Made by a program: the position numbers and the translations under genes
Notes under the pieces: generated by a model
The model's database searches: none
Told to the model about the DNA's origin: nothing
The model's input: only the letters and a program-made list of their open reading frames with translations
From: Stomatobaculum sp. F0698
GTDB lineage: Bacteria; Bacillota; Clostridia; Lachnospirales; Lachnospiraceae
DNA: 64,000 nucleotides
Direction: 5' to 3'
NCBI RefSeq assembly: GCF_030644385.1
Contig: NZ_CP130060.1
Coordinates: 62,001 to 126,000 of the forward strand
Shown here: positions 1 to 64,000 of the stretch, in pieces
Layout: the number at the start of each line of letters is the position of its first letter
How positions within the stretch are numbered: position 1 is the stretch's first letter

Positions 1-450
1 TTCGTGAGCCGCACGGGCTGCGACTCCCTCGCAATCGCAATCGGCACGAGCCACGGCGCTTACAAGTTCAAGCCGGGCACGAATCCGGAGCTTCGCCTCG
101 ACATCCTCGAGGAAGTGAAGAAGAGACTGCCGGGCTTCCCGATTGTTCTGCACGGCGCATCTTCCGTCCCGCAGGAGTACGTGAAGATTATCAACGCAAA
201 TGGCGGTCAGCTGAAGGACGCAATCGGTGTTCCGGAGGATCAGCTCCGCGCGGCTGCAAGAAGCGCGGTCTGCAAGATCAACATTGACTCCGACCTTCGC
301 CTCGGCATGACGGCAGGCATTCGCCAGCACTTCAACGAGCACCCGGATCACTTTGACCCGAGACAGTACCTCGGCGACGGCAGAGCCAATGTCAAGGCAA
401 TTGTCGCGCACAAGATCACGGAAGTTCTGGGATCGAATAACAGAATCTAA
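1..450 (+). CDS. fba: Class II fructose-1,6-bisphosphate aldolase, C-terminal part
   Basis: Partial gene: the frame is open from base 1, and the 149 residues seen are the C-terminal half of a class II (zinc) fructose-bisphosphate aldolase. The enzyme interconverts fructose-1,6-bisphosphate with dihydroxyacetone phosphate and glyceraldehyde-3-phosphate in glycolysis. Motifs visible are GTSHGAYKF, VLHGASS with a metal-ligand histidine, and the phosphate-site stretch NIDSDLRL. The gene ends in TAA. ilvE starts 42 bases downstream with its own ribosome binding site, and no terminator is visible between them, so read-through transcription is possible. Confidence 0.93.
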   Translation, partial: FVSRTGCDSLAIAIGTSHGAYKFKPGTNPELRLDILEEVKKRLPGFPIVLHGASSVPQEYVKIINANGGQLKDAIGVPEDQLRAAARSAVCKINIDSDLRLGMTAGIRQHFNEHPDHFDPRQYLGDGRANVKAIVAHKITEVLGSNNRI

Positions 451-492
451 GCAGTCGGCAGCAAATCAGATACAGAAGAGAGGCGTTTTTAC

Positions 493-1518
493 ATGGCAGA
501 GAAGAATCTGGACTGGGGTAACATTGGCTTCGCCTATCACGTGACGGATCAGCGCTACGTTTCTAACTATAAGAACGGCGCGTGGGATGAAGGCGGTCTC
601 ACGGCGGATGCGACCGTGTGCATTTCGGAGTGCGCGGGCATCCTGCAGTATTGCCAGGAGGTCTTTGAGGGCCTCAAGGCATATCGCACCGAGGACGACA
701 GCATTGTGACCTTCCGCCCCGACCTGAACGCGAAGCGCATGGCGGACTCCGCGCGCTATCTTGAAATGCCGGCTTTTCCGGAGGAGAGATTCCTGGAAGC
801 GGTGGATGCGGTCGTCAAGGCAAATGCGGACTGGGTTCCGCCCTACGGCAGCGGTGCTTCTCTGTACCTGCGCCCCTATATGTTTGCGAGCGGACCGGTA
901 ATCGGCGTGAAGCCGTCGGATGAATACCAGTTTCGTCTGTTTGCGACCCCGGTGGGTCCCTACTTTAAGGGCGGCGCAAAGCCGACCACGCTCTGCGTGA
1001 GCAAGTACGACCGCGCGGCACCGCACGGCACGGGACACATTAAGGCCGGTCTCAACTACGCGATGAGTCTGCATGCCTATGTGGACGCACATGCGCGCGG
1101 CTTTGACGAGAACATGTACTTAGACGCTGCGACCAGAACCTATATCGAAGAGACGGGCGGCGCCAACTTCCTCTTCGTGACGAAGGACGGCGTTCTGGTG
1201 AGCCCGAAGTCGGATTCCATTCTGCCCTCGATTACACGGCGCTCTCTCCTCTACATCGCGGAGCACATGCTCGGCATGAAGACGGAGCACAGAGCGGTTA
1301 AGTTCTCCGAGTTAAAGGACTTTGCGGAGGCGGGTCTCTGCGGTACGGCTGCGGTCATCAGCCCGGTGGGCCGTGTCGTGAACGGCGACGAAGTCATTGA
1401 CTTCCCCTCCGGCACAGAGAAGATGGGACCGGTGCTTCAGAAGCTCTACGATACGATTACGGGCATTCAGTCCGGTCACATTGCGGGACCGGAGGGCTGG
1501 ATTCGCAAGATTTGCTGA
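493..1518 (+). CDS. ilvE: Branched-chain-amino-acid aminotransferase
   Basis: A 341-residue fold-type IV PLP aminotransferase, normal length for IlvE. It exchanges amino groups between Leu/Ile/Val and 2-oxoglutarate, the last step of branched-chain amino acid synthesis or the first of their breakdown. Supporting motifs are VFEGLKAYR near residue 58, GHIKAGLNYA carrying the probable Schiff-base lysine, EETGGANFLFV, and GTAAVISPVG near the C-terminus. The ATG is preceded by GAGAGG about nine bases upstream. A strong intrinsic terminator follows the stop codon, so the unit ends here. Confidence 0.95.
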   Translation: MAEKNLDWGNIGFAYHVTDQRYVSNYKNGAWDEGGLTADATVCISECAGILQYCQEVFEGLKAYRTEDDSIVTFRPDLNAKRMADSARYLEMPAFPEERFLEAVDAVVKANADWVPPYGSGASLYLRPYMFASGPVIGVKPSDEYQFRLFATPVGPYFKGGAKPTTLCVSKYDRAAPHGTGHIKAGLNYAMSLHAYVDAHARGFDENMYLDAATRTYIEETGGANFLFVTKDGVLVSPKSDSILPSITRRSLLYIAEHMLGMKTEHRAVKFSELKDFAEAGLCGTAAVISPVGRVVNGDEVIDFPSGTEKMGPVLQKLYDTITGIQSGHIAGPEGWIRKIC

Positions 1519-1546
1519 GCAAAGAACGCTTGATACAAGTGAACAG

Positions 1547-1582
1547 AAAGTCCCCGCGCGAGTCTTCGGCGGGGACTTTTTC
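1547..1582 (+). terminator. Intrinsic terminator after ilvE
   Basis: An 11-bp stem (AAAGTCCCCGC pairing with GCGGGGACTTT) closes a loop of about 11 bases and runs into a T-run. It lies 28 bases after the ilvE stop codon and just before the ribosome binding site of the next gene. Confidence 0.88.
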
Positions 1583-1596
1583 GTGAAGGAGGCAGG

Positions 1597-2088
1597 GTGC
1601 GGGAGAGTTATTCCTTTGGACCGGTCTTTGACCGGAACAGTCATACACTTATTTTGGGGAGTTTTCCCTCGGTGCAGTCAAGGGCGGCGGGCTTCTACTA
1701 TGCGAACCCGCAGAACCGTTTCTGGCGCATGTTAGCGGCGGTCTACGGGGCGGAAGTGCCGGACAGTATAGAAGAAAAGCGGGCGCTGCTCCTTTCAAAC
1801 GGGCTTGCCCTCTGGGACGTGCTGGAGCGCTGCGAGATTCAGGGGTCGAGCGATGCGAGCATACGGGGCGCGGTTCCGGTGGATATCGAGACGGTCACGA
1901 GAGAGGCAAAAATACGCCGCGTGCTTGTAAACGGCACGACCGCGGCGAAGTACTATGCGCGCTATCTGGAAGCGAAGACGGGAATTGCGGCTACCTGCCT
2001 GCCTTCGACCAGTCCGGCGAATGCGGCCTACCGCTTGGAGCGCCTCACGGCGCTCTGGGGTGCCGCGCTGCTTAAGGAGGAGGGCTGA
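1597..2088 (+). CDS. Uracil-DNA glycosylase superfamily protein, deoxyinosine glycosylase type
   Basis: This 163-residue protein has the small Mug/HDG-type glycosylase layout: LILGSFPSVQSRAAGFYYA near the N-terminus followed by PQNRFWRML, and a late segment with LPSTSPANA. These match the GSFPS, NPxNxFW and SPS-like signatures of the UDG family that removes hypoxanthine or mismatched uracil from DNA. The role in base-excision repair is inferred from family resemblance. The start codon is GTG at 1597, chosen because AGGAGG lies at a proper distance just upstream (1587-1592). The stop TGA abuts the ATG of cbiB, suggesting translational coupling although the functions are unrelated. Confidence 0.78.
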   Translation: MRESYSFGPVFDRNSHTLILGSFPSVQSRAAGFYYANPQNRFWRMLAAVYGAEVPDSIEEKRALLLSNGLALWDVLERCEIQGSSDASIRGAVPVDIETVTREAKIRRVLVNGTTAAKYYARYLEAKTGIAATCLPSTSPANAAYRLERLTALWGAALLKEEG

Positions 2089-3135
2089 ATGGGTACTTGG
2101 TATGTGCTGCTACAGCGGTGGCATTTGGAAGTCGCTGTGGTGCTCGGTTTTCTCTTAGACCTCTTGCTCGGCGATCCGGAGCATTGGTTTCACCCGGTGC
2201 GTCTCATCGGGGGGCTCGTGCGGGAACTCGAGCGGCGGCTCTACCCGAAGGCGGGACCGCCGGTCACCGCCTTTTGGAACGGCCTCTTCCTCTGGCTCTG
2301 CTGTGTCGGCGCGGTCGGCGGGAGCGTGTATCTTTTGACCGGAGTGCTCCGGCAGCATTTCTTCTTGGCGGGCTTTGCCTTTGAAATCCTGCTTTCGTAT
2401 CAGCTCCTCGCGGCGCGCTGCCTTTCGGACAGCGCAGCGGCGGTGGCGCGTGCCCTAAAGGAGGGCGGTCTCACGGCGGGGCGTAAGGCGGTGTCCTATA
2501 TTGTGGGGCGGGACACGGAAGAACTCAGCGAGGCCGCTGTCATCCGGGCTACGGTCGAGACCGTTGCGGAAAACACTTCGGACGGGGAGATTGCACCCCT
2601 CTTTTTTCTCATTTTCTTCGGTGTGGCGGGCGGCTGGGTCTATAAGGCCGTGAATACCATGGATTCGATGCTCGGCTACAACAATGCGCGCTACCGTCTC
2701 TTCGGGAGAGCGGCAGCGCGCATGGATGATGTCTTCAATTGGATACCGGCAAGGCTTGCCGCGCTTTTTTTGATGCTTGCGGCGGCACTCGGCGGGCAGG
2801 ATGCGGGCAATGCCCTTCGCATCTTTCGACGGGATCGCTACCGCCACGCGAGTCCGAACTCCGCGCAGACCGAGAGTGTCATGGCGGGGGCCCTCGGGGT
2901 CAGGCTTGCGGGACCCGCGCGGTACTTCGGTGAAATCAAGGACAAGCCCTACATCGGGGATGATACGCGGGACATCGAGACAGCGGATATTGCGCGCGCC
3001 AATCGCATGCTCTTCCTTGCGTCTTGGATCGGGCTGGTTGTCTTCCTCCTTGCCCGCGTGTTACTCGGGATGCTTATGGCCGGGCTTGCGCTTAAGCTGC
3101 AGCCCGCGGCGCTCGCATTGCCGAATTTACTTTAA
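2089..3135 (+). CDS. cbiB: Adenosylcobinamide-phosphate synthase (CbiB/CobD)
   Basis: A 348-residue integral membrane protein of the CbiB family, which attaches the aminopropanol(-phosphate) side chain to adenosylcobyric acid late in cobalamin synthesis. The family hallmark LLGDPEHWFHPVRLIG lies near residues 25-42, followed by several hydrophobic segments. RATVETVAENTSDGEIAP and the later VNTMDSMLGY motif are also typical. No other cobalamin gene is in the window, so the pathway genes must lie elsewhere if this gene is functional. It follows the glycosylase stop without a gap and its 3' end overlaps the convergent NYN gene by nine bases. Confidence 0.93.
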   Translation: MGTWYVLLQRWHLEVAVVLGFLLDLLLGDPEHWFHPVRLIGGLVRELERRLYPKAGPPVTAFWNGLFLWLCCVGAVGGSVYLLTGVLRQHFFLAGFAFEILLSYQLLAARCLSDSAAAVARALKEGGLTAGRKAVSYIVGRDTEELSEAAVIRATVETVAENTSDGEIAPLFFLIFFGVAGGWVYKAVNTMDSMLGYNNARYRLFGRAAARMDDVFNWIPARLAALFLMLAAALGGQDAGNALRIFRRDRYRHASPNSAQTESVMAGALGVRLAGPARYFGEIKDKPYIGDDTRDIETADIARANRMLFLASWIGLVVFLLARVLLGMLMAGLALKLQPAALALPNLL

Positions 3136-3894
3136 GCGGAAGCTCACGTGCAGCCCCTCGGTGCGCTTCTCGAAGAGATTCGTGGAGTCGATGAAGGGGA
3201 CAAATTTCTTGAACTGAAAGTTTCTCACGTCAAAGTCCGGGAATTGCTTGTTTAAGAAGTTTCCGAGCTGACTCGAGGGGATCCAGCCCTCCTCGTCCGA
3301 ATTCTCCTCCCAAATCTGAATGAGGGCTTTTCGAACCGCTTTTAGGCGCATGCCCATGCCGGAGTTCGAGGCGTTGCCGCCCTTCTCGCTGTGCTCGCCC
3401 TCGCTGCTCTTTTCGGCCTGGGCCGGGAGCGGGTTTGCGGGCTGGTTCGCGCGGTAGAGGAGGTCTATGTATGAGAACTTACTGCAGGCGGAGATGAAGC
3501 TCTTCGGCGTTTTCTGCTCGCCCATGCCGAGCACAAAAATTTCGGATTCGCGGAGGCGCGCCGCGAGGCGCGTAAAGTCGGAGTCCGAGGAGACAATGCA
3601 GAAGCAATCAAAGCGTCCCTGATAGAGCAGGTCCATGGCATCAATGATGAGGGCGGAGTCCGAGGAATTCTTGCCCGACACATTGGAGTATTGCTGTATG
3701 GGTTGAACGGAGTTATCGAGTATCACATTGCGCCAGCTTCCCATCTGCGGTGTGGTCCAGTCCCCGTAGATGCGCTTGATGTTGACACTGCCGAGATTGT
3801 TGGCCTCGGAGAGCACGATGGGCAGGTACTTCGGCGCGATGTTTTCGGCATCAATCAGTACGGCGACGCGGCGCTCTCTCTCCTCATTGTTCAT
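3127..3894 (-). CDS. NYN-domain (LabA/DUF88-like) protein with C-terminal OST-HTH/LOTUS domain
   Basis: The product has 255 residues. Residues 8-150 look like an NYN/PIN-like ribonuclease domain: VAVLIDAENI with Asp15 and Asn18, SDSALIIDAMD near residue 80, and IVSSDSDFTRL near residue 105 supply the expected acidic residues. Residues about 180-255 resemble an OST-HTH (LOTUS) RNA-binding domain (RKALIQIWEE, WIPSSQLGNFL, FPDFDVRNF). This architecture suggests RNA binding or cleavage; the substrate is unknown. The start at 3894 is preferred over an upstream in-frame ATG because AAAGGA sits just before it. The gene is divergent from the secreted transglutaminase-like gene. Confidence 0.85.
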   Translation of the reverse strand: MNNEERERRVAVLIDAENIAPKYLPIVLSEANNLGSVNIKRIYGDWTTPQMGSWRNVILDNSVQPIQQYSNVSGKNSSDSALIIDAMDLLYQGRFDCFCIVSSDSDFTRLAARLRESEIFVLGMGEQKTPKSFISACSKFSYIDLLYRANQPANPLPAQAEKSSEGEHSEKGGNASNSGMGMRLKAVRKALIQIWEENSDEEGWIPSSQLGNFLNKQFPDFDVRNFQFKKFVPFIDSTNLFEKRTEGLHVSFRLK

Positions 3895-3958
3895 GCGAAT
3901 ATCCTTTCTCTTTTGACATAGCGCGCCGAGCTGCGCTATACTGGAAATACTCATTGTC

Positions 3959-3989
3959 AAGCGTGAGAATCGTAGTTATTGACACGCTT
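3959..3989. repeat. Short inverted repeat in the divergent promoter region
   Basis: AAGCGTG at 3959-3965 and CACGCTT at 3983-3989 form a 7-bp inverted repeat around a TTGACA-like sequence (3979-3984), between the NYN gene and the divergent transglutaminase-like gene. It could be an operator; the sequence gives no further support. Confidence 0.35.
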
Positions 3990-4011
3990 ATTATAAGAAA
4001 GAGGAAAGAAA

Positions 4012-4941
4012 TTGTCCATAAAAAGCTGGAAAGGAGCGCTGTTTGCGCTGGGTTTGGGATTTGGGGTCTGTGCGGCACTGCCGAGCAATGTGCGCGCAGA
4101 AGAGCAGAAGCTGATACAGACGGTTGAAAATCGCCTGCATCCGGATAGCGCAGCGCTTCCTCGCAGGGCTGAATACGGGTATGTGTCGGAGGACGCCAAT
4201 GCGGTCATTGCGCGTCTGCTTTCCTACGAGACAGATGCCGAGCGCAAGGAGATGCGCAGGCAGTTCTATCTGAACAGCGTCTGGTATCGTCAGGACGCGC
4301 AGTATGTCGATGAGAACGGCAAGCCCTATCTCCTGGTCTATGAGGGTGCGGCTTCCGACCGGAAAAAGCTGAGCTATGAATTGCTCGCAGGTCTCCCCTT
4401 CTTTTCAAATGCCAATGTCTTGATTACGACCAAGGGCGATAAGCTGATTGCGGCCGTTGAGCTGGGGCGGCCCTTTTCGGAGGCGGAGGCCTACCGGAAT
4501 TACCGGAACTTACTCCGTCTGCAGGGCCTCACGGAAGAAGTGAAGGCGCAGACCGCGGGTAAGACCCAGCGGGAAAAGGCGCAGTTTATTTGCGACACGG
4601 TCGCAAAGCGCCTCAACTACGACTACAGTCTGCAGCAGAACTGCCTGCAGGATGTCGTGGTATCGCAGCGCACGGCCTGTGTGGGCTATAACGGTTTGAC
4701 CGAGCTCCTGTTTCGGAGTGTCGGACTCTCCTATGTGAACATGATTGCAAACAACCGGGAGACCGGTGTCATGCACATCTTCGGAACATCCAAGATCGAC
4801 GGAAACTGGCTGATCTTTGATACGAGTAACTACGACAACGAGAGCGGCCCCCTTGATACGAGCTATATCTTCTCGGAGCTTGAGCATGAGGCAAAGGGCT
4901 ACCGCGACTTTAAACTCCTGCAGGGAGAGAGACTGAACTGA
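4012..4941 (+). CDS. Secreted transglutaminase-like (cysteine protease fold) protein
   Basis: The 309-residue product begins with a Sec signal peptide (hydrophobic core ALFALGLGFGVCAAL, probable cleavage after NVRA). The C-terminal half carries the transglutaminase-like triad in order: Cys in QRTACVGYNG, His in GVMHIFG, and Asp in WLIFDTSNYD. Proteins of this fold act extracytoplasmically as proteases, amidases or crosslinking enzymes; the substrate cannot be told here. The N-terminal ~150 residues match no domain I recognise. The start codon is TTG at 4012, supported by GAGGAAAG seven bases upstream and by the signal peptide. Its stop overlaps the rarA ATG by one base. Confidence 0.8.
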   Translation: MSIKSWKGALFALGLGFGVCAALPSNVRAEEQKLIQTVENRLHPDSAALPRRAEYGYVSEDANAVIARLLSYETDAERKEMRRQFYLNSVWYRQDAQYVDENGKPYLLVYEGAASDRKKLSYELLAGLPFFSNANVLITTKGDKLIAAVELGRPFSEAEAYRNYRNLLRLQGLTEEVKAQTAGKTQREKAQFICDTVAKRLNYDYSLQQNCLQDVVVSQRTACVGYNGLTELLFRSVGLSYVNMIANNRETGVMHIFGTSKIDGNWLIFDTSNYDNESGPLDTSYIFSELEHEAKGYRDFKLLQGERLN

Positions 4942-6287
4942 TGGACCTCTTTGACTATATGCGCGAGAATGCGCTCCGGCAGGAGGCACCGCTTGCCGTG
5001 CGCATGCGGCCCCGAAGCTTGGAGGAGATTGCGGGGCAGACGCATATCCTCGGCGAGGGAAAGCTTCTGTACCGTGCCGTGCGGGCGGATGCCGTGGGAT
5101 CCATGATTCTCTACGGACCGCCGGGCAGCGGAAAAACTACGATTGCGGAAGTCATATCCCGCGAGACCAAATCCGAATTTTGTCGCCTGAACGCGACGAC
5201 GGCCGGCAAAAAAGAGATGGAGGAAGTGATTCAAGAAGCCCGCGAGAACTTTGGGCGCGGCAAGCGAACCCCCCTCTTTGTCGACGAGATACACCGCTTC
5301 CACAAGGGGCAGCAGGACTTTCTGCTCCCCTATGTGGAGGACGGCACTGTTGCGCTGATCGGCGCGACAACCGAAAATCCTTTTTTTGAAGTCAATGCAG
5401 CGCTGCTTTCGCGCTCCCGCATTTTTGAATTGAAACCACTTGCGGCGGCGGATATCGCAGCGCTGCTTCGTCGTGCCATGGCGGATAAGGAGCGCGGTTA
5501 CGGGAACTGGCGCGCCGAACTCACGGAGGAGGCCTGCGCCTTTCTTTCGGATGCCGCGGGGGGCGATGCGCGGACCGCGCTGAATGCGCTGGAACTCGCG
5601 ATGAAGACGACGCCGCCGGATGCGGACGGCGTGATTAGCCTTTCGCTGTCCGTTGCGGAGGAGAGCATACAGAAGCGCGCCGTACGCTACGACAAGGACG
5701 GCGACAATCACTACGACACGATTTCCGCCTTTATCAAGAGCATGCGGGGCTCGGACCCGGATGCCGCAATTTACTATCTGGCGCGCATGCTCTATGCCGG
5801 CGAAGACCCGCGCTTTCTCGCGCGGCGCATTGTAATCTGTGCGGCGGAGGATGTGGGAAATGCGGACCCGATGGCGCTGGTGGTCGCGGAGAGCATGGCC
5901 GCGGCGCTTGACCGCATCGGCATGCCCGAGGGGAAGCTCTTACTCAGTCAGGCCTGCCTCTATGTGGCCTCGGCGCCGAAATCCAATGCGGCGACCACGG
6001 CGATTTTTTCGGCACTGGAGCTCGCGGAGCGCACGGCGACGGCGCCGATTCCGCCTTATTTACAGGATGCCCACTACCGCGGGCATGAGCAGCTCGGCAG
6101 AGGCAAGGGCTATCTCTATCCGCATGACTTCCCGGGCAACTATGTGGCCCAGGACTATCTGCCGGAGAGCCTGCGGGGAAGCGCACTTTACCGACCGAGC
6201 GACAACGGAAAAGAAGCCGAAATCAAAGCGCGGCTTAAAAGGCTGAAGACAGCGGGAGAGGAGGGCCATGACGGAAGAAAGACTTGA
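4941..6287 (+). CDS. rarA: Replication-associated recombination protein A (AAA+ ATPase)
   Basis: A 448-residue clamp-loader-like AAA+ ATPase of the RarA/MgsA/WRNIP1 family, which acts at stalled replication forks. Visible are [16 protein letters not shown] at the N-terminus, Walker [10 protein letters not shown] near residue 58, Walker [10 protein letters not shown], sensor 1 [12 protein letters not shown], and the SRSRIFEL arginine-finger region. The C-terminal RarA domain contains [18 protein letters not shown] and a [10 protein letters not shown] segment. Length and order are normal. The gene overlaps the preceding stop by one base and the downstream rho gene by 20 bases. Confidence 0.96.
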
Positions 6288-7575
6288 GAGCCTAAGCCTC
6301 ACGGAACTCAGAGAGCTCGCGAGAGAGCGCGGCCTCTCCGGCGTGAGTGCGCTCAGAAAGCAGGACTTGATTCAAAAACTGAAGGGAGAGCCGCGGAGCC
6401 GAATTGAGCAGGCGGTCTCCGAGCTTCCGCCCGAGCTCCGGGAGGCGGCGGACGGCGGAAACCTCGCCTCGGGCCTTTTGGAGATTGTGAGCGAGGGGGG
6501 CTTCGGCTTTCTCCGCTCGGCGAATTACCTCCCGGGCGAAGAGGATGTCTATGTCTCGCCCTCGCAGATACGGCGTTTTCGTCTGAGAACCGGAGATCTG
6601 GTGACCGGGGTGAAGCGCCTTCGCGGCGAAAAGGAGCGCTACAGCGCCCTGCTCTATGTGAATACGGTAAACGGCGTGCGCGCAGCGGAGCTGCGCCGCG
6701 CAAACTTTGAGGAGATGACCCCGATTTTTCCGAGCGAGCGTATACCGCTTTCGGAAGGGGCTGAGTCCACGCTTTCCCTCCGAGTGATCGACCTGATTGC
6801 GCCGATCGGCAAGGGGCAGCGCGGTCTTATCGTCGCGCCGCCGAAGGCCGGCAAAACCACACTCTTAAAGGAAATCGCGAAGGCCGTGCGGCGCACGCGT
6901 CCCGAGATTCATCTCATTGTGCTTTTGATCGACGAGAGACCGGAGGAGGTCACGGACATCAAGGAGTACATCGCGGATCCGGAGGTCGAGGTCATCTACT
7001 CGACTTTTGACCGGGAGCCGGAGCAGCACAGAAGGGTTGCCGAAATGGCAATCGAGCGGGCGCGCCGCATCACGGAGCAGCACAGGGATGTGATGATACT
7101 GCTCGACTCGATTACGCGCCTTGCGCGCGCCTACAATCTCACGGTCACGCCTTCGGGGCGCACGCTTTCGGGCGGTCTGGATCCGGCCTCGCTCTATATG
7201 CCGAAGCGTTTCTTCGGCGCGGCGCGGAATATGCGGGAGGGCGGAAGCCTCACGATACTCGCGACCGCTCTTGTCGAGACCGGCAGCCGCATGGACGATG
7301 TTATTTACGAGGAGTTCAAGGGCACCGGCAACATGGAGCTCATGCTGGATCGCCGCCTTGCGGAGCGGCGCATTTTTCCGGCAATCGATATCGCGCGGAG
7401 CGGAACCCGGAGAGAGGAGCTGTTGCTCTCTCCGCTTGCGCAGAGCAGTGTCGCGAAACTCAGGAGGATGCGGGGCAACGGCAGCGGGGAACAGCAGACG
7501 GAACAGATATTGGAGCTCTTTTCGGAGAGTGCGGACAACGAAACCCTCTTAAAACGGCTTCGGGACGGCAAATAA
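6268..7575 (+). CDS. rho: Transcription termination factor Rho
   Basis: A 435-residue Rho hexameric RNA helicase. It has an N-terminal Rho_N helical domain ([16 protein letters not shown]), a cold-shock-like RNA-binding domain ([20 protein letters not shown]), and an ATPase domain with Walker A-like [12 protein letters not shown], Walker [16 protein letters not shown] and GGLDPASL of the secondary site. It ends factor-dependent transcripts. The long insertion seen in some actinobacterial Rho proteins is absent. The start ATG lies inside rarA, preceded by GAGAGGAGGGCC, so the two are translationally linked. Confidence 0.97.
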
Positions 7576-7590
7576 AAGCGTTTTCCGGAC

Positions 7591-7619
7591 TTGCGGAGCG
7601 TTGACAAGCATGTTATACT
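7591..7619 (+). promoter_or_regulatory. Probable rpmE promoter (extended -10)
   Basis: TGTTATACT at 7611-7619 is a TGn-extended -10 element with TTGCGG 17 bases upstream at 7591-7596. A perfect TTGACA at 7601-7606 is only 7 bases from the -10, too close to be its -35. Placement 87 bases before rpmE fits a leader where L31 regulation could act. Confidence 0.55.
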
Positions 7620-7705
7620 GTGAAAGCTGTTTTTCTATGGGAATGGGAACGGAAAAGCGGTTCGCCGCTTTCATAAAAGATCAAGATTAAAGTGAGGTGA
7701 AACAA

Positions 7706-7912
7706 ATGAAAGAGGGAATCCATCCGAATTACTACCAGGCAACGGTGACTTGCAACTGCGGCAACACCTTTGTGACCGGTTCCACGAAGCCGGAGATTCA
7801 CGTTGAGGTCTGCTCCAAGTGCCACAGCTTCTACACCGGTCAGCAGAAGACCGCCGGCGCGCGCGGACGCATTGAGAAGTTCAACAAGAAGTACGGCGTG
7901 AAGGGCGAGTAA
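7706..7912 (+). CDS. rpmE: 50S ribosomal protein L31
   Basis: A 68-residue L31 of the zinc-binding (C+) type, with cysteines in TCNCGNTF and [11 protein letters not shown]. It is a component of the large ribosomal subunit. ATG at 7706 is chosen over an in-frame GTG nine bases upstream because GTGAGGTG ends seven bases before the ATG. The basic tail [11 protein letters not shown] is typical. A strong terminator follows. Confidence 0.97.
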
Positions 7913-7926
7913 AAAATAAACAGGGG

Positions 7927-7960
7927 ACAGGGGCTGAGGGTAGACTCAGCCCCTGTTTTA
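7927..7960 (+). terminator. Intrinsic terminator after rpmE
   Basis: A perfect 12-bp stem (ACAGGGGCTGAG with CTCAGCCCCTGT) around a six-base loop is followed by TTTTA. It separates rpmE from yqhQ. Confidence 0.92.
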
Positions 7961-7990
7961 CGTTAAAACGCTTCAGAGAGGAGGCGAAGT

Positions 7991-8965
7991 ATGGCGAAAC
8001 AAAAATACTCCGGCATCGGCGGACAGGCGATACTGGAAGGCATCATGATGAAGAACGGGGAGTATTACGCCTGCGCGGTGCGCCGCGAAGATAAGAGCAT
8101 TGCGGTGGACCGGCAGCGCTACGTGAGTCTCACGGATCGTTATCCGCTCTTTCGACTGCCCTTTGTGCGCGGCGTGTTCAGCTTTGCGGATTCCATGATA
8201 CTCGGTATGCGCGCGCTGAACTGGTCGGCGGAGATTTATGCGGAGGGAGAGGAGGAAGAGGAGGAACCCTCGAAGTTTGAGCGCTTCCTTGAGAAGGCCT
8301 TCGGCGAAAAGGCCATGAAGGTGATGATGGGTGTCATCATGGCGCTTTCCTTCCTCGCGGCCATCGGCATTTTCATGCTGCTGCCCATGTTTCTGGCGGG
8401 ACTTCTGCGCCGCGTTCTCGCAAACGAGACCTTGATTGCGGTTTTGGAAGGCGTATTCCGCATTCTGATTTTTATCCTCTACATCAAGGCAATCTCGCGG
8501 ATGGAGGATATACACCGCACCTTTATGTACCACGGGGCCGAGCATAAGTGCATCAACTGCGTGGAGCACGGGCTCCCGCTCACGGTCGAGAACGTGATGA
8601 AGAGCTCCAAGGAGCACAAGCGCTGCGGGACCAGCTTCATCCTGATTGTGATGATGATCTCGATTCTCTTTTTCATTGTGATACGGCCGGAGACTCTTTT
8701 ACTCCGTGCGGTATCGCGCATCCTCTTAATGCCGGTGATTGCGGGCGTCTCCTATGAGTTTCTCCGCTTTACAGGCACGCATGACTCCGCATTCGTGAAT
8801 GCGCTGAGTCGTCCGGGCATGTGGATGCAGGGACTTACCACGACGGAACCGACGCCCGAAATGGCGGAAGTCGCAATTCAGGCGGTCGAGGCGGTTTTTG
8901 ACTGGAGAGAGTATCTGAGAAAGAACTTTGATGCGACGTTTCCGGAGACGGAGACAAACGCATGA
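7991..8965 (+). CDS. yqhQ: YqhQ-like DUF1385 membrane protein
   Basis: A 324-residue protein of the DUF1385/YqhQ family. The signature GGQAILEGIMMKNG lies near residues 9-24, AEHKCINCVEHG near residue 180, and SKEHKRCGTSFI about 20 residues later. There are two or three hydrophobic spans near residues 110-165 and 215-265. The biochemical function is not established. In many Clostridia it sits with prmC and prfA, as here. It overlaps prmC by four bases (ATGA), a sign of translational coupling. Confidence 0.9.
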   Translation: MAKQKYSGIGGQAILEGIMMKNGEYYACAVRREDKSIAVDRQRYVSLTDRYPLFRLPFVRGVFSFADSMILGMRALNWSAEIYAEGEEEEEEPSKFERFLEKAFGEKAMKVMMGVIMALSFLAAIGIFMLLPMFLAGLLRRVLANETLIAVLEGVFRILIFILYIKAISRMEDIHRTFMYHGAEHKCINCVEHGLPLTVENVMKSSKEHKRCGTSFILIVMMISILFFIVIRPETLLLRAVSRILLMPVIAGVSYEFLRFTGTHDSAFVNALSRPGMWMQGLTTTEPTPEMAEVAIQAVEAVFDWREYLRKNFDATFPETETNA

Positions 8966-9834
8966 GTGCAGAGACCCTTCGGGAAGCAGAGCGCCGCGGG
9001 GCGGAAACCCTCGCGGCGGCGGGCAGAGAAGAAGCCGCGCAGAACGCGCGGCTTCTTCTCTGCCATGTGCTGAACTTTAACTTTACGGATTATGTGCTCG
9101 CGCGGGAAGACTTGCTTTCGCCGCACGACGCCGTGCGCTACGAGGAATTGCTTACGCGCCGGGCAAGCGGCGTGCCGCTCCAGTACCTGACAAGGGAACA
9201 GAATTTCTGCGGCCTGTCCCTCTATGTGGATGAGCGGGTACTGATTCCGCGCCAGGACACCGAGTGTCTGGTCGAGGAAGTACTGCGGGACGGGGCGCGG
9301 GGAGCACTCCTTGACCTCTGTACGGGAAGCGGCTGCATTCCGCTGGCGCTTCTGAAGCACGGGAACTTTTCGTGTGCGCTCGGCGCGGACATTTCTGCGG
9401 AGGCGCTTGCGGTCGCGGAGATAAACCGCGCGCGTACGGGCCTGCCGCTTCTCTTCCGGCAGTCGGATCTCTTTTCGGAAATTCCGGAGCGCTTTGATGT
9501 GATCACGGCTAATCCGCCCTATATCGAGAGCGCGGAGATAGAGAGCTTGAGCGTTGAAGTGCGAGATCACGAGCCGCGGCTTGCGCTCGACGGGGCGGCG
9601 GACGGCCTCGCCTTTTACCGCCGCCTCGCTGCGGAGAGCGGCGCACATTTAAAGCCGGGCGGCAGACTTTATCTGGAAATCGGCATGTCGCAGGGGGCGG
9701 CGGTGGCTTCGCTTCTCGAGGCGGCCGCATTTTCGGACATACAAATCATTCGGGATCTCGCGGGGCGGGATCGCATTGTGAAAGGGAGCATGCATGCTGG
9801 AGGAACATCTGAGCGAGGCGCTGCGCCGCTATGA
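8962..9834 (+). CDS. prmC: Release-factor glutamine N5-methyltransferase
   Basis: PrmC (290 residues) methylates the glutamine of the GGQ motif in class I release factors using S-adenosylmethionine. The N-terminal helical domain is followed by [12 protein letters not shown] and [12 protein letters not shown], a Rossmann SAM site ([15 protein letters not shown]), and the catalytic NPPY in ITANPPYIE. Its substrate gene prfA follows directly and starts 41 bases before the prmC stop, the usual functional pairing. Confidence 0.96.
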
Positions 9835-10903
9835 GGAAGTGATGGCAGAGCTCTCCGTGCCGGAAACCCACGGAGACAGCGCGCTCTTACAGCGACTTTT
9901 AAAGGAACAGGCGGAACTTTCTCCCCTGGTCTCCTGTGTCGAGGCACTGCGTAGCGCCGAACAGAGGGAGGCGGAGGCGCTCTCCATGCTCGGCGAGGAG
10001 AAAGACGAAGAGCTTAGGGCGCTCGCGAAGGAGGAGCTTTGGGAGGCGCGGCGCGAAAAGGAAGCGCAGGCGGCAAAACTCAAAGAATTGCTCCTGCCGA
10101 AGGATCCGAACGACGAGAAAAACGTGGTGCTCGAGATTCGTGCGGGCGCGGGCGGCGATGAGGCGGCGCTCTTTGCGGCGGAGCTTTTTCGCATGTACCG
10201 CCAGTACGCGGAACACCGCGGCTGGAAGGTTGAGATTGATGACTTCCACGAGAGCGGGCTCGGCGGCATGAAGGAAGTCATCGCGACGGTGCGCGGGCGG
10301 GGCGCGTTTTCGCGGCTCAAGTTTGAGTCCGGCGTGCACCGCGTGCAGCGCGTCCCGGCGACCGAGGCGGGCGGGCGCATCCACACGAGCACCGCGAGTG
10401 TGGCCGTGATGCCGGAGGCGGAAGAAGTCGATGTGCAGCTTGATTTAAAAGATGTGCGCATCGACGTGATGCGTGCATCCGGAAACGGCGGTCAGTGCGT
10501 CAACACGACGGATTCGGCGGTGCGCTTAACGCACTACCCGACCGGCATTGTGATCTACTCGCAGACCGAGAAGTCACAGCTCCAGAATAAGGAGAAGGCC
10601 TTCCGCCTGCTTCGGAGTAAGCTCTACGCGCTGGAACTCGAGCGGCGGCAGAATGAGACCGCGGAGGCGCGGCGCGCCCAGATCGGGAGCGGCGACCGCT
10701 CGGAAAAGATACGAACCTATAACTTTCCGCAGGGGCGCGTGACCGACCACAGGATTAAACTCACGCTCTACAACATAGAGCGCGTCATGGACGGCGATTT
10801 GGATGAAATTCTGGATGCCCTGATTCACGCCTCGCGCGCTGCGGAGCTCGCCGGAAGCGCCGACTCGGAAAGCGCTGGAAAAGGGAGCGGGAATTCGCTA
10901 TGA
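9794..10903 (+). CDS. prfA: Peptide chain release factor 1
   Basis: RF1 (369 residues) reads UAA and UAG and triggers peptide release. Visible are the stop-codon-recognition tripeptide PAT in [10 protein letters not shown], the catalytic GGQ in [17 protein letters not shown], and the C-terminal [16 protein letters not shown] region. The residue after GGQ is Cys rather than the more common His; I recall this from clostridial RF1 proteins and do not treat it as a defect. The start ATG lies within prmC. Confidence 0.97.
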
Positions 10904-10904
10904 T
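10876..10904 (+). promoter_or_regulatory. Possible galK promoter
   Basis: TGGAAA at 10876-10881 and TATGAT at 10899-10904 are separated by 17 bases and end at the prfA stop codon. This would place a start site about 35 bases before galK. The -35 match is only moderate. Confidence 0.4.
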
Positions 10905-10944
10905 GAGACTGGCATCGCGATAAAGACCTAAGGGGGACAGAAAA

Positions 10945-12186
10945 ATGAACGAGACTAAGCCCGGCATTGAGGCGCTCTACGGAGAAGAGAGCGAGAGCGC
11001 GCGGAAGCGCTATGCGCATTTGCAAGAAAAGTTTACGGAGGAATTCGGCGCGGCAGAGCTCCGCTATTTCTCCGCGCCGGGAAGAACGGAGATTATCGGA
11101 AACCACACGGATCACAACGGCGGTAAGATACTGGCGGGCAGCATTACGCTCGACACCATCTGTGCCGCGGCACCGACCGATGACGGTATTATTACGATTG
11201 TGAGCGAGGGCTATCGCCCGGTCTCGGTAGACACCAAGGCGCTCTCGGAGACCCCGAAGGAAGACGGTTCCAGGTCCCTGGTTGCGGGCATGGCGGAGGC
11301 TGCGGAGAACTTCGGTTACAAGGTGGGCGGTTTTCGCGCCTATGTGACGAGCGAAGTCATTGCCTCGGCGGGCGTTTCGAGCTCGGCTTCGTTTGAGATG
11401 CTGGTCTGCACCGTACTCAATGCCTTTTATAACGAGGGCAAGATGAGCATTGCGGACTATGCGCGCATGGGCCAGTACGCGGAGAACCACTGGTGGAACA
11501 AGAGCTCCGGCTTAATGGACCAGATGGCCTGCGCGGCGGGCGGCGTGATTTTTCTCGATTTCTCCGAGGGAGTCCGCTACGAGACCATAGACTTCGCCTT
11601 CGACGACTACGACATGGATCTCTTTATCCTGAACACCGGCAAGGGGCATGCGGATCTCACCGAAGAGTACTCCTCCATCCCGCACGAGATGTATGCGGTC
11701 GCGGAAAAGCTCGGCGAGAGCCGGCTTGCGGATGTGAGCGAACTCGTGCTGCTCACGACCCTCGGCGGCATGCGGGAAAAACTCGGAAACGACAGAGCCC
11801 TGCTTCGCGCCCTGCATTTCTTCGAGGAGAACAAGCGCGTCGATGAGGCGCGAGAGGCGGTCGCTGCGGGCAACAGCGACAAGCTTTTACAGCTCATGGG
11901 GGAGAGCGGCAAGTCCTCCTACGAGTGGCTGCAGAACGCCTACTGCACCGAGGATACGAAGGAGCAGTCGATTCCGCTGGCCCTCTGCCTCACGGAGCTT
12001 TTCTTAAAGCGCTGTGCGCGCGGCACCTGCCGCATCCACGGCGGCGGTTTTGCCGGTGTCATCATGGCGATACTCCCGAAGGAGGAGCGCGAGGACTACA
12101 CGGCTTTCATGTCGCAGTTCTTCGGCAAAGAGAATATCTACCGCATGGGTCTGCGCCGTTACGGCGCGGTGGAAGTGAGTCTCTGA
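10945..12186 (+). CDS. galK: Galactokinase
   Basis: A 413-residue GHMP-family galactokinase that phosphorylates D-galactose at C1 with ATP, the entry step of the Leloir pathway. Motif 1 is APGRTEIIGNHTDHNGG (residues about 48-64, with the sugar-contacting region), motif 2 is the ATP loop VIASAGVSSSASFEML, and motif 3 is IHGGGFAGVIMAIL near the C-terminus. GGGGACAG precedes the ATG. It ends at a strong terminator and is directly followed by the mgl-type galactose transporter. No galT, galE or galM is visible here. Confidence 0.94.
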   Translation: MNETKPGIEALYGEESESARKRYAHLQEKFTEEFGAAELRYFSAPGRTEIIGNHTDHNGGKILAGSITLDTICAAAPTDDGIITIVSEGYRPVSVDTKALSETPKEDGSRSLVAGMAEAAENFGYKVGGFRAYVTSEVIASAGVSSSASFEMLVCTVLNAFYNEGKMSIADYARMGQYAENHWWNKSSGLMDQMACAAGGVIFLDFSEGVRYETIDFAFDDYDMDLFILNTGKGHADLTEEYSSIPHEMYAVAEKLGESRLADVSELVLLTTLGGMREKLGNDRALLRALHFFEENKRVDEAREAVAAGNSDKLLQLMGESGKSSYEWLQNAYCTEDTKEQSIPLALCLTELFLKRCARGTCRIHGGGFAGVIMAILPKEEREDYTAFMSQFFGKENIYRMGLRRYGAVEVSL

Positions 12187-12287
12187 GGAGAGTGCACAAA
12201 AAATTCACCGAAGCTTGTACAAAATGACGGGTAGTTAGAACTAAACACTTGGTTTCGCCGATAGAATCAAGGTGGCTTTCGAAGAAG

Positions 12288-12330
12288 AATAGGATTTTCT
12301 AGGAAAAGTATAGAAAATCCTATTTTTTTT
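12288..12330 (+). terminator. Intrinsic terminator after galK
   Basis: A 14-bp stem (AATAGGATTTTCTA with TAGAAAATCCTATT) around a nine-base loop runs into a T-run. It isolates galK from the transporter genes. Confidence 0.92.
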
Positions 12331-12366
12331 TGTGCCTCGACTTGGTATTCTTGTCCCATCACTGAA

Positions 12367-12380
12367 ATGCGAATACGCAT
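12367..12380. repeat. Small palindrome in the mglB leader
   Basis: ATGCG-AATA-CGCAT is a 5-bp inverted repeat 22 bases before the mglB start. The position could suit an operator for the adjacent response regulator, but this is only an inference. No convincing -35/-10 pair was found between the galK terminator and mglB. Confidence 0.3.
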
Positions 12381-12402
12381 ACAGAAAGAGGAGGAGTCAG
12401 AT

Positions 12403-13719
12403 ATGAAGAAGGCAATTAGCATCATCGCAGCTGTGGCGATGGCGACCACGATGCTTGCGGCTTGCGGCGGCGGCGGCAAGACCGAGAGCAGCTCCGCAGC
12501 GGCAAGCGGCAGCGAGAGCGCAAGCGAGACCATGGCTGCGGGCGGCGAGACCGGAATGGTTGCAAACAAGGATAAGCCCTTGGTTTGGTACAACCGTCAG
12601 CCCTCGAACAGCTCCACGGGCGAGCTCGACAAAGAGGCACTTCACTTCAACGACAAGACCTACTATGTCGGCTTCGACGCAAACCAGGGTGCCGAGCTCC
12701 AGGGTGAGATGATTGTCGAGTACATCAAGAAGCACGCTGCCGAGATCGACAAGAACGGCGACGGCACGATCGGTTACGTCCTTGCTATCGGGGATATCGG
12801 CCACAACGACTCGATCGCTCGTACGAGAGGTGTCAGAAAGGCACTCGGCACGGCGGTTGAGAAGGACGGCGCAATCGATTCCACGCCGGCAGGCACGAAC
12901 GTCGACGGAACGGCAACGGTTGTCAAGGACGGCGAGATCGAAGTTGACGGCAAGACCTACAAGGTCAGAGAGCTTGCTTCGCAGGAGATGAAGAACGCAG
13001 CGGGCGCAACCTGGGACGCTGCAACGGCAGGAAACGGCATCAGCACCTGGGCTTCTTCCTTCGGCGATCAGATTGACATTGTCGCATCGAACAACGACGG
13101 CATGGGCATGTCCATGTTCAACGCTTGGTCCAAGGAGAAGGGTGTTCCGACCTTCGGTTACGACGCAAACTCCGACGCTGTTGCTGCGATTCCGGAGGGC
13201 TACGGCGGCACCATCAGCCAGCATGCAGACGTTCAGGCTTACCTCACGCTCAGAGTGTTGAGAAACCTTCTCGACGGTGTGGATGTCGACACGGGCATCG
13301 GCACGGCGGATGAGGCAGGCAATGTCCTCACCGCGGCAGATTACAAGTATGTGCCGGAGGAGAGATCCTACTACGCACTGAACCTTGCGGTCACCGCAGA
13401 CAACTATAAGGACTTCGCGGATGCAACCAAGGTCTATGCACCGGTCGCAAACAAGCTGGATGCAACGAAGCATGCAGAGAAGAAGGTCTGGCTGAACACC
13501 TACAACGCGGCGGATAACTTCCTTGGCTCTACCTACAAGCCCCTGCTGAAGAACTACGAGGCGCTGCTGAACCTGAAGGTCGATTACGTGGATGGCGACG
13601 GACAGACCGAGTCCAACATCACGAACCGCCTCGGCAACCCGAGCCAGTACGATGCATTCGCAATCAACATGGTGAAGACGGACAATGCAGCTTCCTACAC
13701 CGCAATTCTGAACCAGTAA
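12403..13719 (+). CDS. mglB: Galactose-binding lipoprotein of the MglB family with circularly permuted domain order
   Basis: A 438-residue lipoprotein (lipobox LAAC, Cys21, then a Ser/Ala-rich linker) that should deliver galactose or a galactoside to MglA-MglC. Residues about 58-140 match the middle of galactose-binding protein: PLVWYNRQPS with Asn64, TYYVGFDANQGAELQGE, the EF-hand-like calcium loop DKNGDGTIG (116-124), and GHNDSIAR with His134, Asp136, Arg140. ATWDAATA (Trp204), ASNNDGMGM and FGYDANSD (Asp254) follow. The normal N-terminal segment is absent at the front and appears at the end: WLNTYNAADNF (Tyr367, Asp371, Phe373) and FAINMVK (419-425). The usual TVLN of the hinge region reads TISQ. 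A ~40-residue insert lies at 155-195. Start at 12403 is set by AGAGGAGGAG upstream and by the signal peptide. No frameshift is visible. Confidence 0.88.
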   Translation: MKKAISIIAAVAMATTMLAACGGGGKTESSSAAASGSESASETMAAGGETGMVANKDKPLVWYNRQPSNSSTGELDKEALHFNDKTYYVGFDANQGAELQGEMIVEYIKKHAAEIDKNGDGTIGYVLAIGDIGHNDSIARTRGVRKALGTAVEKDGAIDSTPAGTNVDGTATVVKDGEIEVDGKTYKVRELASQEMKNAAGATWDAATAGNGISTWASSFGDQIDIVASNNDGMGMSMFNAWSKEKGVPTFGYDANSDAVAAIPEGYGGTISQHADVQAYLTLRVLRNLLDGVDVDTGIGTADEAGNVLTAADYKYVPEERSYYALNLAVTADNYKDFADATKVYAPVANKLDATKHAEKKVWLNTYNAADNFLGSTYKPLLKNYEALLNLKVDYVDGDGQTESNITNRLGNPSQYDAFAINMVKTDNAASYTAILNQ

Positions 13720-13789
13720 ACGAAGCTTGTGTTTTGGGGGTATCGGGGGCACACCTGATACCCCTGTTCTAATTATTGGGAGAAGAACC

Positions 13790-15298
13790 ATGTCAGATCA
13801 AAAAGAAGATATCATCTTATCCATACGAGGTATGTCGAAGTCCTTCGGCAGAAACCGCGTTCTGGATCACATTGAGCTCAATTTGAGACGGGGCTCCGTC
13901 ATGGGGCTCATGGGAGAGAACGGCGCCGGAAAGTCCACCATGATGAAGTGCCTCTTCGGAAGCTATCAGAAGGACGAGGGCGAGATCATTCTCGACGGAC
14001 ACGAGGTCTCGTTTTCGGGGCCGAAAGACGCATTGGAAAACGGAATTGCCATGGTTCATCAGGAGCTGAATCAGTGCCTGGAGCGCTCGGTTGTGGACAA
14101 TCTCTTCCTCGGGCGCTACCCCGTGAATTCCATGGGCATTGTGGATGAGGCGAGAATGAAGAAAGAGGCTGCGGAGCTCTTCCGAAGTCTCGGCATGACC
14201 GTGAACCTGACCCAGCCGATGCGCAACATGTCTGTCTCACAGCGGCAGATGTGCGAGATTGCAAAGGCAATTTCTTACAATTCCAAGATTATCGTGCTGG
14301 ATGAGCCGACCTCCTCGCTCACCGAGCCCGAGGTCAGAAAGTTGTTCGCGATGATGCGGAAACTCCGGGATCAGGGCATCTCCCTCATTTACATCTCGCA
14401 CAAGATGGATGAGATTTTTGAGATTTGCGACCAGGTCTCGGTGCTCCGAGACGGCAAGCTGGTCATGACGAAGGACACGAAGGACACCGACTTAAACGAG
14501 CTGATCGCAGCCATGGTCGGACGCTCGCTCGAGAATCGTTTCCCGCCGGTCGACAATACGCCGGGCAAGGACATCCTCTCGATTCAGCACCTCTCGACCA
14601 AGTTCGAGCCGCACATTCAGGACGTGAGCTTTAATGTCCGCGAGGGCGAGATCTTCGGTCTCTACGGCCTGGTCGGTGCGGGCAGAACGGAGCTCCTCGA
14701 GACCATTTTCGGCATACGCACCCGCGCTGCGGGCCGCGTCTATTACGGCGGAGAGCTCATGAACTTCAACTCGGCGAAGGAGGCCATGGAGCACGGCTTC
14801 GCGCTGATCACCGAGGAGAGAAAGGCCAACGGTCTCTTCCTCAAGGGAGACCTCACCTTTAACACGACCATTGCGAACCTGAAGCACTATAAGAACGGTC
14901 CGGCGCTCTCCGAGCAGAGGATGACAAAGGCGACCACGAAGCAGTTAAAGACCATGCGCACCAAGTGCATGGGCCCCGAGGATTTGATTTCGAGTCTCTC
15001 GGGCGGAAACCAGCAGAAGGTCATCTTCGGCAAGTGGCTCGAGCGAGAGCCGCGCGTCTTCATGATGGACGAGCCGACCCGCGGCATCGACGTCGGCGCG
15101 AAATATGAGATCTACGACCTCATCATCCGCATGGCGAAGGAGGGCAAGACCATCATCGTGGTTTCCTCCGAGATGCCGGAGATTCTGGGAATCACGAACC
15201 GCATCGGTGTGATGTCGAACGGCTATCTGTCCGGCATTGTCGAGACCAAAGAGACCAATCAGGAAGAACTGTTGCGTCTCAGCGCAAAGTACCTGTAA
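13790..15298 (+). CDS. mglA: Sugar ABC transporter ATP-binding protein (MglA-type, two cassettes)
   Basis: A 502-residue tandem ABC ATPase of the MglA/RbsA/XylG family that powers galactose import. The first cassette has Walker A GENGAGKST, a degenerate signature MSVSQRQM and Walker B IIVLDEPTSSL. The second has the family-typical altered Walker A GLVGAGRTE, a good LSGGNQQKV signature and Walker B VFMMDEPTRGID. ATG at 13790 is chosen over upstream in-frame starts because GGGAGAAG lies just before it. mglC starts 15 bases after the stop. Confidence 0.94.
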   Translation: MSDQKEDIILSIRGMSKSFGRNRVLDHIELNLRRGSVMGLMGENGAGKSTMMKCLFGSYQKDEGEIILDGHEVSFSGPKDALENGIAMVHQELNQCLERSVVDNLFLGRYPVNSMGIVDEARMKKEAAELFRSLGMTVNLTQPMRNMSVSQRQMCEIAKAISYNSKIIVLDEPTSSLTEPEVRKLFAMMRKLRDQGISLIYISHKMDEIFEICDQVSVLRDGKLVMTKDTKDTDLNELIAAMVGRSLENRFPPVDNTPGKDILSIQHLSTKFEPHIQDVSFNVREGEIFGLYGLVGAGRTELLETIFGIRTRAAGRVYYGGELMNFNSAKEAMEHGFALITEERKANGLFLKGDLTFNTTIANLKHYKNGPALSEQRMTKATTKQLKTMRTKCMGPEDLISSLSGGNQQKVIFGKWLEREPRVFMMDEPTRGIDVGAKYEIYDLIIRMAKEGKTIIVVSSEMPEILGITNRIGVMSNGYLSGIVETKETNQEELLRLSAKYL

Positions 15299-15313
15299 AG
15301 TGAGGAGAGAGTT

Positions 15314-16996
15314 ATGAGTCAGTTAGGAAATGAGAAGGACGCTGCGATGCGCGCCGAGGAAGAGGCAAAGCTCCTCGAGCCGATTCGCGCACATGTCGGA
15401 GAGATACAGGCTAAGATCGACGCGCTCCGGAAGGACGGCAGCGATCAGGTACAGAAGCTGAAGAATCGCATTCAGCTCTTAAAAGAAGACAAGCACATCC
15501 AAAAGGACAAGAAGGATGCGCTGATCGCCGAGGCAGCTGCGGCGCTCACGGCGGCACAGGCGATTGAGAGTAAGAACCAGGCCGAGGTCTCGGGGCTCGT
15601 TGCCGAGGCAGAGAGTTACTTAAAAGAGCACTATGAGAAGGATTATCTGGGCCCGGTCACCGAAAACTGCAAGAGAGACAAAGAAAACGCAAAGGCACGC
15701 TATCAGGCGCGCGTCGCAGAGCTCGGCAAGGAGCATGAGAAAGAGCTTGCCCGTCTCCGCGCAGAGGGCGGTGCGGATTTGCAGCAGGAGCTGAAGGACG
15801 AGAACTACGTCTACAAGAATAAGCTCTTCGATGCAAAGATTAACTACGAGCAGGAACTGCAGGCAATCAAGGACAGAAGACACGAGGCCTTCGCCGAGCA
15901 GTATCACATGATCGATTTGCTCCGAATGTCCCGCTTCACCTTCGGACAGGCGCAGGCACAGCGCATCGAGAACTATAAGTACACCTTTAACCAGCGCCAG
16001 TTCCTCTTGAAGAACGGTCTCTATATTGTCATCGTGATGATCTTCATTGCGCTGAGCATTGTGACGCCGATTGTGAAGAACACCCAGCTCTTTACCTACA
16101 ACAATGTCCTGAACATTCTGCAGCAGGCGTCTCCGCGCATGTTCCTTGCGCTCGGCGTTGCGGGTCTGATTCTCCTGACCGGTACCGACCTCTCGATCGG
16201 AAGAATGACCGGTATGGGCATGGTCGCCGCGACCATCATCATGCACAAGGGTGTCAATACCGGTGCGGTCTTCGGCAAGATTTTTGACTTTACCTCCCTG
16301 CCCTATGTGGGAAGAGCGGTGCTTGCGCTTCTTACCTGCATTGTGCTCGCAACCTGCTTTACTTCGATTGCCGGCTTCTTCACGGCGCGCTTTAAGATGC
16401 ACCCCTTCATTTCGACCATGTCGAACATGCTGATTATCTTCGGTCTCGTGACCTATGCGACCAAGGGTGTGTCCTTCGGTGCCATTGAGCCGGGCATCGC
16501 TTCGATGATTGTTCCGAAGGTGAACGGCTTCCCGCTCATCATTGTCTGGGCCCTCGCGGCGATCTTGATTGTCTGGTTCATCTGGAACAAGACCCGTTTC
16601 GGAAAGAATCTCTACGCGGTCGGCGGCAACCCGGAGGCGGCTTCGGTCTCGGGTATCTCGGTCTTCGCGGTCACGATGGGCGCCTTCATGATGGCAGGTG
16701 TGCTCTACGGCTTCGGCGCATGGCTTGAGTGCGCACGCATGGTGGGTTCCGGTTCGGCGGCTTACGGCCAGGGCTGGGACATGGACGCAATCGCGGCCTG
16801 CGTGGTCGGCGGCGTTTCCTTCACCGGCGGTATCGGTAAGATTTCCGGCGTTGTGGTCGGCGTGCTGATTTTCACGGCACTCACCTATTCGCTGACCATA
16901 CTCGGTATCGATACCAACCTCCAGTTCGTCTTTGAGGGTATCATCATCCTGACGGCTGTCACCCTGGACTGCTTAAAGTACGTTCAGAAGAAGTAA
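15314..16996 (+). CDS. mglC: Galactose ABC transporter permease with long N-terminal coiled coil
   Basis: The C-terminal ~330 of 560 residues form an MglC/RbsC-type permease with about eight to ten membrane spans. It starts near residue 233 (FLLKNGLYIVIVMIFIAL) and contains the family motif GVAGLILLTGTDLSIGRMTG and later AVGGNPEAASVSGI. Typical MglC proteins are about 335 residues. The extra N-terminal ~230 residues are highly charged, rich in Glu, Lys, Ala and Gln, with heptad-like stretches (IQAKIDALRK, VQKLKNRIQLLKED, HEKELARLRA), and should be a cytoplasmic coiled coil. AGTGAGGAGAG precedes the ATG. The extension continues in frame into the permease with no stop, so it is not a separate gene. 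Confidence 0.9.
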   Translation: MSQLGNEKDAAMRAEEEAKLLEPIRAHVGEIQAKIDALRKDGSDQVQKLKNRIQLLKEDKHIQKDKKDALIAEAAAALTAAQAIESKNQAEVSGLVAEAESYLKEHYEKDYLGPVTENCKRDKENAKARYQARVAELGKEHEKELARLRAEGGADLQQELKDENYVYKNKLFDAKINYEQELQAIKDRRHEAFAEQYHMIDLLRMSRFTFGQAQAQRIENYKYTFNQRQFLLKNGLYIVIVMIFIALSIVTPIVKNTQLFTYNNVLNILQQASPRMFLALGVAGLILLTGTDLSIGRMTGMGMVAATIIMHKGVNTGAVFGKIFDFTSLPYVGRAVLALLTCIVLATCFTSIAGFFTARFKMHPFISTMSNMLIIFGLVTYATKGVSFGAIEPGIASMIVPKVNGFPLIIVWALAAILIVWFIWNKTRFGKNLYAVGGNPEAASVSGISVFAVTMGAFMMAGVLYGFGAWLECARMVGSGSAAYGQGWDMDAIAACVVGGVSFTGGIGKISGVVVGVLIFTALTYSLTILGIDTNLQFVFEGIIILTAVTLDCLKYVQKK

Positions 16997-17030
16997 AGTT
17001 TCGCAAAAGGCGCAAAGAGCCCGCATATGT

Positions 17031-17064
17031 TATACTGAAACCGCAGCGAAAGCTGCGGTTTTTT
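17031..17064 (+). terminator. Terminator after mglC, overlapping a possible extended -10
   Basis: CCGCAGC-GAAA-GCTGCGG (17041-17058), extended by an AAA/TTT pair, is followed by a T-run and lies 42 bases after the mglC stop. Just upstream, TGTTATACT (17028-17036) matches an extended -10. If that promoter is used, the hairpin would fall at the very start of the regulator transcript. Confidence 0.8.
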
Positions 17065-17081
17065 GAATGGGAGGAAAGACC

Positions 17082-18686
17082 ATGCTCTATTCCTGCATGT
17101 TGGTGGACGATGAGGAAGATGTAATCAGTGCAATACGGCAAACCATAGACTGGGAGAGTCTGGGCTTCTCCGTGCCGCGTGAGGCGCACAACGGGCTTGA
17201 AGCCCTCGAGTTTGCGGAGGAGACCGCGCCGGATGTGGTTTTGACCGATATCAAGATGCCCTATATGGACGGGCTTGAACTTGCGCACAAATTAAAGGAA
17301 CTCTACCCGAATATACGCATTATCGTCTTTTCGGGCTTTGATGAATTTGAATACGCCCGCGAGGCCCTGCGCCTTGAGGCGGAGGAGTATATGTTAAAAC
17401 CGGTGCACGCAGCGGAGCTCTCGAAGCTCTTCCTCCGGATACGGGAGAGTCTGGATGCGGAGCGGGCAGAGCGACAGAACCGGGAACAGCTGCAGGCCTA
17501 TTACGAGAAGAGTCTGCCGCGGCTGCAGGAGAGTTTTTTTGTGTCTCTTCTGGACGGCAAGATTCCGGAGGAGGAGATTGCGCGGCAGGCCGAGGACTAT
17601 CAGCTGGAACTCGGCGCTTCTCCCTGTGCGGCGGCTGTTATCCACACGGGGAGCGCCGGGCTTCCGGACGGGGTCAGTGCCGTGATGATTGCTGCTTCGG
17701 TGCGGCGGCTTGCGGAGGAGAGCCTGGGACAGCGCTTTCACGCACGCTTTTTCGGCTACCTCGGCAATACAGTCATGCTCGCGGAACTCGGGGAGACGGA
17801 ACAGCTTCGCTTTCTCACCGATGCCTGCGACCGCTTTTGCCGGCTCGCGGCGGCAAAGCTCGGTGCGACGGTCACCATAGGGGTGGGAAAGGTCTGTGCG
17901 GCCTTTCATGAACTCAGAGACTCCTACACCGGTGCCCGCAATGCGCTCTCTTACCGCATGATATACGGGACAGGTAAGGCAATCAGCATTTCGGAGATTG
18001 CGCCGCAGGAGAAGAACGGCACCGATCTCTCGGAGCGGGAGTCCATGCAGGACATCTTTCGGAAGATGCGCATGGAAAAGGAGGAAGAACTCAGTGCTGC
18101 GATTGCGCGCTACATTGCGGAGAACGCGGCGGCACAGGCCTCGGTGCAGGAGTACCGCTTTTTTGTGATGGAGACCGCCGGAGAACTGTATCGCTTCGCA
18201 AAGGACAATGCGCTGAGCGCCGAAGAGATTTTCGGCGACAACGACGCGATGTACCGCATTTTACAGCAGTTGGAACCCGGCGAACTGACGCGCTGGATGG
18301 ATGAGGTCTGCCGCAAAATGCGGGAGATGATACAGCATAAGCGGGCGGACAGCGCGAGGTCCTTTGCGGCGCGGGCAATCGATTATGTCAACGAGCACTA
18401 CGCCGAGGGCGAACTCACCGTGGATGCGATGTGCTCGCATTTAAACGTGAGTGCCGCCTATTTTTCGACCATTTTTAAGCGCGAAACCGGAAAGACCTTT
18501 GTGCAATACCTGACCGACCTCCGCATGGAGAAGGCGGTCGAGCTGCTGCTCTCGACGAGCGAGAAGACCTATATGATTGCGCGAAAAGTAGGTTATGCGG
18601 ACCCGAACTATTTCAGCTATGTCTTTAAAAAGCAGTTCGGCATGTCGCCGAGCAAGTATAAGGACAGCCGGGGGAGCGAGGCATGA
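17082..18686 (+). CDS. Two-component response regulator, AraC family (YesN-type)
   Basis: The product has 534 residues. The N-terminal receiver domain has the acidic pair in LVDDEED and the phosphoacceptor Asp56 in VVLTDIKMPYMDG. A middle region of ~270 residues has no motif I recognise beyond YesN-like character. The C-terminal ~100 residues form an AraC double helix-turn-helix (LTVDAMCSHLNVSAAYFSTI and ARKVGYADPNYFSYVFKK). The ATG at 17082 follows GGGAGGAAAG. It heads a four-gene overlapping operon with its kinase and two sugar-binding-protein homologues, so it probably responds to galactose and acts on the adjacent mgl promoter. That target is inferred. Confidence 0.92.
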   Translation: MLYSCMLVDDEEDVISAIRQTIDWESLGFSVPREAHNGLEALEFAEETAPDVVLTDIKMPYMDGLELAHKLKELYPNIRIIVFSGFDEFEYAREALRLEAEEYMLKPVHAAELSKLFLRIRESLDAERAERQNREQLQAYYEKSLPRLQESFFVSLLDGKIPEEEIARQAEDYQLELGASPCAAAVIHTGSAGLPDGVSAVMIAASVRRLAEESLGQRFHARFFGYLGNTVMLAELGETEQLRFLTDACDRFCRLAAAKLGATVTIGVGKVCAAFHELRDSYTGARNALSYRMIYGTGKAISISEIAPQEKNGTDLSERESMQDIFRKMRMEKEEELSAAIARYIAENAAAQASVQEYRFFVMETAGELYRFAKDNALSAEEIFGDNDAMYRILQQLEPGELTRWMDEVCRKMREMIQHKRADSARSFAARAIDYVNEHYAEGELTVDAMCSHLNVSAAYFSTIFKRETGKTFVQYLTDLRMEKAVELLLSTSEKTYMIARKVGYADPNYFSYVFKKQFGMSPSKYKDSRGSEA

Positions 18687-20473
18687 GGGTACCGGACTTT
18701 TTTGGAATACCGCGCTCCATCCGCTTTATTATCGTGGTCTCCTTTACGGCGGTCTCGGTGAGCATCACGGCCTTGCTCGGCGTGGGGCTGTACCGCATCT
18801 TTGCGCGGCACACGGAGCAGCTACTCACCGAGAGCAGCGCCCAGCTTTTGCACCGGGTGTCGGAAAATCTGGGCGATTACCTCAGGAACATGCGATCCCT
18901 CTCGGACGCAGTTTACTATGCCTCGATTAAGAGTAAGGACTTTGCGAAGGAAAACACGAACCGGGAGATGGAGCTGCTCTACGAGGCGAATCGAGACGAT
19001 CTGATTTCCCTTGCGCTCTACCGTCGGGACGGGACCTTGCTCGGTGCGGCGCCGGTTGCGGTGGAGAAGCAGGATACGGATGTGCGGCAGCAGAGCTGGT
19101 TTCGGAGTGCGGCGGCCAAGGTGGAGAATTTGCATTTCTCGACCCCGCATGTACAGGACCTCTTTGACGACCCGAGTTATCGCTACCACTGGGTCATTTC
19201 GCTGAGCCGTGCGGTGGAACTAAACGAAGGCGGTCAGAGCAGTGAGGGTATACTGCTGGTCGATATGAACTATAAGAGCGTCGCGGACATGCTGGACGAT
19301 GTAAACCAGGACAGCGCGGGACGCTATGTCTATCTCTGTGACAGCCGCGGTGAATTGATTTACCACCCGCGGCGCATGCAGATTGACGCGGGACTGGTCG
19401 CGGAGAACAGCGTTGTTGCGGCGAACTATGCGGACGGCGCACACAGCGAAATTTTTCAGGGCGAGCGGCGCGAGGTTGTTGTGGAGACTGTAAGCTACAC
19501 CGGCTGGAAGCTGGTGGGGGTGATTCCCGGGACCTATTTTGCGCTCGGTCTTCTCAATGTGCGGCAGCTTGCGCTCGGGCTTGTGCTCTTTACGGCGGCG
19601 GCGCTGGCGCTTGTCAACCGACTGGCGGCCACGCAGGTCTCAAAGCCCCTGGTGCTGCTCAACGAGTCCATACGGAAACTGGAGCTCGGGCAGGAGACCC
19701 AGGTCTACATCGGCGGCAGCGCCGAGGTGCGCCATCTCGGACGCACCCTGCGTTCCTATGTGAAGGAGATTCAGCTCCTCATGCGGGACATAGTGCGCGA
19801 ACAGGAGGAGAAGCGAAAGAGCGAGCTCGACGCGCTGCAGTCCCAGATTAACCCGCACTTTCTCTATAACACCCTGGACTCCGTGGTTTGGATGATCGAA
19901 GGAAAGCGCCACGAAGATGCCGTGCTCATGATTACCCGGCTCGCGAGCCTCTTCCGCATCAGTCTGAGCGGCGGAAAGACCGTTATCTCGATGGAGGCGG
20001 AACTGCAGCACGCGGAGAACTATATGAACATCCAGAAGGTGCGCTTTAAGAACAGCTTTCGGATGCGCTACGAAATCGATCCGGCGGTGCGGAACTACTG
20101 CACGGTCAAACTGATACTCCAGCCTATACTGGAGAACGCCATTTACTACGGCGTGAAGGGCATGGAGGATGAGGGAGAGATTTTGCTCCGCGCGGAGTTA
20201 ACGGACGGAGAACTGGTGCTCACCGTTCGGGACAACGGCTACGGCATTCCGGCGGAGGAAGTGCTTCTGCTCTTAAAAGAGGGAGAACATCGCCCGAGTC
20301 GCGGTTCCGGCGTGGGGCTTTTGAATGTACAGCGGCGCATTCAGCTGCGCTTCGGTGCGCAATACGGTCTCCGCATCGAGAGCGAGCCGGATGAGGGAAC
20401 CGAAGTGCGTATATGCCTGCCGGCCATTCCCTACAACGAAGAAAACAGACAGCGGCTTGAGGAGGGACGATGA
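18683..20473 (+). CDS. Sensor histidine kinase, YesM/LytS-like
   Basis: A 596-residue membrane kinase. A first membrane span near residues 12-37 (FIIVVSFTAVSVSITALLG) and a second near 287-312 flank a ~250-residue extracellular sensor that looks like a double-Cache domain. A HAMP-like linker, the His_kinase domain with phospho-His392 in QINPHFLYNTLD, and a HATPase domain (ILENAIYYG, VRDNGYGIP, GSGVGLLNV) follow. It overlaps the regulator by four bases and the next gene by four bases. The downstream SBP-like proteins may present the sugar to its sensor domain. Confidence 0.93.
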   Translation: MRVPDFFGIPRSIRFIIVVSFTAVSVSITALLGVGLYRIFARHTEQLLTESSAQLLHRVSENLGDYLRNMRSLSDAVYYASIKSKDFAKENTNREMELLYEANRDDLISLALYRRDGTLLGAAPVAVEKQDTDVRQQSWFRSAAAKVENLHFSTPHVQDLFDDPSYRYHWVISLSRAVELNEGGQSSEGILLVDMNYKSVADMLDDVNQDSAGRYVYLCDSRGELIYHPRRMQIDAGLVAENSVVAANYADGAHSEIFQGERREVVVETVSYTGWKLVGVIPGTYFALGLLNVRQLALGLVLFTAAALALVNRLAATQVSKPLVLLNESIRKLELGQETQVYIGGSAEVRHLGRTLRSYVKEIQLLMRDIVREQEEKRKSELDALQSQINPHFLYNTLDSVVWMIEGKRHEDAVLMITRLASLFRISLSGGKTVISMEAELQHAENYMNIQKVRFKNSFRMRYEIDPAVRNYCTVKLILQPILENAIYYGVKGMEDEGEILLRAELTDGELVLTVRDNGYGIPAEEVLLLLKEGEHRPSRGSGVGLLNVQRRIQLRFGAQYGLRIESEPDEGTEVRICLPAIPYNEENRQRLEEGR

Positions 20474-21393
20474 AGCGGCAGACAGTGGTTTGGATTGCGG
20501 CAGCCGCGGCGGCGTTCGCCGTGCTGCTCCCGCTCTTTTTGGTGCGCACGCGCTATGCTTCGGAGCAGGCGGGGAGAAGAGCGCGCATTGCGGTGCTCAC
20601 GCGCCGCGAGGCGGATGTCGGCACCTCGGTGCTCTTTGCGGGAATGGAAAAGGCGGCGGAGGACGGCAAACTGGTGCTGAATTATGTGATGGTGCCGGAG
20701 GATGCCGACGCGGAAGCAGAGCTGAAACTCGCGCGACAGGAGATTGAGGACGGCGCGCAGGCGCTGATCATAGAGCCGGTCGCTTCCGAAGGCAGCGGCA
20801 AAATGGCGGAGGAACTGTCTCAGCGCGCCGTTGTCGTATTGCTCGGCGAGCGCGCCGACACGGAGGCCGCGGGGCGTTTCGGCTCTGTCAGCGCCGATAA
20901 CTATGCAATCGGCGTGGCGCTCGGGAGAGAAATTCGGAAAGGTGCGGCAGAGACAGGGGGCAGTGTGGCCCTGCTTCCTGCCGCGGGTTCTCGGGGCTCG
21001 GTGGAACAGAGACGACGGGGCGTTTTGGAAGCGCTGCGCGGAAGCGGCATTTCGCTGAGTGAGGAAGCGGAAGGCGCCTCGATTGTCGCGGGGCTTGAGG
21101 ACAGTGCGCTCACGGAGGCCCTTTCGTATGCGCTCACGGCAAAGGAACGGCCCCTGGTCTACGGCGTCGGGAACTCAAACCGTAATCTCTACGGTTTGGA
21201 CCGCGGCGACATTCGCGCGATGATAGTCATCAATGAGTTCAACATGGGGTATCTTGCGGTCGCGGAGGCAAAGAAAAAACTCTCGAGCAGGCTCCGGGAA
21301 ATGGAGCAGCTGAGAGTCGGCGATACCCTGGTATCAAGAGACAATATGTACAGTGCAGAAAATCAGAAATTACTCTTTCCGCTGGTGCGGTGA
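20470..21393 (+). CDS. Membrane-anchored periplasmic-binding-protein-like protein
   Basis: The 307-residue product has an N-terminal signal anchor (VVWIAAAAAAFAVLLPLFLV) and then a type I periplasmic-binding-protein fold (Peripla_BP_4-like) in canonical order: RARIAVLTRRE, ALIIEPVAS, GSVSADNYAIGVALGREI, GSVALLPAAGSRGS and a late VVI-type strand. No lipobox Cys is seen, so it stays as a membrane anchor. The sugar-binding residues of galactose-binding protein are not conserved. It is more likely a sensory partner of the kinase than a transporter subunit; XylFII-LytS-type pairs are the known analogy. It overlaps the kinase gene by four bases. Confidence 0.75.
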   Translation: MKRQTVVWIAAAAAAFAVLLPLFLVRTRYASEQAGRRARIAVLTRREADVGTSVLFAGMEKAAEDGKLVLNYVMVPEDADAEAELKLARQEIEDGAQALIIEPVASEGSGKMAEELSQRAVVVLLGERADTEAAGRFGSVSADNYAIGVALGREIRKGAAETGGSVALLPAAGSRGSVEQRRRGVLEALRGSGISLSEEAEGASIVAGLEDSALTEALSYALTAKERPLVYGVGNSNRNLYGLDRGDIRAMIVINEFNMGYLAVAEAKKKLSSRLREMEQLRVGDTLVSRDNMYSAENQKLLFPLVR

Positions 21394-21405
21394 AAGCGAG
21401 GCAAG

Positions 21406-22431
21406 ATGCGGAATCGAATGCGGCTCCTCATACTCTTCCTCATGGCGCTCCTCTGTTTTACGGGTTGCCGGGACCGGAAGACGGAGGGCAAAAAGAAGGT
21501 GCGAATCGGCGTGAGTGTCTACGACGGCTACGACACCTTTATCTCGGAACTCACGACTGCGTTTCGCGAAGAGGCGGCCAGAGAGGCGCGCAGTGTGCAG
21601 ATTGAACTCAGCGATGCGGGGCGCAGTCAAGAAGTGCAGGATAAGGCTGTGCGGCAGATGCTCGACAACGGCTGCGACATCATCTGCGTGAATTTGGTCG
21701 ACCGGACGGCGCCCGGAAAAATTATCGACATGGCAAAGAAAAAGAACGTGCCGATTATCTTCTTTAATCGCGAGCTGGTCGAAGAGGATTTGGAGCGCTG
21801 GGACAAACTCTACTATGTCGGCGCCGATGCCAAGGAGTCCGGCGTATTGCAGGGTGAACTCGCGGCAGCCTACCTAAAGGCACATCCGGAGGCGGACCGG
21901 AATCAAGACGGCGTGATTCAGTATGTGGTACTGGAAGGAGAGGCCGGGCACCAGGACGCCATCCTAAGGACCGAGTATGCGGCCTCCACCCTGAAAGAGC
22001 AGGGCATTGCGCTCGAAAAACTGGGCTATGCGCTTGCAAACTGGAACCGCTCCCAGGCGCAGACCCAGGTACAGCAGCTGCTGCAGAGCTACGGGGCCCA
22101 AATTGAACTGATACTCGCAAACAACGATGACATGGCGCTCGGCGCCCTGGATGCTTACCGGGCGAGCAACATCCCCCTGCCGCCGATCTTCGGAATCGAC
22201 GGAACCGAACCCGGGCTCGCGGCGGTGCGCGATCAGAGTCTCACGGGAACCGTCAAGAACAACGGAATCGGTCAGGCTGAGGCCATGCTCTCTCTGGCGC
22301 TTTCCCTCGCCGCGGGAGAAAAATCCGCTTACACGCTTGACCGAGGCAAGTATATTCGGATACCCTACGAGGCGGTAAGCGCGGACAAGGACTCTTCCAT
22401 GACCGTGCGTAGCACGGAGCTTTCGCGCTGA
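21406..22431 (+). CDS. Galactose-binding lipoprotein, canonical domain order
   Basis: A 341-residue lipoprotein (lipobox CFTGC, Cys21) of the MglB/galactose-binding protein family in the normal order. RIGVSVYDGYDTF has Tyr39, Asp43 and Phe45. ICVNLVDRT, IIFFNRE (Asn121), YYVGADAKESG, the calcium loop DRNQDGVIQ (164-172), GHQDAILR (His182, Asp184, Arg188), Trp213, LANNDD, FGIDG (Asp265) and TVKNN follow. All main sugar contacts are present. It lies last in the regulator-kinase operon, 12 bases after the SBP-like gene, which suggests a sensing role rather than, or besides, transport. Its 3' end overlaps the convergent unknown gene by 67 bases. Confidence 0.92.
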   Translation: MRNRMRLLILFLMALLCFTGCRDRKTEGKKKVRIGVSVYDGYDTFISELTTAFREEAAREARSVQIELSDAGRSQEVQDKAVRQMLDNGCDIICVNLVDRTAPGKIIDMAKKKNVPIIFFNRELVEEDLERWDKLYYVGADAKESGVLQGELAAAYLKAHPEADRNQDGVIQYVVLEGEAGHQDAILRTEYAASTLKEQGIALEKLGYALANWNRSQAQTQVQQLLQSYGAQIELILANNDDMALGALDAYRASNIPLPPIFGIDGTEPGLAAVRDQSLTGTVKNNGIGQAEAMLSLALSLAAGEKSAYTLDRGKYIRIPYEAVSADKDSSMTVRSTELSR

Positions 22432-22952
22432 AGAGAAAAGCGAGCGGGGAGTTCCGTCATGATTTGATGCAGTTCCTCGTGGAGGCGCCGCACAATCATC
22501 TCCTCCGGCACAGGGACCAGACCGAAGACACGGCTCCGGTAGGCGGGATCGCGGAGGCAGCTTCGAAAGAGGGTGTCCGCAAAGTCTCGCCACTCGGCGC
22601 AAAGCAGCGCCGGAAAACGGGGACTCTCGCTGATCGGTTCAATTAAAAAATCAGGAAGAAGAAGGGCTGCGAAGGCGCGCAGCACTTCTTTTTTTTGTTT
22701 GCCGCGCGAAAGAAAACCGCTGTCTCTGGCATAGGTTACGCGGAGGTCCATGAAGGCCGTGAGAAAGCGGTCGGAAACCGTTTGCCGTCGCTCGGGGCGT
22801 TCGCCGAAGCGAGCGCTGAGAAGGCGGGACAGCAGGTCGAGCGTCTCGCGTTCCTCGGCACCGAGTTCGGCCGCCGACGCGCGCTTGGCCAAAAAGAGAG
22901 AGCGTTCCCGCGCCGTGGGCAGCGCATAGTAGCTTTTCACCAAGTCATTCAT
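22365..22952 (-). CDS. Hypothetical protein, soluble and helical
   Basis: A 195-residue protein that I do not recognise with confidence. It is rich in Arg, Leu and Glu, has no signal peptide or membrane span, and looks all-helical. Conserved-looking pieces are the N-terminal YYALPTARERSLFLAKRA and a central DRFLTAFMDLRVTYARD. It may belong to a small clostridial family of unknown function. The gene is supported by a good ribosome binding site (GGGAGGA before the ATG at 22952). Its 3' end overlaps the convergent lipoprotein gene. Confidence 0.6.
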   Translation of the reverse strand: MNDLVKSYYALPTARERSLFLAKRASAAELGAEERETLDLLSRLLSARFGERPERRQTVSDRFLTAFMDLRVTYARDSGFLSRGKQKKEVLRAFAALLLPDFLIEPISESPRFPALLCAEWRDFADTLFRSCLRDPAYRSRVFGLVPVPEEMIVRRLHEELHQIMTELPARFSLQRESSVLRTVMEESLSALTAS

Positions 22953-23012
22953 ACAAGATTATCCTCCCGCATATGCTGCTAAGAGCGTAGCAAAAAAGCG
23001 TGAAATAGGCAA

Positions 23013-23055
23013 AGAAAAAGGCTGTAAGAACCCATGGAGGAAGGTTCTTACAGCC
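23013..23055 (-). terminator. Intrinsic terminator after the rubrerythrin gene
   Basis: Read on the minus strand, GGCTGTAAGAACC and GGTTCTTACAGCC form a 13-bp stem followed by a T-rich tail (CTTTTTC). It lies just after the rubrerythrin stop codon. Confidence 0.9.
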
Positions 23056-23069
23056 GTTCGGGGAAAAAA

Positions 23070-23627
23070 TTACTTATTCTCGCCGAAGTATCTGTTCAGC
23101 AGGCCAAGGAAAGCTCTGCCGTGTCTCGCCTCGTCGCGTGCCATCTCGTGGACGCTGTCGTGAATCGCATCGAGGTTCTGCTTCTTTGCCATCGTCGCAA
23201 GATCGACCTTGCCCTGGGTCGCGCCGAACTCTGCTGCGACTCTCATCTCAAGGTTCTTCTTCGTGGAGGAGGTGACAACCTCACCGAGCATCTCTGCGAA
23301 GCGTGCTGCGTGATCCGCCTCTTCAAGAGCCGCTCTTCTCCAGTACTCACCGATCTCCGGATAGCCCTCGCGGAAAGCCACGCGGCTCATAGCGAGATAC
23401 ATACCGACCTCGGAGCACTCTCCCTCGAAGTTCGCGCGAAGGCCTGCCTTGATCTCCTCATCGACATCCTTTGCGATGCCGACCTGGTGCTCTGCAGCCC
23501 AGACCATGTTGCCGTCTTCCTTCACTTCCTCGAACTTGCTCGCGGGAGCCTTGCACTGAGGACAGGCCTCCGGCGGATTCTGACCCTCAAAAATATAACC
23601 GCAAACCGTACATCTCCACTGCTTCAT
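23070..23627 (-). CDS. rbr: Reverse rubrerythrin (NADH peroxidase type)
   Basis: The 185-residue product has the domain order of clostridial reverse rubrerythrins. An N-terminal rubredoxin domain carries Cys6 and Cys9 (CTVCGYIF) and Cys22 and Cys25 (CPQCKAP). A ferritin-like diiron domain follows, with the Glu/His ligands in [21 protein letters not shown] and [11 protein letters not shown]. Such proteins reduce hydrogen peroxide in anaerobes using electrons from NADH via partner flavoproteins. AAAGGAGAG precedes the ATG at 23627. The perR-like gene lies directly upstream on the same strand, and its product is the likely regulator. Confidence 0.95.
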
Positions 23628-23676
23628 AATCGTACTCTCCTTTACTATGTGTTTTTTGTTTCATTGCCTGACATTT

Positions 23677-23711
23677 TCAAAAAGCATCTCTTCCGCCGAA
23701 GCGGAAGAGAC
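23677..23711 (-). terminator. Intrinsic terminator after perR
   Basis: On the minus strand TCTCTTCCGC, a CGAA-type loop and GCGGAAGAGA form a 10-bp stem followed by GCTTTTTG. It separates perR from the rubrerythrin gene, so the latter needs read-through or its own promoter. Confidence 0.8.
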
Positions 23712-23720
23712 GGCGCGTCC

Positions 23721-24149
23721 TCAGAGAGGCGCGGCTACCTGTTCCCGGGAGACCGTCCCCTTTGCAGCCGCCTGACAGCTGCTGCAAATACCGTAAAACA
23801 CGAGGGCGTGGCACTCAACAGATCCGATTCCCGTCTCTGCCGCGAGCGCATTCAGCTGGTGATCGGTCTCCAAGGGGAGATCGACCACACCGCCGCAGTG
23901 CTTGCAGACAAAGTGACAGTGGTCGGAGGTGTCATAGTCGTAATGCTCTGTGCCGCCTTCGCAGTGAATCTTTCGAATCTGCCCCAGTTCTGCAAGCAGG
24001 TTCAGATTGCGGTAGACGGTGCCGAGGCTGATGCGGGGGTACTCCTCGCGGAGATCCCGATAAATCATATCCGCCGTCGGGTGATCCAGACGGGAGGACA
24101 GATTCTTCAGGATGGCATCCCGCTGTCGACTGTGCTTCCGTATTTTCAT
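23721..24149 (-). CDS. perR: Fur-family repressor, PerR-like
   Basis: The product is 142 residues from ATG at 24149, which follows GGAGG. An upstream in-frame TTG at 24164 would overlap that ribosome binding site and is less likely. The winged helix (HPTADMIYRDL, SLGTVYRNLNLLAELG) is followed by the metal-site region HYDYDTSDHCHF and two Cys pairs (CKHC, CSSC) for structural zinc. The overall type and the neighbouring rubrerythrin point to a peroxide-sensing PerR rather than Fur or Zur. Its promoter carries a Fur-type inverted repeat, implying autorepression. Confidence 0.88.
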   Translation of the reverse strand: MKIRKHSRQRDAILKNLSSRLDHPTADMIYRDLREEYPRISLGTVYRNLNLLAELGQIRKIHCEGGTEHYDYDTSDHCHFVCKHCGGVVDLPLETDHQLNALAAETGIGSVECHALVFYGICSSCQAAAKGTVSREQVAAPL

Positions 24150-24162
24150 AGATGCCTCCAAC

Positions 24163-24181
24163 AATAATAGGAACTGTTATT
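24163..24181. promoter_or_regulatory. Candidate Per/Fur box at the perR promoter
   Basis: AATAATAG-GAA-CTGTTATT is an inverted repeat with seven of eight positions matching. It covers the expected start site and the upstream edge of the perR ribosome binding site. This placement fits autorepression by the encoded Fur-family protein. Confidence 0.65.
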
Positions 24182-24209
24182 AGTATACTCGTTTTGTATG
24201 CAATGTCAA
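24182..24209 (-). promoter_or_regulatory. perR promoter
   Basis: On the minus strand TTGACA (24209-24204), a 16-base spacer and TATACT (24187-24182) form a near-consensus promoter just upstream of the Per-box-like repeat. Confidence 0.75.
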
Positions 24210-24258
24210 GAGGAAATTAAGACAAATATAATCAGACCTTTCGGAGCGATGAATAATG

Positions 24259-24267
24259 TGCTATACT
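24259..24267 (+). promoter_or_regulatory. Extended -10 element for the S1-domain gene
   Basis: TGCTATACT is a TGn-extended -10 about 47 bases before the GTG start. No good -35 is seen 17 bases upstream, as is common for extended -10 promoters. Confidence 0.5.
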
Positions 24268-24313
24268 CATTGCAAATAACGGCCTTTTGGCTGGATTCGG
24301 GGGAGGTAACAAA

Positions 24314-25027
24314 GTGGCAGAAGAGAGCATGAAGGATTTCGAGCAGGAAATCAACGAGTCGTTTAAGACCGCAAAGAAGGTTGAGAACGAGGACGGCGGC
24401 AAGTGGGAGCGCCTTCAGAGCCTTGTGGAGAGCAAGGAGCAGTTCAACGTTAAGATCATCGAGGTGGTGAAGGGCGGCTGCATCGCGTATCTTGAGGACA
24501 CGCGCGCATTCATTCCGGCAAGCCAGCTTTCCTCGAGCTATGTTGAGAAGCTCGAGGATTTCCAGAACAAGCACATCGACGTGATTGTGATCACGGCGGA
24601 TGCGGAGAAGAAGCGCCTGGTTCTTTCTCACCGCGCAATCGAGCAGGAGGAGAAGGAAAAGGAGAAGGCTGCGCGCCTCGCCGAGCTCAAGGTCGGCGAC
24701 GTGGTGGACGGCAAGGTCGAGTCCCTGAAGGACTACGGCGCATTCATCGATCTGAACGGCGCAACGGGCCTTTTGCACGTTTCGCAGATTTCGAGAAAGA
24801 GAGTCAAGACGCCGGCGGATGTCCTCAAGGAGGGCCAGGAGGTCAAGGTCAAGATCATCAAGATCGGCGACGGCAAGATTTCTCTTTCCATGCGCGCACT
24901 CGAGGAGCCGGACGATCACTTCACCGGCAGAAACAACACCTTGGAGGAGACCGGAGGCTTTAAGTACGAGGAGAAGACTCGTGCTACGACGAACCTCGGT
25001 GATCTTCTGAAGAACATCAAGCTTTAA
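24314..25027 (+). CDS. S1-domain RNA-binding protein (two S1 repeats)
   Basis: A 237-residue protein with an acidic N-terminus and two S1/OB-fold repeats: residues ~35-105 (FNVKIIEVVKGGCIAYLED, FIPASQLSSSYV) and ~125-205 (VGDVVDGKVESLKDYGAFID, LLHVSQISRKRV). It resembles short S1-like proteins of Firmicutes that bind RNA or ribosomes; it is much shorter than ribosomal protein S1. The start is GTG at 24314, with GGGGGAGG eight bases upstream. It has its own promoter and a terminator, so it is a single-gene unit. Confidence 0.85.
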   Translation: MAEESMKDFEQEINESFKTAKKVENEDGGKWERLQSLVESKEQFNVKIIEVVKGGCIAYLEDTRAFIPASQLSSSYVEKLEDFQNKHIDVIVITADAEKKRLVLSHRAIEQEEKEKEKAARLAELKVGDVVDGKVESLKDYGAFIDLNGATGLLHVSQISRKRVKTPADVLKEGQEVKVKIIKIGDGKISLSMRALEEPDDHFTGRNNTLEETGGFKYEEKTRATTNLGDLLKNIKL

Positions 25028-25053
25028 GTCATAGTATCCTATTTCGAAATGAG

Positions 25054-25084
25054 AAACCGTCAGCTTATGCTGTCGGTTTTTCAT
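25054..25084 (+). terminator. Intrinsic terminator after the S1-domain gene
   Basis: AAACCG-T-CAGC pairs with GCTG-T-CGGTTT around a TTAT loop, with one T-T mismatch, and runs into TTTTTC. Confidence 0.82.
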
Positions 25085-25116
25085 ATCATAAACAAAGAAG
25101 CGGAAAGGAGCACGAA

Positions 25117-26523
25117 ATGGCAGACAAGGAACTGAGCAAGGGCAAGCAGTTGGAGAAGGAACTTTGCTGGGAGTATCCGAACATCGCAAAGAAGGCGCCG
25201 GAGCAGAGGGAGAAGGCGTACGAATTTGCAAAGGGCTATATGGAGTTTCTCGGGTCTTGTAAGACAGAGCGCGAATGTGTGAAGTTCGCGGAGAAAATGT
25301 TCTTAGAGGCCGGCTATGAGCGTTTCGATTCCAAGAAGAAATATAAGGCGGGAGACAAGGTCTTCTCGACCAACCGCGGCAAGGCAATGGCAATCACGGT
25401 GTTCGGCACCAGATCTTTGGCGGACGGCGTGCGCATCAACGGCGCGCACATCGACTCCCCGCGCATCGACCTGAGACCGAATCCGCTCTATGAGTCGAAT
25501 GACATTGCACTCTTTAAGACCCACTACTACGGCGGCATCAAGAAGTACCAGTGGGGCAGCATGCCGCTCGCAATGCACGGCGTTGTCGTGAAGAAAGACG
25601 GCACCACGGTCGAGATTACGATCGGTGAGGACCCGAGCGATCCGGTGCTTTACATCACCGATCTCCTGATTCACCTCTCAAAGCAGCAGATGCAGAGACC
25701 GCTCTCCGAGGGTCTTCGCGGCGAGGAGCTGAACATAGTGCTCGGCACGACGCCCTACCCGGACGAGGATGTGAAGGAGCCGTTCCGCCTGGAAGTGCTC
25801 CGCTATCTGAATGAGAAGTACGGCATTACCGAGCGCGATTTCGCGAGAGCGGAGATTGAGTTTGTGCCGGCTGCGAAGCCGCGCGACATCGGCCTTGACC
25901 GCTCGCTGGTCGGCGGCTACGGCCAGGACGACAGAGTCTGCGCGTATGCGGCGCTCATGGCGCAGCTTGCGACCGAGAATCCGGAGTACACAACGGTCAC
26001 GATACTCACCGACAAGGAAGAAATCGGATCGAACGGCAACACCGGCTCCGAGTCGAACTTCCTCTATGATTACATCGGCTACCTCGCACAGGCGGAGGGT
26101 GTGGATCTCAAGGATGTGCTCGCGCATTCGGCTTGCCTCTCGGCGGATGTGAACGGCGCTTACGACCCGACCTTTGCGGATGCGTTCGAGGCGAAGAACT
26201 CGAGCTACTTAAATCGCGGCGTGGTGCTCACGAAGTACACCGGTTCCGGCGGTAAGTTCGGCGCAAGCGATGCGAGCGCGGAATTCATGGCAAAAGTGAT
26301 TGATATCATGGATGCGAACGGGGTATACTGGCAAATCGGAGAGCTCGGTAAGCTGGACCTCGGCGGCGGCGGCACAATCGCGGGCGATGTGGCGCGCCTC
26401 AATGTCGATGTCGTGGACCTCGGTGTCGCGGTGCTCTCGATGCACTCGCCCTTTGAGGTGACGAGCAAGTTGGATATTTACAATATGTACCTCGCATTCA
26501 AGGCGTTCTATCCGGAAGTCTAA
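25117..26523 (+). CDS. M18-family zinc aminopeptidase
   Basis: A 468-residue peptidase of the M18 (aspartyl aminopeptidase-like) family, cytoplasmic, removing N-terminal residues from peptides with two zinc ions. Metal and catalytic motifs visible are GAHIDSPRIDLRPNPLYE near residue 110, GYGQDDRVCAYAAL, DKEEIGSNGNTGSES, and HSACLSADVNGAYDP; a late AVLSMHSPFEV provides the last histidine ligand. Length is normal. GGAAAGGAG precedes the ATG. The substrate preference cannot be told from sequence. Confidence 0.92.
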   Translation: MADKELSKGKQLEKELCWEYPNIAKKAPEQREKAYEFAKGYMEFLGSCKTERECVKFAEKMFLEAGYERFDSKKKYKAGDKVFSTNRGKAMAITVFGTRSLADGVRINGAHIDSPRIDLRPNPLYESNDIALFKTHYYGGIKKYQWGSMPLAMHGVVVKKDGTTVEITIGEDPSDPVLYITDLLIHLSKQQMQRPLSEGLRGEELNIVLGTTPYPDEDVKEPFRLEVLRYLNEKYGITERDFARAEIEFVPAAKPRDIGLDRSLVGGYGQDDRVCAYAALMAQLATENPEYTTVTILTDKEEIGSNGNTGSESNFLYDYIGYLAQAEGVDLKDVLAHSACLSADVNGAYDPTFADAFEAKNSSYLNRGVVLTKYTGSGGKFGASDASAEFMAKVIDIMDANGVYWQIGELGKLDLGGGGTIAGDVARLNVDVVDLGVAVLSMHSPFEVTSKLDIYNMYLAFKAFYPEV

Positions 26524-26566
26524 GCGCCGCCCCGCGGGGGAAGAATCAGAAAAAGGAGTTATGAGA

Positions 26567-27796
26567 ATGAGATTTTCACCGAAAAAGCTGCTGCTGATGA
26601 CCGGCCTTGCAGCGATGGCACTTTCCTTCGCCGCTTGCGGCAAGAAGGAGGCAAAGACTGCGAGCGATGCGAGCAAGAGCACGGTAGCGGAATCTGCGGA
26701 TTCCAATCTTCCGAAGGAGCCGAAGAGCTACGGAAGCGTAAAACTCGGCAAGTACGAGGGAGTCGAGATCACGACCCATGAAGTCAGCGTGAGCGACGAA
26801 GAGGTCGAGAGCTACATTCAGAACATGCTCGAGAACAGCCAGAATCTCACCGAGGTGGATCGTCCGGCGGCGGAAGGAGATGTTCTCAACATCGACTACG
26901 AGGGCAAGAAGGACGGCGTTGCGTTTGACGGCGGCACGGCACAAGGCCAGAATCTGGAGCTCGGCAGCCACAGCTTTATCGACGGCTTTGAAGAGGGCCT
27001 GATCGGCGCGACGAAGGGCGAGAAGAGAACCTTAAACCTCACCTTCCCGGCGGACTATCACGCAGCGGAACTCGCGGGCCAGTCGGTCACCTTCGATGTC
27101 ACGGTGAACTCGGTTCAGGAGAAGACGCAGCCCGAATTGACGGATGAGTGGGTTGCAAAGACCACGAACAACGCACAGACGACGGTCGATGCATACCGTG
27201 CGGAAATCAAGAGCCAGCTGCTTGCGCAGAAGGAGAAGAACGAGCGCAACCAGGAGCTCACCGCAGGTCTGGATGCCGTCATGAACAGCTCGACTTTCGA
27301 AGTCAACGATGAGGCGAAGGCTTATGAGGCGGCGGTACAGAAGGAGCGCATGAACAAGCAGCTCTCGCAGTACGGTCTCACGCTTGAGAGCTACCTGCAG
27401 ATGACTTCGATGACGCAGGAGAGCTACGACCAGCAGATGCTTGAGGCGGGCGAGAATGTCGCGAAGGTCAAGCTCATGGTCGATGAGATTGCGAAGAAGG
27501 AAAAGCTCAAGTTAGACGACGCGGCTTACAAGGCGCTTGAGGACAGCTACGGCTATTCGAAGGATATGCTGGTCTCGATTCTCGGTCAGGAGCAGGTGGA
27601 TCTGCAGGCAAGAGAACTCCAGGTCGCAAACTTCATCCTCGACAAGGCAAACAAGGTGCAGGCGAGCGAGACCGAGACGAGCGCGTCGGCAGAGGCCGGT
27701 GCCGAGACTGCGGCAGCGGAATCCGGTGCGGAGAGCGCAGCGGCAGAGGCAGGTGCGGAGAGCGGCGCAGCCGAGGAAAGCACCGCACAGCCGTAA
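26567..27796 (+). CDS. Trigger-factor/FKBP-like peptidyl-prolyl isomerase lipoprotein
   Basis: A lipoprotein of 409 residues (lipobox LSFAAC, Cys24 from the 26567 ATG). An FKBP-type isomerase domain at about residues 75-165 has EGDVLNIDYEGKKDG, GSHSFIDGFEEGLIG and KRTLNLTFP, followed by a trigger-factor-like helical C-domain (EYxxN-like VNDEAKAYEAAV, LTLESYLQ). The ribosome-binding N-domain of trigger factor is missing. It probably folds exported proteins outside the membrane, like PrsA. The last ~40 residues are Ala/Glu/Ser low complexity. ATG 26567 has better Shine-Dalgarno spacing than the in-frame ATG at 26561. Confidence 0.87.
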   Translation: MRFSPKKLLLMTGLAAMALSFAACGKKEAKTASDASKSTVAESADSNLPKEPKSYGSVKLGKYEGVEITTHEVSVSDEEVESYIQNMLENSQNLTEVDRPAAEGDVLNIDYEGKKDGVAFDGGTAQGQNLELGSHSFIDGFEEGLIGATKGEKRTLNLTFPADYHAAELAGQSVTFDVTVNSVQEKTQPELTDEWVAKTTNNAQTTVDAYRAEIKSQLLAQKEKNERNQELTAGLDAVMNSSTFEVNDEAKAYEAAVQKERMNKQLSQYGLTLESYLQMTSMTQESYDQQMLEAGENVAKVKLMVDEIAKKEKLKLDDAAYKALEDSYGYSKDMLVSILGQEQVDLQARELQVANFILDKANKVQASETETSASAEAGAETAAAESGAESAAAEAGAESGAAEESTAQP

Positions 27797-27804
27797 GCGA
27801 TTGC

Positions 27805-28617
27805 ATGAATCAAAAATTATTTTTCTTCGATGTCGACGGCACTTTGGTCGATGACAAGAGCAAGGAGATCCCGCAGAGCGCGGTGACCGCAATTCGGTCG
27901 CTGCGCGAGGCGGGACATCTTGTATATTTGAATTCCGGGCGGACGCTCTGTCTCCTTGAGTACGAGATGGAGCGTTTCGGCATTTCCTGCGCCGTTTGCG
28001 GCTGCGGGACCGAGATCATTGCGGACGGCAATGTGCTTCTGGAACAGCGCATCCCCCATGAACGCGGCGTGGAACTCCGTGAACTGCTGCGGGAACTTAA
28101 ACTGGATGCAATTCTGGAGGCGCAGGAGGCAATTTATTTCTCCGACCGTCCGTTTGAAAATGAGGCGCTCATGGAAAAGCTGCTCAAGTATGTGAGCGGT
28201 TTTGCGGAGACAGAGGTCAATGCACTCGAGGACAGGTCCTTTCTGTTTGAAAAGTTCTGCGTACAGACGACGCCGGGCGGCAAACGGGATCCCCGCATCG
28301 AGACACTGATCCGTGCGACACCGGACTTTGAGGGCATAGCGCGCGGCAGAGGCTTCTATGAGTTTGTGCCGAAGGGCTATACCAAGGGAAAAGCCGTGAA
28401 TCTTCTGATGGAGCGCTTTTCGATTGCGCCGGAGGATTGCTATGTGTTCGGCGACAGTGTGAATGATCTCACGATGTTTCAGAGTAAGGCCGCGCATCGC
28501 ATTGCGATGGGCGAACACGACAGAGAATTGGAAGCGTACGCGAGTTATATTACGGACAACGTCGGTGCAGACGGCGTTGCCAAGGCACTCCGTGCACTTC
28601 AGGTATTGGAGAGGTAA
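27805..28617 (+). CDS. Cof-type HAD hydrolase
   Basis: A 270-residue HAD-superfamily type IIB (Cof) phosphatase. Motif I is FFDVDGTLVDD (nucleophile and acid-base Asp), motif II is LNSGRT, and motif IV is YVFGDSVNDLTMF. These cytoplasmic enzymes dephosphorylate small sugar or nucleotide phosphates; the substrate is unknown. It begins eight bases after the lipoprotein stop without a clear Shine-Dalgarno site, so translation is probably coupled. cysE follows after three bases. Confidence 0.9.
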   Translation: MNQKLFFFDVDGTLVDDKSKEIPQSAVTAIRSLREAGHLVYLNSGRTLCLLEYEMERFGISCAVCGCGTEIIADGNVLLEQRIPHERGVELRELLRELKLDAILEAQEAIYFSDRPFENEALMEKLLKYVSGFAETEVNALEDRSFLFEKFCVQTTPGGKRDPRIETLIRATPDFEGIARGRGFYEFVPKGYTKGKAVNLLMERFSIAPEDCYVFGDSVNDLTMFQSKAAHRIAMGEHDRELEAYASYITDNVGADGVAKALRALQVLER

Positions 28618-28620
28618 TCT

Positions 28621-29283
28621 ATGCTGCTTCGCGATATCATTGCGGATGTCCGCGCAACCCAAGAGAGAGACCCGGCCGCGCGCAGTTTTTTTGAGGTACT
28701 GTTTCTGTACCAGGGCGTGCATGCGCTGATTGCATACCGCATTGCGCATTGGTTCTGGAAGCGCAAGCACTATTTCATTGCGCGCTTCATCTCCCAGCTG
28801 TCGCGTTTTATGACGCTGATTGAAATTCATCCGGGGGCTAAGCTCGGCAAGGGCATCCTGATAGACCACGGAACCGGCGTTGTGATCGGCGAGACGGCGG
28901 AGGTCGGCGATAACTGCACCATATACCAGGGCGTTACCCTGGGCGGTGTGGGAACCAAGAAGGGCAAGCGCCACCCGACCATAGGAAACAATGTGACCAT
29001 AGGCGCGGGCGCAAAGATACTGGGCTCCTTTGAGGTGGGCGATAACTGCAAGATCGCGGCGAACGCCGTGCTTTTAAAGCCCTTGCAGGCGGATTCCACG
29101 GCGGCCGGTATTCCGGCCCGCCCGGTGCGCGTTGGCGGAAAGTCGGTGAAAAAGACCGCGCATGCCTACAGCGCGGATCTCGGAGAATTGCAGGAGAAGG
29201 TCGAGACTCTGCAACAGCAGGTCGACGAACTGCAGCGGGAACTGGCGGAGAACAAGGATGAGAGCGAAAAGCGAGGTGCCTGA
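28621..29283 (+). CDS. cysE: Serine O-acetyltransferase
   Basis: A 220-residue CysE that acetylates L-serine with acetyl-CoA for cysteine synthesis. The short N-terminal helical part (about 60 residues) is followed by the left-handed beta-helix with hexapeptide repeats: [40 protein letters not shown] and [19 protein letters not shown]. The catalytic His/Asp lie in these loops. The last ~45 residues form a heptad-like tail ([19 protein letters not shown]), an extra coiled coil. The start follows GGAGAGG. The GIY-YIG gene begins inside its last 26 bases. Confidence 0.94.
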
Positions 29284-29596
29284 GGGCGCAGGGAGCGCTG
29301 CGGAGGGGGAGGAGACAGCTTATGTCTACCTCCTCCTTTGCGGTGACGGGAGTTATTACTGCGGTTATACCGTGGATATGGAGCGCCGCCTGGCCGCTCA
29401 CAGAAGCGGAAAAGGCGCGAAGTATACGCGGGCGCGAGGCCCGCTGCGTCTGGTGTATCTGGAGCGACTTGCGAGCAGGGGAGAGGCCCTGCGGCGGGAG
29501 GCGGCCATTAAGAAGCTGAGTCGTGCCGCCAAGGAAGCGCTGCTGACAGAGCCTTGTAATCTCGTTAAGGGAGGAGAAGATGGAAATCATCTATGA
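29258..29596 (+). CDS. GIY-YIG nuclease-domain protein (YhbQ-like)
   Basis: A 112-residue single-domain GIY-YIG protein. [27 protein letters not shown] carries the paired aromatic motif and the catalytic Arg, and [18 protein letters not shown] the second conserved block. This UPF0213/YhbQ-type group has putative nuclease activity with no firmly known role. ATG at 29258 is chosen because GGAG lies seven bases before it. It overlaps cysE and the downstream pseudouridine synthase by a few bases, so the three are likely cotranscribed. Confidence 0.88.
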
Positions 29597-30254
29597 AGAT
29601 GCCGAAGTGCTGGTCGCGGTAAAGCCCGCCGGTGTGGAGAGCGAAGAGGCGCGCGGCTTGGCGCCCGATATGGTGAATCTGGTGCGAAAGCATCTTGCGG
29701 GGACTGAAAAGGGCATGCCCTATGTGGGGCTCATACGCCGCCTCGATAAGCCTGTCGCAGGGCTCATGCTCTTCGGGAAGACCCCCGCTGCGGCCGCGGC
29801 GCTCTCGAAAGAGCTGCAGGCACAAAAGACGGAGAAGCGCTACCGCGCGCTGATACTCGGTAAGCCGGCGGAAAAGAGCGGAAGCTTTACGGACTGGATT
29901 TTGCAGGACAAGAAGGAAAATATAAGTCGCGTCGTGCCGAAGGGAAGCGCGGGCGCCAAGGAAGCAAGACTTAACTACCGCGTGCTCCGCAGCAAGTTTA
30001 TCGGAGGGAAGCAGGTCACGGAGGTGGAGGCGGAACTTCTGACCGGGCGGCGTCACCAGATACGCCTGCAGTTTGCCGCGCGCAATTTGCCGATACTCGG
30101 AGATTTGAAGTACGGCGTGAGCTTCCCGGAGCAGGAGAGTCTCTTTTCCTACGGCGGGCTCTGCCTTGCGGCGACCACGCTTGGCTTTACACATCCAAAG
30201 ACCCGGAAAAGACTTTGCTTTCACTGGGAACCGGCGTTCAAATTAGCCCCTTGA
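29580..30254 (+). CDS. RluA-family RNA pseudouridine synthase
   Basis: A 224-residue RluA-type pseudouridine synthase without an S4 domain. The catalytic Asp is in LIRRLDKPVAGLML (residues about 51-64), followed by KRYRALILGK and the RNA-binding GRRHQIRLQFA block. It isomerises uridine in rRNA or tRNA; the target site cannot be assigned. GGAGGAG precedes the ATG. Confidence 0.92.
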   Translation: MEIIYEDAEVLVAVKPAGVESEEARGLAPDMVNLVRKHLAGTEKGMPYVGLIRRLDKPVAGLMLFGKTPAAAAALSKELQAQKTEKRYRALILGKPAEKSGSFTDWILQDKKENISRVVPKGSAGAKEARLNYRVLRSKFIGGKQVTEVEAELLTGRRHQIRLQFAARNLPILGDLKYGVSFPEQESLFSYGGLCLAATTLGFTHPKTRKRLCFHWEPAFKLAP

Positions 30255-30378
30255 AAAAGCCCCCTTCTTTGAGTATTATGATGGTATAAAGTTAAATAAG
30301 AAAAACATAAGTGTCGCAAGCGCAGTGAAACCCTCCCGCAGTGCGGGATTGACGATAGAGTATGGCAGGAGGAAGCAT

Positions 30379-30741
30379 ATGCACAGAAGAGAAAAAGATG
30401 GTTTACGGAGATTCCTTCTGGAGTTAAAGGAAGAGCGACTTGCGGTTGCGGAAGCGGCACACAACGGTGCGATGTGCGATATCGGACACATCAAAGAGCT
30501 GCGCGAGGTCTTAAAGCAGATTAAGGATGTCGGCGAGCACAAGTTTGAGGAATGCCCGGAGTCGGAACGCTATCTCAATGCGGCGGATCACACCGAAGAG
30601 GAACTCGCGGTCATGGAGGACTCGGTGGACCTGCTCGACGAGGCGAGTCATCTCGCGGCAGCGGGACAGGGAAACGAAAATCTTTTTGAAATCAATGAGC
30701 TTCTCATGGAGGTCACGGAGAACCTCTGGGGCCTGCTCTAA
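30379..30741 (+). CDS. Hypothetical acidic helical protein
   Basis: A 120-residue protein that I do not recognise. It is soluble, strongly acidic in its C-terminal half and appears all-helical (FLLELKEERLAVAEAA, LREVLKQIKDVG, EEELAVMEDSVDLLDEA). ATG at 30379 is supported by GGAGGAAGC. It is followed by the promoter of the oadB unit. Confidence 0.65.
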   Translation: MHRREKDGLRRFLLELKEERLAVAEAAHNGAMCDIGHIKELREVLKQIKDVGEHKFEECPESERYLNAADHTEEELAVMEDSVDLLDEASHLAAAGQGNENLFEINELLMEVTENLWGLL

Positions 30742-30754
30742 ACTTTGGTTTTTC

Positions 30755-30783
30755 TTGACAATCAAGGACACTGCACTTATGAT
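30755..30783 (+). promoter_or_regulatory. Promoter of the oadB leader
   Basis: TTGACA (30755-30760), a 17-base spacer and TATGAT (30778-30783) give a near-consensus promoter. The start site would be near 30790, exactly where the structured leader begins. Confidence 0.85.
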
Positions 30784-30789
30784 ATTCCC

Positions 30790-30895
30790 GTAAGAGGGAG
30801 TAGCCGGCAGTGCAGAGCACGGCGACCGGAGGCGACATACCCGACGCGAGAGCGTCCGAATCCGGCTAGGCAAAGACCGATGGCAAGACTCTTAC
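30790..30895 (+). ncRNA. Riboswitch-like leader RNA, resembling the yybP-ykoY (Mn2+) class
   Basis: The leader begins with GTAAGAG (30790-30796), which can pair with CTCTTAC (30889-30895) to close a multi-helix structure. Inside are GGGAGTAGC (30796-30804), GACATAC (30834-30840) and GCAAGAC (30883-30889), three blocks I recall as the conserved core of yybP-ykoY manganese riboswitches. Two clear hairpins lie inside: GTGC-AGA-GCAC (30810-30820) and GACGC-GAGA-GCGTC (30843-30856). The closing 3' strand is also the 5' strand of the terminator, so folding of the aptamer should permit transcription. The downstream gene is a Na+-pump subunit, unusual for this class, so another cation riboswitch class remains possible. 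Confidence 0.62.
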
Positions 30896-30928
30896 CACAG
30901 AACAAAGCTGTGGTAAGAGTCTTTTTTT
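30887..30928 (+). terminator. Conditional terminator before oadB
   Basis: A perfect 14-bp stem (GACTCTTACCACAG with CTGTGGTAAGAGTC) around AACAAAG is followed by seven T residues. Seven bases of its 5' arm also pair with the start of the leader, making the two structures mutually exclusive. Confidence 0.92.
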
Positions 30929-30972
30929 ATTGGCTCTGCGGCACAGCGAGAACAGGAAAAGGAGAAGAAAAG

Positions 30973-32121
30973 ATGGATTTTTTACTGGAAGGCATTCGGG
31001 CTGTCACCTGGCAGCAGGGCGTCATGTATGCGGTCGGCATCATCCTCATCTGGCTTGCGATCAACAAGGAGTATGAGCCCTCGCTCTTATTGCCCATGGG
31101 CTTCGGCGCAATTATGGTAAACCTGCCGATGAGCGGCGTTTTGGATCAGCTTGTGCAGGGCAAGGTCCCCGCGGCGGGTATCATCGAATGGCTCTATAAG
31201 GTCGGCATTGAGTCCTCGGAGATGATGCCGCTCTTACTGTTCATCGGCATCGGCGCGATGATTGACTTCGGGCCGCTCTTAAGCCAGCCCTTCTATTTTC
31301 TCTTCGGTGCGGCAGCGCAGTTCGGCATTTTTGCGGTCATCTTTGCGGCAACGCTCCTCGGCTTTGATTTGAAGGATGCGGCTTCGATCGGCATCATCGG
31401 TGCGGCGGACGGCCCCACCTCGATTCTGGTCTCCCAGGTTCTGAACTCTTCGTACATCGGTCCGATTGCGGTTGCGGCTTACTCCTACATGGCGCTGGTT
31501 CCGATTATCCAGCCCTTTGCGATCAAGCTGGTCACCACGAAAAAAGAGCGTCAGATCCGCATGAGCTATAACGCGAAGGCAATTCCGAAGTCCACGCGCA
31601 TTGCCTTCCCGATTGCGGTCACCATGATTGTCGGTTTCATCTCCCCGCAGTCGGTTGCTCTGGTCGGTTTTCTGATGTTCGGTAACCTGCTCCGCGAGTG
31701 CGGCGTGCTCAACACGCTCAGCCAGACCGCACAGGATCAGCTGGTCAATCTGATTACGCTGCTCCTCGGCATCACGATTTCCTTCAGCATGCAGGCGGAG
31801 CAGTTTGTGAACCTGCAGACACTCATGATACTCGGCCTTGGCCTTGTTGCCTTCGTCTTTGACACCATGGCGGGCGTGCTCTTCGCAAAGCTTGTCAATG
31901 TGGTGCTCGCAATCATGAAGAAGCCCCTCATCAACCCGATGATCGGCGGCTGCGGTATCTCGGCCTTCCCGATGTCCTCCCGTGTCGTGCAGAAGCTCGC
32001 GAACGAGGAGAGCAAGGGCAATATCATTCTGATGCAGGCAGCCGGCACCAATGTCGCGGGCCAGGTGGCTTCGGTCATCGCGGGCGGCCTCGTGATCAGC
32101 ATTGTGTCCCGTTATCTCTAA
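30973..32121 (+). CDS. oadB: Sodium-translocating decarboxylase beta subunit
   Basis: A 382-residue membrane protein of the OadB/GcdB/MmdB family, the subunit that couples decarboxylation of a carboxybiotin carrier to Na+ export. Conserved motifs are GIIGAADGPTSI with the essential Asp, and NPMIGGCGISAFPMSSRVVQ near the C-terminus. About ten hydrophobic spans are present. ATG at 30973 is chosen because AAAGGAGAAG precedes it; upstream in-frame residues belong to the leader RNA. A tiny gamma-like subunit gene follows, but no alpha (carboxyltransferase) or biotin-carrier gene is in the window. Confidence 0.92.
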   Translation: MDFLLEGIRAVTWQQGVMYAVGIILIWLAINKEYEPSLLLPMGFGAIMVNLPMSGVLDQLVQGKVPAAGIIEWLYKVGIESSEMMPLLLFIGIGAMIDFGPLLSQPFYFLFGAAAQFGIFAVIFAATLLGFDLKDAASIGIIGAADGPTSILVSQVLNSSYIGPIAVAAYSYMALVPIIQPFAIKLVTTKKERQIRMSYNAKAIPKSTRIAFPIAVTMIVGFISPQSVALVGFLMFGNLLRECGVLNTLSQTAQDQLVNLITLLLGITISFSMQAEQFVNLQTLMILGLGLVAFVFDTMAGVLFAKLVNVVLAIMKKPLINPMIGGCGISAFPMSSRVVQKLANEESKGNIILMQAAGTNVAGQVASVIAGGLVISIVSRYL

Positions 32122-32141
32122 AGAGAAGAGAGGAGAAAGAG

Positions 32142-32258
32142 ATGAATACAGCGGAAATCGCACTCGAAATTATGGGCAAGGGCATGGGCGGTCTCTTTGT
32201 CGCGGCAACGGTCATGATGCTCGCGGTGGCCCTTTTGCAGCGCATCACGAAGCGCTGA
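32142..32258 (+). CDS. Small membrane protein, OadG-like gamma subunit
   Basis: A 38-residue product with one membrane span (GGLFVAATVMMLAVALLQ) and a short basic tail (RITKR). It starts 20 bases after oadB with AGGAGAAAG before the ATG. Gamma subunits of Na+-translocating decarboxylases are small one-span proteins encoded beside beta, which makes this the likely identity; it is shorter than most and lacks the soluble tail that binds zinc in OadG. Confidence 0.65.
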   Translation: MNTAEIALEIMGKGMGGLFVAATVMMLAVALLQRITKR

Positions 32259-32324
32259 ACTTCGACTGAAAAGCTATCAACTCAAGTTATAGCACCGTAT
32301 AAAAATTGTCTGCTGCCGGAACAA

Positions 32325-32353
32325 TTGACAGCGCGCTGAGAATCCCCTATAAT
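32325..32353 (+). promoter_or_regulatory. Consensus promoter of metY
   Basis: TTGACA (32325-32330), a 17-base spacer and TATAAT (32348-32353) match the housekeeping consensus perfectly. The resulting ~94-base leader has a small hairpin CCCGA-GTGGT-TCGGG (32422-32436) just before the ribosome binding site. No SAM riboswitch motif was recognised. Confidence 0.92.
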
Positions 32354-32453
32354 CCGAACATACCTACTGAGTTTGAGGGAAGAAACAGAGAAAAGAAGCC
32401 CTCGTTAAAAGAAAGAGAAAGCCCGAGTGGTTCGGGTTCACGGAGGAATAAAA

Positions 32454-33746
32454 ATGAGCGAGCAGAGAAAATACCGGTTTGAGACCCTTCAGTTGCATGT
32501 CGGCCAGGAGAACCCGGATCCGGCAACCGATGCGAGAGCCGTCCCGATTTACCAGACGACCTCCTATGTGTTCCGCAATGCGCAGCATGCGGCGGACCGT
32601 TTCGGTCTGAGAGATGCCGGCAACATCTACGGCAGACTCACGAACTCCACCCAGGATGTGTTTGAGAAGAGAATCGCAGCGCTTGAGGGCGGTTCCGCGG
32701 CACTTGCGGTCGCATCCGGTGCGGCGGCAATCACCTACACCTTCCAGGCACTCGCACAGGCGGGCGATCACATTGTCGCACAGAAGACCATCTACGGCGG
32801 CACCTACAACCTGCTCGCGCACACGCTGAAGCAGTTCGGCGTCGAGACCACCTTTGTCGACGCACACAATCTTGCGGAGCTTGAGGGCGCAATTCGCCCG
32901 AACACCAAGGCGGTCTACATTGAGACCCTCGGCAACCCGAACTCCGATATCCCGGACATCGACGCGATTGCGGAAATCGCACACAAGCACGGCCTTCCGC
33001 TCGTTGCCGATAACACCTTCGGCACGCCCTATCTGATCCGTCCGTTTGAGCACGGCGCCGACATTGTGGTTCACTCCGCAACGAAGTTCATCGGCGGTCA
33101 CGGCACCACGCTCGGCGGCATCATTGTGGACGGCGGCAGCTACGACTGGAAGAAGAGCGGCAAGTTCCCGAACATCGCGGATCCGAACCCGAGCTACCAC
33201 GGCGCATCCTTTGCGGATGTCGCAGGCCCGGCGGCTTTCGTGACCTACATTCGCGCAATCCTGCTCCGCGATGAGGGCGGCGCAATCTCCCCGTTCAACG
33301 CTTTCCTGCTCCTGCAGGGCACCGAGACCCTGTCTCTCCGCGTGGAGCGCCATGTCGAGAACGCGCTGAAGGTCGTTGAGTTCCTGAAGAAGCACCCGCA
33401 GGTTGAGAAGGTGAACCACCCGTCCCTCGCAGATCACCCGGACCACGCGCTCTATCAGAAGTATTTCCCGAACGGCGGCTCGTCCATCTTCACCTTCAAC
33501 ATCAAGGGCGGACAGAAGGAGGCCTTTGCCTTCATCGATAACCTGAAGATCTTCTCCCTGCTCGCAAACGTCGCGGACGCAAAGAGCCTGGTGATTCACC
33601 CGGCGACCACGACCCACTCGCAGCTGAATGAGGCTGAGCTCGCAGATCAGGGCATTCAGCAGAACACGATTCGTCTCTCGATCGGTATCGAGAACATCGA
33701 CGATATCCTCGCAGACCTCGAGGCAGGCTTTGCGGCGGCGAAGTAA
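32454..33746 (+). CDS. metY: O-acetylhomoserine sulfhydrylase
   Basis: A 430-residue PLP enzyme of the Cys/Met metabolism family that makes homocysteine (or methionine) from O-acetylhomoserine and sulfide. RFETLQLHVGQENPDPATDA and PIYQTTSYVF mark the N-terminus, and the Schiff-base lysine lies in HSATKFIGGHGTTLGG. The large insert after the PLP site (GGSYDWKKSGKFPNIADPNP) is typical of MetY rather than MetB or MetC. ATG at 32454 follows CGGAGGA. It is a single-gene unit with a consensus promoter and a strong terminator. Confidence 0.95.
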   Translation: MSEQRKYRFETLQLHVGQENPDPATDARAVPIYQTTSYVFRNAQHAADRFGLRDAGNIYGRLTNSTQDVFEKRIAALEGGSAALAVASGAAAITYTFQALAQAGDHIVAQKTIYGGTYNLLAHTLKQFGVETTFVDAHNLAELEGAIRPNTKAVYIETLGNPNSDIPDIDAIAEIAHKHGLPLVADNTFGTPYLIRPFEHGADIVVHSATKFIGGHGTTLGGIIVDGGSYDWKKSGKFPNIADPNPSYHGASFADVAGPAAFVTYIRAILLRDEGGAISPFNAFLLLQGTETLSLRVERHVENALKVVEFLKKHPQVEKVNHPSLADHPDHALYQKYFPNGGSSIFTFNIKGGQKEAFAFIDNLKIFSLLANVADAKSLVIHPATTTHSQLNEAELADQGIQQNTIRLSIGIENIDDILADLEAGFAAAK

Positions 33747-33782
33747 AACAGATTTCGGATATATCCTCCTACCCCCTCAAAA

Positions 33783-33813
33783 GGGCGCCGGTAATCCCCG
33801 GCGCCCTTTTTTT
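33783..33813 (+). terminator. Intrinsic terminator after metY
   Basis: A 9-bp G+C-rich stem (GGGCGCCGG with CCGGCGCCC) around TAATCC is followed by seven T residues. Confidence 0.93.
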
Positions 33814-33927
33814 GAATCTGAATCAGGCAATGCAGAGTGATAGGAGAAAAGAGTCGGTAGAAAGCCTCGCAACGCGAGCAGAATCAAGTCCGTCTTCCTG
33901 CAAGCGGCATGTCTGTGCCTCTGCTTC

Positions 33928-34167
33928 TTAGTTTTCTTCGGTGACATGAACCTTTGCCCACTCTCCGGTGGACGGATTCATGTACTCATGGTCTCCGATT
34001 TCAATCCAGCCTTCGGGGAGTGTCCCTTCTTCCTCCTCCTCTTCCGCATAGTCATCCGTATCGAAGACTTCTTGTCCTGAGCCGAGCACCTGCGTGTGAA
34101 AAACTATGCCTGCAAGCAAGAGGACAGCGGCAAGCGCCGCGAGCACAAAGTGCCTGCGAAGTTTCAT
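33928..34167 (-). CDS. Small membrane-anchored acidic protein
   Basis: A 79-residue protein with an N-terminal signal anchor (FVLAALAAVLLLAGIVF), then a strongly acidic stretch (six consecutive Glu) and a C-terminal GWIEIGDHEYMNPSTGEW segment that looks like a small beta unit. It is unrecognised. The ATG at 34167 is preceded by AAAGGAGAG. The protein is probably extracytoplasmic. Confidence 0.6.
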   Translation of the reverse strand: MKLRRHFVLAALAAVLLLAGIVFHTQVLGSGQEVFDTDDYAEEEEEEGTLPEGWIEIGDHEYMNPSTGEWAKVHVTEEN

Positions 34168-34348
34168 AAGAGCTCTCCTTTCCTGTAATAAACGACGGTA
34201 CCAAAGATAGAGTAACACAGTCAGAAAAAAATGAATCGACTGACAATATTCAGACAATTACCGCCGGAAAAAGCAAAACTTGCGGGGATGCACATGGTAT
34301 AATGGACGCAGGAAAAGTCATTTTGACGGTGAAAGCGAGGAAAAATGC

Positions 34349-35194
34349 ATGCAGATTCGTGAGATTCACAGTTTGTATTTCAGCCCGACGGGCGGGACGG
34401 CAAAGTATGCGCGGGCCATGGCGGAGGGAGCGGCGGAGGCTCTGGCCTGTCCCGCGGAAATAAGCTCCTTTACCCTGCCCCGGGAGCGGGAAGAAGTGCG
34501 TCATTTTTCGAGCGATGAGCTCTTAATCATCGGTTCCCCGACCTATGCGGGCAAGCTCCCGAATAAGATACTGCCGGATTTTCAGGAGAAGCTTCGCGGG
34601 GAGCATACACCTGTTCTTCTGTTTGTGACCTACGGAAACCGGAATTTCGACAACAGCCTTGCGGAGCTTTTGTCCGTGCTTCGGGCAAACGGTTTTCTGC
34701 CGCTTGCGGCAGCTGCCTTTGCCTGCCGCCACGCGTTTTCGGACCGCATTTGCCCCGAGAGACCGCGCGCCGAGGAACTCGCGGCGGCTCAAAGCTTTGC
34801 GGCGCGCGCGGCGGAGGCATTGAAGACTGCGGAGCGCGCGGCGTTGGAGACTGCTTCCCTTGCATTCGCCGTGCCGGGCGATGCCGAGGCGCCCTACTAT
34901 GTGCCGAAGGGGGAAGACGGTTCCCCCGCCAAATTCCTGAAGGCAAAGCCGCTCACGGATCTTTCGAAGTGCCTGCACTGCGGCGCCTGTGCGGCGCACT
35001 GTCCCATGGGATCGATTGACAGCTCGGACACCTCGAAGGTTCCGGGCATTTGCATTAAGTGTCAGGCCTGCGTGCGGGGCTGCAAGCAGGGCGCCAAGTA
35101 TTTTGAGGATGCCGCGTTCTTATCCCATGTGCGCATGCTCGAACAGAACTTTGCGACGCCGGAGAAGGAGAATTTATACCTATCCGCATTCTGA
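34349..35194 (+). CDS. EFR1-type flavodoxin/ferredoxin fusion protein
   Basis: A 281-residue protein. An N-terminal flavodoxin-like domain starts with the FMN phosphate loop FSPTGGTAKYA, followed by IIGSPTYAGKLPNKI. A C-terminal two-cluster ferredoxin domain carries CLHCGACAAHCP and CIKCQACVRGCK, each fit to bind a 4Fe-4S cluster. This is the EFR1 arrangement found in anaerobes; it probably shuttles electrons, partner unknown. ATG at 34349 lies eight bases after GAGG. Confidence 0.9.
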   Translation: MQIREIHSLYFSPTGGTAKYARAMAEGAAEALACPAEISSFTLPREREEVRHFSSDELLIIGSPTYAGKLPNKILPDFQEKLRGEHTPVLLFVTYGNRNFDNSLAELLSVLRANGFLPLAAAAFACRHAFSDRICPERPRAEELAAAQSFAARAAEALKTAERAALETASLAFAVPGDAEAPYYVPKGEDGSPAKFLKAKPLTDLSKCLHCGACAAHCPMGSIDSSDTSKVPGICIKCQACVRGCKQGAKYFEDAAFLSHVRMLEQNFATPEKENLYLSAF

Positions 35195-35485
35195 GAGAAG
35201 AAGAGAGATAAGCGCCGTTGCCTTGGGCGGTAAAACAGAATGCAGAGTGCTGTCTGTTTGCGGCGAAATATGTTTGTATGAAAAATCCGGAGCGACAAAA
35301 CAGACAAGGGGAAAGCAGCGCAGCGTGATTGTTGCCGCAGCTTGTGTTATGTGTGGCTGTGGGGAAAGGCAGAGAGAGGCTGGGCTATCGGAATAAGGGA
35401 GATGTCATGAAGCGATATAGGGCGTAGACAGCGATAGGCTTCCGCTGTCTACGCGGAAAAGCGCCGATACGTTTTCTGCGTACCT
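35195..35485. other. Intergenic stretch with a perfect 12-bp inverted repeat
   Basis: No convincing gene is seen in these ~290 bases. GCGTAGACAGCG (35422-35433) and CGCTGTCTACGC (35443-35454) form a perfect 12-bp inverted repeat with a nine-base loop, but with no T-run on either side. It may still end transcription between the two converging genes or be a repeat element. The rest shows no recognised RNA or promoter. Confidence 0.55.
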
Positions 35486-36109
35486 TTACAGCGGCGCACC
35501 TCCGCCGAGCAGGCGCTTTACAAAGCAGTCCAGGACCCTGGCGGTCATGCCCCAGATTAAGGGCTCGGTGTCCGGGTAGAGCGGAATATCGTACTCGCGG
35601 ACGGCAAAGGGGTAGTTCCTGCCGCCCTCGATTCTGTCATAGGGAAAGTTTTCAATCGGACGGGCAACAAAACTCCCCTTATAGTGTTCGGCGCGGTGGG
35701 TCAGGAAAAAAGAGAGCGGCAGGGTGAAGACCCGATCCACCTCGGCGGGGGAAAAGCTGCCGCGGTAGTCCTTCAGTTCCGCCGCAAAGGCGTAGATCTT
35801 CTGTCCGGAGGGACCGCTCACAATGCCGATTTCACCGAGCAGGGAGAGCTGAGCTTCCTCGAGTAAGAGTTCTTCCCGTGCTTCACGGAGAGCGGCTTCG
35901 AGCGCCGTCTCGCCTTCCTCGATGCCGCCGCCCGGAAGCGCAATGTCGCCGGGCTGGTGGCGGAGCGAGAGGGCGCGGCGCTCAAAGAGGATAAAGAGTT
36001 CTCCTTTTCTTTCGATGAGGGGAAGGAGGACGGCGGCCTCGCGTTCTTTTTTGTGCGGCGCAGGGCTGCGTTGCAGCGCGCTGCGGATATCGTTCAGATG
36101 GAAATGCAT
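35486..36109 (-). CDS. NUDIX hydrolase, CoA pyrophosphatase-like
   Basis: A 207-residue NUDIX protein. The Nudix box GGIEEGETALEAALREAREEL is complete. It is preceded by LSLRHQPGDIALPGGG, which resembles the UPF0035 signature of NudL/YeaB coenzyme A pyrophosphatases, so CoA or its derivatives are the likely substrate. GGGAAAGGA precedes the ATG. Divergent from the znuA unit. Confidence 0.88.
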   Translation of the reverse strand: MHFHLNDIRSALQRSPAPHKKEREAAVLLPLIERKGELFILFERRALSLRHQPGDIALPGGGIEEGETALEAALREAREELLLEEAQLSLLGEIGIVSGPSGQKIYAFAAELKDYRGSFSPAEVDRVFTLPLSFFLTHRAEHYKGSFVARPIENFPYDRIEGGRNYPFAVREYDIPLYPDTEPLIWGMTARVLDCFVKRLLGGGAPL

Positions 36110-36128
36110 GGCAATCCTTTCCCGGTGC

Positions 36129-36157
36129 TTGACAAAGCAGAGATAACGTCATAAAAT
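36129..36157 (+). promoter_or_regulatory. Promoter of the znuA unit
   Basis: TTGACA (36129-36134) and TAAAAT (36152-36157) are spaced by 17 bases. The transcript would start near 36163 and have a ~120-base leader. No Zur-type palindrome was identified with confidence. Confidence 0.75.
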
Positions 36158-36162
36158 AAAAC

Positions 36163-36282
36163 GAGCTTTCAAATTCGAAGTGCACAGTCGGCGGCAGTGG
36201 CCCTCTCGGGTCACATGCCGCCGTTCCTGCTAGTGAAACTGCGGCTCGAGTTTGTCGGCATTATAACATAAGGAGGAGAGAC
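36163..36282 (+). promoter_or_regulatory. Structured 5' leader of znuA, class unknown
   Basis: A long stable hairpin (36190-36222) forms from GGCGGCA-GTGGCCC and GGGTCAC-A-TGCCGCC around a TCTC loop, 14 bp with one bulged A. It is followed by a less paired segment and by GCTCG-AG-TTT, which can pair with AAACGAGC near the transcript start and would close the whole element. There is no T-run, so it is not a terminator. I do not recognise the class. A metal- or protein-responsive translational control ahead of znuA is possible but unproven. Confidence 0.45.
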
Positions 36283-37356
36283 ATGAAATTCAAACGTTGG
36301 ATGGCAATGGCAACTGCGGCGGTGCTGGCAATCGGCACCTTGGCGGGTTGCGCACAGGGTGAAAAGAAGGCGGAGACAACTGCGGCAAGCAGTGCGGAGA
36401 GCAGTGCAGCGGCAAGCGGAAAGCACTTAAAAATCGTAGCGACCATTTTCCCGGAGTATGACTGGGTGCGGCAGATTCTCGGCGACGAGGCAAAGAACGC
36501 AGACCTCACGCTGCTCCTCGACAACGGCGTTGATTTGCACAGCTATCAGCCGACTGCCGACGATATCGCAAAGATTTCGGAGTGCGATCTCTTTATCTAT
36601 GTGGGCGGAGAGTCGGACGGCTGGGTGCAGGATGCCCTGAAAGAAGGAAAGAATCCGGACCGCAAAGTCATTAACCTCCTTGAGGCGCTCGGCAACAACA
36701 CGAAGGAAGAAGAAGTGGTCGAGGGCATGCAGGCAGAGGAAGAGGAGCACGAGAGCACGGCTGCGGGTGAAAGTGCGGCGGCCGGTGAGAGCTCCGAGGC
36801 CGAGGAGGAAGAAGGACCGGAGTACGATGAGCACGTTTGGCTTTCGCTTCGCAATGCGAGAGAGCTCTGCGAGACCATTGCCGAGGACTTAAAGAGTCTT
36901 GACAGCGCAAATGCATCGGTCTACGATGCGAACTTAAAGAAGTACGAGGGTGAGCTCGATGCGCTGGATCAGCAGTATCAGCAGACGATTAATGCCGCGG
37001 GCAATAAGACCCTGCTCTTCGGTGATCGCTTCCCCTTCCGCTATCTGGTCGACGACTACGGTCTTAAATACTATGCGGCCTTTGTGGGTTGCTCGGCGGA
37101 GACCGAGGCGAGCTTTGAGACCGTCTCCTTCCTCGCAAAGAAGATGGATGAGCTCGGCCTTAAGCACGTCATGACGATTGAGGGACCGGACAAGAAGATT
37201 GCGGCGACCATCATCGAGAACACGAAGGACAAGAATCAGGATGTGCTCGCCCTGAATTCGATGCAGTCCGTCACCTCGAAGGACATTGAGGCGGGCGAGA
37301 CCTACCTCGGCGTCATGCAGCAGAACCTCGAAGTTCTGAAAAAGGCGCTGCAGTAA
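36283..37356 (+). CDS. znuA: Zinc/manganese ABC transporter substrate-binding lipoprotein (ZnuA-like)
   Basis: A 357-residue lipoprotein (lipobox LAGC, Cys23) of the cluster A-I metal-binding SBP family. IVATIFPEYDWVRQIL and VDLHSYQP (first metal His) are followed by DEHVWLSLRNARE (second His). The position that usually holds a third His reads FGDRFPFRYLVDDY, so Asp or Arg replaces it, and a late TIEGPD segment ends the site. In place of the His-rich loop of classical ZnuA there is a very acidic loop (residues about 146-185). It most likely binds Zn2+; Mn2+ cannot be excluded. AAGGAGGAG precedes the ATG. Confidence 0.88.
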   Translation: MKFKRWMAMATAAVLAIGTLAGCAQGEKKAETTAASSAESSAAASGKHLKIVATIFPEYDWVRQILGDEAKNADLTLLLDNGVDLHSYQPTADDIAKISECDLFIYVGGESDGWVQDALKEGKNPDRKVINLLEALGNNTKEEEVVEGMQAEEEEHESTAAGESAAAGESSEAEEEEGPEYDEHVWLSLRNARELCETIAEDLKSLDSANASVYDANLKKYEGELDALDQQYQQTINAAGNKTLLFGDRFPFRYLVDDYGLKYYAAFVGCSAETEASFETVSFLAKKMDELGLKHVMTIEGPDKKIAATIIENTKDKNQDVLALNSMQSVTSKDIEAGETYLGVMQQNLEVLKKALQ

Positions 37357-37402
37357 GAGATACAGACAGAGGGCGCTTGCGCCCCCAACAGAAAGGTAAC
37401 AT

Positions 37403-38110
37403 ATGGCACAGCTTCTCTGCCGGGACTTGACACTCGGCTATGACCAAAAAAGCATCCTGGAACACTTGAGTTTTGAAGTCAATGCGGGGGATTACCTCTG
37501 CATTGTGGGGGAAAACGGCTCGGGCAAAAGTACTTTGATGAAAACCATACTGGGGCTGCAGCCCCCGCTCGCCGGAACGGTGGAGCGGGGCGAAGGCCTC
37601 CGCGCCAATGAGATCGGCTATCTGCCGCAGCAAACCGTGGTGCAGCGCGATTTCCCGGCTTCGGTCGAGGAGATTGTGCTCTCCGGCCGGCAGGGCAGAA
37701 CGGGCCTCCTCCCCTTTTATCGGCGGGTCGACAGGGAGAGCGCAGAGAAGAATATGGAGCGCATGGGCATTACGGAATTCCGGAAGCGCTGCTACCGGGA
37801 ACTCTCGGGCGGACAGCAGCAGCGCGTGCTGCTTGCGCGGGCGCTCTGTGCGACCGAGAAAATGCTGCTCCTCGATGAGCCGGTCTCGGGTCTGGACCCG
37901 AAGGTCACGGCGGATATGTATCAGCTGATTCAGGGCCTGAACGATGAGGGCATTACCATCATTATGATTTCTCACGACATTGCGGCGGCGGTCAACTGCG
38001 CGACGCACATCCTGCACATCGGCAAGAAGGTGTTCTTCGGCACGAAGGAGCAATATAAGAACTCCCGGCTCGGCGAGTGGTTTTTACAGGAAGAGAGTGT
38101 GAACGCATGA
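37403..38110 (+). CDS. znuC: Metal ABC transporter ATP-binding protein
   Basis: A 235-residue ABC ATPase: Walker A GENGSGKST, Q-loop LPQQ, signature LSGGQQQRV, Walker B MLLLDEPVSGLD and the H-loop ISHD. It energises the adjacent ZnuB permease. GAAAGG lies about seven bases before the ATG. It overlaps znuB by four bases (ATGA). Confidence 0.95.
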   Translation: MAQLLCRDLTLGYDQKSILEHLSFEVNAGDYLCIVGENGSGKSTLMKTILGLQPPLAGTVERGEGLRANEIGYLPQQTVVQRDFPASVEEIVLSGRQGRTGLLPFYRRVDRESAEKNMERMGITEFRKRCYRELSGGQQQRVLLARALCATEKMLLLDEPVSGLDPKVTADMYQLIQGLNDEGITIIMISHDIAAAVNCATHILHIGKKVFFGTKEQYKNSRLGEWFLQEESVNA

Positions 38111-38961
38111 TGGCAATGATAGAAAAAATTCTCTTTTATCTGCAGTACCCCTTTGTGCGCTATGCCCTCGTTGTCGGCGTGTTGATTGCGCTGAGTTCCT
38201 CTCTGCTCGGGGTGACCCTGGTCTTAAAGCGCTACTCCTACATCGGCGACGGCCTTTCTCATGTGGCCTTCGGCGCGATGTCCGTGGCCTCGGTGCTAAA
38301 GCTCACAAACCAGATGGTTCTCATTTTGCCGGTCACGATACTCTGTGCCGTGCTTCTGCTCCGCACGGGCCAGAACAGTAAAATCAAGGGCGATGCGGCC
38401 ATTGCCATGCTCTCGGTCGGCGCTCTGGCCTTCGGCTATCTGGTCATGAACGTGTTCTCGACTTCGGCGAATCTCTCGGGCGATGTCTGCTCTACCCTTT
38501 TCGGTTCCACCTCGATTTTGACGCTGACAAGCCGCGAGGTGATGCTCTGCGCCTTGCTCTCGTTTTTGGTGGTCTGCCTCTTTATTGTCTATTACCAAAA
38601 GATTTTTGCGGTGACCTTCGACGAGAATTTTGCGCGCGCCTCGGGGACCGATGCGGATCGCTATAATCTACTGATTGCGATTACGGTCGCGGTCATCATC
38701 GTACTCGCCATGAATTTGGTGGGATCGCTGCTTATTTCGGCGCTGGTCATTTTCCCGGCGCTCTCGGCAATGCGGCTGTTCCACAACTTTAAGAGTGTTA
38801 CCATTTGTTCCGCGCTGCTCTCGGTGACTTGTGCGCTGCTCGGCATCCTCGCATCCATACTCGCGGGAACGCCGGTCGGCTCGACCATCGTCGCGGCGGA
38901 TGCAATCGCATTCGGGCTTTGTTCCCTGATTGCGGCGGTACAGCGGAGGAAGACAGCATGA
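38107..38961 (+). CDS. znuB: Metal ABC transporter permease
   Basis: A 284-residue ABC-3-family permease with about eight membrane spans. GVTLVLKRYSYIGDGLSHVAFG near the N-terminus and GSLLISALVIFPALSAMRL in the second half are family signatures. ATG at 38107 is chosen for the four-base overlap with znuC. It also overlaps the next lipoprotein gene by four bases, showing a tight operon. Confidence 0.94.
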   Translation: MMAMIEKILFYLQYPFVRYALVVGVLIALSSSLLGVTLVLKRYSYIGDGLSHVAFGAMSVASVLKLTNQMVLILPVTILCAVLLLRTGQNSKIKGDAAIAMLSVGALAFGYLVMNVFSTSANLSGDVCSTLFGSTSILTLTSREVMLCALLSFLVVCLFIVYYQKIFAVTFDENFARASGTDADRYNLLIAITVAVIIVLAMNLVGSLLISALVIFPALSAMRLFHNFKSVTICSALLSVTCALLGILASILAGTPVGSTIVAADAIAFGLCSLIAAVQRRKTA

Positions 38962-39605
38962 GAAACAGAAACTATGTGCTCACGGCAGCGCTGGCGTTAG
39001 GACTTTTGCTCAGCGCCTGCGGCGGCGCGGACGGCGCAAAGAGCCGCGGCGGCAGTCAGGCCAAGGGTGTGAATGAGGTGCTCGAGTCCGGGCAGCAGGC
39101 GGCGGAGAGCCAAAAAGCGGAGAGTTCAGAGACGGGCGCTTCGCAGGAAACGGTCGATATCACCGCGGCGAGCCGCGTGGTCGAGGAGAGCAGTGAGGCA
39201 TCGGTCGACTTAAAGGGCGCGGACGGCACGGACATCGACCTCACGAAGCTGAGCGCGACCATGGTCTTCTCGGAGGTCTATAACATCATGGTGAACCCCG
39301 ACAGTTGCATGGGGAAGACCATACGGATGAAGGGGCTTGTGGCGATTTATCACGACGAAACCAAGGACTCGGACTATTATTCCTGTATCGTGCAGGACGC
39401 GACCGCCTGCTGTGCGCAGGGAATCGAGTTCAAGCTTGCGGACAATTACCGCTTCCCGGACGACTACCCGCCGGAGGGCTCGGAAATCACCGTGCGCGGG
39501 CGCTTTGATGTCTACAAAGAGGGCGAGTACAAGTACGCTGTCTTAAAAGACGCAGTGCTCGAGAACGTCAATACCCAAAACGAGGGCGAGACAACGGCGC
39601 CGTAA
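38958..39605 (+). CDS. Lipoprotein with OB-fold-like domain, metal-transport associated
   Basis: A 215-residue lipoprotein (lipobox LSAC, Cys21) with a long Ser/Glu/Ala linker and a C-terminal domain at about 100-200: MVFSEVYNIMVNPDSCMGK, IRMKGLVAIYHD, YYSCIVQDATACCAQG, and a final ITVRGRFDVYKEGEY strand. The pattern of Gly-Lys, GF/GLV strand and a Cys-Cys pair resembles the C-terminal domain of the YcgQ/TIGR03943 zinc-linked family, an assignment from memory with moderate confidence. Its four-base overlap with znuB links it to metal uptake. Confidence 0.68.
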   Translation: MRNRNYVLTAALALGLLLSACGGADGAKSRGGSQAKGVNEVLESGQQAAESQKAESSETGASQETVDITAASRVVEESSEASVDLKGADGTDIDLTKLSATMVFSEVYNIMVNPDSCMGKTIRMKGLVAIYHDETKDSDYYSCIVQDATACCAQGIEFKLADNYRFPDDYPPEGSEITVRGRFDVYKEGEYKYAVLKDAVLENVNTQNEGETTAP

Positions 39606-39636
39606 GCTGGGTGCAGACAAACAGATACAACAAAAG

Positions 39637-39676
39637 AGCTGCGGGACGAAATGTTCGTCCCGCAGCTTATTTTTGC
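39637..39676. terminator. Bidirectional intrinsic terminator
   Basis: AGCTGCGGGACGAA and TTCGTCCCGCAGCT form a perfect 14-bp stem with an ATG loop. TTATTTTTG follows on the plus strand and CTTTTG on the minus strand, so it can end both the znu operon and the convergent Rrf2 gene. Confidence 0.9.
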
Positions 39677-39691
39677 GGAAAGCGTTACCGC

Positions 39692-40102
39692 TTATTGTTT
39701 TCCGAAGAGCATGGTCGCGAGCGAGTCCCGCTTTAATTCGCGGTCCAGTCTCGCCTCCAGATCCGTCAAGTAGGCGCGGGTCTCACACGGTTTCTGTGTC
39801 GCCTCCATCCACTCGCAGCAGTAGCCGCCGGAGGTACAGTGGTTCACGCGCTCGTCCGGCTGAAAGACTTTCAGGAGGTCATAGAGCGTAAGAGCGGATA
39901 AATCCGCTGTGAGGCGCACGCCGCCGCCGACACCGCGAACCGCGGTGATAAAGTCGGCCGCAGCCAGCTTCCGTATGATTTTATAGGCGAACTTTTGCGG
40001 AATCAGCTCGTCTTCGCAGAGTGCGCGCATGGTGTGCATATCCCCGTCGCCGAGGCCGCGCAGGATGCGGAGCGCGTAGTCAAGTTCCCGTGAAATCAGC
40101 AA
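39692..40102 (-). CDS. Rrf2-family transcriptional regulator
   Basis: A 136-residue winged-helix regulator (ISRELDYALRILRGL, LIPQKFAYKIIRKLAAADFI, VRGVGGGVRLTA). Three separated cysteines with a CC pair (CTSGGYCCEWMEATQKPCE) resemble the cluster-ligand loop of IscR/NsrR proteins, so an Fe-S cluster sensor is possible. The start is TTG at 40102 with GGGGGAAAG just upstream; no ATG fits. Its target is unknown. Confidence 0.88.
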   Translation of the reverse strand: MLISRELDYALRILRGLGDGDMHTMRALCEDELIPQKFAYKIIRKLAAADFITAVRGVGGGVRLTADLSALTLYDLLKVFQPDERVNHCTSGGYCCEWMEATQKPCETRAYLTDLEARLDRELKRDSLATMLFGKQ

Positions 40103-40179
40103 GGTATCTTTCCCCCTTTATTTTGTCAGTAAAAGTATACCGAAAAGGGATGGAAAGAACAAGCCGCTTTTCCGCGGGC

Positions 40180-40512
40180 TTATTCGTAGACCGTCTCGAC
40201 CTTCATAAAGACGAGAATTAAGATGAGACGGAACAAATAGTAGGCGGGCAGGATGCGTGTCACCAGAAAGTAGAAGGCATAGCGCGGGCCGCCCGCAGCG
40301 CGGAGCGCCTTCGGATCCAGATAGGCATGGTTCTCGTTGTTCTTTGCATGCAGGGCGTAGAAGAAGAGCGCAAGGAAGAGCAGGAGTACCTTTAGGCCGA
40401 TGCGAAGCAGGGGGTCCATAGGCACAAAGGACAGACAAAAGGCGGTGACAATCGAGACGACATACAAGCGAAACGCGATGAAGCAGAGCTTTTTCTGACC
40501 GGCAGTATTCAT
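40180..40512 (-). CDS. Hypothetical membrane protein
   Basis: A 110-residue protein with about three membrane spans (residues ~12-32, 34-55, 80-102). It is unrecognised. GGAAGGAGGAAAG precedes the ATG at 40512. A good promoter lies upstream. Confidence 0.7.
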   Translation of the reverse strand: MNTAGQKKLCFIAFRLYVVSIVTAFCLSFVPMDPLLRIGLKVLLLFLALFFYALHAKNNENHAYLDPKALRAAGGPRYAFYFLVTRILPAYYLFRLILILVFMKVETVYE

Positions 40513-40570
40513 AGCTTTCCTCCTTCCGAAAGATTGAGCGCAAAAACCGCAAGCTGGAATCTATAACTTG

Positions 40571-40598
40571 AGCATATCATTCCGGTAGAAAAAAACAA
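40571..40598 (-). promoter_or_regulatory. Promoter of the hypothetical membrane protein gene
   Basis: On the minus strand TTGTTT (40598-40593), a 16-base spacer and TATGCT (40576-40571). Confidence 0.5.
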
Positions 40599-40651
40599 TA
40601 AAGCACAGAGAAACGTAAGAAAACGTCAGAAACTCATCTCGATCTTTGGAC

Positions 40652-41896
40652 TCAGAACAACATTTTGCCGCGCTTCATGACGCGGGACACGATGTTCACG
40701 CCGGTCCGGTAGGGCAGGAACTGAATCGAGGGATAGCGGAGGAAGATGAGGTCCGCCTGCTTACCCGGGTCTATGCTGCCGATTTCTTTCTCTCTGCCGA
40801 CTGCCGCGGCACCGTTTAAGGTGAGCGCCGTGACCACCTCTTCGATTCGCATGCCCATGTAGATGCAGCCGAGCGCAATGAGGAGCGGAATCGAGTTGCT
40901 GAAGCAGCTGCCGGGGTTCAAATCGGACGCGAGCGCGACCGCGCAGCCCGCATCTATCATCTTCCGCGCGGGCGCATAGGGCTCCTTTAAGCAGAAGGCC
41001 GTGAGCGGCAGAAGGGTTGCGATCGTGTTGCCCTCGGCGAGAAGGCGTATACCCTCATCGGAGGCCTTTAAGAGATGGTCCGCGGAGTGCGCGCCGCAGC
41101 GCACCGCCATCTCAGCGCCGCCGAAGTTCGGCGCAATTTCGTCCGCGTGGACTTTCAGGCGGAAGCCGAGCTTTTTCGCCTCCTGCAGGTAGTGCGTGGA
41201 GTCCTCGATGTTAAAGACGCCGGTCTCGGTGAAGATGTCCGCGAATTCCGCAAGATCTTCTTTTTTGACCTCCGGCATGACCTCGGTCAGCATGTAATCG
41301 AGGAATTCGCGCTCCTTGCCCTTCCACTCGGGCAGCACGCTGTGCGGCCCCAAAAAGGTGCGCACCACATCGACCGGGTGGCTTTCGTCCAGTACCTTCA
41401 TCGCGCGGAGCATGCGAATCTCGGTGTCCTTATCCATGCCGTAGCCGCTCTTGCCCTCGACCGTGGTCACCCCGAGGCGGAGCATGGTGTCAAGGCGCTC
41501 ACGTCCCACTTCGACCAGTTCCTCGAGTGTCGCCGCGCGGGTCGGGGTCACGGTTGCGTTGATGCCGCCGCCCTTTTCCATGATGGAGAGATAGCTCTCG
41601 CCCTGCAAGCGCCAGCCGAATTCGTCGGCGCGGTAGCCGCCGAAGACAAAATGGGTGTGGGAGTCCACAAAGCCCGGGAGTACGGCCTGTCCGTCCGCAT
41701 CGATGAGCTCTGCCGTATGGAAGTCAACCTCCTTGTCCAGTTCCTCGGTCGTGCCGACCAGGACAATGCGGCCGTCCTCGATTAAGACAGCGCCGTTTTT
41801 GATGATGCCGACTTCTTTCATCTCGCTGCCGTGCTTTGCCTTGTCACCGCTGCAGGTCACAAGCTCCGCCGCGCGGCGGATGTAAGTTCGCTTCAT
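40652..41896 (-). CDS. hutI: Imidazolonepropionase
   Basis: A 414-residue amidohydrolase that opens 4-imidazolone-5-propionate to N-formimino-L-glutamate, step three of histidine breakdown. Metal motifs are VDSHTHFVFGG and KVHADEI, with LASDLNPGSC supplying the late Asp and GKSGYGMD typical of HutI. GAGGAGGT precedes the ATG. It follows hutU by 77 bases, with a terminator between them, so expression needs read-through or a promoter in that gap. Confidence 0.95.
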   Translation of the reverse strand: MKRTYIRRAAELVTCSGDKAKHGSEMKEVGIIKNGAVLIEDGRIVLVGTTEELDKEVDFHTAELIDADGQAVLPGFVDSHTHFVFGGYRADEFGWRLQGESYLSIMEKGGGINATVTPTRAATLEELVEVGRERLDTMLRLGVTTVEGKSGYGMDKDTEIRMLRAMKVLDESHPVDVVRTFLGPHSVLPEWKGKEREFLDYMLTEVMPEVKKEDLAEFADIFTETGVFNIEDSTHYLQEAKKLGFRLKVHADEIAPNFGGAEMAVRCGAHSADHLLKASDEGIRLLAEGNTIATLLPLTAFCLKEPYAPARKMIDAGCAVALASDLNPGSCFSNSIPLLIALGCIYMGMRIEEVVTALTLNGAAAVGREKEIGSIDPGKQADLIFLRYPSIQFLPYRTGVNIVSRVMKRGKMLF

Positions 41897-41931
41897 ACTG
41901 TGTTTACCTCCTCAAAAGTCGTAGTCCTGTC

Positions 41932-41967
41932 AAAGAAAAACCGCGGCGCAGGGGAACTGCGCCGCAG
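41932..41967 (-). terminator. Terminator between hutU and hutI
   Basis: On the minus strand CTGCGGCGCAG, TTCCC and CTGCGCCGCGG form a stem of 10 of 11 pairs followed by TTTTTC. It lies just after the hutU stop and could set a lower hutI level or attenuate it. Confidence 0.82.
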
Positions 41968-41973
41968 TGAAAA

Positions 41974-44001
41974 TCAGTGCTTTTCGGTTGCGCGCCGGAA
42001 TGCCTGCTCGACAAGGCTGTCGCTCGCAATATAGGGCATGGTGATGTGATCGCTGTCCTTAAACTTCTCGTTGTAAGCCGCAACGGTCTCGATCGAGTGC
42101 TCGTTCCGCGCCCAGTTTCTGCGGGACACACCGACCATGGTATCCCACGGAATCGACTCGCGGATAATCTGATCCGTGAGCTCGCTGCCGTCGAGAACCA
42201 GGCCGAAGCCGCCGTTGATCGCCTTGCCGATGCCCACGCCGCCGCCGTTGTGAAGCGCAATCAGGCTCATGCCGCGCGCCGCGTTGCCGGCGAAGCAGTG
42301 GGTTGCCATGTCGGCCGTGAACTGCGAGCCGTCGTAGATATTGGAAGTCTCGCGGTAGGGAGAATCCGTGCCGCCGGTGTCGTGGTGGTCGCGTCCCAGC
42401 ATGACCGGTCCGATTTCGCCCTTCCGCACCATGTCGTTGAACTTGAGGGCAATGTCTCTTCTGCCGAGCGCATCCTGATAGAGAATGCGGCACTCGGTGC
42501 CCACCACCAGCTTATTCTTGTCCGCGTCGCGAATCCAGACCCAGTTGTCTCTGTCCTGGAAGCGGCGGTTCGGGTCTATGATTTCCATGGCCGCGTGGTC
42601 GGTCTTTAAGAGATCCTCGTGCTTGCCGGAGAGGCAGCACCAGCGGAAGGGACCGTAGCCGTAGTCAAAGAGCATCGGGCCCATGATATCCTCGACATAG
42701 GACGGGAAGATGAAGCCCTCGGTCGTGTCGCGCTTGTTCTTCGCGATTTCCGGATTGCCCGCGTCAAAGATGGCCTTCATGAAGGAGTTGCCGTAGTCAA
42801 AGAAGTAGGAGCCGCGCTCCACGAGCTTCTGAATGAGGTGGAAGTGCTTCGTGAGGGTCTCATCGACCAGCTTGATAAACTTTTCTCTGTCCTCTGCGAG
42901 GAGGCGGGTTCTCTCTTCGAAACTCACGCCCTGCGGGCAGTAGCCGCCGTCGTAGGGAACGTGGCAGGAGGTCTGGTCGGAGAGAAGCTCGATCTTCTCG
43001 TCGTGATCGACCGCGTACTGCAGGAGATCCACAATGTTGCCGTGGAAGGCAATGGACATGGGCTCCTTCTTCTCTAGGGATTCGTGTGCAAAGCTGAAGG
43101 CTTCCTCGGGCGTCTCCGCGACCTTGGAAACCCAGCCCTGGCTGTGTCTGGTCTCAATGCGGGAGTAATCGACCTCGGCCACAATGCCGACGCCGCCCGC
43201 AATCTCGACTGCCTTCGGCTGCGCGCCGCTCATGCCGCCGAGACCGCTGGTCACGAAGAGGTGGCCTGCGAGATCGCCGTTTGCCGGGACACCGAGATAC
43301 TTTCTGCCCGCGTTCAGGATGGTGTTGAAGGTGCCGTGGACGATGCCCTGCGGTCCGATGTACATCCAGCCGCCCGCGGTCATCTGGCCGTAGCTCGAGC
43401 AGCCCATCGCGGTGATGCGGGTCCAATCCTTTAAGTTATCCGCCTCGCCGACCAGGAGACCGTTTGTGATGATGACGCGCGGCGCCTGCTTGTGGGAGTG
43501 GAAGAGACCCAGCGGGTGGCCGGACATCACGACTAAGGTCTGCTCGTCGGTCAGCGCCTCCAGGTACTTCTTTAAGAGCTGATACTGCATCCAGTTCTGG
43601 CATACCGAACCGGTTTCGCCGTAGGTCACGAGCTCGTAGGGATAGAGCGCAATCTCGGGGCTTAAGTTATTGTCGATCATGACCTGGAAGGCTTTGCCCT
43701 GCAGGCAGTTGCCGCGGTACTCGTCGATCGGCTTGCCGTGTAAGGGCTCCTTCGGCATGAAGCGGTAACCGTAGATTCTGCCGTGGGTTAAAAGCTCCTC
43801 CATGAATTCGTCCGCAAGCGCCTCGTGGAGCTCTTCCGGAACATAGCGGAGCGCGTTTTTCAGCGCGAGCTTCATCTCGTGGTCGGAGAGCTCGAGGTCG
43901 CGCCGCGGTGCACGACGGAGCTTCGGATCGAATTTCGGATACTCGGGGAGCACAGCGTCGAGCTTAATGGTCATGCAAGCGCCGATTTCCTGATTGTTCA
44001 T
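41974..44001 (-). CDS. hutU: Urocanate hydratase
   Basis: A 675-residue urocanase, the NAD-dependent enzyme converting urocanate to imidazolonepropionate. It is the long form found in Clostridia and Fusobacteria, compared with about 555 residues in the classical form. Typical blocks are EYRGNCLQGKAFQVMIDNN, LVVMSGHPLGLFHSH, TAGGWMYIGPQGIVHGT, LGGMSGAQPKA and, late, LIALHNGGGVGIGKA. ATG at 43999-44001 is preferred because GGAAGGTG precedes it; an upstream in-frame start lacks this. Divergent from the large regulator. Confidence 0.95.
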   Translation of the reverse strand: MNNQEIGACMTIKLDAVLPEYPKFDPKLRRAPRRDLELSDHEMKLALKNALRYVPEELHEALADEFMEELLTHGRIYGYRFMPKEPLHGKPIDEYRGNCLQGKAFQVMIDNNLSPEIALYPYELVTYGETGSVCQNWMQYQLLKKYLEALTDEQTLVVMSGHPLGLFHSHKQAPRVIITNGLLVGEADNLKDWTRITAMGCSSYGQMTAGGWMYIGPQGIVHGTFNTILNAGRKYLGVPANGDLAGHLFVTSGLGGMSGAQPKAVEIAGGVGIVAEVDYSRIETRHSQGWVSKVAETPEEAFSFAHESLEKKEPMSIAFHGNIVDLLQYAVDHDEKIELLSDQTSCHVPYDGGYCPQGVSFEERTRLLAEDREKFIKLVDETLTKHFHLIQKLVERGSYFFDYGNSFMKAIFDAGNPEIAKNKRDTTEGFIFPSYVEDIMGPMLFDYGYGPFRWCCLSGKHEDLLKTDHAAMEIIDPNRRFQDRDNWVWIRDADKNKLVVGTECRILYQDALGRRDIALKFNDMVRKGEIGPVMLGRDHHDTGGTDSPYRETSNIYDGSQFTADMATHCFAGNAARGMSLIALHNGGGVGIGKAINGGFGLVLDGSELTDQIIRESIPWDTMVGVSRRNWARNEHSIETVAAYNEKFKDSDHITMPYIASDSLVEQAFRRATEKH

Positions 44002-44056
44002 GGGGCACCTTCCTTTCTGCACAAAGCGAAAACAAATGATTTCACCATTGAAACCA

Positions 44057-44062
44057 AGTATA
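44057..44062 (-). promoter_or_regulatory. Candidate -10 of the hutU promoter
   Basis: TATACT on the minus strand lies 20 bases downstream of TAGACG within the shared hut motif at 44077-44094. The same TAGACG-20-bp arrangement occurs upstream of hutH. Confidence 0.5.
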
Positions 44063-44076
44063 GAGGGGCAGAGTCG

Positions 44077-44094
44077 AAAAAACGTCTAATTTTT
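44077..44094 (-). promoter_or_regulatory. Shared hut motif, copy a (hutU side)
   Basis: AAAAATTAGACGTTTTTT on the minus strand. It aligns with copies b and c upstream of the regulator and hutH (consensus ATAAYTWGACGYTTTTT). A candidate binding site for the divergent SARP/BTAD regulator. Confidence 0.5.
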
Positions 44095-44108
44095 GATGAA
44101 TGAAAGCT

Positions 44109-44126
44109 CATAATTTGACGTTTTTG
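44109..44126 (+). promoter_or_regulatory. Shared hut motif, copy b (regulator side)
   Basis: CATAATTTGACGTTTTTG lies 26 bases upstream of a TATAAT (44152-44157) that lacks a good -35. This placement would suit an activator site, perhaps for autoregulation. Confidence 0.5.
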
Positions 44127-44187
44127 CTGGACTTTGCCTGCGGCTCACTCCTATAATGAGAACAGCAGAGAAAAGGAGGCGAGTGCT

Positions 44188-47028
44188 TTGGACAAAATTG
44201 AAGTTCGTTTTTTGGGCAATCCGGAGATACGGAAAAACGGCGTGCGCGTTGCCTTTCCGTACCGGAAAGCGGAGGCCTTCTTTTATTATCTCGCCTACCG
44301 CGGCAGCGCAAGCCGAGAAGAATTGATTCATCTGCTCTGGGGCGACGAGGAGGAGAGTGTCGGCAGAAAAAAACTGCGGGATGCCGTTTACCAGGTGCGG
44401 CGGCAGCTTGGAAACGAGGTGCTAAGGAGCAAGGGACACACACAACTGCTACTCTCGGAGGAGACAGTGCTGGAACACGATCTTCAGAGCTGCGATGCGC
44501 CCTTTCTCGAGCATTTCTTCGTGAAGAACTGCTATGAGTTCGAGGCCTGGGCGGAAGAGGTGCGCGCGGAGCGGCAGAAATCGGATACCGCTGCGGCAAA
44601 GCAGAGCTATGAGCTCGCCTATCAAAAAGAGGACATTGCCGGGATGCAGCGCGCCGCCAAGGTACTGCTTGCGGAAGATCCGTTTAACGAAGCGCTCTAC
44701 GCGGAACTCATGCAGCGCTACGCGGCCTGCGGGCAGCACAACATGGCGCTGCGCCTTTACCGCGACATGGAGAAGCTATTCCGGGAGGAATTGGAGACTG
44801 CGCCTTCCAAAGAGGCAAGGCAGCTCTTTCAGCAGATTTTTACGATGAAGGAGCAGTTTCCGCAGGCGGAGGATAAGAGCGGAAGACCGGGCTACATCGG
44901 CAGGGAGAAGGAACTGCTCGAGATCAGCGCTTTTTTTCAGGCGGAAGGCGAGGCGCTGAAGAGTGTCGCGCTGATTGAGGGCGAGGAGGGCTGCGGAAAG
45001 ACCGGTTTTCTGGATGCCTGCCGCAGACTCGGCGAGGGCAACGGCATGCTCGCGCTCCACGCAATCTGCTACCGTCAGGGGGCGGAATTTTTCCTGAGCC
45101 CCTTCAGCGATATTTTTGAGGAACTCCGGCAATTCGCGGCCGAGGGAAAGCTGAGCGGCATCTCCGAAGAGGATGCGGCGGCAACGCTTTCGGAACTCGC
45201 CGGCGGGGTGGAGGAGGAGAGCGGCGGTTATCTCCGCTACCGTGCGGTCGAACAGCGTCTCCTGGAACTCATGCAGCGGCTTTGCCGGAAAACACGGGTG
45301 TTGATTACCCTGGATGAGATTCAGTGGATGGACGAGGTCAGTTACCGCCTGCTCTTAAAATTGTTACAGAGCATAGGCCCCGCGCGCTTACAGCTGATCT
45401 GTACCTACCAGGACTATGAGGAGGCGCGGGTGGTGCGGCAGTTGGAGCGCCTGGTCCGAGAGGACCGCGTGAAGTTCCTCTCGCTGAAGCCCTTTTCGAG
45501 GGCAGAGTCGGATCGCATTGTGCTGCGTGTCTTTCCGGAATTGCGCGAGCAGCCCGAACGGCTTGCGGCGCTCTATGAGATGACGGAGGGCAATGCCTTC
45601 TTCCTAAAAGAGATGATAGCCCTGATTCGGGAGAAGGGCTTCGTGCTGAAAAAGACGCCGAAAATAGACCGTCTGATTGCGGCGCGCCTTTCGGGGCTCT
45701 CGGCTTCGGAGCGCGAAGTGCTCTCCTGTATGGCCATCTTCCCGGAAAAAATAAATCTCGAAGAACTCGAGTACCTCTTACAGCACATGAATCGTCTGGA
45801 ACTTTTGGAGCGCCTCGAGAGTCTTGCGAACAGCCAGCTGATTCAGGAGATTACGGTCGGCTGGGAAGTCTGTTATAAGTTTGTGCACCGCGTATTTCGT
45901 GAATATCTATACGAACAGCAGAGCACGGGGCGCACCCGCCTCTACCACCGCATGCTCGCCGAATACTATGAGAAAAAACACGGCGGGAGCTATGCGGCGC
46001 TGCCTGTCATTGCCCATCACTGGATGCGCGCCCTCTGCCCGGTCAAGGCATACGGCTATCAGATTCGCTATTTGCGGGAGTTCTACACCATACTGAACGA
46101 AAACTTCCCGATTGTGCACTCCGAGGTCACGGATCTCGGCGGACAGTTCGGCGCGCTCGCGGAGGCGGAAAAGATGCTGGAACTCGCAAAGGATGTGATA
46201 CGCCTCGAGGACAGCTCGCCCGAAGTGGGACGCATGAAAATGCAGATGTTATACATTCTGGGGCGGCATGACATCGCAGCCGGGCACTACGACAGCGGTG
46301 TCGCGGCCATAGAGCAGTGCATGATGGCGGCGCGGCGCTGCGCAGACGATACCATGCTCTTTTCCTGTTACTTGCAGCATATTTTTCACAGCATCCAGAC
46401 CGCCAATCTTCCGAAGGCGGAGCGCTATGTGGCACTCGGAATCGAGCAGTCGAAGGACTGCGACGCGGAGATGCACGCTGCTTTCCGGCGGCTGAGGGGC
46501 TGGTGTCTCATTCGGCGGGGCGCCTTTGCCGAGGCCGAGGCGGAACTAAAGGCCGCGCGCGCGGAGTTCGAGGCGCTCGAGGCGGCGCTCGGCGCTTCGG
46601 CCCCGAAGTACCGGGCGAGCATCGCAGCCTGCATCGCCTATCTCGGCGATATCAAAAGAAAACAGGGAGAGCCCGAGGCAGCGCTGCTTCGGTATCGGGA
46701 GGCGGCTGCCATAGGCGCTGTTTCGGGGGAGACCAACGGCATGGCGCAGATTTACTCCGGCATCGGGCAGCTTCTCTATTTGCTCGGGCGCTACGAGGAG
46801 AGCGGGAAGTACTTAGAGCGGGCTTCCGCCGTGCTCTCGGCAAACGGCTATCGCTGGGGTCTGGAGCGGAGCGAGGCCTATCTCGCGCTGCTCTGTGTCC
46901 GGCAGGGGAAGAAAGAAGAAGCACGGCAGCATCTCGAGCGGGCGCGCTACATTGCGAGTCGCATCCAAAATCCGGAGACCGAGCTCTTGATTCACGGCGC
47001 GGAGGAGGCGATCGCGGAAGCGGAATAA
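44188..47028 (+). CDS. Large SARP/BTAD-type transcriptional regulator with AAA ATPase and TPR domains
   Basis: A ~946-residue regulator. Residues 1-95 form an OmpR/SARP-type winged helix (VRFLGNPEIRKNGVRVAFPY, LIHLLWGDEEE, LRDAVYQVRRQLG). Residues ~100-230 form a BTAD-like helical domain (YELAYQKEDIAGMQRAAKVL, ALRLYRDMEKLFREEL). An NTPase domain follows with Walker A-like EGEEGCGKTG and Walker B-like VLITLDEIQWMDEVS. The C-terminal ~350 residues are helical, TPR-like repeats. The start is TTG at 44188, eight bases after AAAGGAGG. It sits between hutUI and hutH and most likely activates these genes; a ligand (urocanate or histidine) is inferred. Confidence 0.85.
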   Translation: MDKIEVRFLGNPEIRKNGVRVAFPYRKAEAFFYYLAYRGSASREELIHLLWGDEEESVGRKKLRDAVYQVRRQLGNEVLRSKGHTQLLLSEETVLEHDLQSCDAPFLEHFFVKNCYEFEAWAEEVRAERQKSDTAAAKQSYELAYQKEDIAGMQRAAKVLLAEDPFNEALYAELMQRYAACGQHNMALRLYRDMEKLFREELETAPSKEARQLFQQIFTMKEQFPQAEDKSGRPGYIGREKELLEISAFFQAEGEALKSVALIEGEEGCGKTGFLDACRRLGEGNGMLALHAICYRQGAEFFLSPFSDIFEELRQFAAEGKLSGISEEDAAATLSELAGGVEEESGGYLRYRAVEQRLLELMQRLCRKTRVLITLDEIQWMDEVSYRLLLKLLQSIGPARLQLICTYQDYEEARVVRQLERLVREDRVKFLSLKPFSRAESDRIVLRVFPELREQPERLAALYEMTEGNAFFLKEMIALIREKGFVLKKTPKIDRLIAARLSGLSASEREVLSCMAIFPEKINLEELEYLLQHMNRLELLERLESLANSQLIQEITVGWEVCYKFVHRVFREYLYEQQSTGRTRLYHRMLAEYYEKKHGGSYAALPVIAHHWMRALCPVKAYGYQIRYLREFYTILNENFPIVHSEVTDLGGQFGALAEAEKMLELAKDVIRLEDSSPEVGRMKMQMLYILGRHDIAAGHYDSGVAAIEQCMMAARRCADDTMLFSCYLQHIFHSIQTANLPKAERYVALGIEQSKDCDAEMHAAFRRLRGWCLIRRGAFAEAEAELKAARAEFEALEAALGASAPKYRASIAACIAYLGDIKRKQGEPEAALLRYREAAAIGAVSGETNGMAQIYSGIGQLLYLLGRYEESGKYLERASAVLSANGYRWGLERSEAYLALLCVRQGKKEEARQHLERARYIASRIQNPETELLIHGAEEAIAEAE

Positions 47029-47098
47029 AGTTCCCGTTTCGCGCGGTATAAGCCGAAGAAAGATGCAAACGGAAGAACAAACGACAGAACAAACGACA

Positions 47099-47128
47099 GC
47101 GCAGGGCGGGACTCCGCCCTGCGCTTTT
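47099..47128 (+). terminator. Intrinsic terminator after the large regulator
   Basis: GCGCAGGGCGG and CCGCCCTGCGC form a perfect 11-bp stem around GACT, followed by TTTT. Confidence 0.88.
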
Positions 47129-47305
47129 AAGAACAGGAGACGAAGCGCAGCCGTTTCGAAAAACAAAGAACAGAGGGCATAGCGGAATACGGGGCGGCCC
47201 GAGGGCAAAGGACGGATAGACCTATGACAGCCCGGTATTTGGTGGGTTTTGCGGGCTGTGCGGCTGCTAGGACTTAAAATTTACACAATAGTCACAATTA
47301 AAACG

Positions 47306-47343
47306 CATAACTAGACGCTTTTTTGACGGCGCGCGGGTAAACT
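47306..47343 (+). promoter_or_regulatory. Shared hut motif, copy c, with hutH -10
   Basis: CATAACTAGACGCTTTTTTG (47306-47325) matches copies a and b. TAAACT (47338-47343) lies 20 bases after TAGACG, the same geometry as at hutU. A spacer of 20 is too long for an ordinary promoter, which suggests dependence on an activator. Confidence 0.5.
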
Positions 47344-47397
47344 GAAACGGAAAAACAGTCGGAACCAAGCTTGGTTGAGATAGGAGGATGCAGAGGG

Positions 47398-48930
47398 ATG
47401 GATAAAATTCTGATTACCGGACAGGACCTGAGCGTCGATCAAATTGTTGCGGTTTGCCGCGAGCACGCTGTTGTGGAGCTCTCCGCGGAGAGTCGGGAGG
47501 CTGTGTTGGCATCCCGGAAGATTGTGGACGATTTGGTCGCGGAGAAGCAGGTGGTCTACGGCATTACGACGGGCTTCGGAAAGTTCAGCGATGTCGTCAT
47601 CAGCACCGATGAGTGCAAGGACCTGCAAAAGAACCTGATCATCACGCACGCAGTCGGCGCGGGCGATCCCTTCCCGGAGGATGTGGCGCGCGGCATGCTG
47701 TTGCTCCGCATCAACAACCTCTCGAAGGGCTACTCCGGCATACGCTTAGAGACCCTTGAGACCATGATTGCGATGCTCAACAAGGGCGTGACGCCCTTTA
47801 TCCCGGAGAAGGGCTCGCTCGGCGCTTCCGGTGATTTGGCGCCGCTCTCGCACATGGTTCTGGTCATGCTGGGACTCGGCAAGGCCTACTATGAGGGAGA
47901 GCTGCTCTCCGGCGCGGAGGCGATGAAGAGAGCCGGTATTCCGGTCATTGAGCTCTCGGCGAAGGAAGGTCTCGCGCTGAACAACGGCACCCAGGCGATG
48001 ACGGCGGTCGGCGCACTTGCCCTTCACGACGCGAAGCAGCTCTTAAAGATTGCCGACATTGCGGATGCGCTCTGCTTTGAGGCACAGAACGGTGTCATGG
48101 ATGCACTCGAGGACAGAGTCCATGCGATTCGTCCGCACGAGGGCCAGGGTAAGACCGCGAAGAACCTGCGCCGTCTGCTCGCGGATTCGAAGAACACGAC
48201 GCGTCAGGGTGAGATTCGTGTGCAGGACGCATACTCGCTCCGCTGCAGCCCGCAGATTCACGGCGCTTCCAAGGACGCTGTGAAGTATGTGCAGGGCAGA
48301 GTGGACATTGAGATCAACTCGGTCACGGATAACCCGCTCATCTTCAAGGAGGACAGAGCAGGTATTTCGGGCGGCAACTTCCACGGCCAGCCCATGGCAC
48401 TGCCCTTTGACTTTTTAAAGATTGCGGAAGCGGAACTCGCGAACGTTTCGGAGCGCCGCATCGAGAGACTGGTGAACCCCGCGTATTCGGCACTGCCGGC
48501 CTTCCTGACCCCGCACGGCGGCGTCTGCTCCGGCTTCATGATTGTGCAGTACTCCGCGGCGGCACTGGTCTCGGAGAACAAGGTGCTCGCACATCCGGCG
48601 AGCGTGGACAGCATCCCGAGCTCGGCGGGGCAGGAGGACCATGTCAGCATGGGTACCATTGCGGCGCGTCAGGCGGCGGAAATCGGCAAGAATGTGCGCC
48701 GTGTCCTCGCGATGGAGCTCATGGTTGCCTGCCAGGGCATCGATATGCGCGGCAACAAGGGACTGGGACGCGGCACGCAGGCGGCATACGACCTGGTGCG
48801 TAAGGGCTGTGCCTTCCTTGATGATGACAGAGAGCTTTACGAAGACATCAACTACTGCGAGCAGATCCTTACGGACGGCTCCCTGATTCAGGCTGTCGAG
48901 GCGGCACTCGGCGGAGAACTGGATGTATAA
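47398..48930 (+). CDS. hutH: Histidine ammonia-lyase
   Basis: A 510-residue MIO-dependent lyase that deaminates L-histidine to urocanate, the first step of the pathway. The MIO-forming triad is Ala143-Ser144-Gly145 in GSLGASGDLAPLSH. VVYGITTGFGKF near residue 52 and QEDHVSMGTIAARQ near the C-terminal third complete the signature. ATG at 47398 is used; GGAGG is about ten bases upstream. The product of the first step is handled by HutU and HutI encoded on the other side of the regulator. Confidence 0.96.
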   Translation: MDKILITGQDLSVDQIVAVCREHAVVELSAESREAVLASRKIVDDLVAEKQVVYGITTGFGKFSDVVISTDECKDLQKNLIITHAVGAGDPFPEDVARGMLLLRINNLSKGYSGIRLETLETMIAMLNKGVTPFIPEKGSLGASGDLAPLSHMVLVMLGLGKAYYEGELLSGAEAMKRAGIPVIELSAKEGLALNNGTQAMTAVGALALHDAKQLLKIADIADALCFEAQNGVMDALEDRVHAIRPHEGQGKTAKNLRRLLADSKNTTRQGEIRVQDAYSLRCSPQIHGASKDAVKYVQGRVDIEINSVTDNPLIFKEDRAGISGGNFHGQPMALPFDFLKIAEAELANVSERRIERLVNPAYSALPAFLTPHGGVCSGFMIVQYSAAALVSENKVLAHPASVDSIPSSAGQEDHVSMGTIAARQAAEIGKNVRRVLAMELMVACQGIDMRGNKGLGRGTQAAYDLVRKGCAFLDDDRELYEDINYCEQILTDGSLIQAVEAALGGELDV

Positions 48931-48973
48931 AAATTAAATACAGCGTGTGTCTTGCGCGGAAAAAGAGGAGAGT

Positions 48974-50512
48974 ATGGAAGCGAATAAGACAGGCACCAAG
49001 AAGGTACGACTGCCCAATTTCATAGAGGCGCTCATTCCCATTGTCGTCATGATGGGACTTATGTTGCTCGGGTTCGTCGGCAAGACGGGCTATACGGATG
49101 CGCATATGCCCCTGGTTGTATCCATCTGCGTTGCCTGCATCATCGGTGGTATCTGCGGGCACAGTTTCTCTGATATGCTCGCGGGCATGCTGGATCGTCT
49201 GAATGCGACGATGGAGGCAATTCTGATTCTCTGCACCGTCGGTATTCTGGTCGCATCCTTCATCATGTCGGGCACCATCCCGGCTGTCATTTACTACGGT
49301 TTGGATCTTCTGACCCCGCGGCTCTTCCTGCCGGTCGGCTGCATCATGTGCGCGATTGTCGGCCTTGCCTGCGGTTCCTCTTGGACCGCAACGGCGACCA
49401 TCGGCATTGCCTTCCTCGGCATCGGTGCGGGTCTCGGCATTAACCCTGCCATTACCGCCGGCATGATTATCTCCGGGGCATACCTCGGCGATAAGTTCTC
49501 GCCGCTCTCGGATACCACCAACCTCGCGGCGGCGGTTTCCGGCACGGGTCTCTTTGACCACGTGTCGGCAATGGTTTCCACGACGGCGCCGACCTTCGTG
49601 ATTGCTTTGATTCTCTACACCATACTCGGCATGAACATCAACACCGCGGGCTACGACCCGCAGGTGGCGGCGGGACTGCAGACCGCGCTTGCGTCGAAGT
49701 TCCACATCAACCCGCTGCTGCTCATTCCGATTATCGTGGTCATTGCGGCTTGCGTGATGAAACTCCCGGGTCTGGTTGGCATCGCAATCTCGGTGCTCTG
49801 CGGCGTGCTCTTTGCGGCCGTTTTCCAGGGCATGACCAACATCGGCGACATCTTCAACACCCTGCACTACGGCATTACGGTCGAGACCGGAAACGAAATC
49901 GCGGATAAGCTCTTAAACCGCGGCGGTATGGACCACCAGATGTGGACCATCAACCTGATACTCCTCGCGGTCGCCTACGGCGGCGCGTTGGAGCGCTGCG
50001 GCTGCGTGGACGCGCTGTTCGGCGGTCTCAAGAATAAACTGCACTCGGTCGGTCAGCTGGTGCTTGCAACTCTGCTCACCTCGCTCTTCTGCGATGCGAC
50101 CATGTGCGACCAGTTCCTCGGCATCGGCGTTCCGGCACCGCTCTACAGCGACAAGTACGACGAGATGGGACTTGCGCGCAACATGCTTTCCAGAACCCTT
50201 GAGGACTGCGGAACCCTTTGGGCGGTTATGTTCCCGTGGACGGGCTGCGGCGCGTATCAGATGGGCGTGCTCGGTGTGCACCCCTTCGCATACTTCCCGT
50301 TTGCGTTTGTCAACCTGCTGAACCCGATTTATGCGGCAATCACGGCCTTCCTGGGACGCAATGTCTTCTGGGCGGACGGCGCGTATACCAATATCTTCGG
50401 CAAGACCACCATGCATAAGCCGGCGGGCGCACCGGAAGAGGCGCATGAGGTCGCACTGAAGAACCTTGAGAGACTGCGCGCGGAGGGCAAGGCGCCGAAG
50501 GTCGGCAAGTAA
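48974..50512 (+). CDS. NhaC-family Na+-coupled transporter, probable histidine transporter
   Basis: A 512-residue membrane protein of the NhaC (ion transporter superfamily) group with about 11-12 spans. GLACGSSWTATATIGIAFLG and ISGAYLGDKFSPLSDTTNLA are typical NhaC blocks. Although the family includes Na+/H+ antiporters, members also exchange or import amino acids, and the position 43 bases after hutH suggests histidine uptake or exchange. That substrate is an inference. AAGAGGAG precedes the ATG. Confidence 0.8.
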   Translation: MEANKTGTKKVRLPNFIEALIPIVVMMGLMLLGFVGKTGYTDAHMPLVVSICVACIIGGICGHSFSDMLAGMLDRLNATMEAILILCTVGILVASFIMSGTIPAVIYYGLDLLTPRLFLPVGCIMCAIVGLACGSSWTATATIGIAFLGIGAGLGINPAITAGMIISGAYLGDKFSPLSDTTNLAAAVSGTGLFDHVSAMVSTTAPTFVIALILYTILGMNINTAGYDPQVAAGLQTALASKFHINPLLLIPIIVVIAACVMKLPGLVGIAISVLCGVLFAAVFQGMTNIGDIFNTLHYGITVETGNEIADKLLNRGGMDHQMWTINLILLAVAYGGALERCGCVDALFGGLKNKLHSVGQLVLATLLTSLFCDATMCDQFLGIGVPAPLYSDKYDEMGLARNMLSRTLEDCGTLWAVMFPWTGCGAYQMGVLGVHPFAYFPFAFVNLLNPIYAAITAFLGRNVFWADGAYTNIFGKTTMHKPAGAPEEAHEVALKNLERLRAEGKAPKVGK

Positions 50513-50558
50513 GTTCTTCGGGCTTTGAACGGGCCCTGAGTAAGAGAAAGGATTACAC

Positions 50559-51002
50559 ATGCTTCCATGGGAGAAGGAGGGAGGCGTCGTCTATGCGGCG
50601 CGGGAGTTACGGCCCCGAAAGCGCTGGGTCACTTACGGAGGGTATTGCTTTGCGGCACTCTTACTTGCGGCGGGTATCCTGACCCGTTTCCGCATTGCCC
50701 TGCTCTTCGGCGCACTCTATATCCTGGCTCTCCTCATGGAGAAGCATGTGGTTGTGAGCGAAGAAGGAATCGAGCAGTTCTACCAAATGCGCATCACGAC
50801 GCACTACGAGTGCTATCCCTGGATCGAGATAGACACCGTGCTGCTTGAGGACAGGGGACATCCCACACTCGCAGCCTTATATTTTCGGCGCGGCGACAAG
50901 ACAAAGCGGCTCTTCTTTGACAAGGAGGACGCCGAAAAAATCCTTTTGCTCGCCCGCAAACGAAATTCCGCGATACGCATAGAACGCGTGGAAAAAAAGT
51001 AA
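50559..51002 (+). CDS. Hypothetical membrane protein with PH-like C-terminal domain
   Basis: A 147-residue protein with two adjacent membrane spans (residues ~25-60) followed by a beta-rich domain (VVVSEEGIEQFYQMR, YPWIEIDTVLLED, AALYFRRGDKTKRLFF) that resembles bacterial PH/YcxB-type domains. Function unknown. AAAGGA precedes the ATG. It ends at a terminator. Confidence 0.7.
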   Translation: MLPWEKEGGVVYAARELRPRKRWVTYGGYCFAALLLAAGILTRFRIALLFGALYILALLMEKHVVVSEEGIEQFYQMRITTHYECYPWIEIDTVLLEDRGHPTLAALYFRRGDKTKRLFFDKEDAEKILLLARKRNSAIRIERVEKK

Positions 51003-51006
51003 AGAG

Positions 51007-51035
51007 AGAGCGCTCGGCAGGCCGGGCGCTCTTTT
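51007..51035 (+). terminator. Intrinsic terminator before hutD
   Basis: AGAGCGC-TCGG pairs with CCGG-GCGCTCT around CAGG (11 bp with one G-T pair), followed by TTTTC. It closes the unit beginning at hutH. Confidence 0.82.
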
Positions 51036-51077
51036 CTTCCGCCTTGCGAAGGACTACAATACGCATAGAGAGTAAAG

Positions 51078-51144
51078 CTGCGACATACAGGGGCAGGGCG
51101 GAGCGCGGCTTCGAAGGGCTTGCATCCGCACTGTCGCAGTGCGG
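51078..51144 (+). promoter_or_regulatory. Possible alternative-pairing leader of hutD
   Basis: CTGCGACA (51078-51085) is fully complementary to TGTCGCAG (51132-51139). That second segment is also part of a local hairpin CCGCACT-GTCGC-AGTGCGG (51126-51144). Only one of the two can form at a time. A possible -10 (TACAAT, 51054-51059) lies upstream. The element may be an attenuator or a chance pairing. Confidence 0.35.
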
Positions 51145-51201
51145 TTTCGCACCGACGGGCCGATTTTGGATATCTTTTCGGTCGAACGGAGGAGAGACGA
51201 G

Positions 51202-51831
51202 ATGAAAGTGAAAAAGAGAAGCGCAAAGGATTATCGCGTGAGTCGCTGGAGCGGCGGAGAGACTAGGGAGTTTTTGCTCTTCCCGGAGAGCGCAAGCTAT
51301 GCCGGACGGGATTTTCTCTGGCGTGTGAGTTCGGCGACCGTGGAGCTTCCCGAGAGTGATTTTACACCGCTGCCGGACTATCGGCGCTTTCTGACACCGC
51401 TCAGCGGTGCGCTCAAGCTCTCGCAAGACGGCGGCCCGTTCCGGACGCTCGGGGCGCTCGAGGTGCTTCCGTTCGACGGCGGGGCAGAGACCAAGTCCCG
51501 CGGCGAGGTGACGGATTTTAATTTGATGCTTCGAAAGGGAGAGGCAGAGGGCGGCATGGAGACCGCTTCGCTTCGGGCGGGCGAGACGCTTCGCCTCGGG
51601 ACGCTCCTTCCCGCAGAGGCAGCAGAGAGCGAAACGCTTTTGATTTACTGCTATTCGGGTGCCGCCGCACTTCGGCAGGCCGGGAAAGAATGCGTCTTAG
51701 AAGTCGGGGCCTATCTTCAGCTGTCTCCGGAGGCGGGAGAAGAGGGCGGACTTTCGCTTGCGGAATCGGAGTTACTTGCGATTGCGGAAAACACGGTGCT
51801 CGCGTTTGCATGGATGCGACGGTGCGATTGA
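51202..51831 (+). CDS. hutD: HutD/Ves family protein
   Basis: A 209-residue cupin-fold protein of the HutD family. The signature RVSRWSGGETREFLLFPE near the N-terminus corresponds to the W-x-GG-x-TREI block of the family, followed by DFLWRVSSATVE and FTPLPDYRRFLTPLSG. HutD is found with hut genes and has been proposed to limit the pathway; its biochemistry is not settled. ATG at 51202 follows GGAGGAGAG. Its presence supports the reading of 40652-51831 as one histidine-use region. Confidence 0.85.
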   Translation: MKVKKRSAKDYRVSRWSGGETREFLLFPESASYAGRDFLWRVSSATVELPESDFTPLPDYRRFLTPLSGALKLSQDGGPFRTLGALEVLPFDGGAETKSRGEVTDFNLMLRKGEAEGGMETASLRAGETLRLGTLLPAEAAESETLLIYCYSGAAALRQAGKECVLEVGAYLQLSPEAGEEGGLSLAESELLAIAENTVLAFAWMRRCD

Positions 51832-51881
51832 GAGCGGGACAGGAATAAAAGAAAATGGATTCAGGCAAAGGAATCAAGACG

Positions 51882-52376
51882 ATGAAAGAAATCTTTGAGA
51901 GAAGAAGCGTGAGAAAATTTGCGGATCGGGAAGTGGAGGCGGAAAAATTGGAGGCGGTCCTCCGCGCCGGTATGGCGGCGCCCTCCGCAGGAAATCAGCG
52001 CCCCTGGGAGTTTTACATTGTGAGAGATCGCGAGAAACTGGAAGCTCTGTCCAAGCTGAGCCGCTATGCGGGGCCGCTTGCTGCGGCGCCGCTCGCAATC
52101 GTCACGGTATGCGACCCCGAGGGCAAGCGCTTTGCCGAGGTGGCGGCGACCGATATGGCAGCCTGCACGGAGAACCTCTGGCTCGGTGCGGTTTCGGAGG
52201 GGCTCGGAACGGTGTGGATCGGTGTTTATCCCTACGAAGAACGCGTGAACTTTACGAATCAAATACTCGGAATCCCGGCGGGAAAATACGTGTTTTCGAT
52301 CTTGCCGCTCGGCTATCCGGCGGAGGAAAAGACTGCGGAGGATCGCTTCGACCCCTCCCGGATTCACGAGCTTTGA
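51882..52376 (+). CDS. Nitroreductase-family protein
   Basis: A 164-residue FMN-dependent oxidoreductase of the nitroreductase family. EIFERRSVRKFADREV and AAPSAGNQRPWEFYIV are the FMN-binding blocks, and GLGTVWIGVYPYEERV with LGIPAGKYVFSILPLGYP follow. The substrate is unknown. ATG at 51882 is preferred, eight bases after AAAGGAA; ATG at 51855 is possible and would add nine residues. Confidence 0.9.
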   Translation: MKEIFERRSVRKFADREVEAEKLEAVLRAGMAAPSAGNQRPWEFYIVRDREKLEALSKLSRYAGPLAAAPLAIVTVCDPEGKRFAEVAATDMAACTENLWLGAVSEGLGTVWIGVYPYEERVNFTNQILGIPAGKYVFSILPLGYPAEEKTAEDRFDPSRIHEL

Positions 52377-52463
52377 AGCCGAAACAAAAGAAAAGCAAAG
52401 ATTTAATAACGCTAACTTTGTGAAATACATAAGTAAAAAATCGAAAGAATTTATAAACAGCGA

Positions 52464-52492
52464 TTGAAAAAAGAGCGAGGCTGTACTAATCT
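52464..52492 (+). promoter_or_regulatory. Probable cstA promoter
   Basis: TTGAAA (52464-52469) and TAATCT (52487-52492) are spaced by 17 bases in an A+T-rich stretch. The region upstream (52377-52463) is also A+T-rich and could be an UP-like element. Confidence 0.6.
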
Positions 52493-52507
52493 GACAAATG
52501 TTTGTCA
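52492..52507. promoter_or_regulatory. Perfect 16-bp palindrome at the cstA start site
   Basis: TGACAAATGTTTGTCA is a perfect palindrome directly after the -10 element, covering the expected transcription start. This is a classical operator position for a repressor. The regulator is not identified. Confidence 0.65.
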
Positions 52508-52555
52508 ATCCCCGCCCGACGGGGACGAAAGGTGTTTGGAAAGAGAGGTACAGTT

Positions 52556-54106
52556 ATGGCAACATTTATGATTGGCCTCGCGATTCTGATCTGTGGCGGA
52601 TTTTTGTACGGCTCCCTCTGTGAGCGCGTCTTCGGCCCGGATAACCGCGAGACCCCCGCGTATGCAAAGCAGGACGGCGTGGACTTTGTCCCGATGCCGA
52701 CTTGGAAGAATGCGTTGATTAACCTTTTGAACATCGCGGGTACCGGCCCCATACTCGGGCCGATTCAGGGCATACTCTTCGGGCCGATTGCGCTGCTCAC
52801 CATTCCGATCGGCAATGTGATCGGCGGTGCGATGCACGACTACTTCGCCGGCATGATCTGCACGAGAGACGGCGGCATCCAGATGCCGGATATGATTAAA
52901 AAGTACACGAACAGCAAGGTGTTCTGGATTTACGACGTCTTTGTCTCGGTGCTTCTGCTCCTGGTCGGTGCCGTATTTATCTACACGCCGGGTGACATTG
53001 CCGCGACGCAGGTCTTCGGCTTCTCGGGCGGTGCGAAAGATCCGACGACCTGGATTATCTACGGCATCATATTCGTGTATTACTACATTGCGACGGTCTT
53101 CCCGATCGATAAGATCATCGGCAAGGTGTACCCGATTTTCGGTGCGGTGCTGGTCTTCTCTGCGGTCGGTGTCTTCTTTGTCATGGTCGGAAGTCATTAT
53201 CCGCTCGTGAACGTTTGGGACAGCTGGAATACCGGCGCGTTTGCGTACGGCGACTATTTCTTCGGTCTGGGTGATATGAAGTCCTTCGGCCATTTCATGC
53301 CGATTTTCTTCGTGACGGTTGCCTGCGGCATACTCTCGGGCTTCCACTCGACGCAGACCGCGCTGATTGCGCGCACCATGAAGAGTGAGCGCGAAGGCAA
53401 GATGACTTTCTACAACATGATGATTGTCGAGGGCTTCATCGCAATGGTATGGGCAGCGGGAACCATGGCGCTGATCCAGATGGGCGCTGCGAAGGGCGGC
53501 ATCACGATGCAGTTCGAAAACGGCGTGCTGCGCTACTTCCAGCAGGCGGCGGACGGCGGACTCAAGGCAATTTCCGCGACCTCGGTGGTCGGCGTGCTCT
53601 GTCGTAAGGCCCTGGGCCCGGTCGGCGGTGCGATTGCGCTCATCGGTGTCATTGTGCTTCCGGTTACCTCCGGTGACACGGCGCTCCGCGCACTGCGCCT
53701 CACGATTGCGGATACCTTCCACATCAAGCAGGACAACAACGCGCGCCGTCTGATGCTCGCAACCCCGATCTTTGTGCTGGTGTTCGGCATTCTGGTCTGG
53801 GCAAAGTTCGATACGAACGGCTTTAACCTGCTCTGGAGATACTTCGCTTGGTCGAATCAGGCGATGGCACTCTTTGCGCTGGCGGCGGCGGCCATTTACC
53901 TCCTGATTGAGAAGAAGGGCGCCTTTGTCTGGATGCCGCTCATTCCGGGTATTTTCTATACCGTGGTCTGCGGCAGCTACATTCTGAACGCGAAGATCGG
54001 CTTTAACCTTCCGTGGAATGCGGCGTACGCCGGCGGCGTGGCACTTGCGGTACTCTATGCCGTCTCCGTGTTTGTCCGCGGCAGAAGACCGGCAAATACC
54101 CTGTGA
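52556..54106 (+). CDS. cstA: Carbon starvation protein CstA-like transporter
   Basis: A 516-residue membrane protein with about 14-16 spans. The CstA signatures NIAGTGPILGPIQGILFGPIA, MHDYFAGMICTRDGG and LSGFHSTQTALIART are present. Family members import pyruvate or peptides, often when carbon is limiting. ATG at 52556 follows AGAGAGGT; an earlier in-frame ATG lies within the operator-like palindrome region and is unlikely. Single-gene unit between promoter and terminator. Confidence 0.93.
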   Translation: MATFMIGLAILICGGFLYGSLCERVFGPDNRETPAYAKQDGVDFVPMPTWKNALINLLNIAGTGPILGPIQGILFGPIALLTIPIGNVIGGAMHDYFAGMICTRDGGIQMPDMIKKYTNSKVFWIYDVFVSVLLLLVGAVFIYTPGDIAATQVFGFSGGAKDPTTWIIYGIIFVYYYIATVFPIDKIIGKVYPIFGAVLVFSAVGVFFVMVGSHYPLVNVWDSWNTGAFAYGDYFFGLGDMKSFGHFMPIFFVTVACGILSGFHSTQTALIARTMKSEREGKMTFYNMMIVEGFIAMVWAAGTMALIQMGAAKGGITMQFENGVLRYFQQAADGGLKAISATSVVGVLCRKALGPVGGAIALIGVIVLPVTSGDTALRALRLTIADTFHIKQDNNARRLMLATPIFVLVFGILVWAKFDTNGFNLLWRYFAWSNQAMALFALAAAAIYLLIEKKGAFVWMPLIPGIFYTVVCGSYILNAKIGFNLPWNAAYAGGVALAVLYAVSVFVRGRRPANTL

Positions 54107-54110
54107 CAGA

Positions 54111-54144
54111 AAAGAGGTTCGGCGCAGACCGAACCTCTTTTTTT
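54111..54144 (+). terminator. Intrinsic terminator after cstA
   Basis: AAAGAGGTTCGG and CCGAACCTCTTT form a perfect 12-bp stem around CGCAGA with a T-run. Confidence 0.93.
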
Positions 54145-54164
54145 AGAATTTGAAAGGAAGAGAG

Positions 54165-55088
54165 ATGAGAGAAAACAGTCTGGATTTTTTGCGCGCCGAG
54201 GGAATTTCCGAGCGTCTGATCGAGGAACTGCGCGCATTTCGAACTTACTATCACTTGGATGAGGCGGAGGCGGACCGCGTGCCGGAGCCGCTTTACCCCT
54301 ACTACGGGAGAGAGGTCTGGGAAGAGGCCATAGGCGCCCTGCTCGCCGGAGAACATTTGCTTCTGTCGGGCGGCAAGGCGAGCGGTAAGAATGTGCTCGC
54401 GGAGGGACTGGCGGCTGCCTTCGGGCGTCCGCTCTGGGACATCTCCCTCTATGTGAATGCGGATGCCGCGAGCTTAATCGGGACGGATACCTTCCGGGAC
54501 GGCGCGGTACAGCTCAGAAAGGGACCGGTGCTCCGCGCGGCGGAGTGCGGCGGCTTCGGTATCTTGGACGAAATCAATATGGCGAAGAATGAAAGCCTCG
54601 CGGTACTGCACGCTGCCCTCGACTTTCGTCGCGTCATCGATATCCCGGGCTATGAGCGTGTGTGCCTCCACGAGGCGACCCGCTTCATCGGCACAATGAA
54701 CTACGGCTACGCGGGAACGCGCGAATTAAACGAGGCGCTCGCCTCCCGCTTCCTCGTGATTCAGATGCCTGTCATTCCGCTCGCGGACGTGAAGCGCCTC
54801 CTGAGCGGCAAGTATCCGAACTTACGCCCGGAATATGCGACGCAGTTTGCGGAGCTCTTCGATGAGATACGGAAAAAGAGCGAGGGCGGCGAAATCACGA
54901 GCCGCGCGCTGGATCTTCGCGGCCTGATTGCGGCCATCGGCATGATGGAGCGCGGGCTCTCGCCGGTGAGAGCCCTGCGACTCGGCATTGTGAACAAGTG
55001 CTTTGACAGCTACGAGCAGACCCTGGTCAGCGACCTCGTTGCGACCCGCCTGCCGGAGAGCCTCGAAGCCGGGCGCGTGTTTGCATGA
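54165..55088 (+). CDS. MoxR-type AAA+ ATPase
   Basis: A 307-residue MoxR/CbbQ-like AAA+ ATPase. Walker A reads SGGKASGKN, Walker B GFGILDEINMAKNE, sensor 1 FIGTMNYGYAG, and the arginine finger region NEALASRFLVIQMP. These ATPases remodel or activate partner proteins together with a VWA protein, which is encoded next with a four-base overlap. The client is unknown. GAAAGGAAG precedes the ATG at 54165. Confidence 0.9.
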   Translation: MRENSLDFLRAEGISERLIEELRAFRTYYHLDEAEADRVPEPLYPYYGREVWEEAIGALLAGEHLLLSGGKASGKNVLAEGLAAAFGRPLWDISLYVNADAASLIGTDTFRDGAVQLRKGPVLRAAECGGFGILDEINMAKNESLAVLHAALDFRRVIDIPGYERVCLHEATRFIGTMNYGYAGTRELNEALASRFLVIQMPVIPLADVKRLLSGKYPNLRPEYATQFAELFDEIRKKSEGGEITSRALDLRGLIAAIGMMERGLSPVRALRLGIVNKCFDSYEQTLVSDLVATRLPESLEAGRVFA

Positions 55089-56815
55089 AACTCAGTGAAT
55101 TTGAGAAGCGGCGCGCCGCCAATTTGATTTGGAATGCGGCCGGGGACTACAGCATTTCCCCGGGATTTCGCATGTACGACGAGCACGGGCGGGCGGATCT
55201 CTACTGGAACAGCATCATCGGCGCGGCGCACCGTTTTTACGACTGGGATCGCTTGATGGAGTTTTACAACAGCTTTCACGAGACCGTGGATCAGGGCGTC
55301 TATGAGAGTCTCTTCTGGCTGGCGCTCGAGAACAGCTGCTATGAAAAGTTAAAGGCAGAGCGGCCGGCGGCCGAGGGACTTCGACAGACTTATGCGCGGG
55401 AAAAGTTGAAGAACTTTATGCCGAGTATCGCGGAGAGCCGCGAGGGCTGGATACTCGAGGGGCATTACCGGAGCATGCTCGGTGAGGACAGCGGCCTCCC
55501 GGACCTCGTGGACCGCAAGCTGCTTAAGGAACTGGAAGTCTCCGGAGACTTGGACACCGAGGCGTGGATTGAAAGCGTCGGCAAGACCCTTGCCCGCTAC
55601 TTTACCTATCTTCCGGGCAAGGCGGCTTCCGAACAGCGTCGTCGTCGCTTCGCGCTGCCGAAGTTTGTGTTTCGGAAGCGGAGCGCGGCAGAGCGGCAGG
55701 AGCCCCTACAGCCGAATGTGCGCCGCCTCGTGATGGGCTTCGGCGAACTTGTGCCGAGCGCGGGCGCAAAGACAGGTGCCAAAAAGTTCGGCGAGCGCTA
55801 TCTGGAGAAGAGTGCGGAACAGCTGAGACAGTATATCCGCGACTATTTCGGCACCCCCCTGTATCCGGAGGCGAAGGAGAGTGAACTGAATCTCCGCTGT
55901 TGTAAGGATGCCCACGCGGGAAGCAGGCTTTATTTTACGGACGGCAGACTGCCGCTCGAAGAAGTCAAAAAACTAAAAGGCTTTACCAAGCGCATGCGCC
56001 GCGAGATGGAAGCGCGGGAGCAAAAGACCCGTCGCGCCCATGAGGGTGAAATTGCGCGGGATCACGCGGCGATTGCGGAACTCAGAGAGCGCCTTAAAAA
56101 TGCGCTGCGGCAGCTCCGCGACTCGGAGGAAGTGCCCGGCCGCACGGGGCGGCTGCTTCCCGGGAAACTGTACCGCGCGCTTTGTCTGAATGATGCGCGC
56201 ATTTTCGAAAAGCAGCGCCCCGGGGATCAGAGTCGGGTGAGCGTGGATCTCCTGCTCGATGCGAGCACTTCGCAGGAGGAGAGAACCGAGTTGGTTGCGC
56301 GCCAGGCCTATATTTTGGCCGAGAGCCTGAGTGCATTGAAATTGCCGGTGCGAGTCTGGGGCTATCTCTCGATGAGCGGCTACACGGTGCTCACGCGCTA
56401 CCGCGATTACGAGGAGCACGAGAAGAACGAAGAGATTTTCCGCTATTTTACGGCGGGCGCAAACCGGGACGGGCTCGCTTACCGCGCGGTCGGCGAACTG
56501 ATGGCAGAGTACCCCTCGGAGCGAAAAATTCTGATTGTGCTGAGCGATGTGACGCCGAACGATATGGTGAAGTTTCTCTATCAAGGGCAGGAACAGGCCT
56601 ACGCGGGCGAAGGGGCGATAGAGAACGCCGCAAAGGAAGTTCGCACGGTGTGCACTTCCGGTGTCACGGCGCTCTGCGTTTACACCGGCGACGATGCCGG
56701 GCTCCCCGCGGTGCAGCGGGTTTTCGGACAAAATTTTGTGAAGATCAATTCCCTGACTCGCTTCGCAGCGGCTGCGGGACGTCTTCTGGAGCTTGCGCTT
56801 TCGAATCCCGCATAG
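55085..56815 (+). CDS. VWA-domain protein partner of the MoxR ATPase
   Basis: A 576-residue protein with a C-terminal von Willebrand A domain: MIDAS DASTS in VDLLLDASTSQEERTELV (residues about 390-405) and KILIVLSDVTPNDM. The N-terminal ~350 residues are charged and mostly helical, as in NorD/CbbO-type partners. The pair would act on a metal cofactor enzyme or complex that is not encoded here. Its last 71 bases overlap the convergent pdxR gene. Confidence 0.85.
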   Translation: MKLSEFEKRRAANLIWNAAGDYSISPGFRMYDEHGRADLYWNSIIGAAHRFYDWDRLMEFYNSFHETVDQGVYESLFWLALENSCYEKLKAERPAAEGLRQTYAREKLKNFMPSIAESREGWILEGHYRSMLGEDSGLPDLVDRKLLKELEVSGDLDTEAWIESVGKTLARYFTYLPGKAASEQRRRRFALPKFVFRKRSAAERQEPLQPNVRRLVMGFGELVPSAGAKTGAKKFGERYLEKSAEQLRQYIRDYFGTPLYPEAKESELNLRCCKDAHAGSRLYFTDGRLPLEEVKKLKGFTKRMRREMEAREQKTRRAHEGEIARDHAAIAELRERLKNALRQLRDSEEVPGRTGRLLPGKLYRALCLNDARIFEKQRPGDQSRVSVDLLLDASTSQEERTELVARQAYILAESLSALKLPVRVWGYLSMSGYTVLTRYRDYEEHEKNEEIFRYFTAGANRDGLAYRAVGELMAEYPSERKILIVLSDVTPNDMVKFLYQGQEQAYAGEGAIENAAKEVRTVCTSGVTALCVYTGDDAGLPAVQRVFGQNFVKINSLTRFAAAAGRLLELALSNPA

Positions 56816-57995
56816 AGAGACGGAGTTTTCGACGCAGTTGGTTCAGGCGCCGTTCCAAGTAGCCGCGGTCTATGTACTCGGCGAGCACATACTGGTCGAG
56901 TGCGGGGACGGTGCAGGCATAGAAGCCGAGACGTTCGCGGTAACTTTCGAGGAGGCGCTTCGGGAGCACCATATAGGCGACACGCATGGACGGCGCGAGG
57001 GTCTTGGTAAAGGTATTGAGGTAAATCACAGAGTCGTTGGAATCCATCGCATAGATGGTTTCCAGCGGCTTTTTTTGGAGCGAAAACTCGGAGGCATAGT
57101 CATCCTCCACGAGAAAGGCAGCTCTCTCCTTGGCCCAGCGGAGATATTCAAAGCGCTTGGCGGCGGTTGCGGTCACGCCGCTCGGGTAGCTCTGGTAGGG
57201 TGTCACATGGAGTAAGGAGGCGCGGGAGGCGGCGAGCCCCTCGGCACTCACCCCGTAGGCATCGAGCGGCAGGAGTTCATAGGGGCGGGCGTAGGCGCTG
57301 TAGACAAGGCGTATCTTCTCATAGGACTGCGCCTCGATGCCGTAGAGTGCCGCGCGGGGCAGGAGCTGCGCAACCAGTCCGTAGAGATACTCGGTGCCGG
57401 AGCCGATTACGATTTGCGCGGGATCCGCCTGCATGCCGCGATAGCGGAGCAGATAGGCACTGATGGCGCGGCGAAAGTGCAGAGCCCCCTGATTTTCCGG
57501 GCGCGCGAGCAGCTCACGCGGAAAGCGGAGCAGAACATCGCGGACAATGTGGGAGAAGGGCGTAAAGGGGAAGTCGGCGGCGAGTTCGCCGAGGGAGCTG
57601 TGCGGCGCGGAGGGTTCGGTTTCGGAGATTGCCGCTTCGGCGTTCGCGTCTGCGTTTTTGTCGCTGCCTTCGGGGGGGCGCGCCGCTTCCGCAGCGTTCG
57701 CGGGTTGAAAGTCTGCCTTGTCTGTTCGGTTTGCGTTGCCGTTTTCCGGAAGCGTGAGGGCGGAGACAAAGAAGCCGCTCCGCGCTTTGACCTCGAGATA
57801 GCCCTCATCGAGAAGCGCCGCGTAGGCACTCCCGACCGTCGAGAGGCTTAGGCCCAGGTGTTCCGCGAGCGCGCGCTTGGAGGGCAGGCGTTCGCCGGGA
57901 AGCAGTTTCTTTGCGAGAATATCGCTCCGAATGGCATTGTAGAGAAAGCGGTACTTACTCTCTTTGCCGCGGGCATTCAAAAAGTAGGTGAGCAT
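56745..57995 (-). CDS. pdxR: MocR/PdxR-type regulator (GntR helix-turn-helix fused to aminotransferase)
   Basis: A 416-residue fusion. The GntR-type winged helix occupies residues ~10-75 (KYRFLYNAIRSDILAKKLLP, LPSKRALAEHLGLSLSTV). A low-complexity Ala/Glu/Asn linker (~85-140) leads to a class I aminotransferase-like domain with the PLP region LVEDDYASEF and the Schiff-base lysine in YLNTFTKTLAPSMRVAYM. MocR proteins of this kind sense PLP and control B6 supply. ATG at 57995 follows CGGAGG. It is divergent from an ECF transporter gene, with direct repeats between them. Confidence 0.88.
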   Translation of the reverse strand: MLTYFLNARGKESKYRFLYNAIRSDILAKKLLPGERLPSKRALAEHLGLSLSTVGSAYAALLDEGYLEVKARSGFFVSALTLPENGNANRTDKADFQPANAAEAARPPEGSDKNADANAEAAISETEPSAPHSSLGELAADFPFTPFSHIVRDVLLRFPRELLARPENQGALHFRRAISAYLLRYRGMQADPAQIVIGSGTEYLYGLVAQLLPRAALYGIEAQSYEKIRLVYSAYARPYELLPLDAYGVSAEGLAASRASLLHVTPYQSYPSGVTATAAKRFEYLRWAKERAAFLVEDDYASEFSLQKKPLETIYAMDSNDSVIYLNTFTKTLAPSMRVAYMVLPKRLLESYRERLGFYACTVPALDQYVLAEYIDRGYLERRLNQLRRKLRLSMRDSKAQAPEDVPQPLRSESGN

Positions 57996-58013
57996 GAAGA
58001 AACCTCCGATTTT

Positions 58014-58048
58014 CAAACTGGTATCATTGTAACGCAAACTGATATCAT
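58014..58048. promoter_or_regulatory. Direct-repeat operator for the MocR regulator
   Basis: CAAACTGGTATCAT (58014-58027) and CAAACTGATATCAT (58035-58048) match at 13 of 14 positions and are spaced 21 bp start to start, two helical turns. A partial third copy (AAAACTGA near 58059) may follow. Direct repeats are typical for MocR proteins, and a TACAAT -10 (58092-58097) of the divergent gene lies downstream without a good -35. Confidence 0.75.
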
Positions 58049-58128
58049 AAAAAATATGAAAACTGAGTCTTTTTTGAATCCAGATTTGCGCTACAATCGT
58101 GCTTATCGAAACAAAGGGGGATGATGTC

Positions 58129-58746
58129 ATGACAGGACAACAGACAGCAACAGCGACAAACACAGATCAGAGACTTCATAAAATCGTATTGACGGGGCTC
58201 ATGGCAGCGCTCTGCTACGCAGCCTTTGCCTTTTTGAAAATCCCGATTCCAACGCCGGGCGGCGGCATGGTGGCGCTTCATATCGGCAACGCCTTTTGCG
58301 TGCTTGCGGCGCTCTATCTGGGCGGTGTGTACGGCGGCCTTGCGGGCGCAATCGGCATGACGATTGCGGATTTAATGGATCCGAAGTACGTGACTTCCGC
58401 GCCGAAGACCTTTTTGCTCAAGTTCTTGATCGGCCTCATTGCGGGCTTTATCGCGCATAAGCTCGGCCACATCACAGAAGATCACGACAGAAAATATCTC
58501 TTTTTCTGGACCTTGCTCGCTTCGGCGGTCGCGCTCGGCTTTAATGTGATTGCGGATCCGATTGTGGGCTATCTCTATAAAACCTATCTGCTCGGCATTC
58601 CGCAGGAAGCGTCGAAGATTATGGCGACCTGGGCAGCCGGTGTGACCGCAATCAACTCGGTCGCGGGCACCGTGGTCGTGGTCATCGCCTATGCGGCGCT
58701 GCGTCCGGTTTTAAAGAAAGCGGGACAGTTCTTTTATCTGGACTGA
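58129..58746 (+). CDS. ECF transporter substrate-binding (S) component, probable vitamin B6 type
   Basis: A 205-residue integral membrane S component with about six spans. HKIVLTGLMAALCYAAFAFL near residue 16 and FCVLAALYLGGVYGGLAGAIG with DLMDPKYVTSAPKTFLLKFL are typical of ECF S proteins. It binds a vitamin and works with a shared EcfAA'T module encoded elsewhere. Divergence from pdxR, with MocR repeats between, suggests pyridoxine or a relative as the substrate (PdxU-type). That is inferred. AAAGGGGG lies eight bases before the ATG. Confidence 0.85.
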   Translation: MTGQQTATATNTDQRLHKIVLTGLMAALCYAAFAFLKIPIPTPGGGMVALHIGNAFCVLAALYLGGVYGGLAGAIGMTIADLMDPKYVTSAPKTFLLKFLIGLIAGFIAHKLGHITEDHDRKYLFFWTLLASAVALGFNVIADPIVGYLYKTYLLGIPQEASKIMATWAAGVTAINSVAGTVVVVIAYAALRPVLKKAGQFFYLD

Positions 58747-58813
58747 GGCCGCGCTCTTGTTTCGGACGAACGGAGCGGGCGCGTGTGCGTGAGGCGCACA
58801 GAAGGACAGCGAA

Positions 58814-58843
58814 AAGCTGCGGCATATTGCCGCAGCTTTTTTC
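58814..58843 (+). terminator. Intrinsic terminator after the ECF gene
   Basis: AAGCTGCGGCA and TGCCGCAGCTT form a perfect 11-bp stem around TAT, followed by TTTTTC. Confidence 0.92.
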
Positions 58844-58846
58844 TGA

Positions 58847-58875
58847 TTGTCAAACGGGGCAAAACAGGCTATACA
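58847..58875 (+). promoter_or_regulatory. Promoter of the HAD gene
   Basis: TTGTCA (58847-58852) and TATACA (58870-58875), 17-base spacer, directly after the terminator. Confidence 0.7.
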
Positions 58876-58907
58876 AGATAAAAACGGCGAGAAAAAGGAG
58901 GGACGGA

Positions 58908-59543
58908 ATGAAACGGGCTTATCTCTTTGATGTAGACGGGACGCTCTGGGACAGCGCGCGTGCGGTTACGGATTCCTGGAATGAGGTGTTGAAGGCGCGC
59001 AGGGGCAGCGGAACGCTCACGGTCGATGACATGCACGGCTTTATGGGACACACGATGGATGAGATTGCGGCACGCATCTCCCCGGACGCGGATCCCCTAG
59101 AGCAGAAGGAAATCATGGAAGCCTGCATGCGGCACGAGATCGATTATCTGGAGTCCCACAGCGGCTGCTTTTATCCCGGGGTGCTGAAGACCCTCCGCGC
59201 CCTTTTCGAGAGCGGCAAGGAACTCTACATTGTCTCAAATTGCCAGGAGGGCTATATCGAGTCTCTGCTCGAAGCCGGAAATTTAAGCAGCGGAGAGGAC
59301 GGTGTGATTCGCGATTTTATTTGCTACGGCGAGACGAGACGCCCGAAGGGAGAAAATATAGAGCTGATTCTCGAGCGGAACGAACTCAGCCCGGAGGAGG
59401 CGGTGTACATCGGGGACACCGAGATGGATCAGGCCGCGGCCGAGGAGGCCGGCGTCGATTTTTATCATGTGAGCTACGGCTTCGGACGGGTTCACGGGGC
59501 ACTCCGCGAGCTCGACTCCCTCGAAGAACTCTTAGAGGACTGA
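58908..59543 (+). CDS. HAD-superfamily phosphatase, phosphoglycolate phosphatase-like
   Basis: A 211-residue HAD subfamily IA hydrolase. Motif I AYLFDVDGTLWDSARA, a helical cap, motif II YIVSNCQEG, motif III Lys in RRPKGENIEL, and motif IV VYIGDTEMDQAAAEEAG. It resembles phosphoglycolate phosphatases and beta-phosphoglucomutase relatives; the substrate is not assignable. AAAGGAGGG precedes the ATG at 58908. Confidence 0.88.
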   Translation: MKRAYLFDVDGTLWDSARAVTDSWNEVLKARRGSGTLTVDDMHGFMGHTMDEIAARISPDADPLEQKEIMEACMRHEIDYLESHSGCFYPGVLKTLRALFESGKELYIVSNCQEGYIESLLEAGNLSSGEDGVIRDFICYGETRRPKGENIELILERNELSPEEAVYIGDTEMDQAAAEEAGVDFYHVSYGFGRVHGALRELDSLEELLED

Positions 59544-59563
59544 GTCCGGGGGCAAAGAGAGGC

Positions 59564-59592
59564 TTGTCAGAAGAGAAGCAGTCTGCTATGCT
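59564..59592 (+). promoter_or_regulatory. Promoter of tRNA-Gln
   Basis: TTGTCA (59564-59569), a 17-base spacer and TATGCT (59587-59592) preceded by TG. The start site would fall a few bases before the tRNA. Confidence 0.75.
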
Positions 59593-59604
59593 GAATAGGC
59601 ATTT

Positions 59605-59675
59605 TGGGCTGTCGCCAAGCGGTAAGGCAAAGGACTTTGACTCCTTCATTCGACGGTTCGAATCCGGCCAGCCCA
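59605..59675 (+). tRNA. tRNA-Gln (anticodon UUG)
   Basis: A 71-base cloverleaf. The acceptor stem is TGGGCTG/CAGCCCA, the D stem GCC/GGC with loop AAGCGGTAA, the anticodon stem AAGGA/TCCTT with loop CTTTGAC (anticodon TTG), the variable loop CATTC, and the T loop TTCGAAT. The T stem GACGG/CCGGC has one A-G mismatch at its second pair. CCA is not encoded. A terminator follows directly. Confidence 0.95.
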
Positions 59676-59681
59676 GGCACG

Positions 59682-59712
59682 CAGCGGGAGCGCAAGCTCC
59701 CGCTGTTTTTTT
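59682..59712 (+). terminator. Intrinsic terminator after tRNA-Gln
   Basis: CAGCGGGAGC and GCTCCCGCTG form a perfect 10-bp stem with a GCAA loop, followed by seven T residues. Confidence 0.94.
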
Positions 59713-59792
59713 AAGGCGTATTCATTCTCTTTTTGTATGTAGGCTCTTATAATACTGCTGTCAGGCAACTGTGTTGAAACGAGGTAAGAGTT

Positions 59793-61562
59793 ATGTATTT
59801 GGAAACAATCAACAGCCCCGCGGACGTCAAAAAATTGAGTGTCGAAGAGCTGACGGCACTCGCGGCGGAAATGCGGGAGGCGCTCATCGTCCGCGCAAGC
59901 CGGCACATGGGACATGTGGGACCGGACCTCGGCTTTATCGAGGCGACCGTTGCGCTCCATGCGGTTTTTTCTTCGCCGGAGGATAAAATCATCTACGACA
60001 TCTCCCACCAGACCTATCCGCACAAGATGCTGACCGGGAGGCGGGAGGCGTATACGGACCCCGCACACTACGACGATGTCTCGGCCTACTCGAACCCGAA
60101 GGAGAGCCCGCACGACTTCTTTGAACTCGGGCACACCTCGGTCTCGATCGATCTTGCGCTCGGCATGGCGAAGGCGAGAAATTTGCTCGGCGGGACGGAG
60201 AAGGTGATTGCGGTCATCGGCGACGGTTCGCTCTCCGGCGGCGAGGCGCTCGAGGGCCTAAACACCGCGGGTGAATTTAAGGGGCAGTTCCTCATTCTGG
60301 TAAACGACAATCAGATGTCGATCGCCGAGAATCACGGCGGACTCTATGCCTCGCTGAAGGCGCTTCGCGATAGCAACGGAACTTCCGAAAACAACCTGTT
60401 CCGCGCGATGGGTCTTGACTACCGCTATGAGGCGGCGGGCAATGACATCGGCGCACTGATTCGGGCGCTGAATGCGGTGAAGGATGTGGATCACCCGCTT
60501 GTGCTCCACATCAATACCCTAAAGGGCAAGGGCTATGAGCCGGCGGAGACCCGAAAGGAGGAGTTCCACTGGCACTTCCCCTTTGACCGGGAGAGCGGCG
60601 AGACCCTGCCGGACTTCCGCTTTGAGGGCGAGAGCTATGAGGAGGCGACCGCAGAGTTTCTTCTAAAGGCAGCGGCAGAGGATCCCGCCGTGCTCGTTTT
60701 AACTTCCGGCGTGCCGGGCACCATCGATTTAACGCCCGAGCGCCGCGCTATGCTCGGCGAGCAGTATCTCGATGTCGGCATTGCGGAACAGACGGCGCTC
60801 GCCGTTGCCTCGGGCGCGGCAAAGCGCGGCGCGAAGCCGGTCTATTTTACGGAGGCAACCTTCTTACAGCGCGCCTACGATCAGCTGGTTCACGATGTTT
60901 GTATCCAGAGGAGCCCGGTCACCATGCTGCTCGGCAGCGCATCGCTCTTCGGTATGAGCGATGTGACGCACAGCGGCGTACTTGCGCTCCCCATGCTCTC
61001 CAATATCCCGGAACTCATTGTGCTTGCGCCGACCTCGCTCGAAGAGTACTTGAGCATGCTCCGCTGGTCCCTGAAGCAGCGGGAAAATCCGGTTGCGATT
61101 CTCATCCCCTCCACCGAACTTTGTCACGCGACGGGTGCGGTACGGGAGAACTTTTCGCTGCCCGCGCACTATGAAATTGTGCGGCGCGGCGGGGAAGCAG
61201 CGATTCTGGCGCCCGGAGATATGCGACTGCTCGGCGGGAAGACCGCGGCTCTCCTCGAAGAGAAGTACGGCATACGCCCAACCCTCATGAACCCGGGGGT
61301 GGTTTCGGATCTCGACGAGGCGCTGCTCCGGGATTTGCGAAAAGAGCATCGCGCGGTGCTGGTTCTGGAGGACGGTCTGCTCTCCGGCGGCTTCGGCGCT
61401 AAGGTCGCGGGCTTTTACGCGGACAGCTCGATGAAGGTTTTACTCCGCGGTCTCCCGAAGGCCTTTTATGACCGCTACCGCATCTCGTCGCTCTTAAAAG
61501 CGCAGGGTATGACGCCGGAGCGGCTTGCGGAAAGCATGGTCAATGCGCTCGGAAAGAACTGA
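59793..61562 (+). CDS. dxs: 1-deoxy-D-xylulose-5-phosphate synthase (or close relative)
   Basis: A 589-residue TPP enzyme of the DXS/transketolase family, which condenses pyruvate with glyceraldehyde-3-phosphate for isoprenoid, thiamine and B6 synthesis. The TPP site is AVIGDGSLSGGEALEGLN, with NDNQMSIAENHGG, then the pyrimidine domain DVGIAEQTALAVASG with the catalytic Glu. YDISHQTYPHKMLTGR replaces the usual DVGHQAYPHK. It is about 30 residues shorter than typical Dxs, so a paralogous variant is possible. GAGGTAAG precedes the ATG. Confidence 0.82.
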   Translation: MYLETINSPADVKKLSVEELTALAAEMREALIVRASRHMGHVGPDLGFIEATVALHAVFSSPEDKIIYDISHQTYPHKMLTGRREAYTDPAHYDDVSAYSNPKESPHDFFELGHTSVSIDLALGMAKARNLLGGTEKVIAVIGDGSLSGGEALEGLNTAGEFKGQFLILVNDNQMSIAENHGGLYASLKALRDSNGTSENNLFRAMGLDYRYEAAGNDIGALIRALNAVKDVDHPLVLHINTLKGKGYEPAETRKEEFHWHFPFDRESGETLPDFRFEGESYEEATAEFLLKAAAEDPAVLVLTSGVPGTIDLTPERRAMLGEQYLDVGIAEQTALAVASGAAKRGAKPVYFTEATFLQRAYDQLVHDVCIQRSPVTMLLGSASLFGMSDVTHSGVLALPMLSNIPELIVLAPTSLEEYLSMLRWSLKQRENPVAILIPSTELCHATGAVRENFSLPAHYEIVRRGGEAAILAPGDMRLLGGKTAALLEEKYGIRPTLMNPGVVSDLDEALLRDLRKEHRAVLVLEDGLLSGGFGAKVAGFYADSSMKVLLRGLPKAFYDRYRISSLLKAQGMTPERLAESMVNALGKN

Positions 61563-61579
61563 ATTTGACAGGAGGCAGG

Positions 61580-62230
61580 ATGAAGCGCTATATCTCGGAC
61601 TTACATTTTTTTCACGACAAGCTAAACCGCGAGATGGACTGCCGGGGCTTTGCCTCCCTCGAGGAAATGCACGCGCATATGATTGCCGCCTGGAATCAAA
61701 CCGTGTCGCCGAAGGACGAGGTGTTTATCCTCGGTGACTTCTCCGTGGGAAAGGCCGAGGAGACCAACGAAGTTGTGCGGCAGTTGAAGGGAGAACTCTA
61801 TCTGCTTCGGGGAAACCACGATTACTATCTCAAAAAGAGCGCTTTTGACCGCAGCCGCTTCCACTGGATTCAGGACTATGCGGAGATTCACGACGAGGGA
61901 AGAAAGGTGATACTCTCACACTACCCGGTCTTTTGTTACAACGGGCAGAATCGGCTGACCGCGCAGGGAGAGCCGAAGAGCGCCATGCTCTACGGCCATC
62001 TGCACGATACCTTCGATGAGGTGCTCGTGAACCGCTTTATCGCAGAGACAAGGGCGGCAAAGCGCCCGCAGACAGACAGAGAGACAGGGGAGTCCATCGA
62101 AAAGGACATCCCCTGTCTCATGATCAACTGTTTTTGTATGTTTTCGGATTACCGTCCGCTCAGCCTTCGCGAGTGGATAGAGCTTGATCGGCGGCGTCGT
62201 CTCACTGCGCAGCAACGCGATAGCCGATAA
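61580..62230 (+). CDS. Metallophosphoesterase
   Basis: A 216-residue calcineurin-like phosphoesterase. Metal motifs in order are YISDLHFFHD, FILGDFSVGK, LLRGNHDYYL, ILSHYPVF and LYGHLHDT. It hydrolyses phosphoester bonds in an unknown substrate, as in phage-like and bacterial GNHD proteins. AGGAGGCAGG precedes the ATG at 61580. Its 3' end overlaps the convergent degV gene by 29 bases. Confidence 0.9.
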   Translation: MKRYISDLHFFHDKLNREMDCRGFASLEEMHAHMIAAWNQTVSPKDEVFILGDFSVGKAEETNEVVRQLKGELYLLRGNHDYYLKKSAFDRSRFHWIQDYAEIHDEGRKVILSHYPVFCYNGQNRLTAQGEPKSAMLYGHLHDTFDEVLVNRFIAETRAAKRPQTDRETGESIEKDIPCLMINCFCMFSDYRPLSLREWIELDRRRRLTAQQRDSR

Positions 62231-63047
62231 TCATGCCGTTTTGTTCGGCATAGAAGCAGTCAAGCCCGCCGGCCGGACGAACTTCGACCGAAGCAGACTG
62301 AAACGCTTCCCGGATGGCGCTGGCGAGCGCCTCGGCGACCGGTTGATTCAGGCAGTGCACAATTACGACTTCCTGAACGGCGCGCCCCTTTTCCCTGAGG
62401 TCTTGGACTATGCTGTCCAGGACCTTTTTTGTGCCGCGGACCTTGCCCTTGATTTGTATGGTCCCCTCGGGAGTCGCGATGCCCACGCCCCAAAAGCCGA
62501 GGGTATTTGCGAGAAAACCGGTCAGGCGGCTCATGCGCCCGTTTCGAATCAGATTGTTAAACGAGGAGAGCGCATAGACGATGAAGGTGCGGTCTATGAG
62601 GGCCGGAATGCGGGAGATGATTTCCGCGTAATCCAGGCCGTCCAGAATCATGCGCGCGGTCTCGCGGATTAAGAGCATAATCGAAGGTCCGTCCGTTCGC
62701 GTATTAAAGACGGTGATGCGCTTTCCGGGCTCTTCTTCCTCGACCATGAGGCGGGCAGTCTCGGCACTCTGGAAACTGCCGGAGAGCTCGGAGGAAATGG
62801 TGAAGGCAATCACATCGCCGGGTTTCCGGAAGGCCTCCGCAAAGGAAGCGGGAGAGGGGCAGGAGGTGCGTGCGGTCTTGCTCTTTTGTAGATCCTCCAT
62901 CATCTCCGGGATGACAATGTTGCCGTCGTCCACGTATTCATGATTGTCGGTGTAGAGGTAAAAGGGGACGCTCTGATACAGAATATCATCGCGCTGTTCT
63001 TCAAAGCGTATGTCGTCGCAGCTGGAATCGGTCACGATATTCCACAT
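62202..63047 (-). CDS. DegV-family fatty-acid-binding protein
   Basis: A 281-residue DegV protein. WNIVTDSSCDD at the N-terminus, the TSCPSPASFAEAF loop, ITISSELSGSFQSAETAR and the IKGKVRGTKKVL region are family marks. DegV (FakB-like) proteins bind fatty acids, and some present them to the FakA kinase. CAGGAGGT precedes the ATG at 63047; an upstream in-frame ATG lacks such a site. Confidence 0.93.
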   Translation of the reverse strand: MWNIVTDSSCDDIRFEEQRDDILYQSVPFYLYTDNHEYVDDGNIVIPEMMEDLQKSKTARTSCPSPASFAEAFRKPGDVIAFTISSELSGSFQSAETARLMVEEEEPGKRITVFNTRTDGPSIMLLIRETARMILDGLDYAEIISRIPALIDRTFIVYALSSFNNLIRNGRMSRLTGFLANTLGFWGVGIATPEGTIQIKGKVRGTKKVLDSIVQDLREKGRAVQEVVIVHCLNQPVAEALASAIREAFQSASVEVRPAGGLDCFYAEQNGMIIGYRVAAQ

Positions 63048-63180
63048 GTCAGACCTCCTGAGAATGTATTTCATTGTTATCAAGCCATTATAGCGCGAAA
63101 GCGCGCTTGCGTCAAAACCGAAGCGCGGAGGAGATATGTTACAGAAATCTTACAAATACAATACGATTTCATGAGTTTCC

Positions 63181-63209
63181 TTGACTTGAAAAAACGCATT
63201 TTCTAAGAT
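63181..63209 (+). promoter_or_regulatory. Promoter of the Cna-B surface protein gene
   Basis: TTGACT (63181-63186) and TAAGAT (63204-63209) are spaced by 17 bases, about 65 bases before the start codon. Confidence 0.65.
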
Positions 63210-63274
63210 GGGGGAGTCAAACGAATTTTGAATTTGCGGCATATGTCGCTGAAGATGAAAGAAGAGGATTCGGT

Positions 63275-64000
63275 ATGAAGAAGGGATTATTTGCAAAGGT
63301 TTCGCGCAGCTTTGTCGCTTGCGCACTGACTGCGACGGTCGCGGCGCTCAGTTTTCCGTTCAGCGCGTTTGCGGCGGGAAATGCAACACTCTCGCTCCGT
63401 CACTTTACGGCGGGAAGCGGTACGGTCGAGCAGGGCTCGGCAAGCATGCGTGTCTTTTTGGACAGCGCGCCGAGTGAGTACACAGTGACGGACGGAGAGG
63501 GACAGCGGGAAATTCGCTTTGCGACGCTCTCGGATGCGGTCCGTGCGCAGTACGGAGTCGAGGAAGGCTATCTGAGCTACGCGAGCGTAAGCTTGCAGGG
63601 CAATGAGGCTGTGACGATCAGCGGTCTTCCGAACGGAGCAAAGTATCAGGTTCAGGAGGATACCACCGCTCTCGGCGCCGGCTATTCGACGGAACCCTAC
63701 TACTTCAATCGGGAAGGCGCAGTTTCCGAGAACGAGGCGATTGAGGCGGTCAGTGTGGATCATAAGAACGGCGAGACGCCGGTTGTGATTCGAAAGACTT
63801 GGTTGGACGGAAACCGCACGGAGTATCGTCCGAACTCCATCACCGTTCGCATTGACGCGCTGGATCAGAATCAGAAGCTCATCGAGGGACAGTCGAGACT
63901 TGCGGTCTTAAAGCCGAACGCGGACGGACGCTGGTATTTTGTGGAAGGCCTGCACCATCTTGAGAAGGCGACTGCGAACAATGCGCGCCGTGCGAGCGCT
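63275..64000 (+). CDS. Cna-B-domain surface protein, N-terminal part
   Basis: The first 242 residues of a secreted protein that runs off the window. The signal peptide has a basic start and hydrophobic core (FVACALTATVAALSF), with a probable AFA-A cleavage site. An N-terminal region of ~130 residues is followed by a segment near residue 168 (PVVIRKTWLDGNRTEYRPNS) that matches the start of a Cna-B collagen-binding-type beta domain. Such proteins are usually pilins or wall-anchored adhesins with a C-terminal LPxTG motif, which would lie outside the window. AGAGGA precedes the ATG. Confidence 0.85.
   Translation, partial: MKKGLFAKVSRSFVACALTATVAALSFPFSAFAAGNATLSLRHFTAGSGTVEQGSASMRVFLDSAPSEYTVTDGEGQREIRFATLSDAVRAQYGVEEGYLSYASVSLQGNEAVTISGLPNGAKYQVQEDTTALGAGYSTEPYYFNREGAVSENEAIEAVSVDHKNGETPVVIRKTWLDGNRTEYRPNSITVRIDALDQNQKLIEGQSRLAVLKPNADGRWYFVEGLHHLEKATANNARRASA

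Follow-up and report, generated by a model that had tools for sequence, protein, structure and literature searches.

The gene at 12403..13719 on the forward strand of the analysed Stomatobaculum sp. F0698 sequence encodes a naturally circularly permuted MglB, here called cpMglB, beside mglA and mglC. This is supported by rotated alignment, a profile test, a structural model and homologous crystal structures, in agreement with the initial annotation. The chain is rotated, the moved piece is homologous to the N-terminus of MglB, the sugar site is kept, and the gene neighbourhood is that of an mgl operon. We give a probability of about 0.93 to cpMglB being the lipid-anchored receptor component of a glucose/galactose ABC importer of the CUT2 type (cpMglB-MglA-MglC), with the fold and site of MglB, its first ~79 residues placed last, a new linker, and membership of the TpMglB-2 family. 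In such an importer cpMglB would close on glucose or galactose, the closed receptor would dock on MglC, and MglA would power import. As a member of the TpMglB-2 (Type Ic/Cluster Bc) family, cpMglB is of a kind already known; new are the anatomy of this member, an origin test of the moved segment, and the receptor-permease pairing.

The window, meaning the whole stretch of DNA analysed, comprised 64,000 nt (GCF_030644385.1, NZ_CP130060.1, positions 62,001-126,000, forward strand) of a genome consisting of a single contig of 2.15 Mb. Stomatobaculum is a genus within Lachnospiraceae. Among the matches listed, the closest named relatives were assigned to Lachnospiraceae bacterium ACC2 with 92% identity to cpMglB, and two proteins labelled Stomatobaculum (P0048 and P0063) were 89 and 81% identical, respectively.

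Anatomy and chain order of cpMglB

The frame of cpMglB was unbroken from the lipoprotein signal to the stop, as had been annotated, with 438 amino acids and an AGGAGG motif shortly 5' of the ATG. The signal (12403..12465, forward strand like all features below) carries the lipobox LAAC with Cys21. At least 90% of the 56 A1 members share this cysteine, A1 being a hand-chosen alignment of permuted proteins from which the T. pallidum protein was left out. The core, residues 54-300 (12562..13302), corresponds in the same order to mature residues ~80 to ~275 of E. coli MglB. Within it, alignments identified a stretch at residues ~151-202 (12853..13008) that exceeds its E. coli MglB counterpart by roughly 35-40 residues and is shorter in treponemes; an extra insert of ~40 residues had been noted in the initial annotation. 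The new linker that had been proposed to join the old ends was located at residues ~301-357 (13303..13473), leading from the old C-terminal part to the old N-terminus. It is followed by the moved segment, residues 358-438 (13474..13716), which is equivalent to mature residues 1-79 of E. coli MglB and contains PF18610. In cpMglB, both the Ser/Ala/Glu-rich tether and the insert are longer than those of the treponeme members of A1.

Pfam profiles reflected the rotation, with a PF13407 match (residues 84-292) that starts at profile position 94, followed by PF18610 (Peripla_BP_7) at residues 359-429 with 140.5 bits, a match shared by 56 of 56 A1 members. The paralogue at 21406..22431 matched PF13407 profile positions 1-258 as one piece and has the canonical order attributed to it earlier. 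Rotating the chain, a check suggested with the initial annotation, raised the Smith-Waterman score against E. coli MglB from 227 (186 residues aligned) to 263 (270 residues aligned, 90 identical), but the gain against the window paralogue was small (224 to 233). Alone, the moved segment was at chance level against this paralogue (score 25, equalled or bettered by 847 of 1000 shuffles), so that part of the check gave no match, and it scored 46 against E. coli MglB, a value reached by 6 of 1000 shuffles. When A1 was compared with a canonical profile of 38 locus paralogues, the window paralogue and E. coli MglB, the rotated order scored 266.0 and the unrotated order 244.1, with the best cut point at 342 (cuts scanned every six residues).

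The structural model, likewise proposed as a check, superposed on 6bgc across model residues 51..438, with predicted strands at 360-366, 391-397 and 418-422 of the moved segment. Rotated alignments, predicted strands and superposition all placed the first three N-lobe strands of MglB at the C-terminus of cpMglB. The same order was searched for in related genomes, and all 80 loci examined (the top 80 among 422) had it, as did all 56 A1 members and three PDB entries, confirming that the rotated chain order is real.

Family membership and origin of the moved segment

The crystal structure of TpMglB-2 was reported by Brautigam et al. 2016 (PMC4990184), where, in the available text, its topology is called circularly permuted. 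The same text proposes a "Type Ic/Cluster Bc" subclass with relatives both among Spirochaetes and within a Gram-positive/gut clade, a distribution shared by homologues of the tp0686 permease gene product. The earlier belief that such a permutation was undescribed was therefore mistaken. TpMglB-2 (Tp0684, Treponema pallidum; PDB 5jx2, 6bgc, 6bgd) is, like cpMglB, a rotated lipoprotein, with ~43% identity. Residues 19-384 of 5jx2 were colinear with residues 55-435 of the window protein, the last ~80 residues included (E 2.8e-90), and the linker at ~301-357 aligned with TpMglB-2. According to the available text of PMC4990184, TpMglB-2 has, like cpMglB, equivalents of the ten sugar contacts, Gln for N256 and the calcium-loop changes Q142 to Gly and E205 to Asp, but Asn where cpMglB has D371 (E. 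coli D14). The kept glucose contacts with Gln in place of N256, a feature used to recognise TpMglB-2-like Type Ic/Cluster Bc receptors, were found in cpMglB.

E. coli MglB shares with cpMglB the core fold, nine of ten contacts and an operon with mglA and mglC, but has the canonical order. The NCBIfam MglB equivalog NF011924 matched cpMglB with 93.5 bits in two stretches, below its cut-off of 420, a shortfall that is not diagnostic alone because the canonical-order window paralogue also fell short with 249.8 bits. The Pfam line of PF18610, which covers the moved segment, is silent on permutation.

The available text of PMC4990184 left open whether another gene supplied the moved part, which would then have converged on the N-lobe strands of MglB. 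Such an origin could draw on the missing sequence-to-sequence match between the moved piece and the window's canonical paralogue, and on the weak single-sequence profile scores, in which the moved segment was compared singly with seven E. coli CUT2 receptors; even there, however, MglB ranked top (20.2), with LsrB next (17.0). The moved-segment profile matched the canonical MglB profile with a score of 30.4 (P 3.6e-4) in the register of the canonical N-terminus, whereas column shuffles averaged 13.3 (sd 2.4, maximum 23.5) and 0 of 200 reached this value. The D14 and F16 contacts of E. coli are moreover found as D371 and F373 of the moved segment in 56 of 56 A1 members. As the moved-segment profile matches the canonical MglB N-terminus, descent from another gene is disfavoured and appears quite improbable. 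An assembly error, named in the initial annotation among the things that would overturn it, or a frameshift artefact is excluded, since relatives and solved structures share the order; nothing at the window locus spoke for it, and a shortened frame was seen in one relative (L163). Two unusually long homologues (P0059 and P0077), read among the 120 of 7992 matches listed, repeat internal stretches instead of carrying the segment at both ends as a permutation intermediate would; because 120 of 7992 matches were listed, this reading does not amount to a search for intermediates.

A quick tree with SH-aLRT support only was built from 89 proteins, comprising the 80 loci, the two Stomatobaculum copies and seven treponeme-type outgroup members. 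It split the treponeme-type proteins from the other side with a support of 100, and Bacillota families were mixed in places. This agrees with the two clades and possible transfer proposed in the available text of PMC4990184. A scan of viral contigs with a Treponema denticola homologue found no relative.

Sugar site and ligand

The ten sugar contacts of E. coli MglB, listed in Table 2 of PMC4990184 (in its available text, the D14 position is Asn in T. pallidum), correspond to D371, F373, N64, H134, D136, R140, W204, N231, D254 and Q273 in cpMglB. Nine are identical, the exception being N256 to Q273, which upholds the claim that the contacts are all kept with only their order rotated in the sense that all ten have equivalents. 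All ten residues were invariant in 56 of 56 A1 members. In the calcium loop, Q142 is replaced by G124 and E205 by D225, the same two changes as in TpMglB-2. Because the contacts are kept, the ligand is probably galactose or glucose. The adjacent galactokinase gene (galK, 10945..12186) suggests galactose, yet of the 54 loci with sufficient sequence on both flanks, only 12 had a galactokinase-like gene within reach, and a terminator-like palindrome separates galK from cpmglB in the window. This palindrome (12281..12331) has 21 pairs and a T run at its end, and folds with -22.6 kcal/mol (z -7.2, equalled by 0 of 200 shuffles). It is AU-rich and was missed by a G+C-based scan.

A second permuted copy of the Stomatobaculum genome (L116:6561-7871) is 72% identical to the window copy and has no mglA or mglC adjoining. 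It stands at the end of a cluster of class II aldolase-like, isomerase-like, FGGY kinase and aldo/keto reductase-like genes, which also encodes a 326-residue protein without an NCBIfam match. Recent duplication was considered as the source of this copy and rejected, as the two copies did not group together in the quick tree; the place of the second copy there is unsure because its branch is long. Since this copy lies behind aldolase, isomerase-like and FGGY-kinase genes without MglAC, permuted receptors can occupy other sugar contexts, and the receptor in Stomatobaculum might serve a sugar other than glucose or galactose. We consider this unlikely for the window copy, in which all ten glucose contacts have equivalents and nine are identical, although kept contacts alone do not separate the two contexts because the second copy, also in A1, keeps them too.

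Operon context and pairing with an extended permease

Downstream of cpmglB, a hairpin (13735..13766) precedes mglA; the stretch 13722-13785 around it had a z of -3.35, with 2 of 200 shuffles as good. The ABC ATPase gene mglA (13790..15298) was read from the ATG at 13790, the mechanical ORF start being an earlier TTG. It is followed by mglC (15314..16996), a response regulator with receiver and AraC-type HTH domains (17067..18686), a histidine kinase with a dCache domain (18683..20473), a second sugar-binding-type protein of 307 amino acids (PF13407, 20470..21393) and the canonical-order MglB (21406..22431). The last of these is probably a sensor partner of the two-component system, which would sense sugar with it and control the operon. 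The second PF13407 protein was 70% identical in one locus (L005) and ~22-32% identical in other matched loci.

In the neighbourhood set, made up of the 80 best of the 422 relatives that genome contigs yielded, MglA was next in 79 loci and MglA-MglC followed in 77; of the remaining three, two contigs end within mglA and one ends 127 bases past cpmglB. Where both flanks offered sufficient sequence (54 loci), a histidine-kinase-like protein (best match the window kinase, >80 bits) lay nearby in 47 and a canonical-order MglB in 33. In L163, the permuted mglB frame (2225-3172) has 316 codons, lacks about the first 133 residues and overlaps the reading frame of a receptor-like gene upstream, reflecting a deletion, a fusion or an assembly fault.

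The MglC of the window has 560 residues compared with 336 in E. coli. Approximately 225 residues (15314..15988) precede the first transmembrane stretch, with the first hydrophobic window at 229. This extension is 36% charged, has no hydrophobic segment and found no match in Pfam. Helices were predicted by the model at 5-40, 43-58, 64-151 and 156-204, and residues 21-200 formed a block with pLDDT of 81-90, while the pTM of the whole model was only 0.50; a fold search with the model gave no match at E <= 0.001, so nothing is read into it. In related permeases the N-terminus faces inward, so the long helical extension of this lineage is presumably cytoplasmic. Among the 80 loci (best of 422), 75 of 76 MglC frames had 169-224 residues ahead of the E. 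coli start; the remaining one, in L058, comes from a gene broken into two overlapping frames. Conservation across 45 relatives was lower in the extension than in the core, with a mean identity of 50% versus 83%. The comparison of the adjoining long MglC was drawn from genomes of the window's phylum.

One set of genomes was searched twice, once for PF18610 and once for the extension (MglC residues 1-235 as query). Each occurred in 21 of 200 genomes of the window's family, 5 of 101 of the G069 family and 6 of 100 of the G534 family, and in the same genomes each time, so that 32 of 401 had both and 0 had one alone. Of the 32 genomes, 31 had the two features on a single contig, within 2.5 kb; in the fragmented assembly G580, receptor and extension were on two contigs. 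At the gene level, the second permuted copy of Stomatobaculum, with no mglC adjoining, is an exception. PF18610 alone was sought in wider samples and occurred in 2 of 299 genomes of the phylum and 3 of 291 of the class. A search for a short E. coli-type MglC (E <= 1e-90) gave 3 of 200 genomes and 0 of the 21 PF18610 carriers, but the cut-off is strict and these numbers are not a census of canonical operons because the window MglC also fails it. The neighbourhoods of two of the three were read; both held canonical mglB and mglA, and their MglC frames had 365 and 350 codons.

The genomes sampled all belong to the window's phylum and are not independent, and co-inherited neighbours would give the same pattern; the pairing therefore shows linkage and not function. 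As a tentative and rather doubtful idea, receptor rotation and permease extension may be two parts of a single redesigned importer that forms a distinct CUT2 subclass, the cytoplasmic helical arm of MglC and the altered tether point having co-evolved with the rotation, perhaps docking a regulator or tuning the meeting of receptor and permease. A literature search in which most subscription journals lay outside the scope found no description of an extended MglC or its pairing with a permuted MglB.

Ligand-binding proteins that are naturally circularly permuted are uncommon, and they show that chain order can change quite freely with the binding site intact. With PF18610 receptors present in 21 of the 200 genomes sampled from the window's family, the treponeme case becomes a recurrent transporter type. 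The profile test bears on the question of origin left open in the available text of PMC4990184, and the so far unbroken genome-level pairing offers a testable idea of why the rotated receptor was kept.
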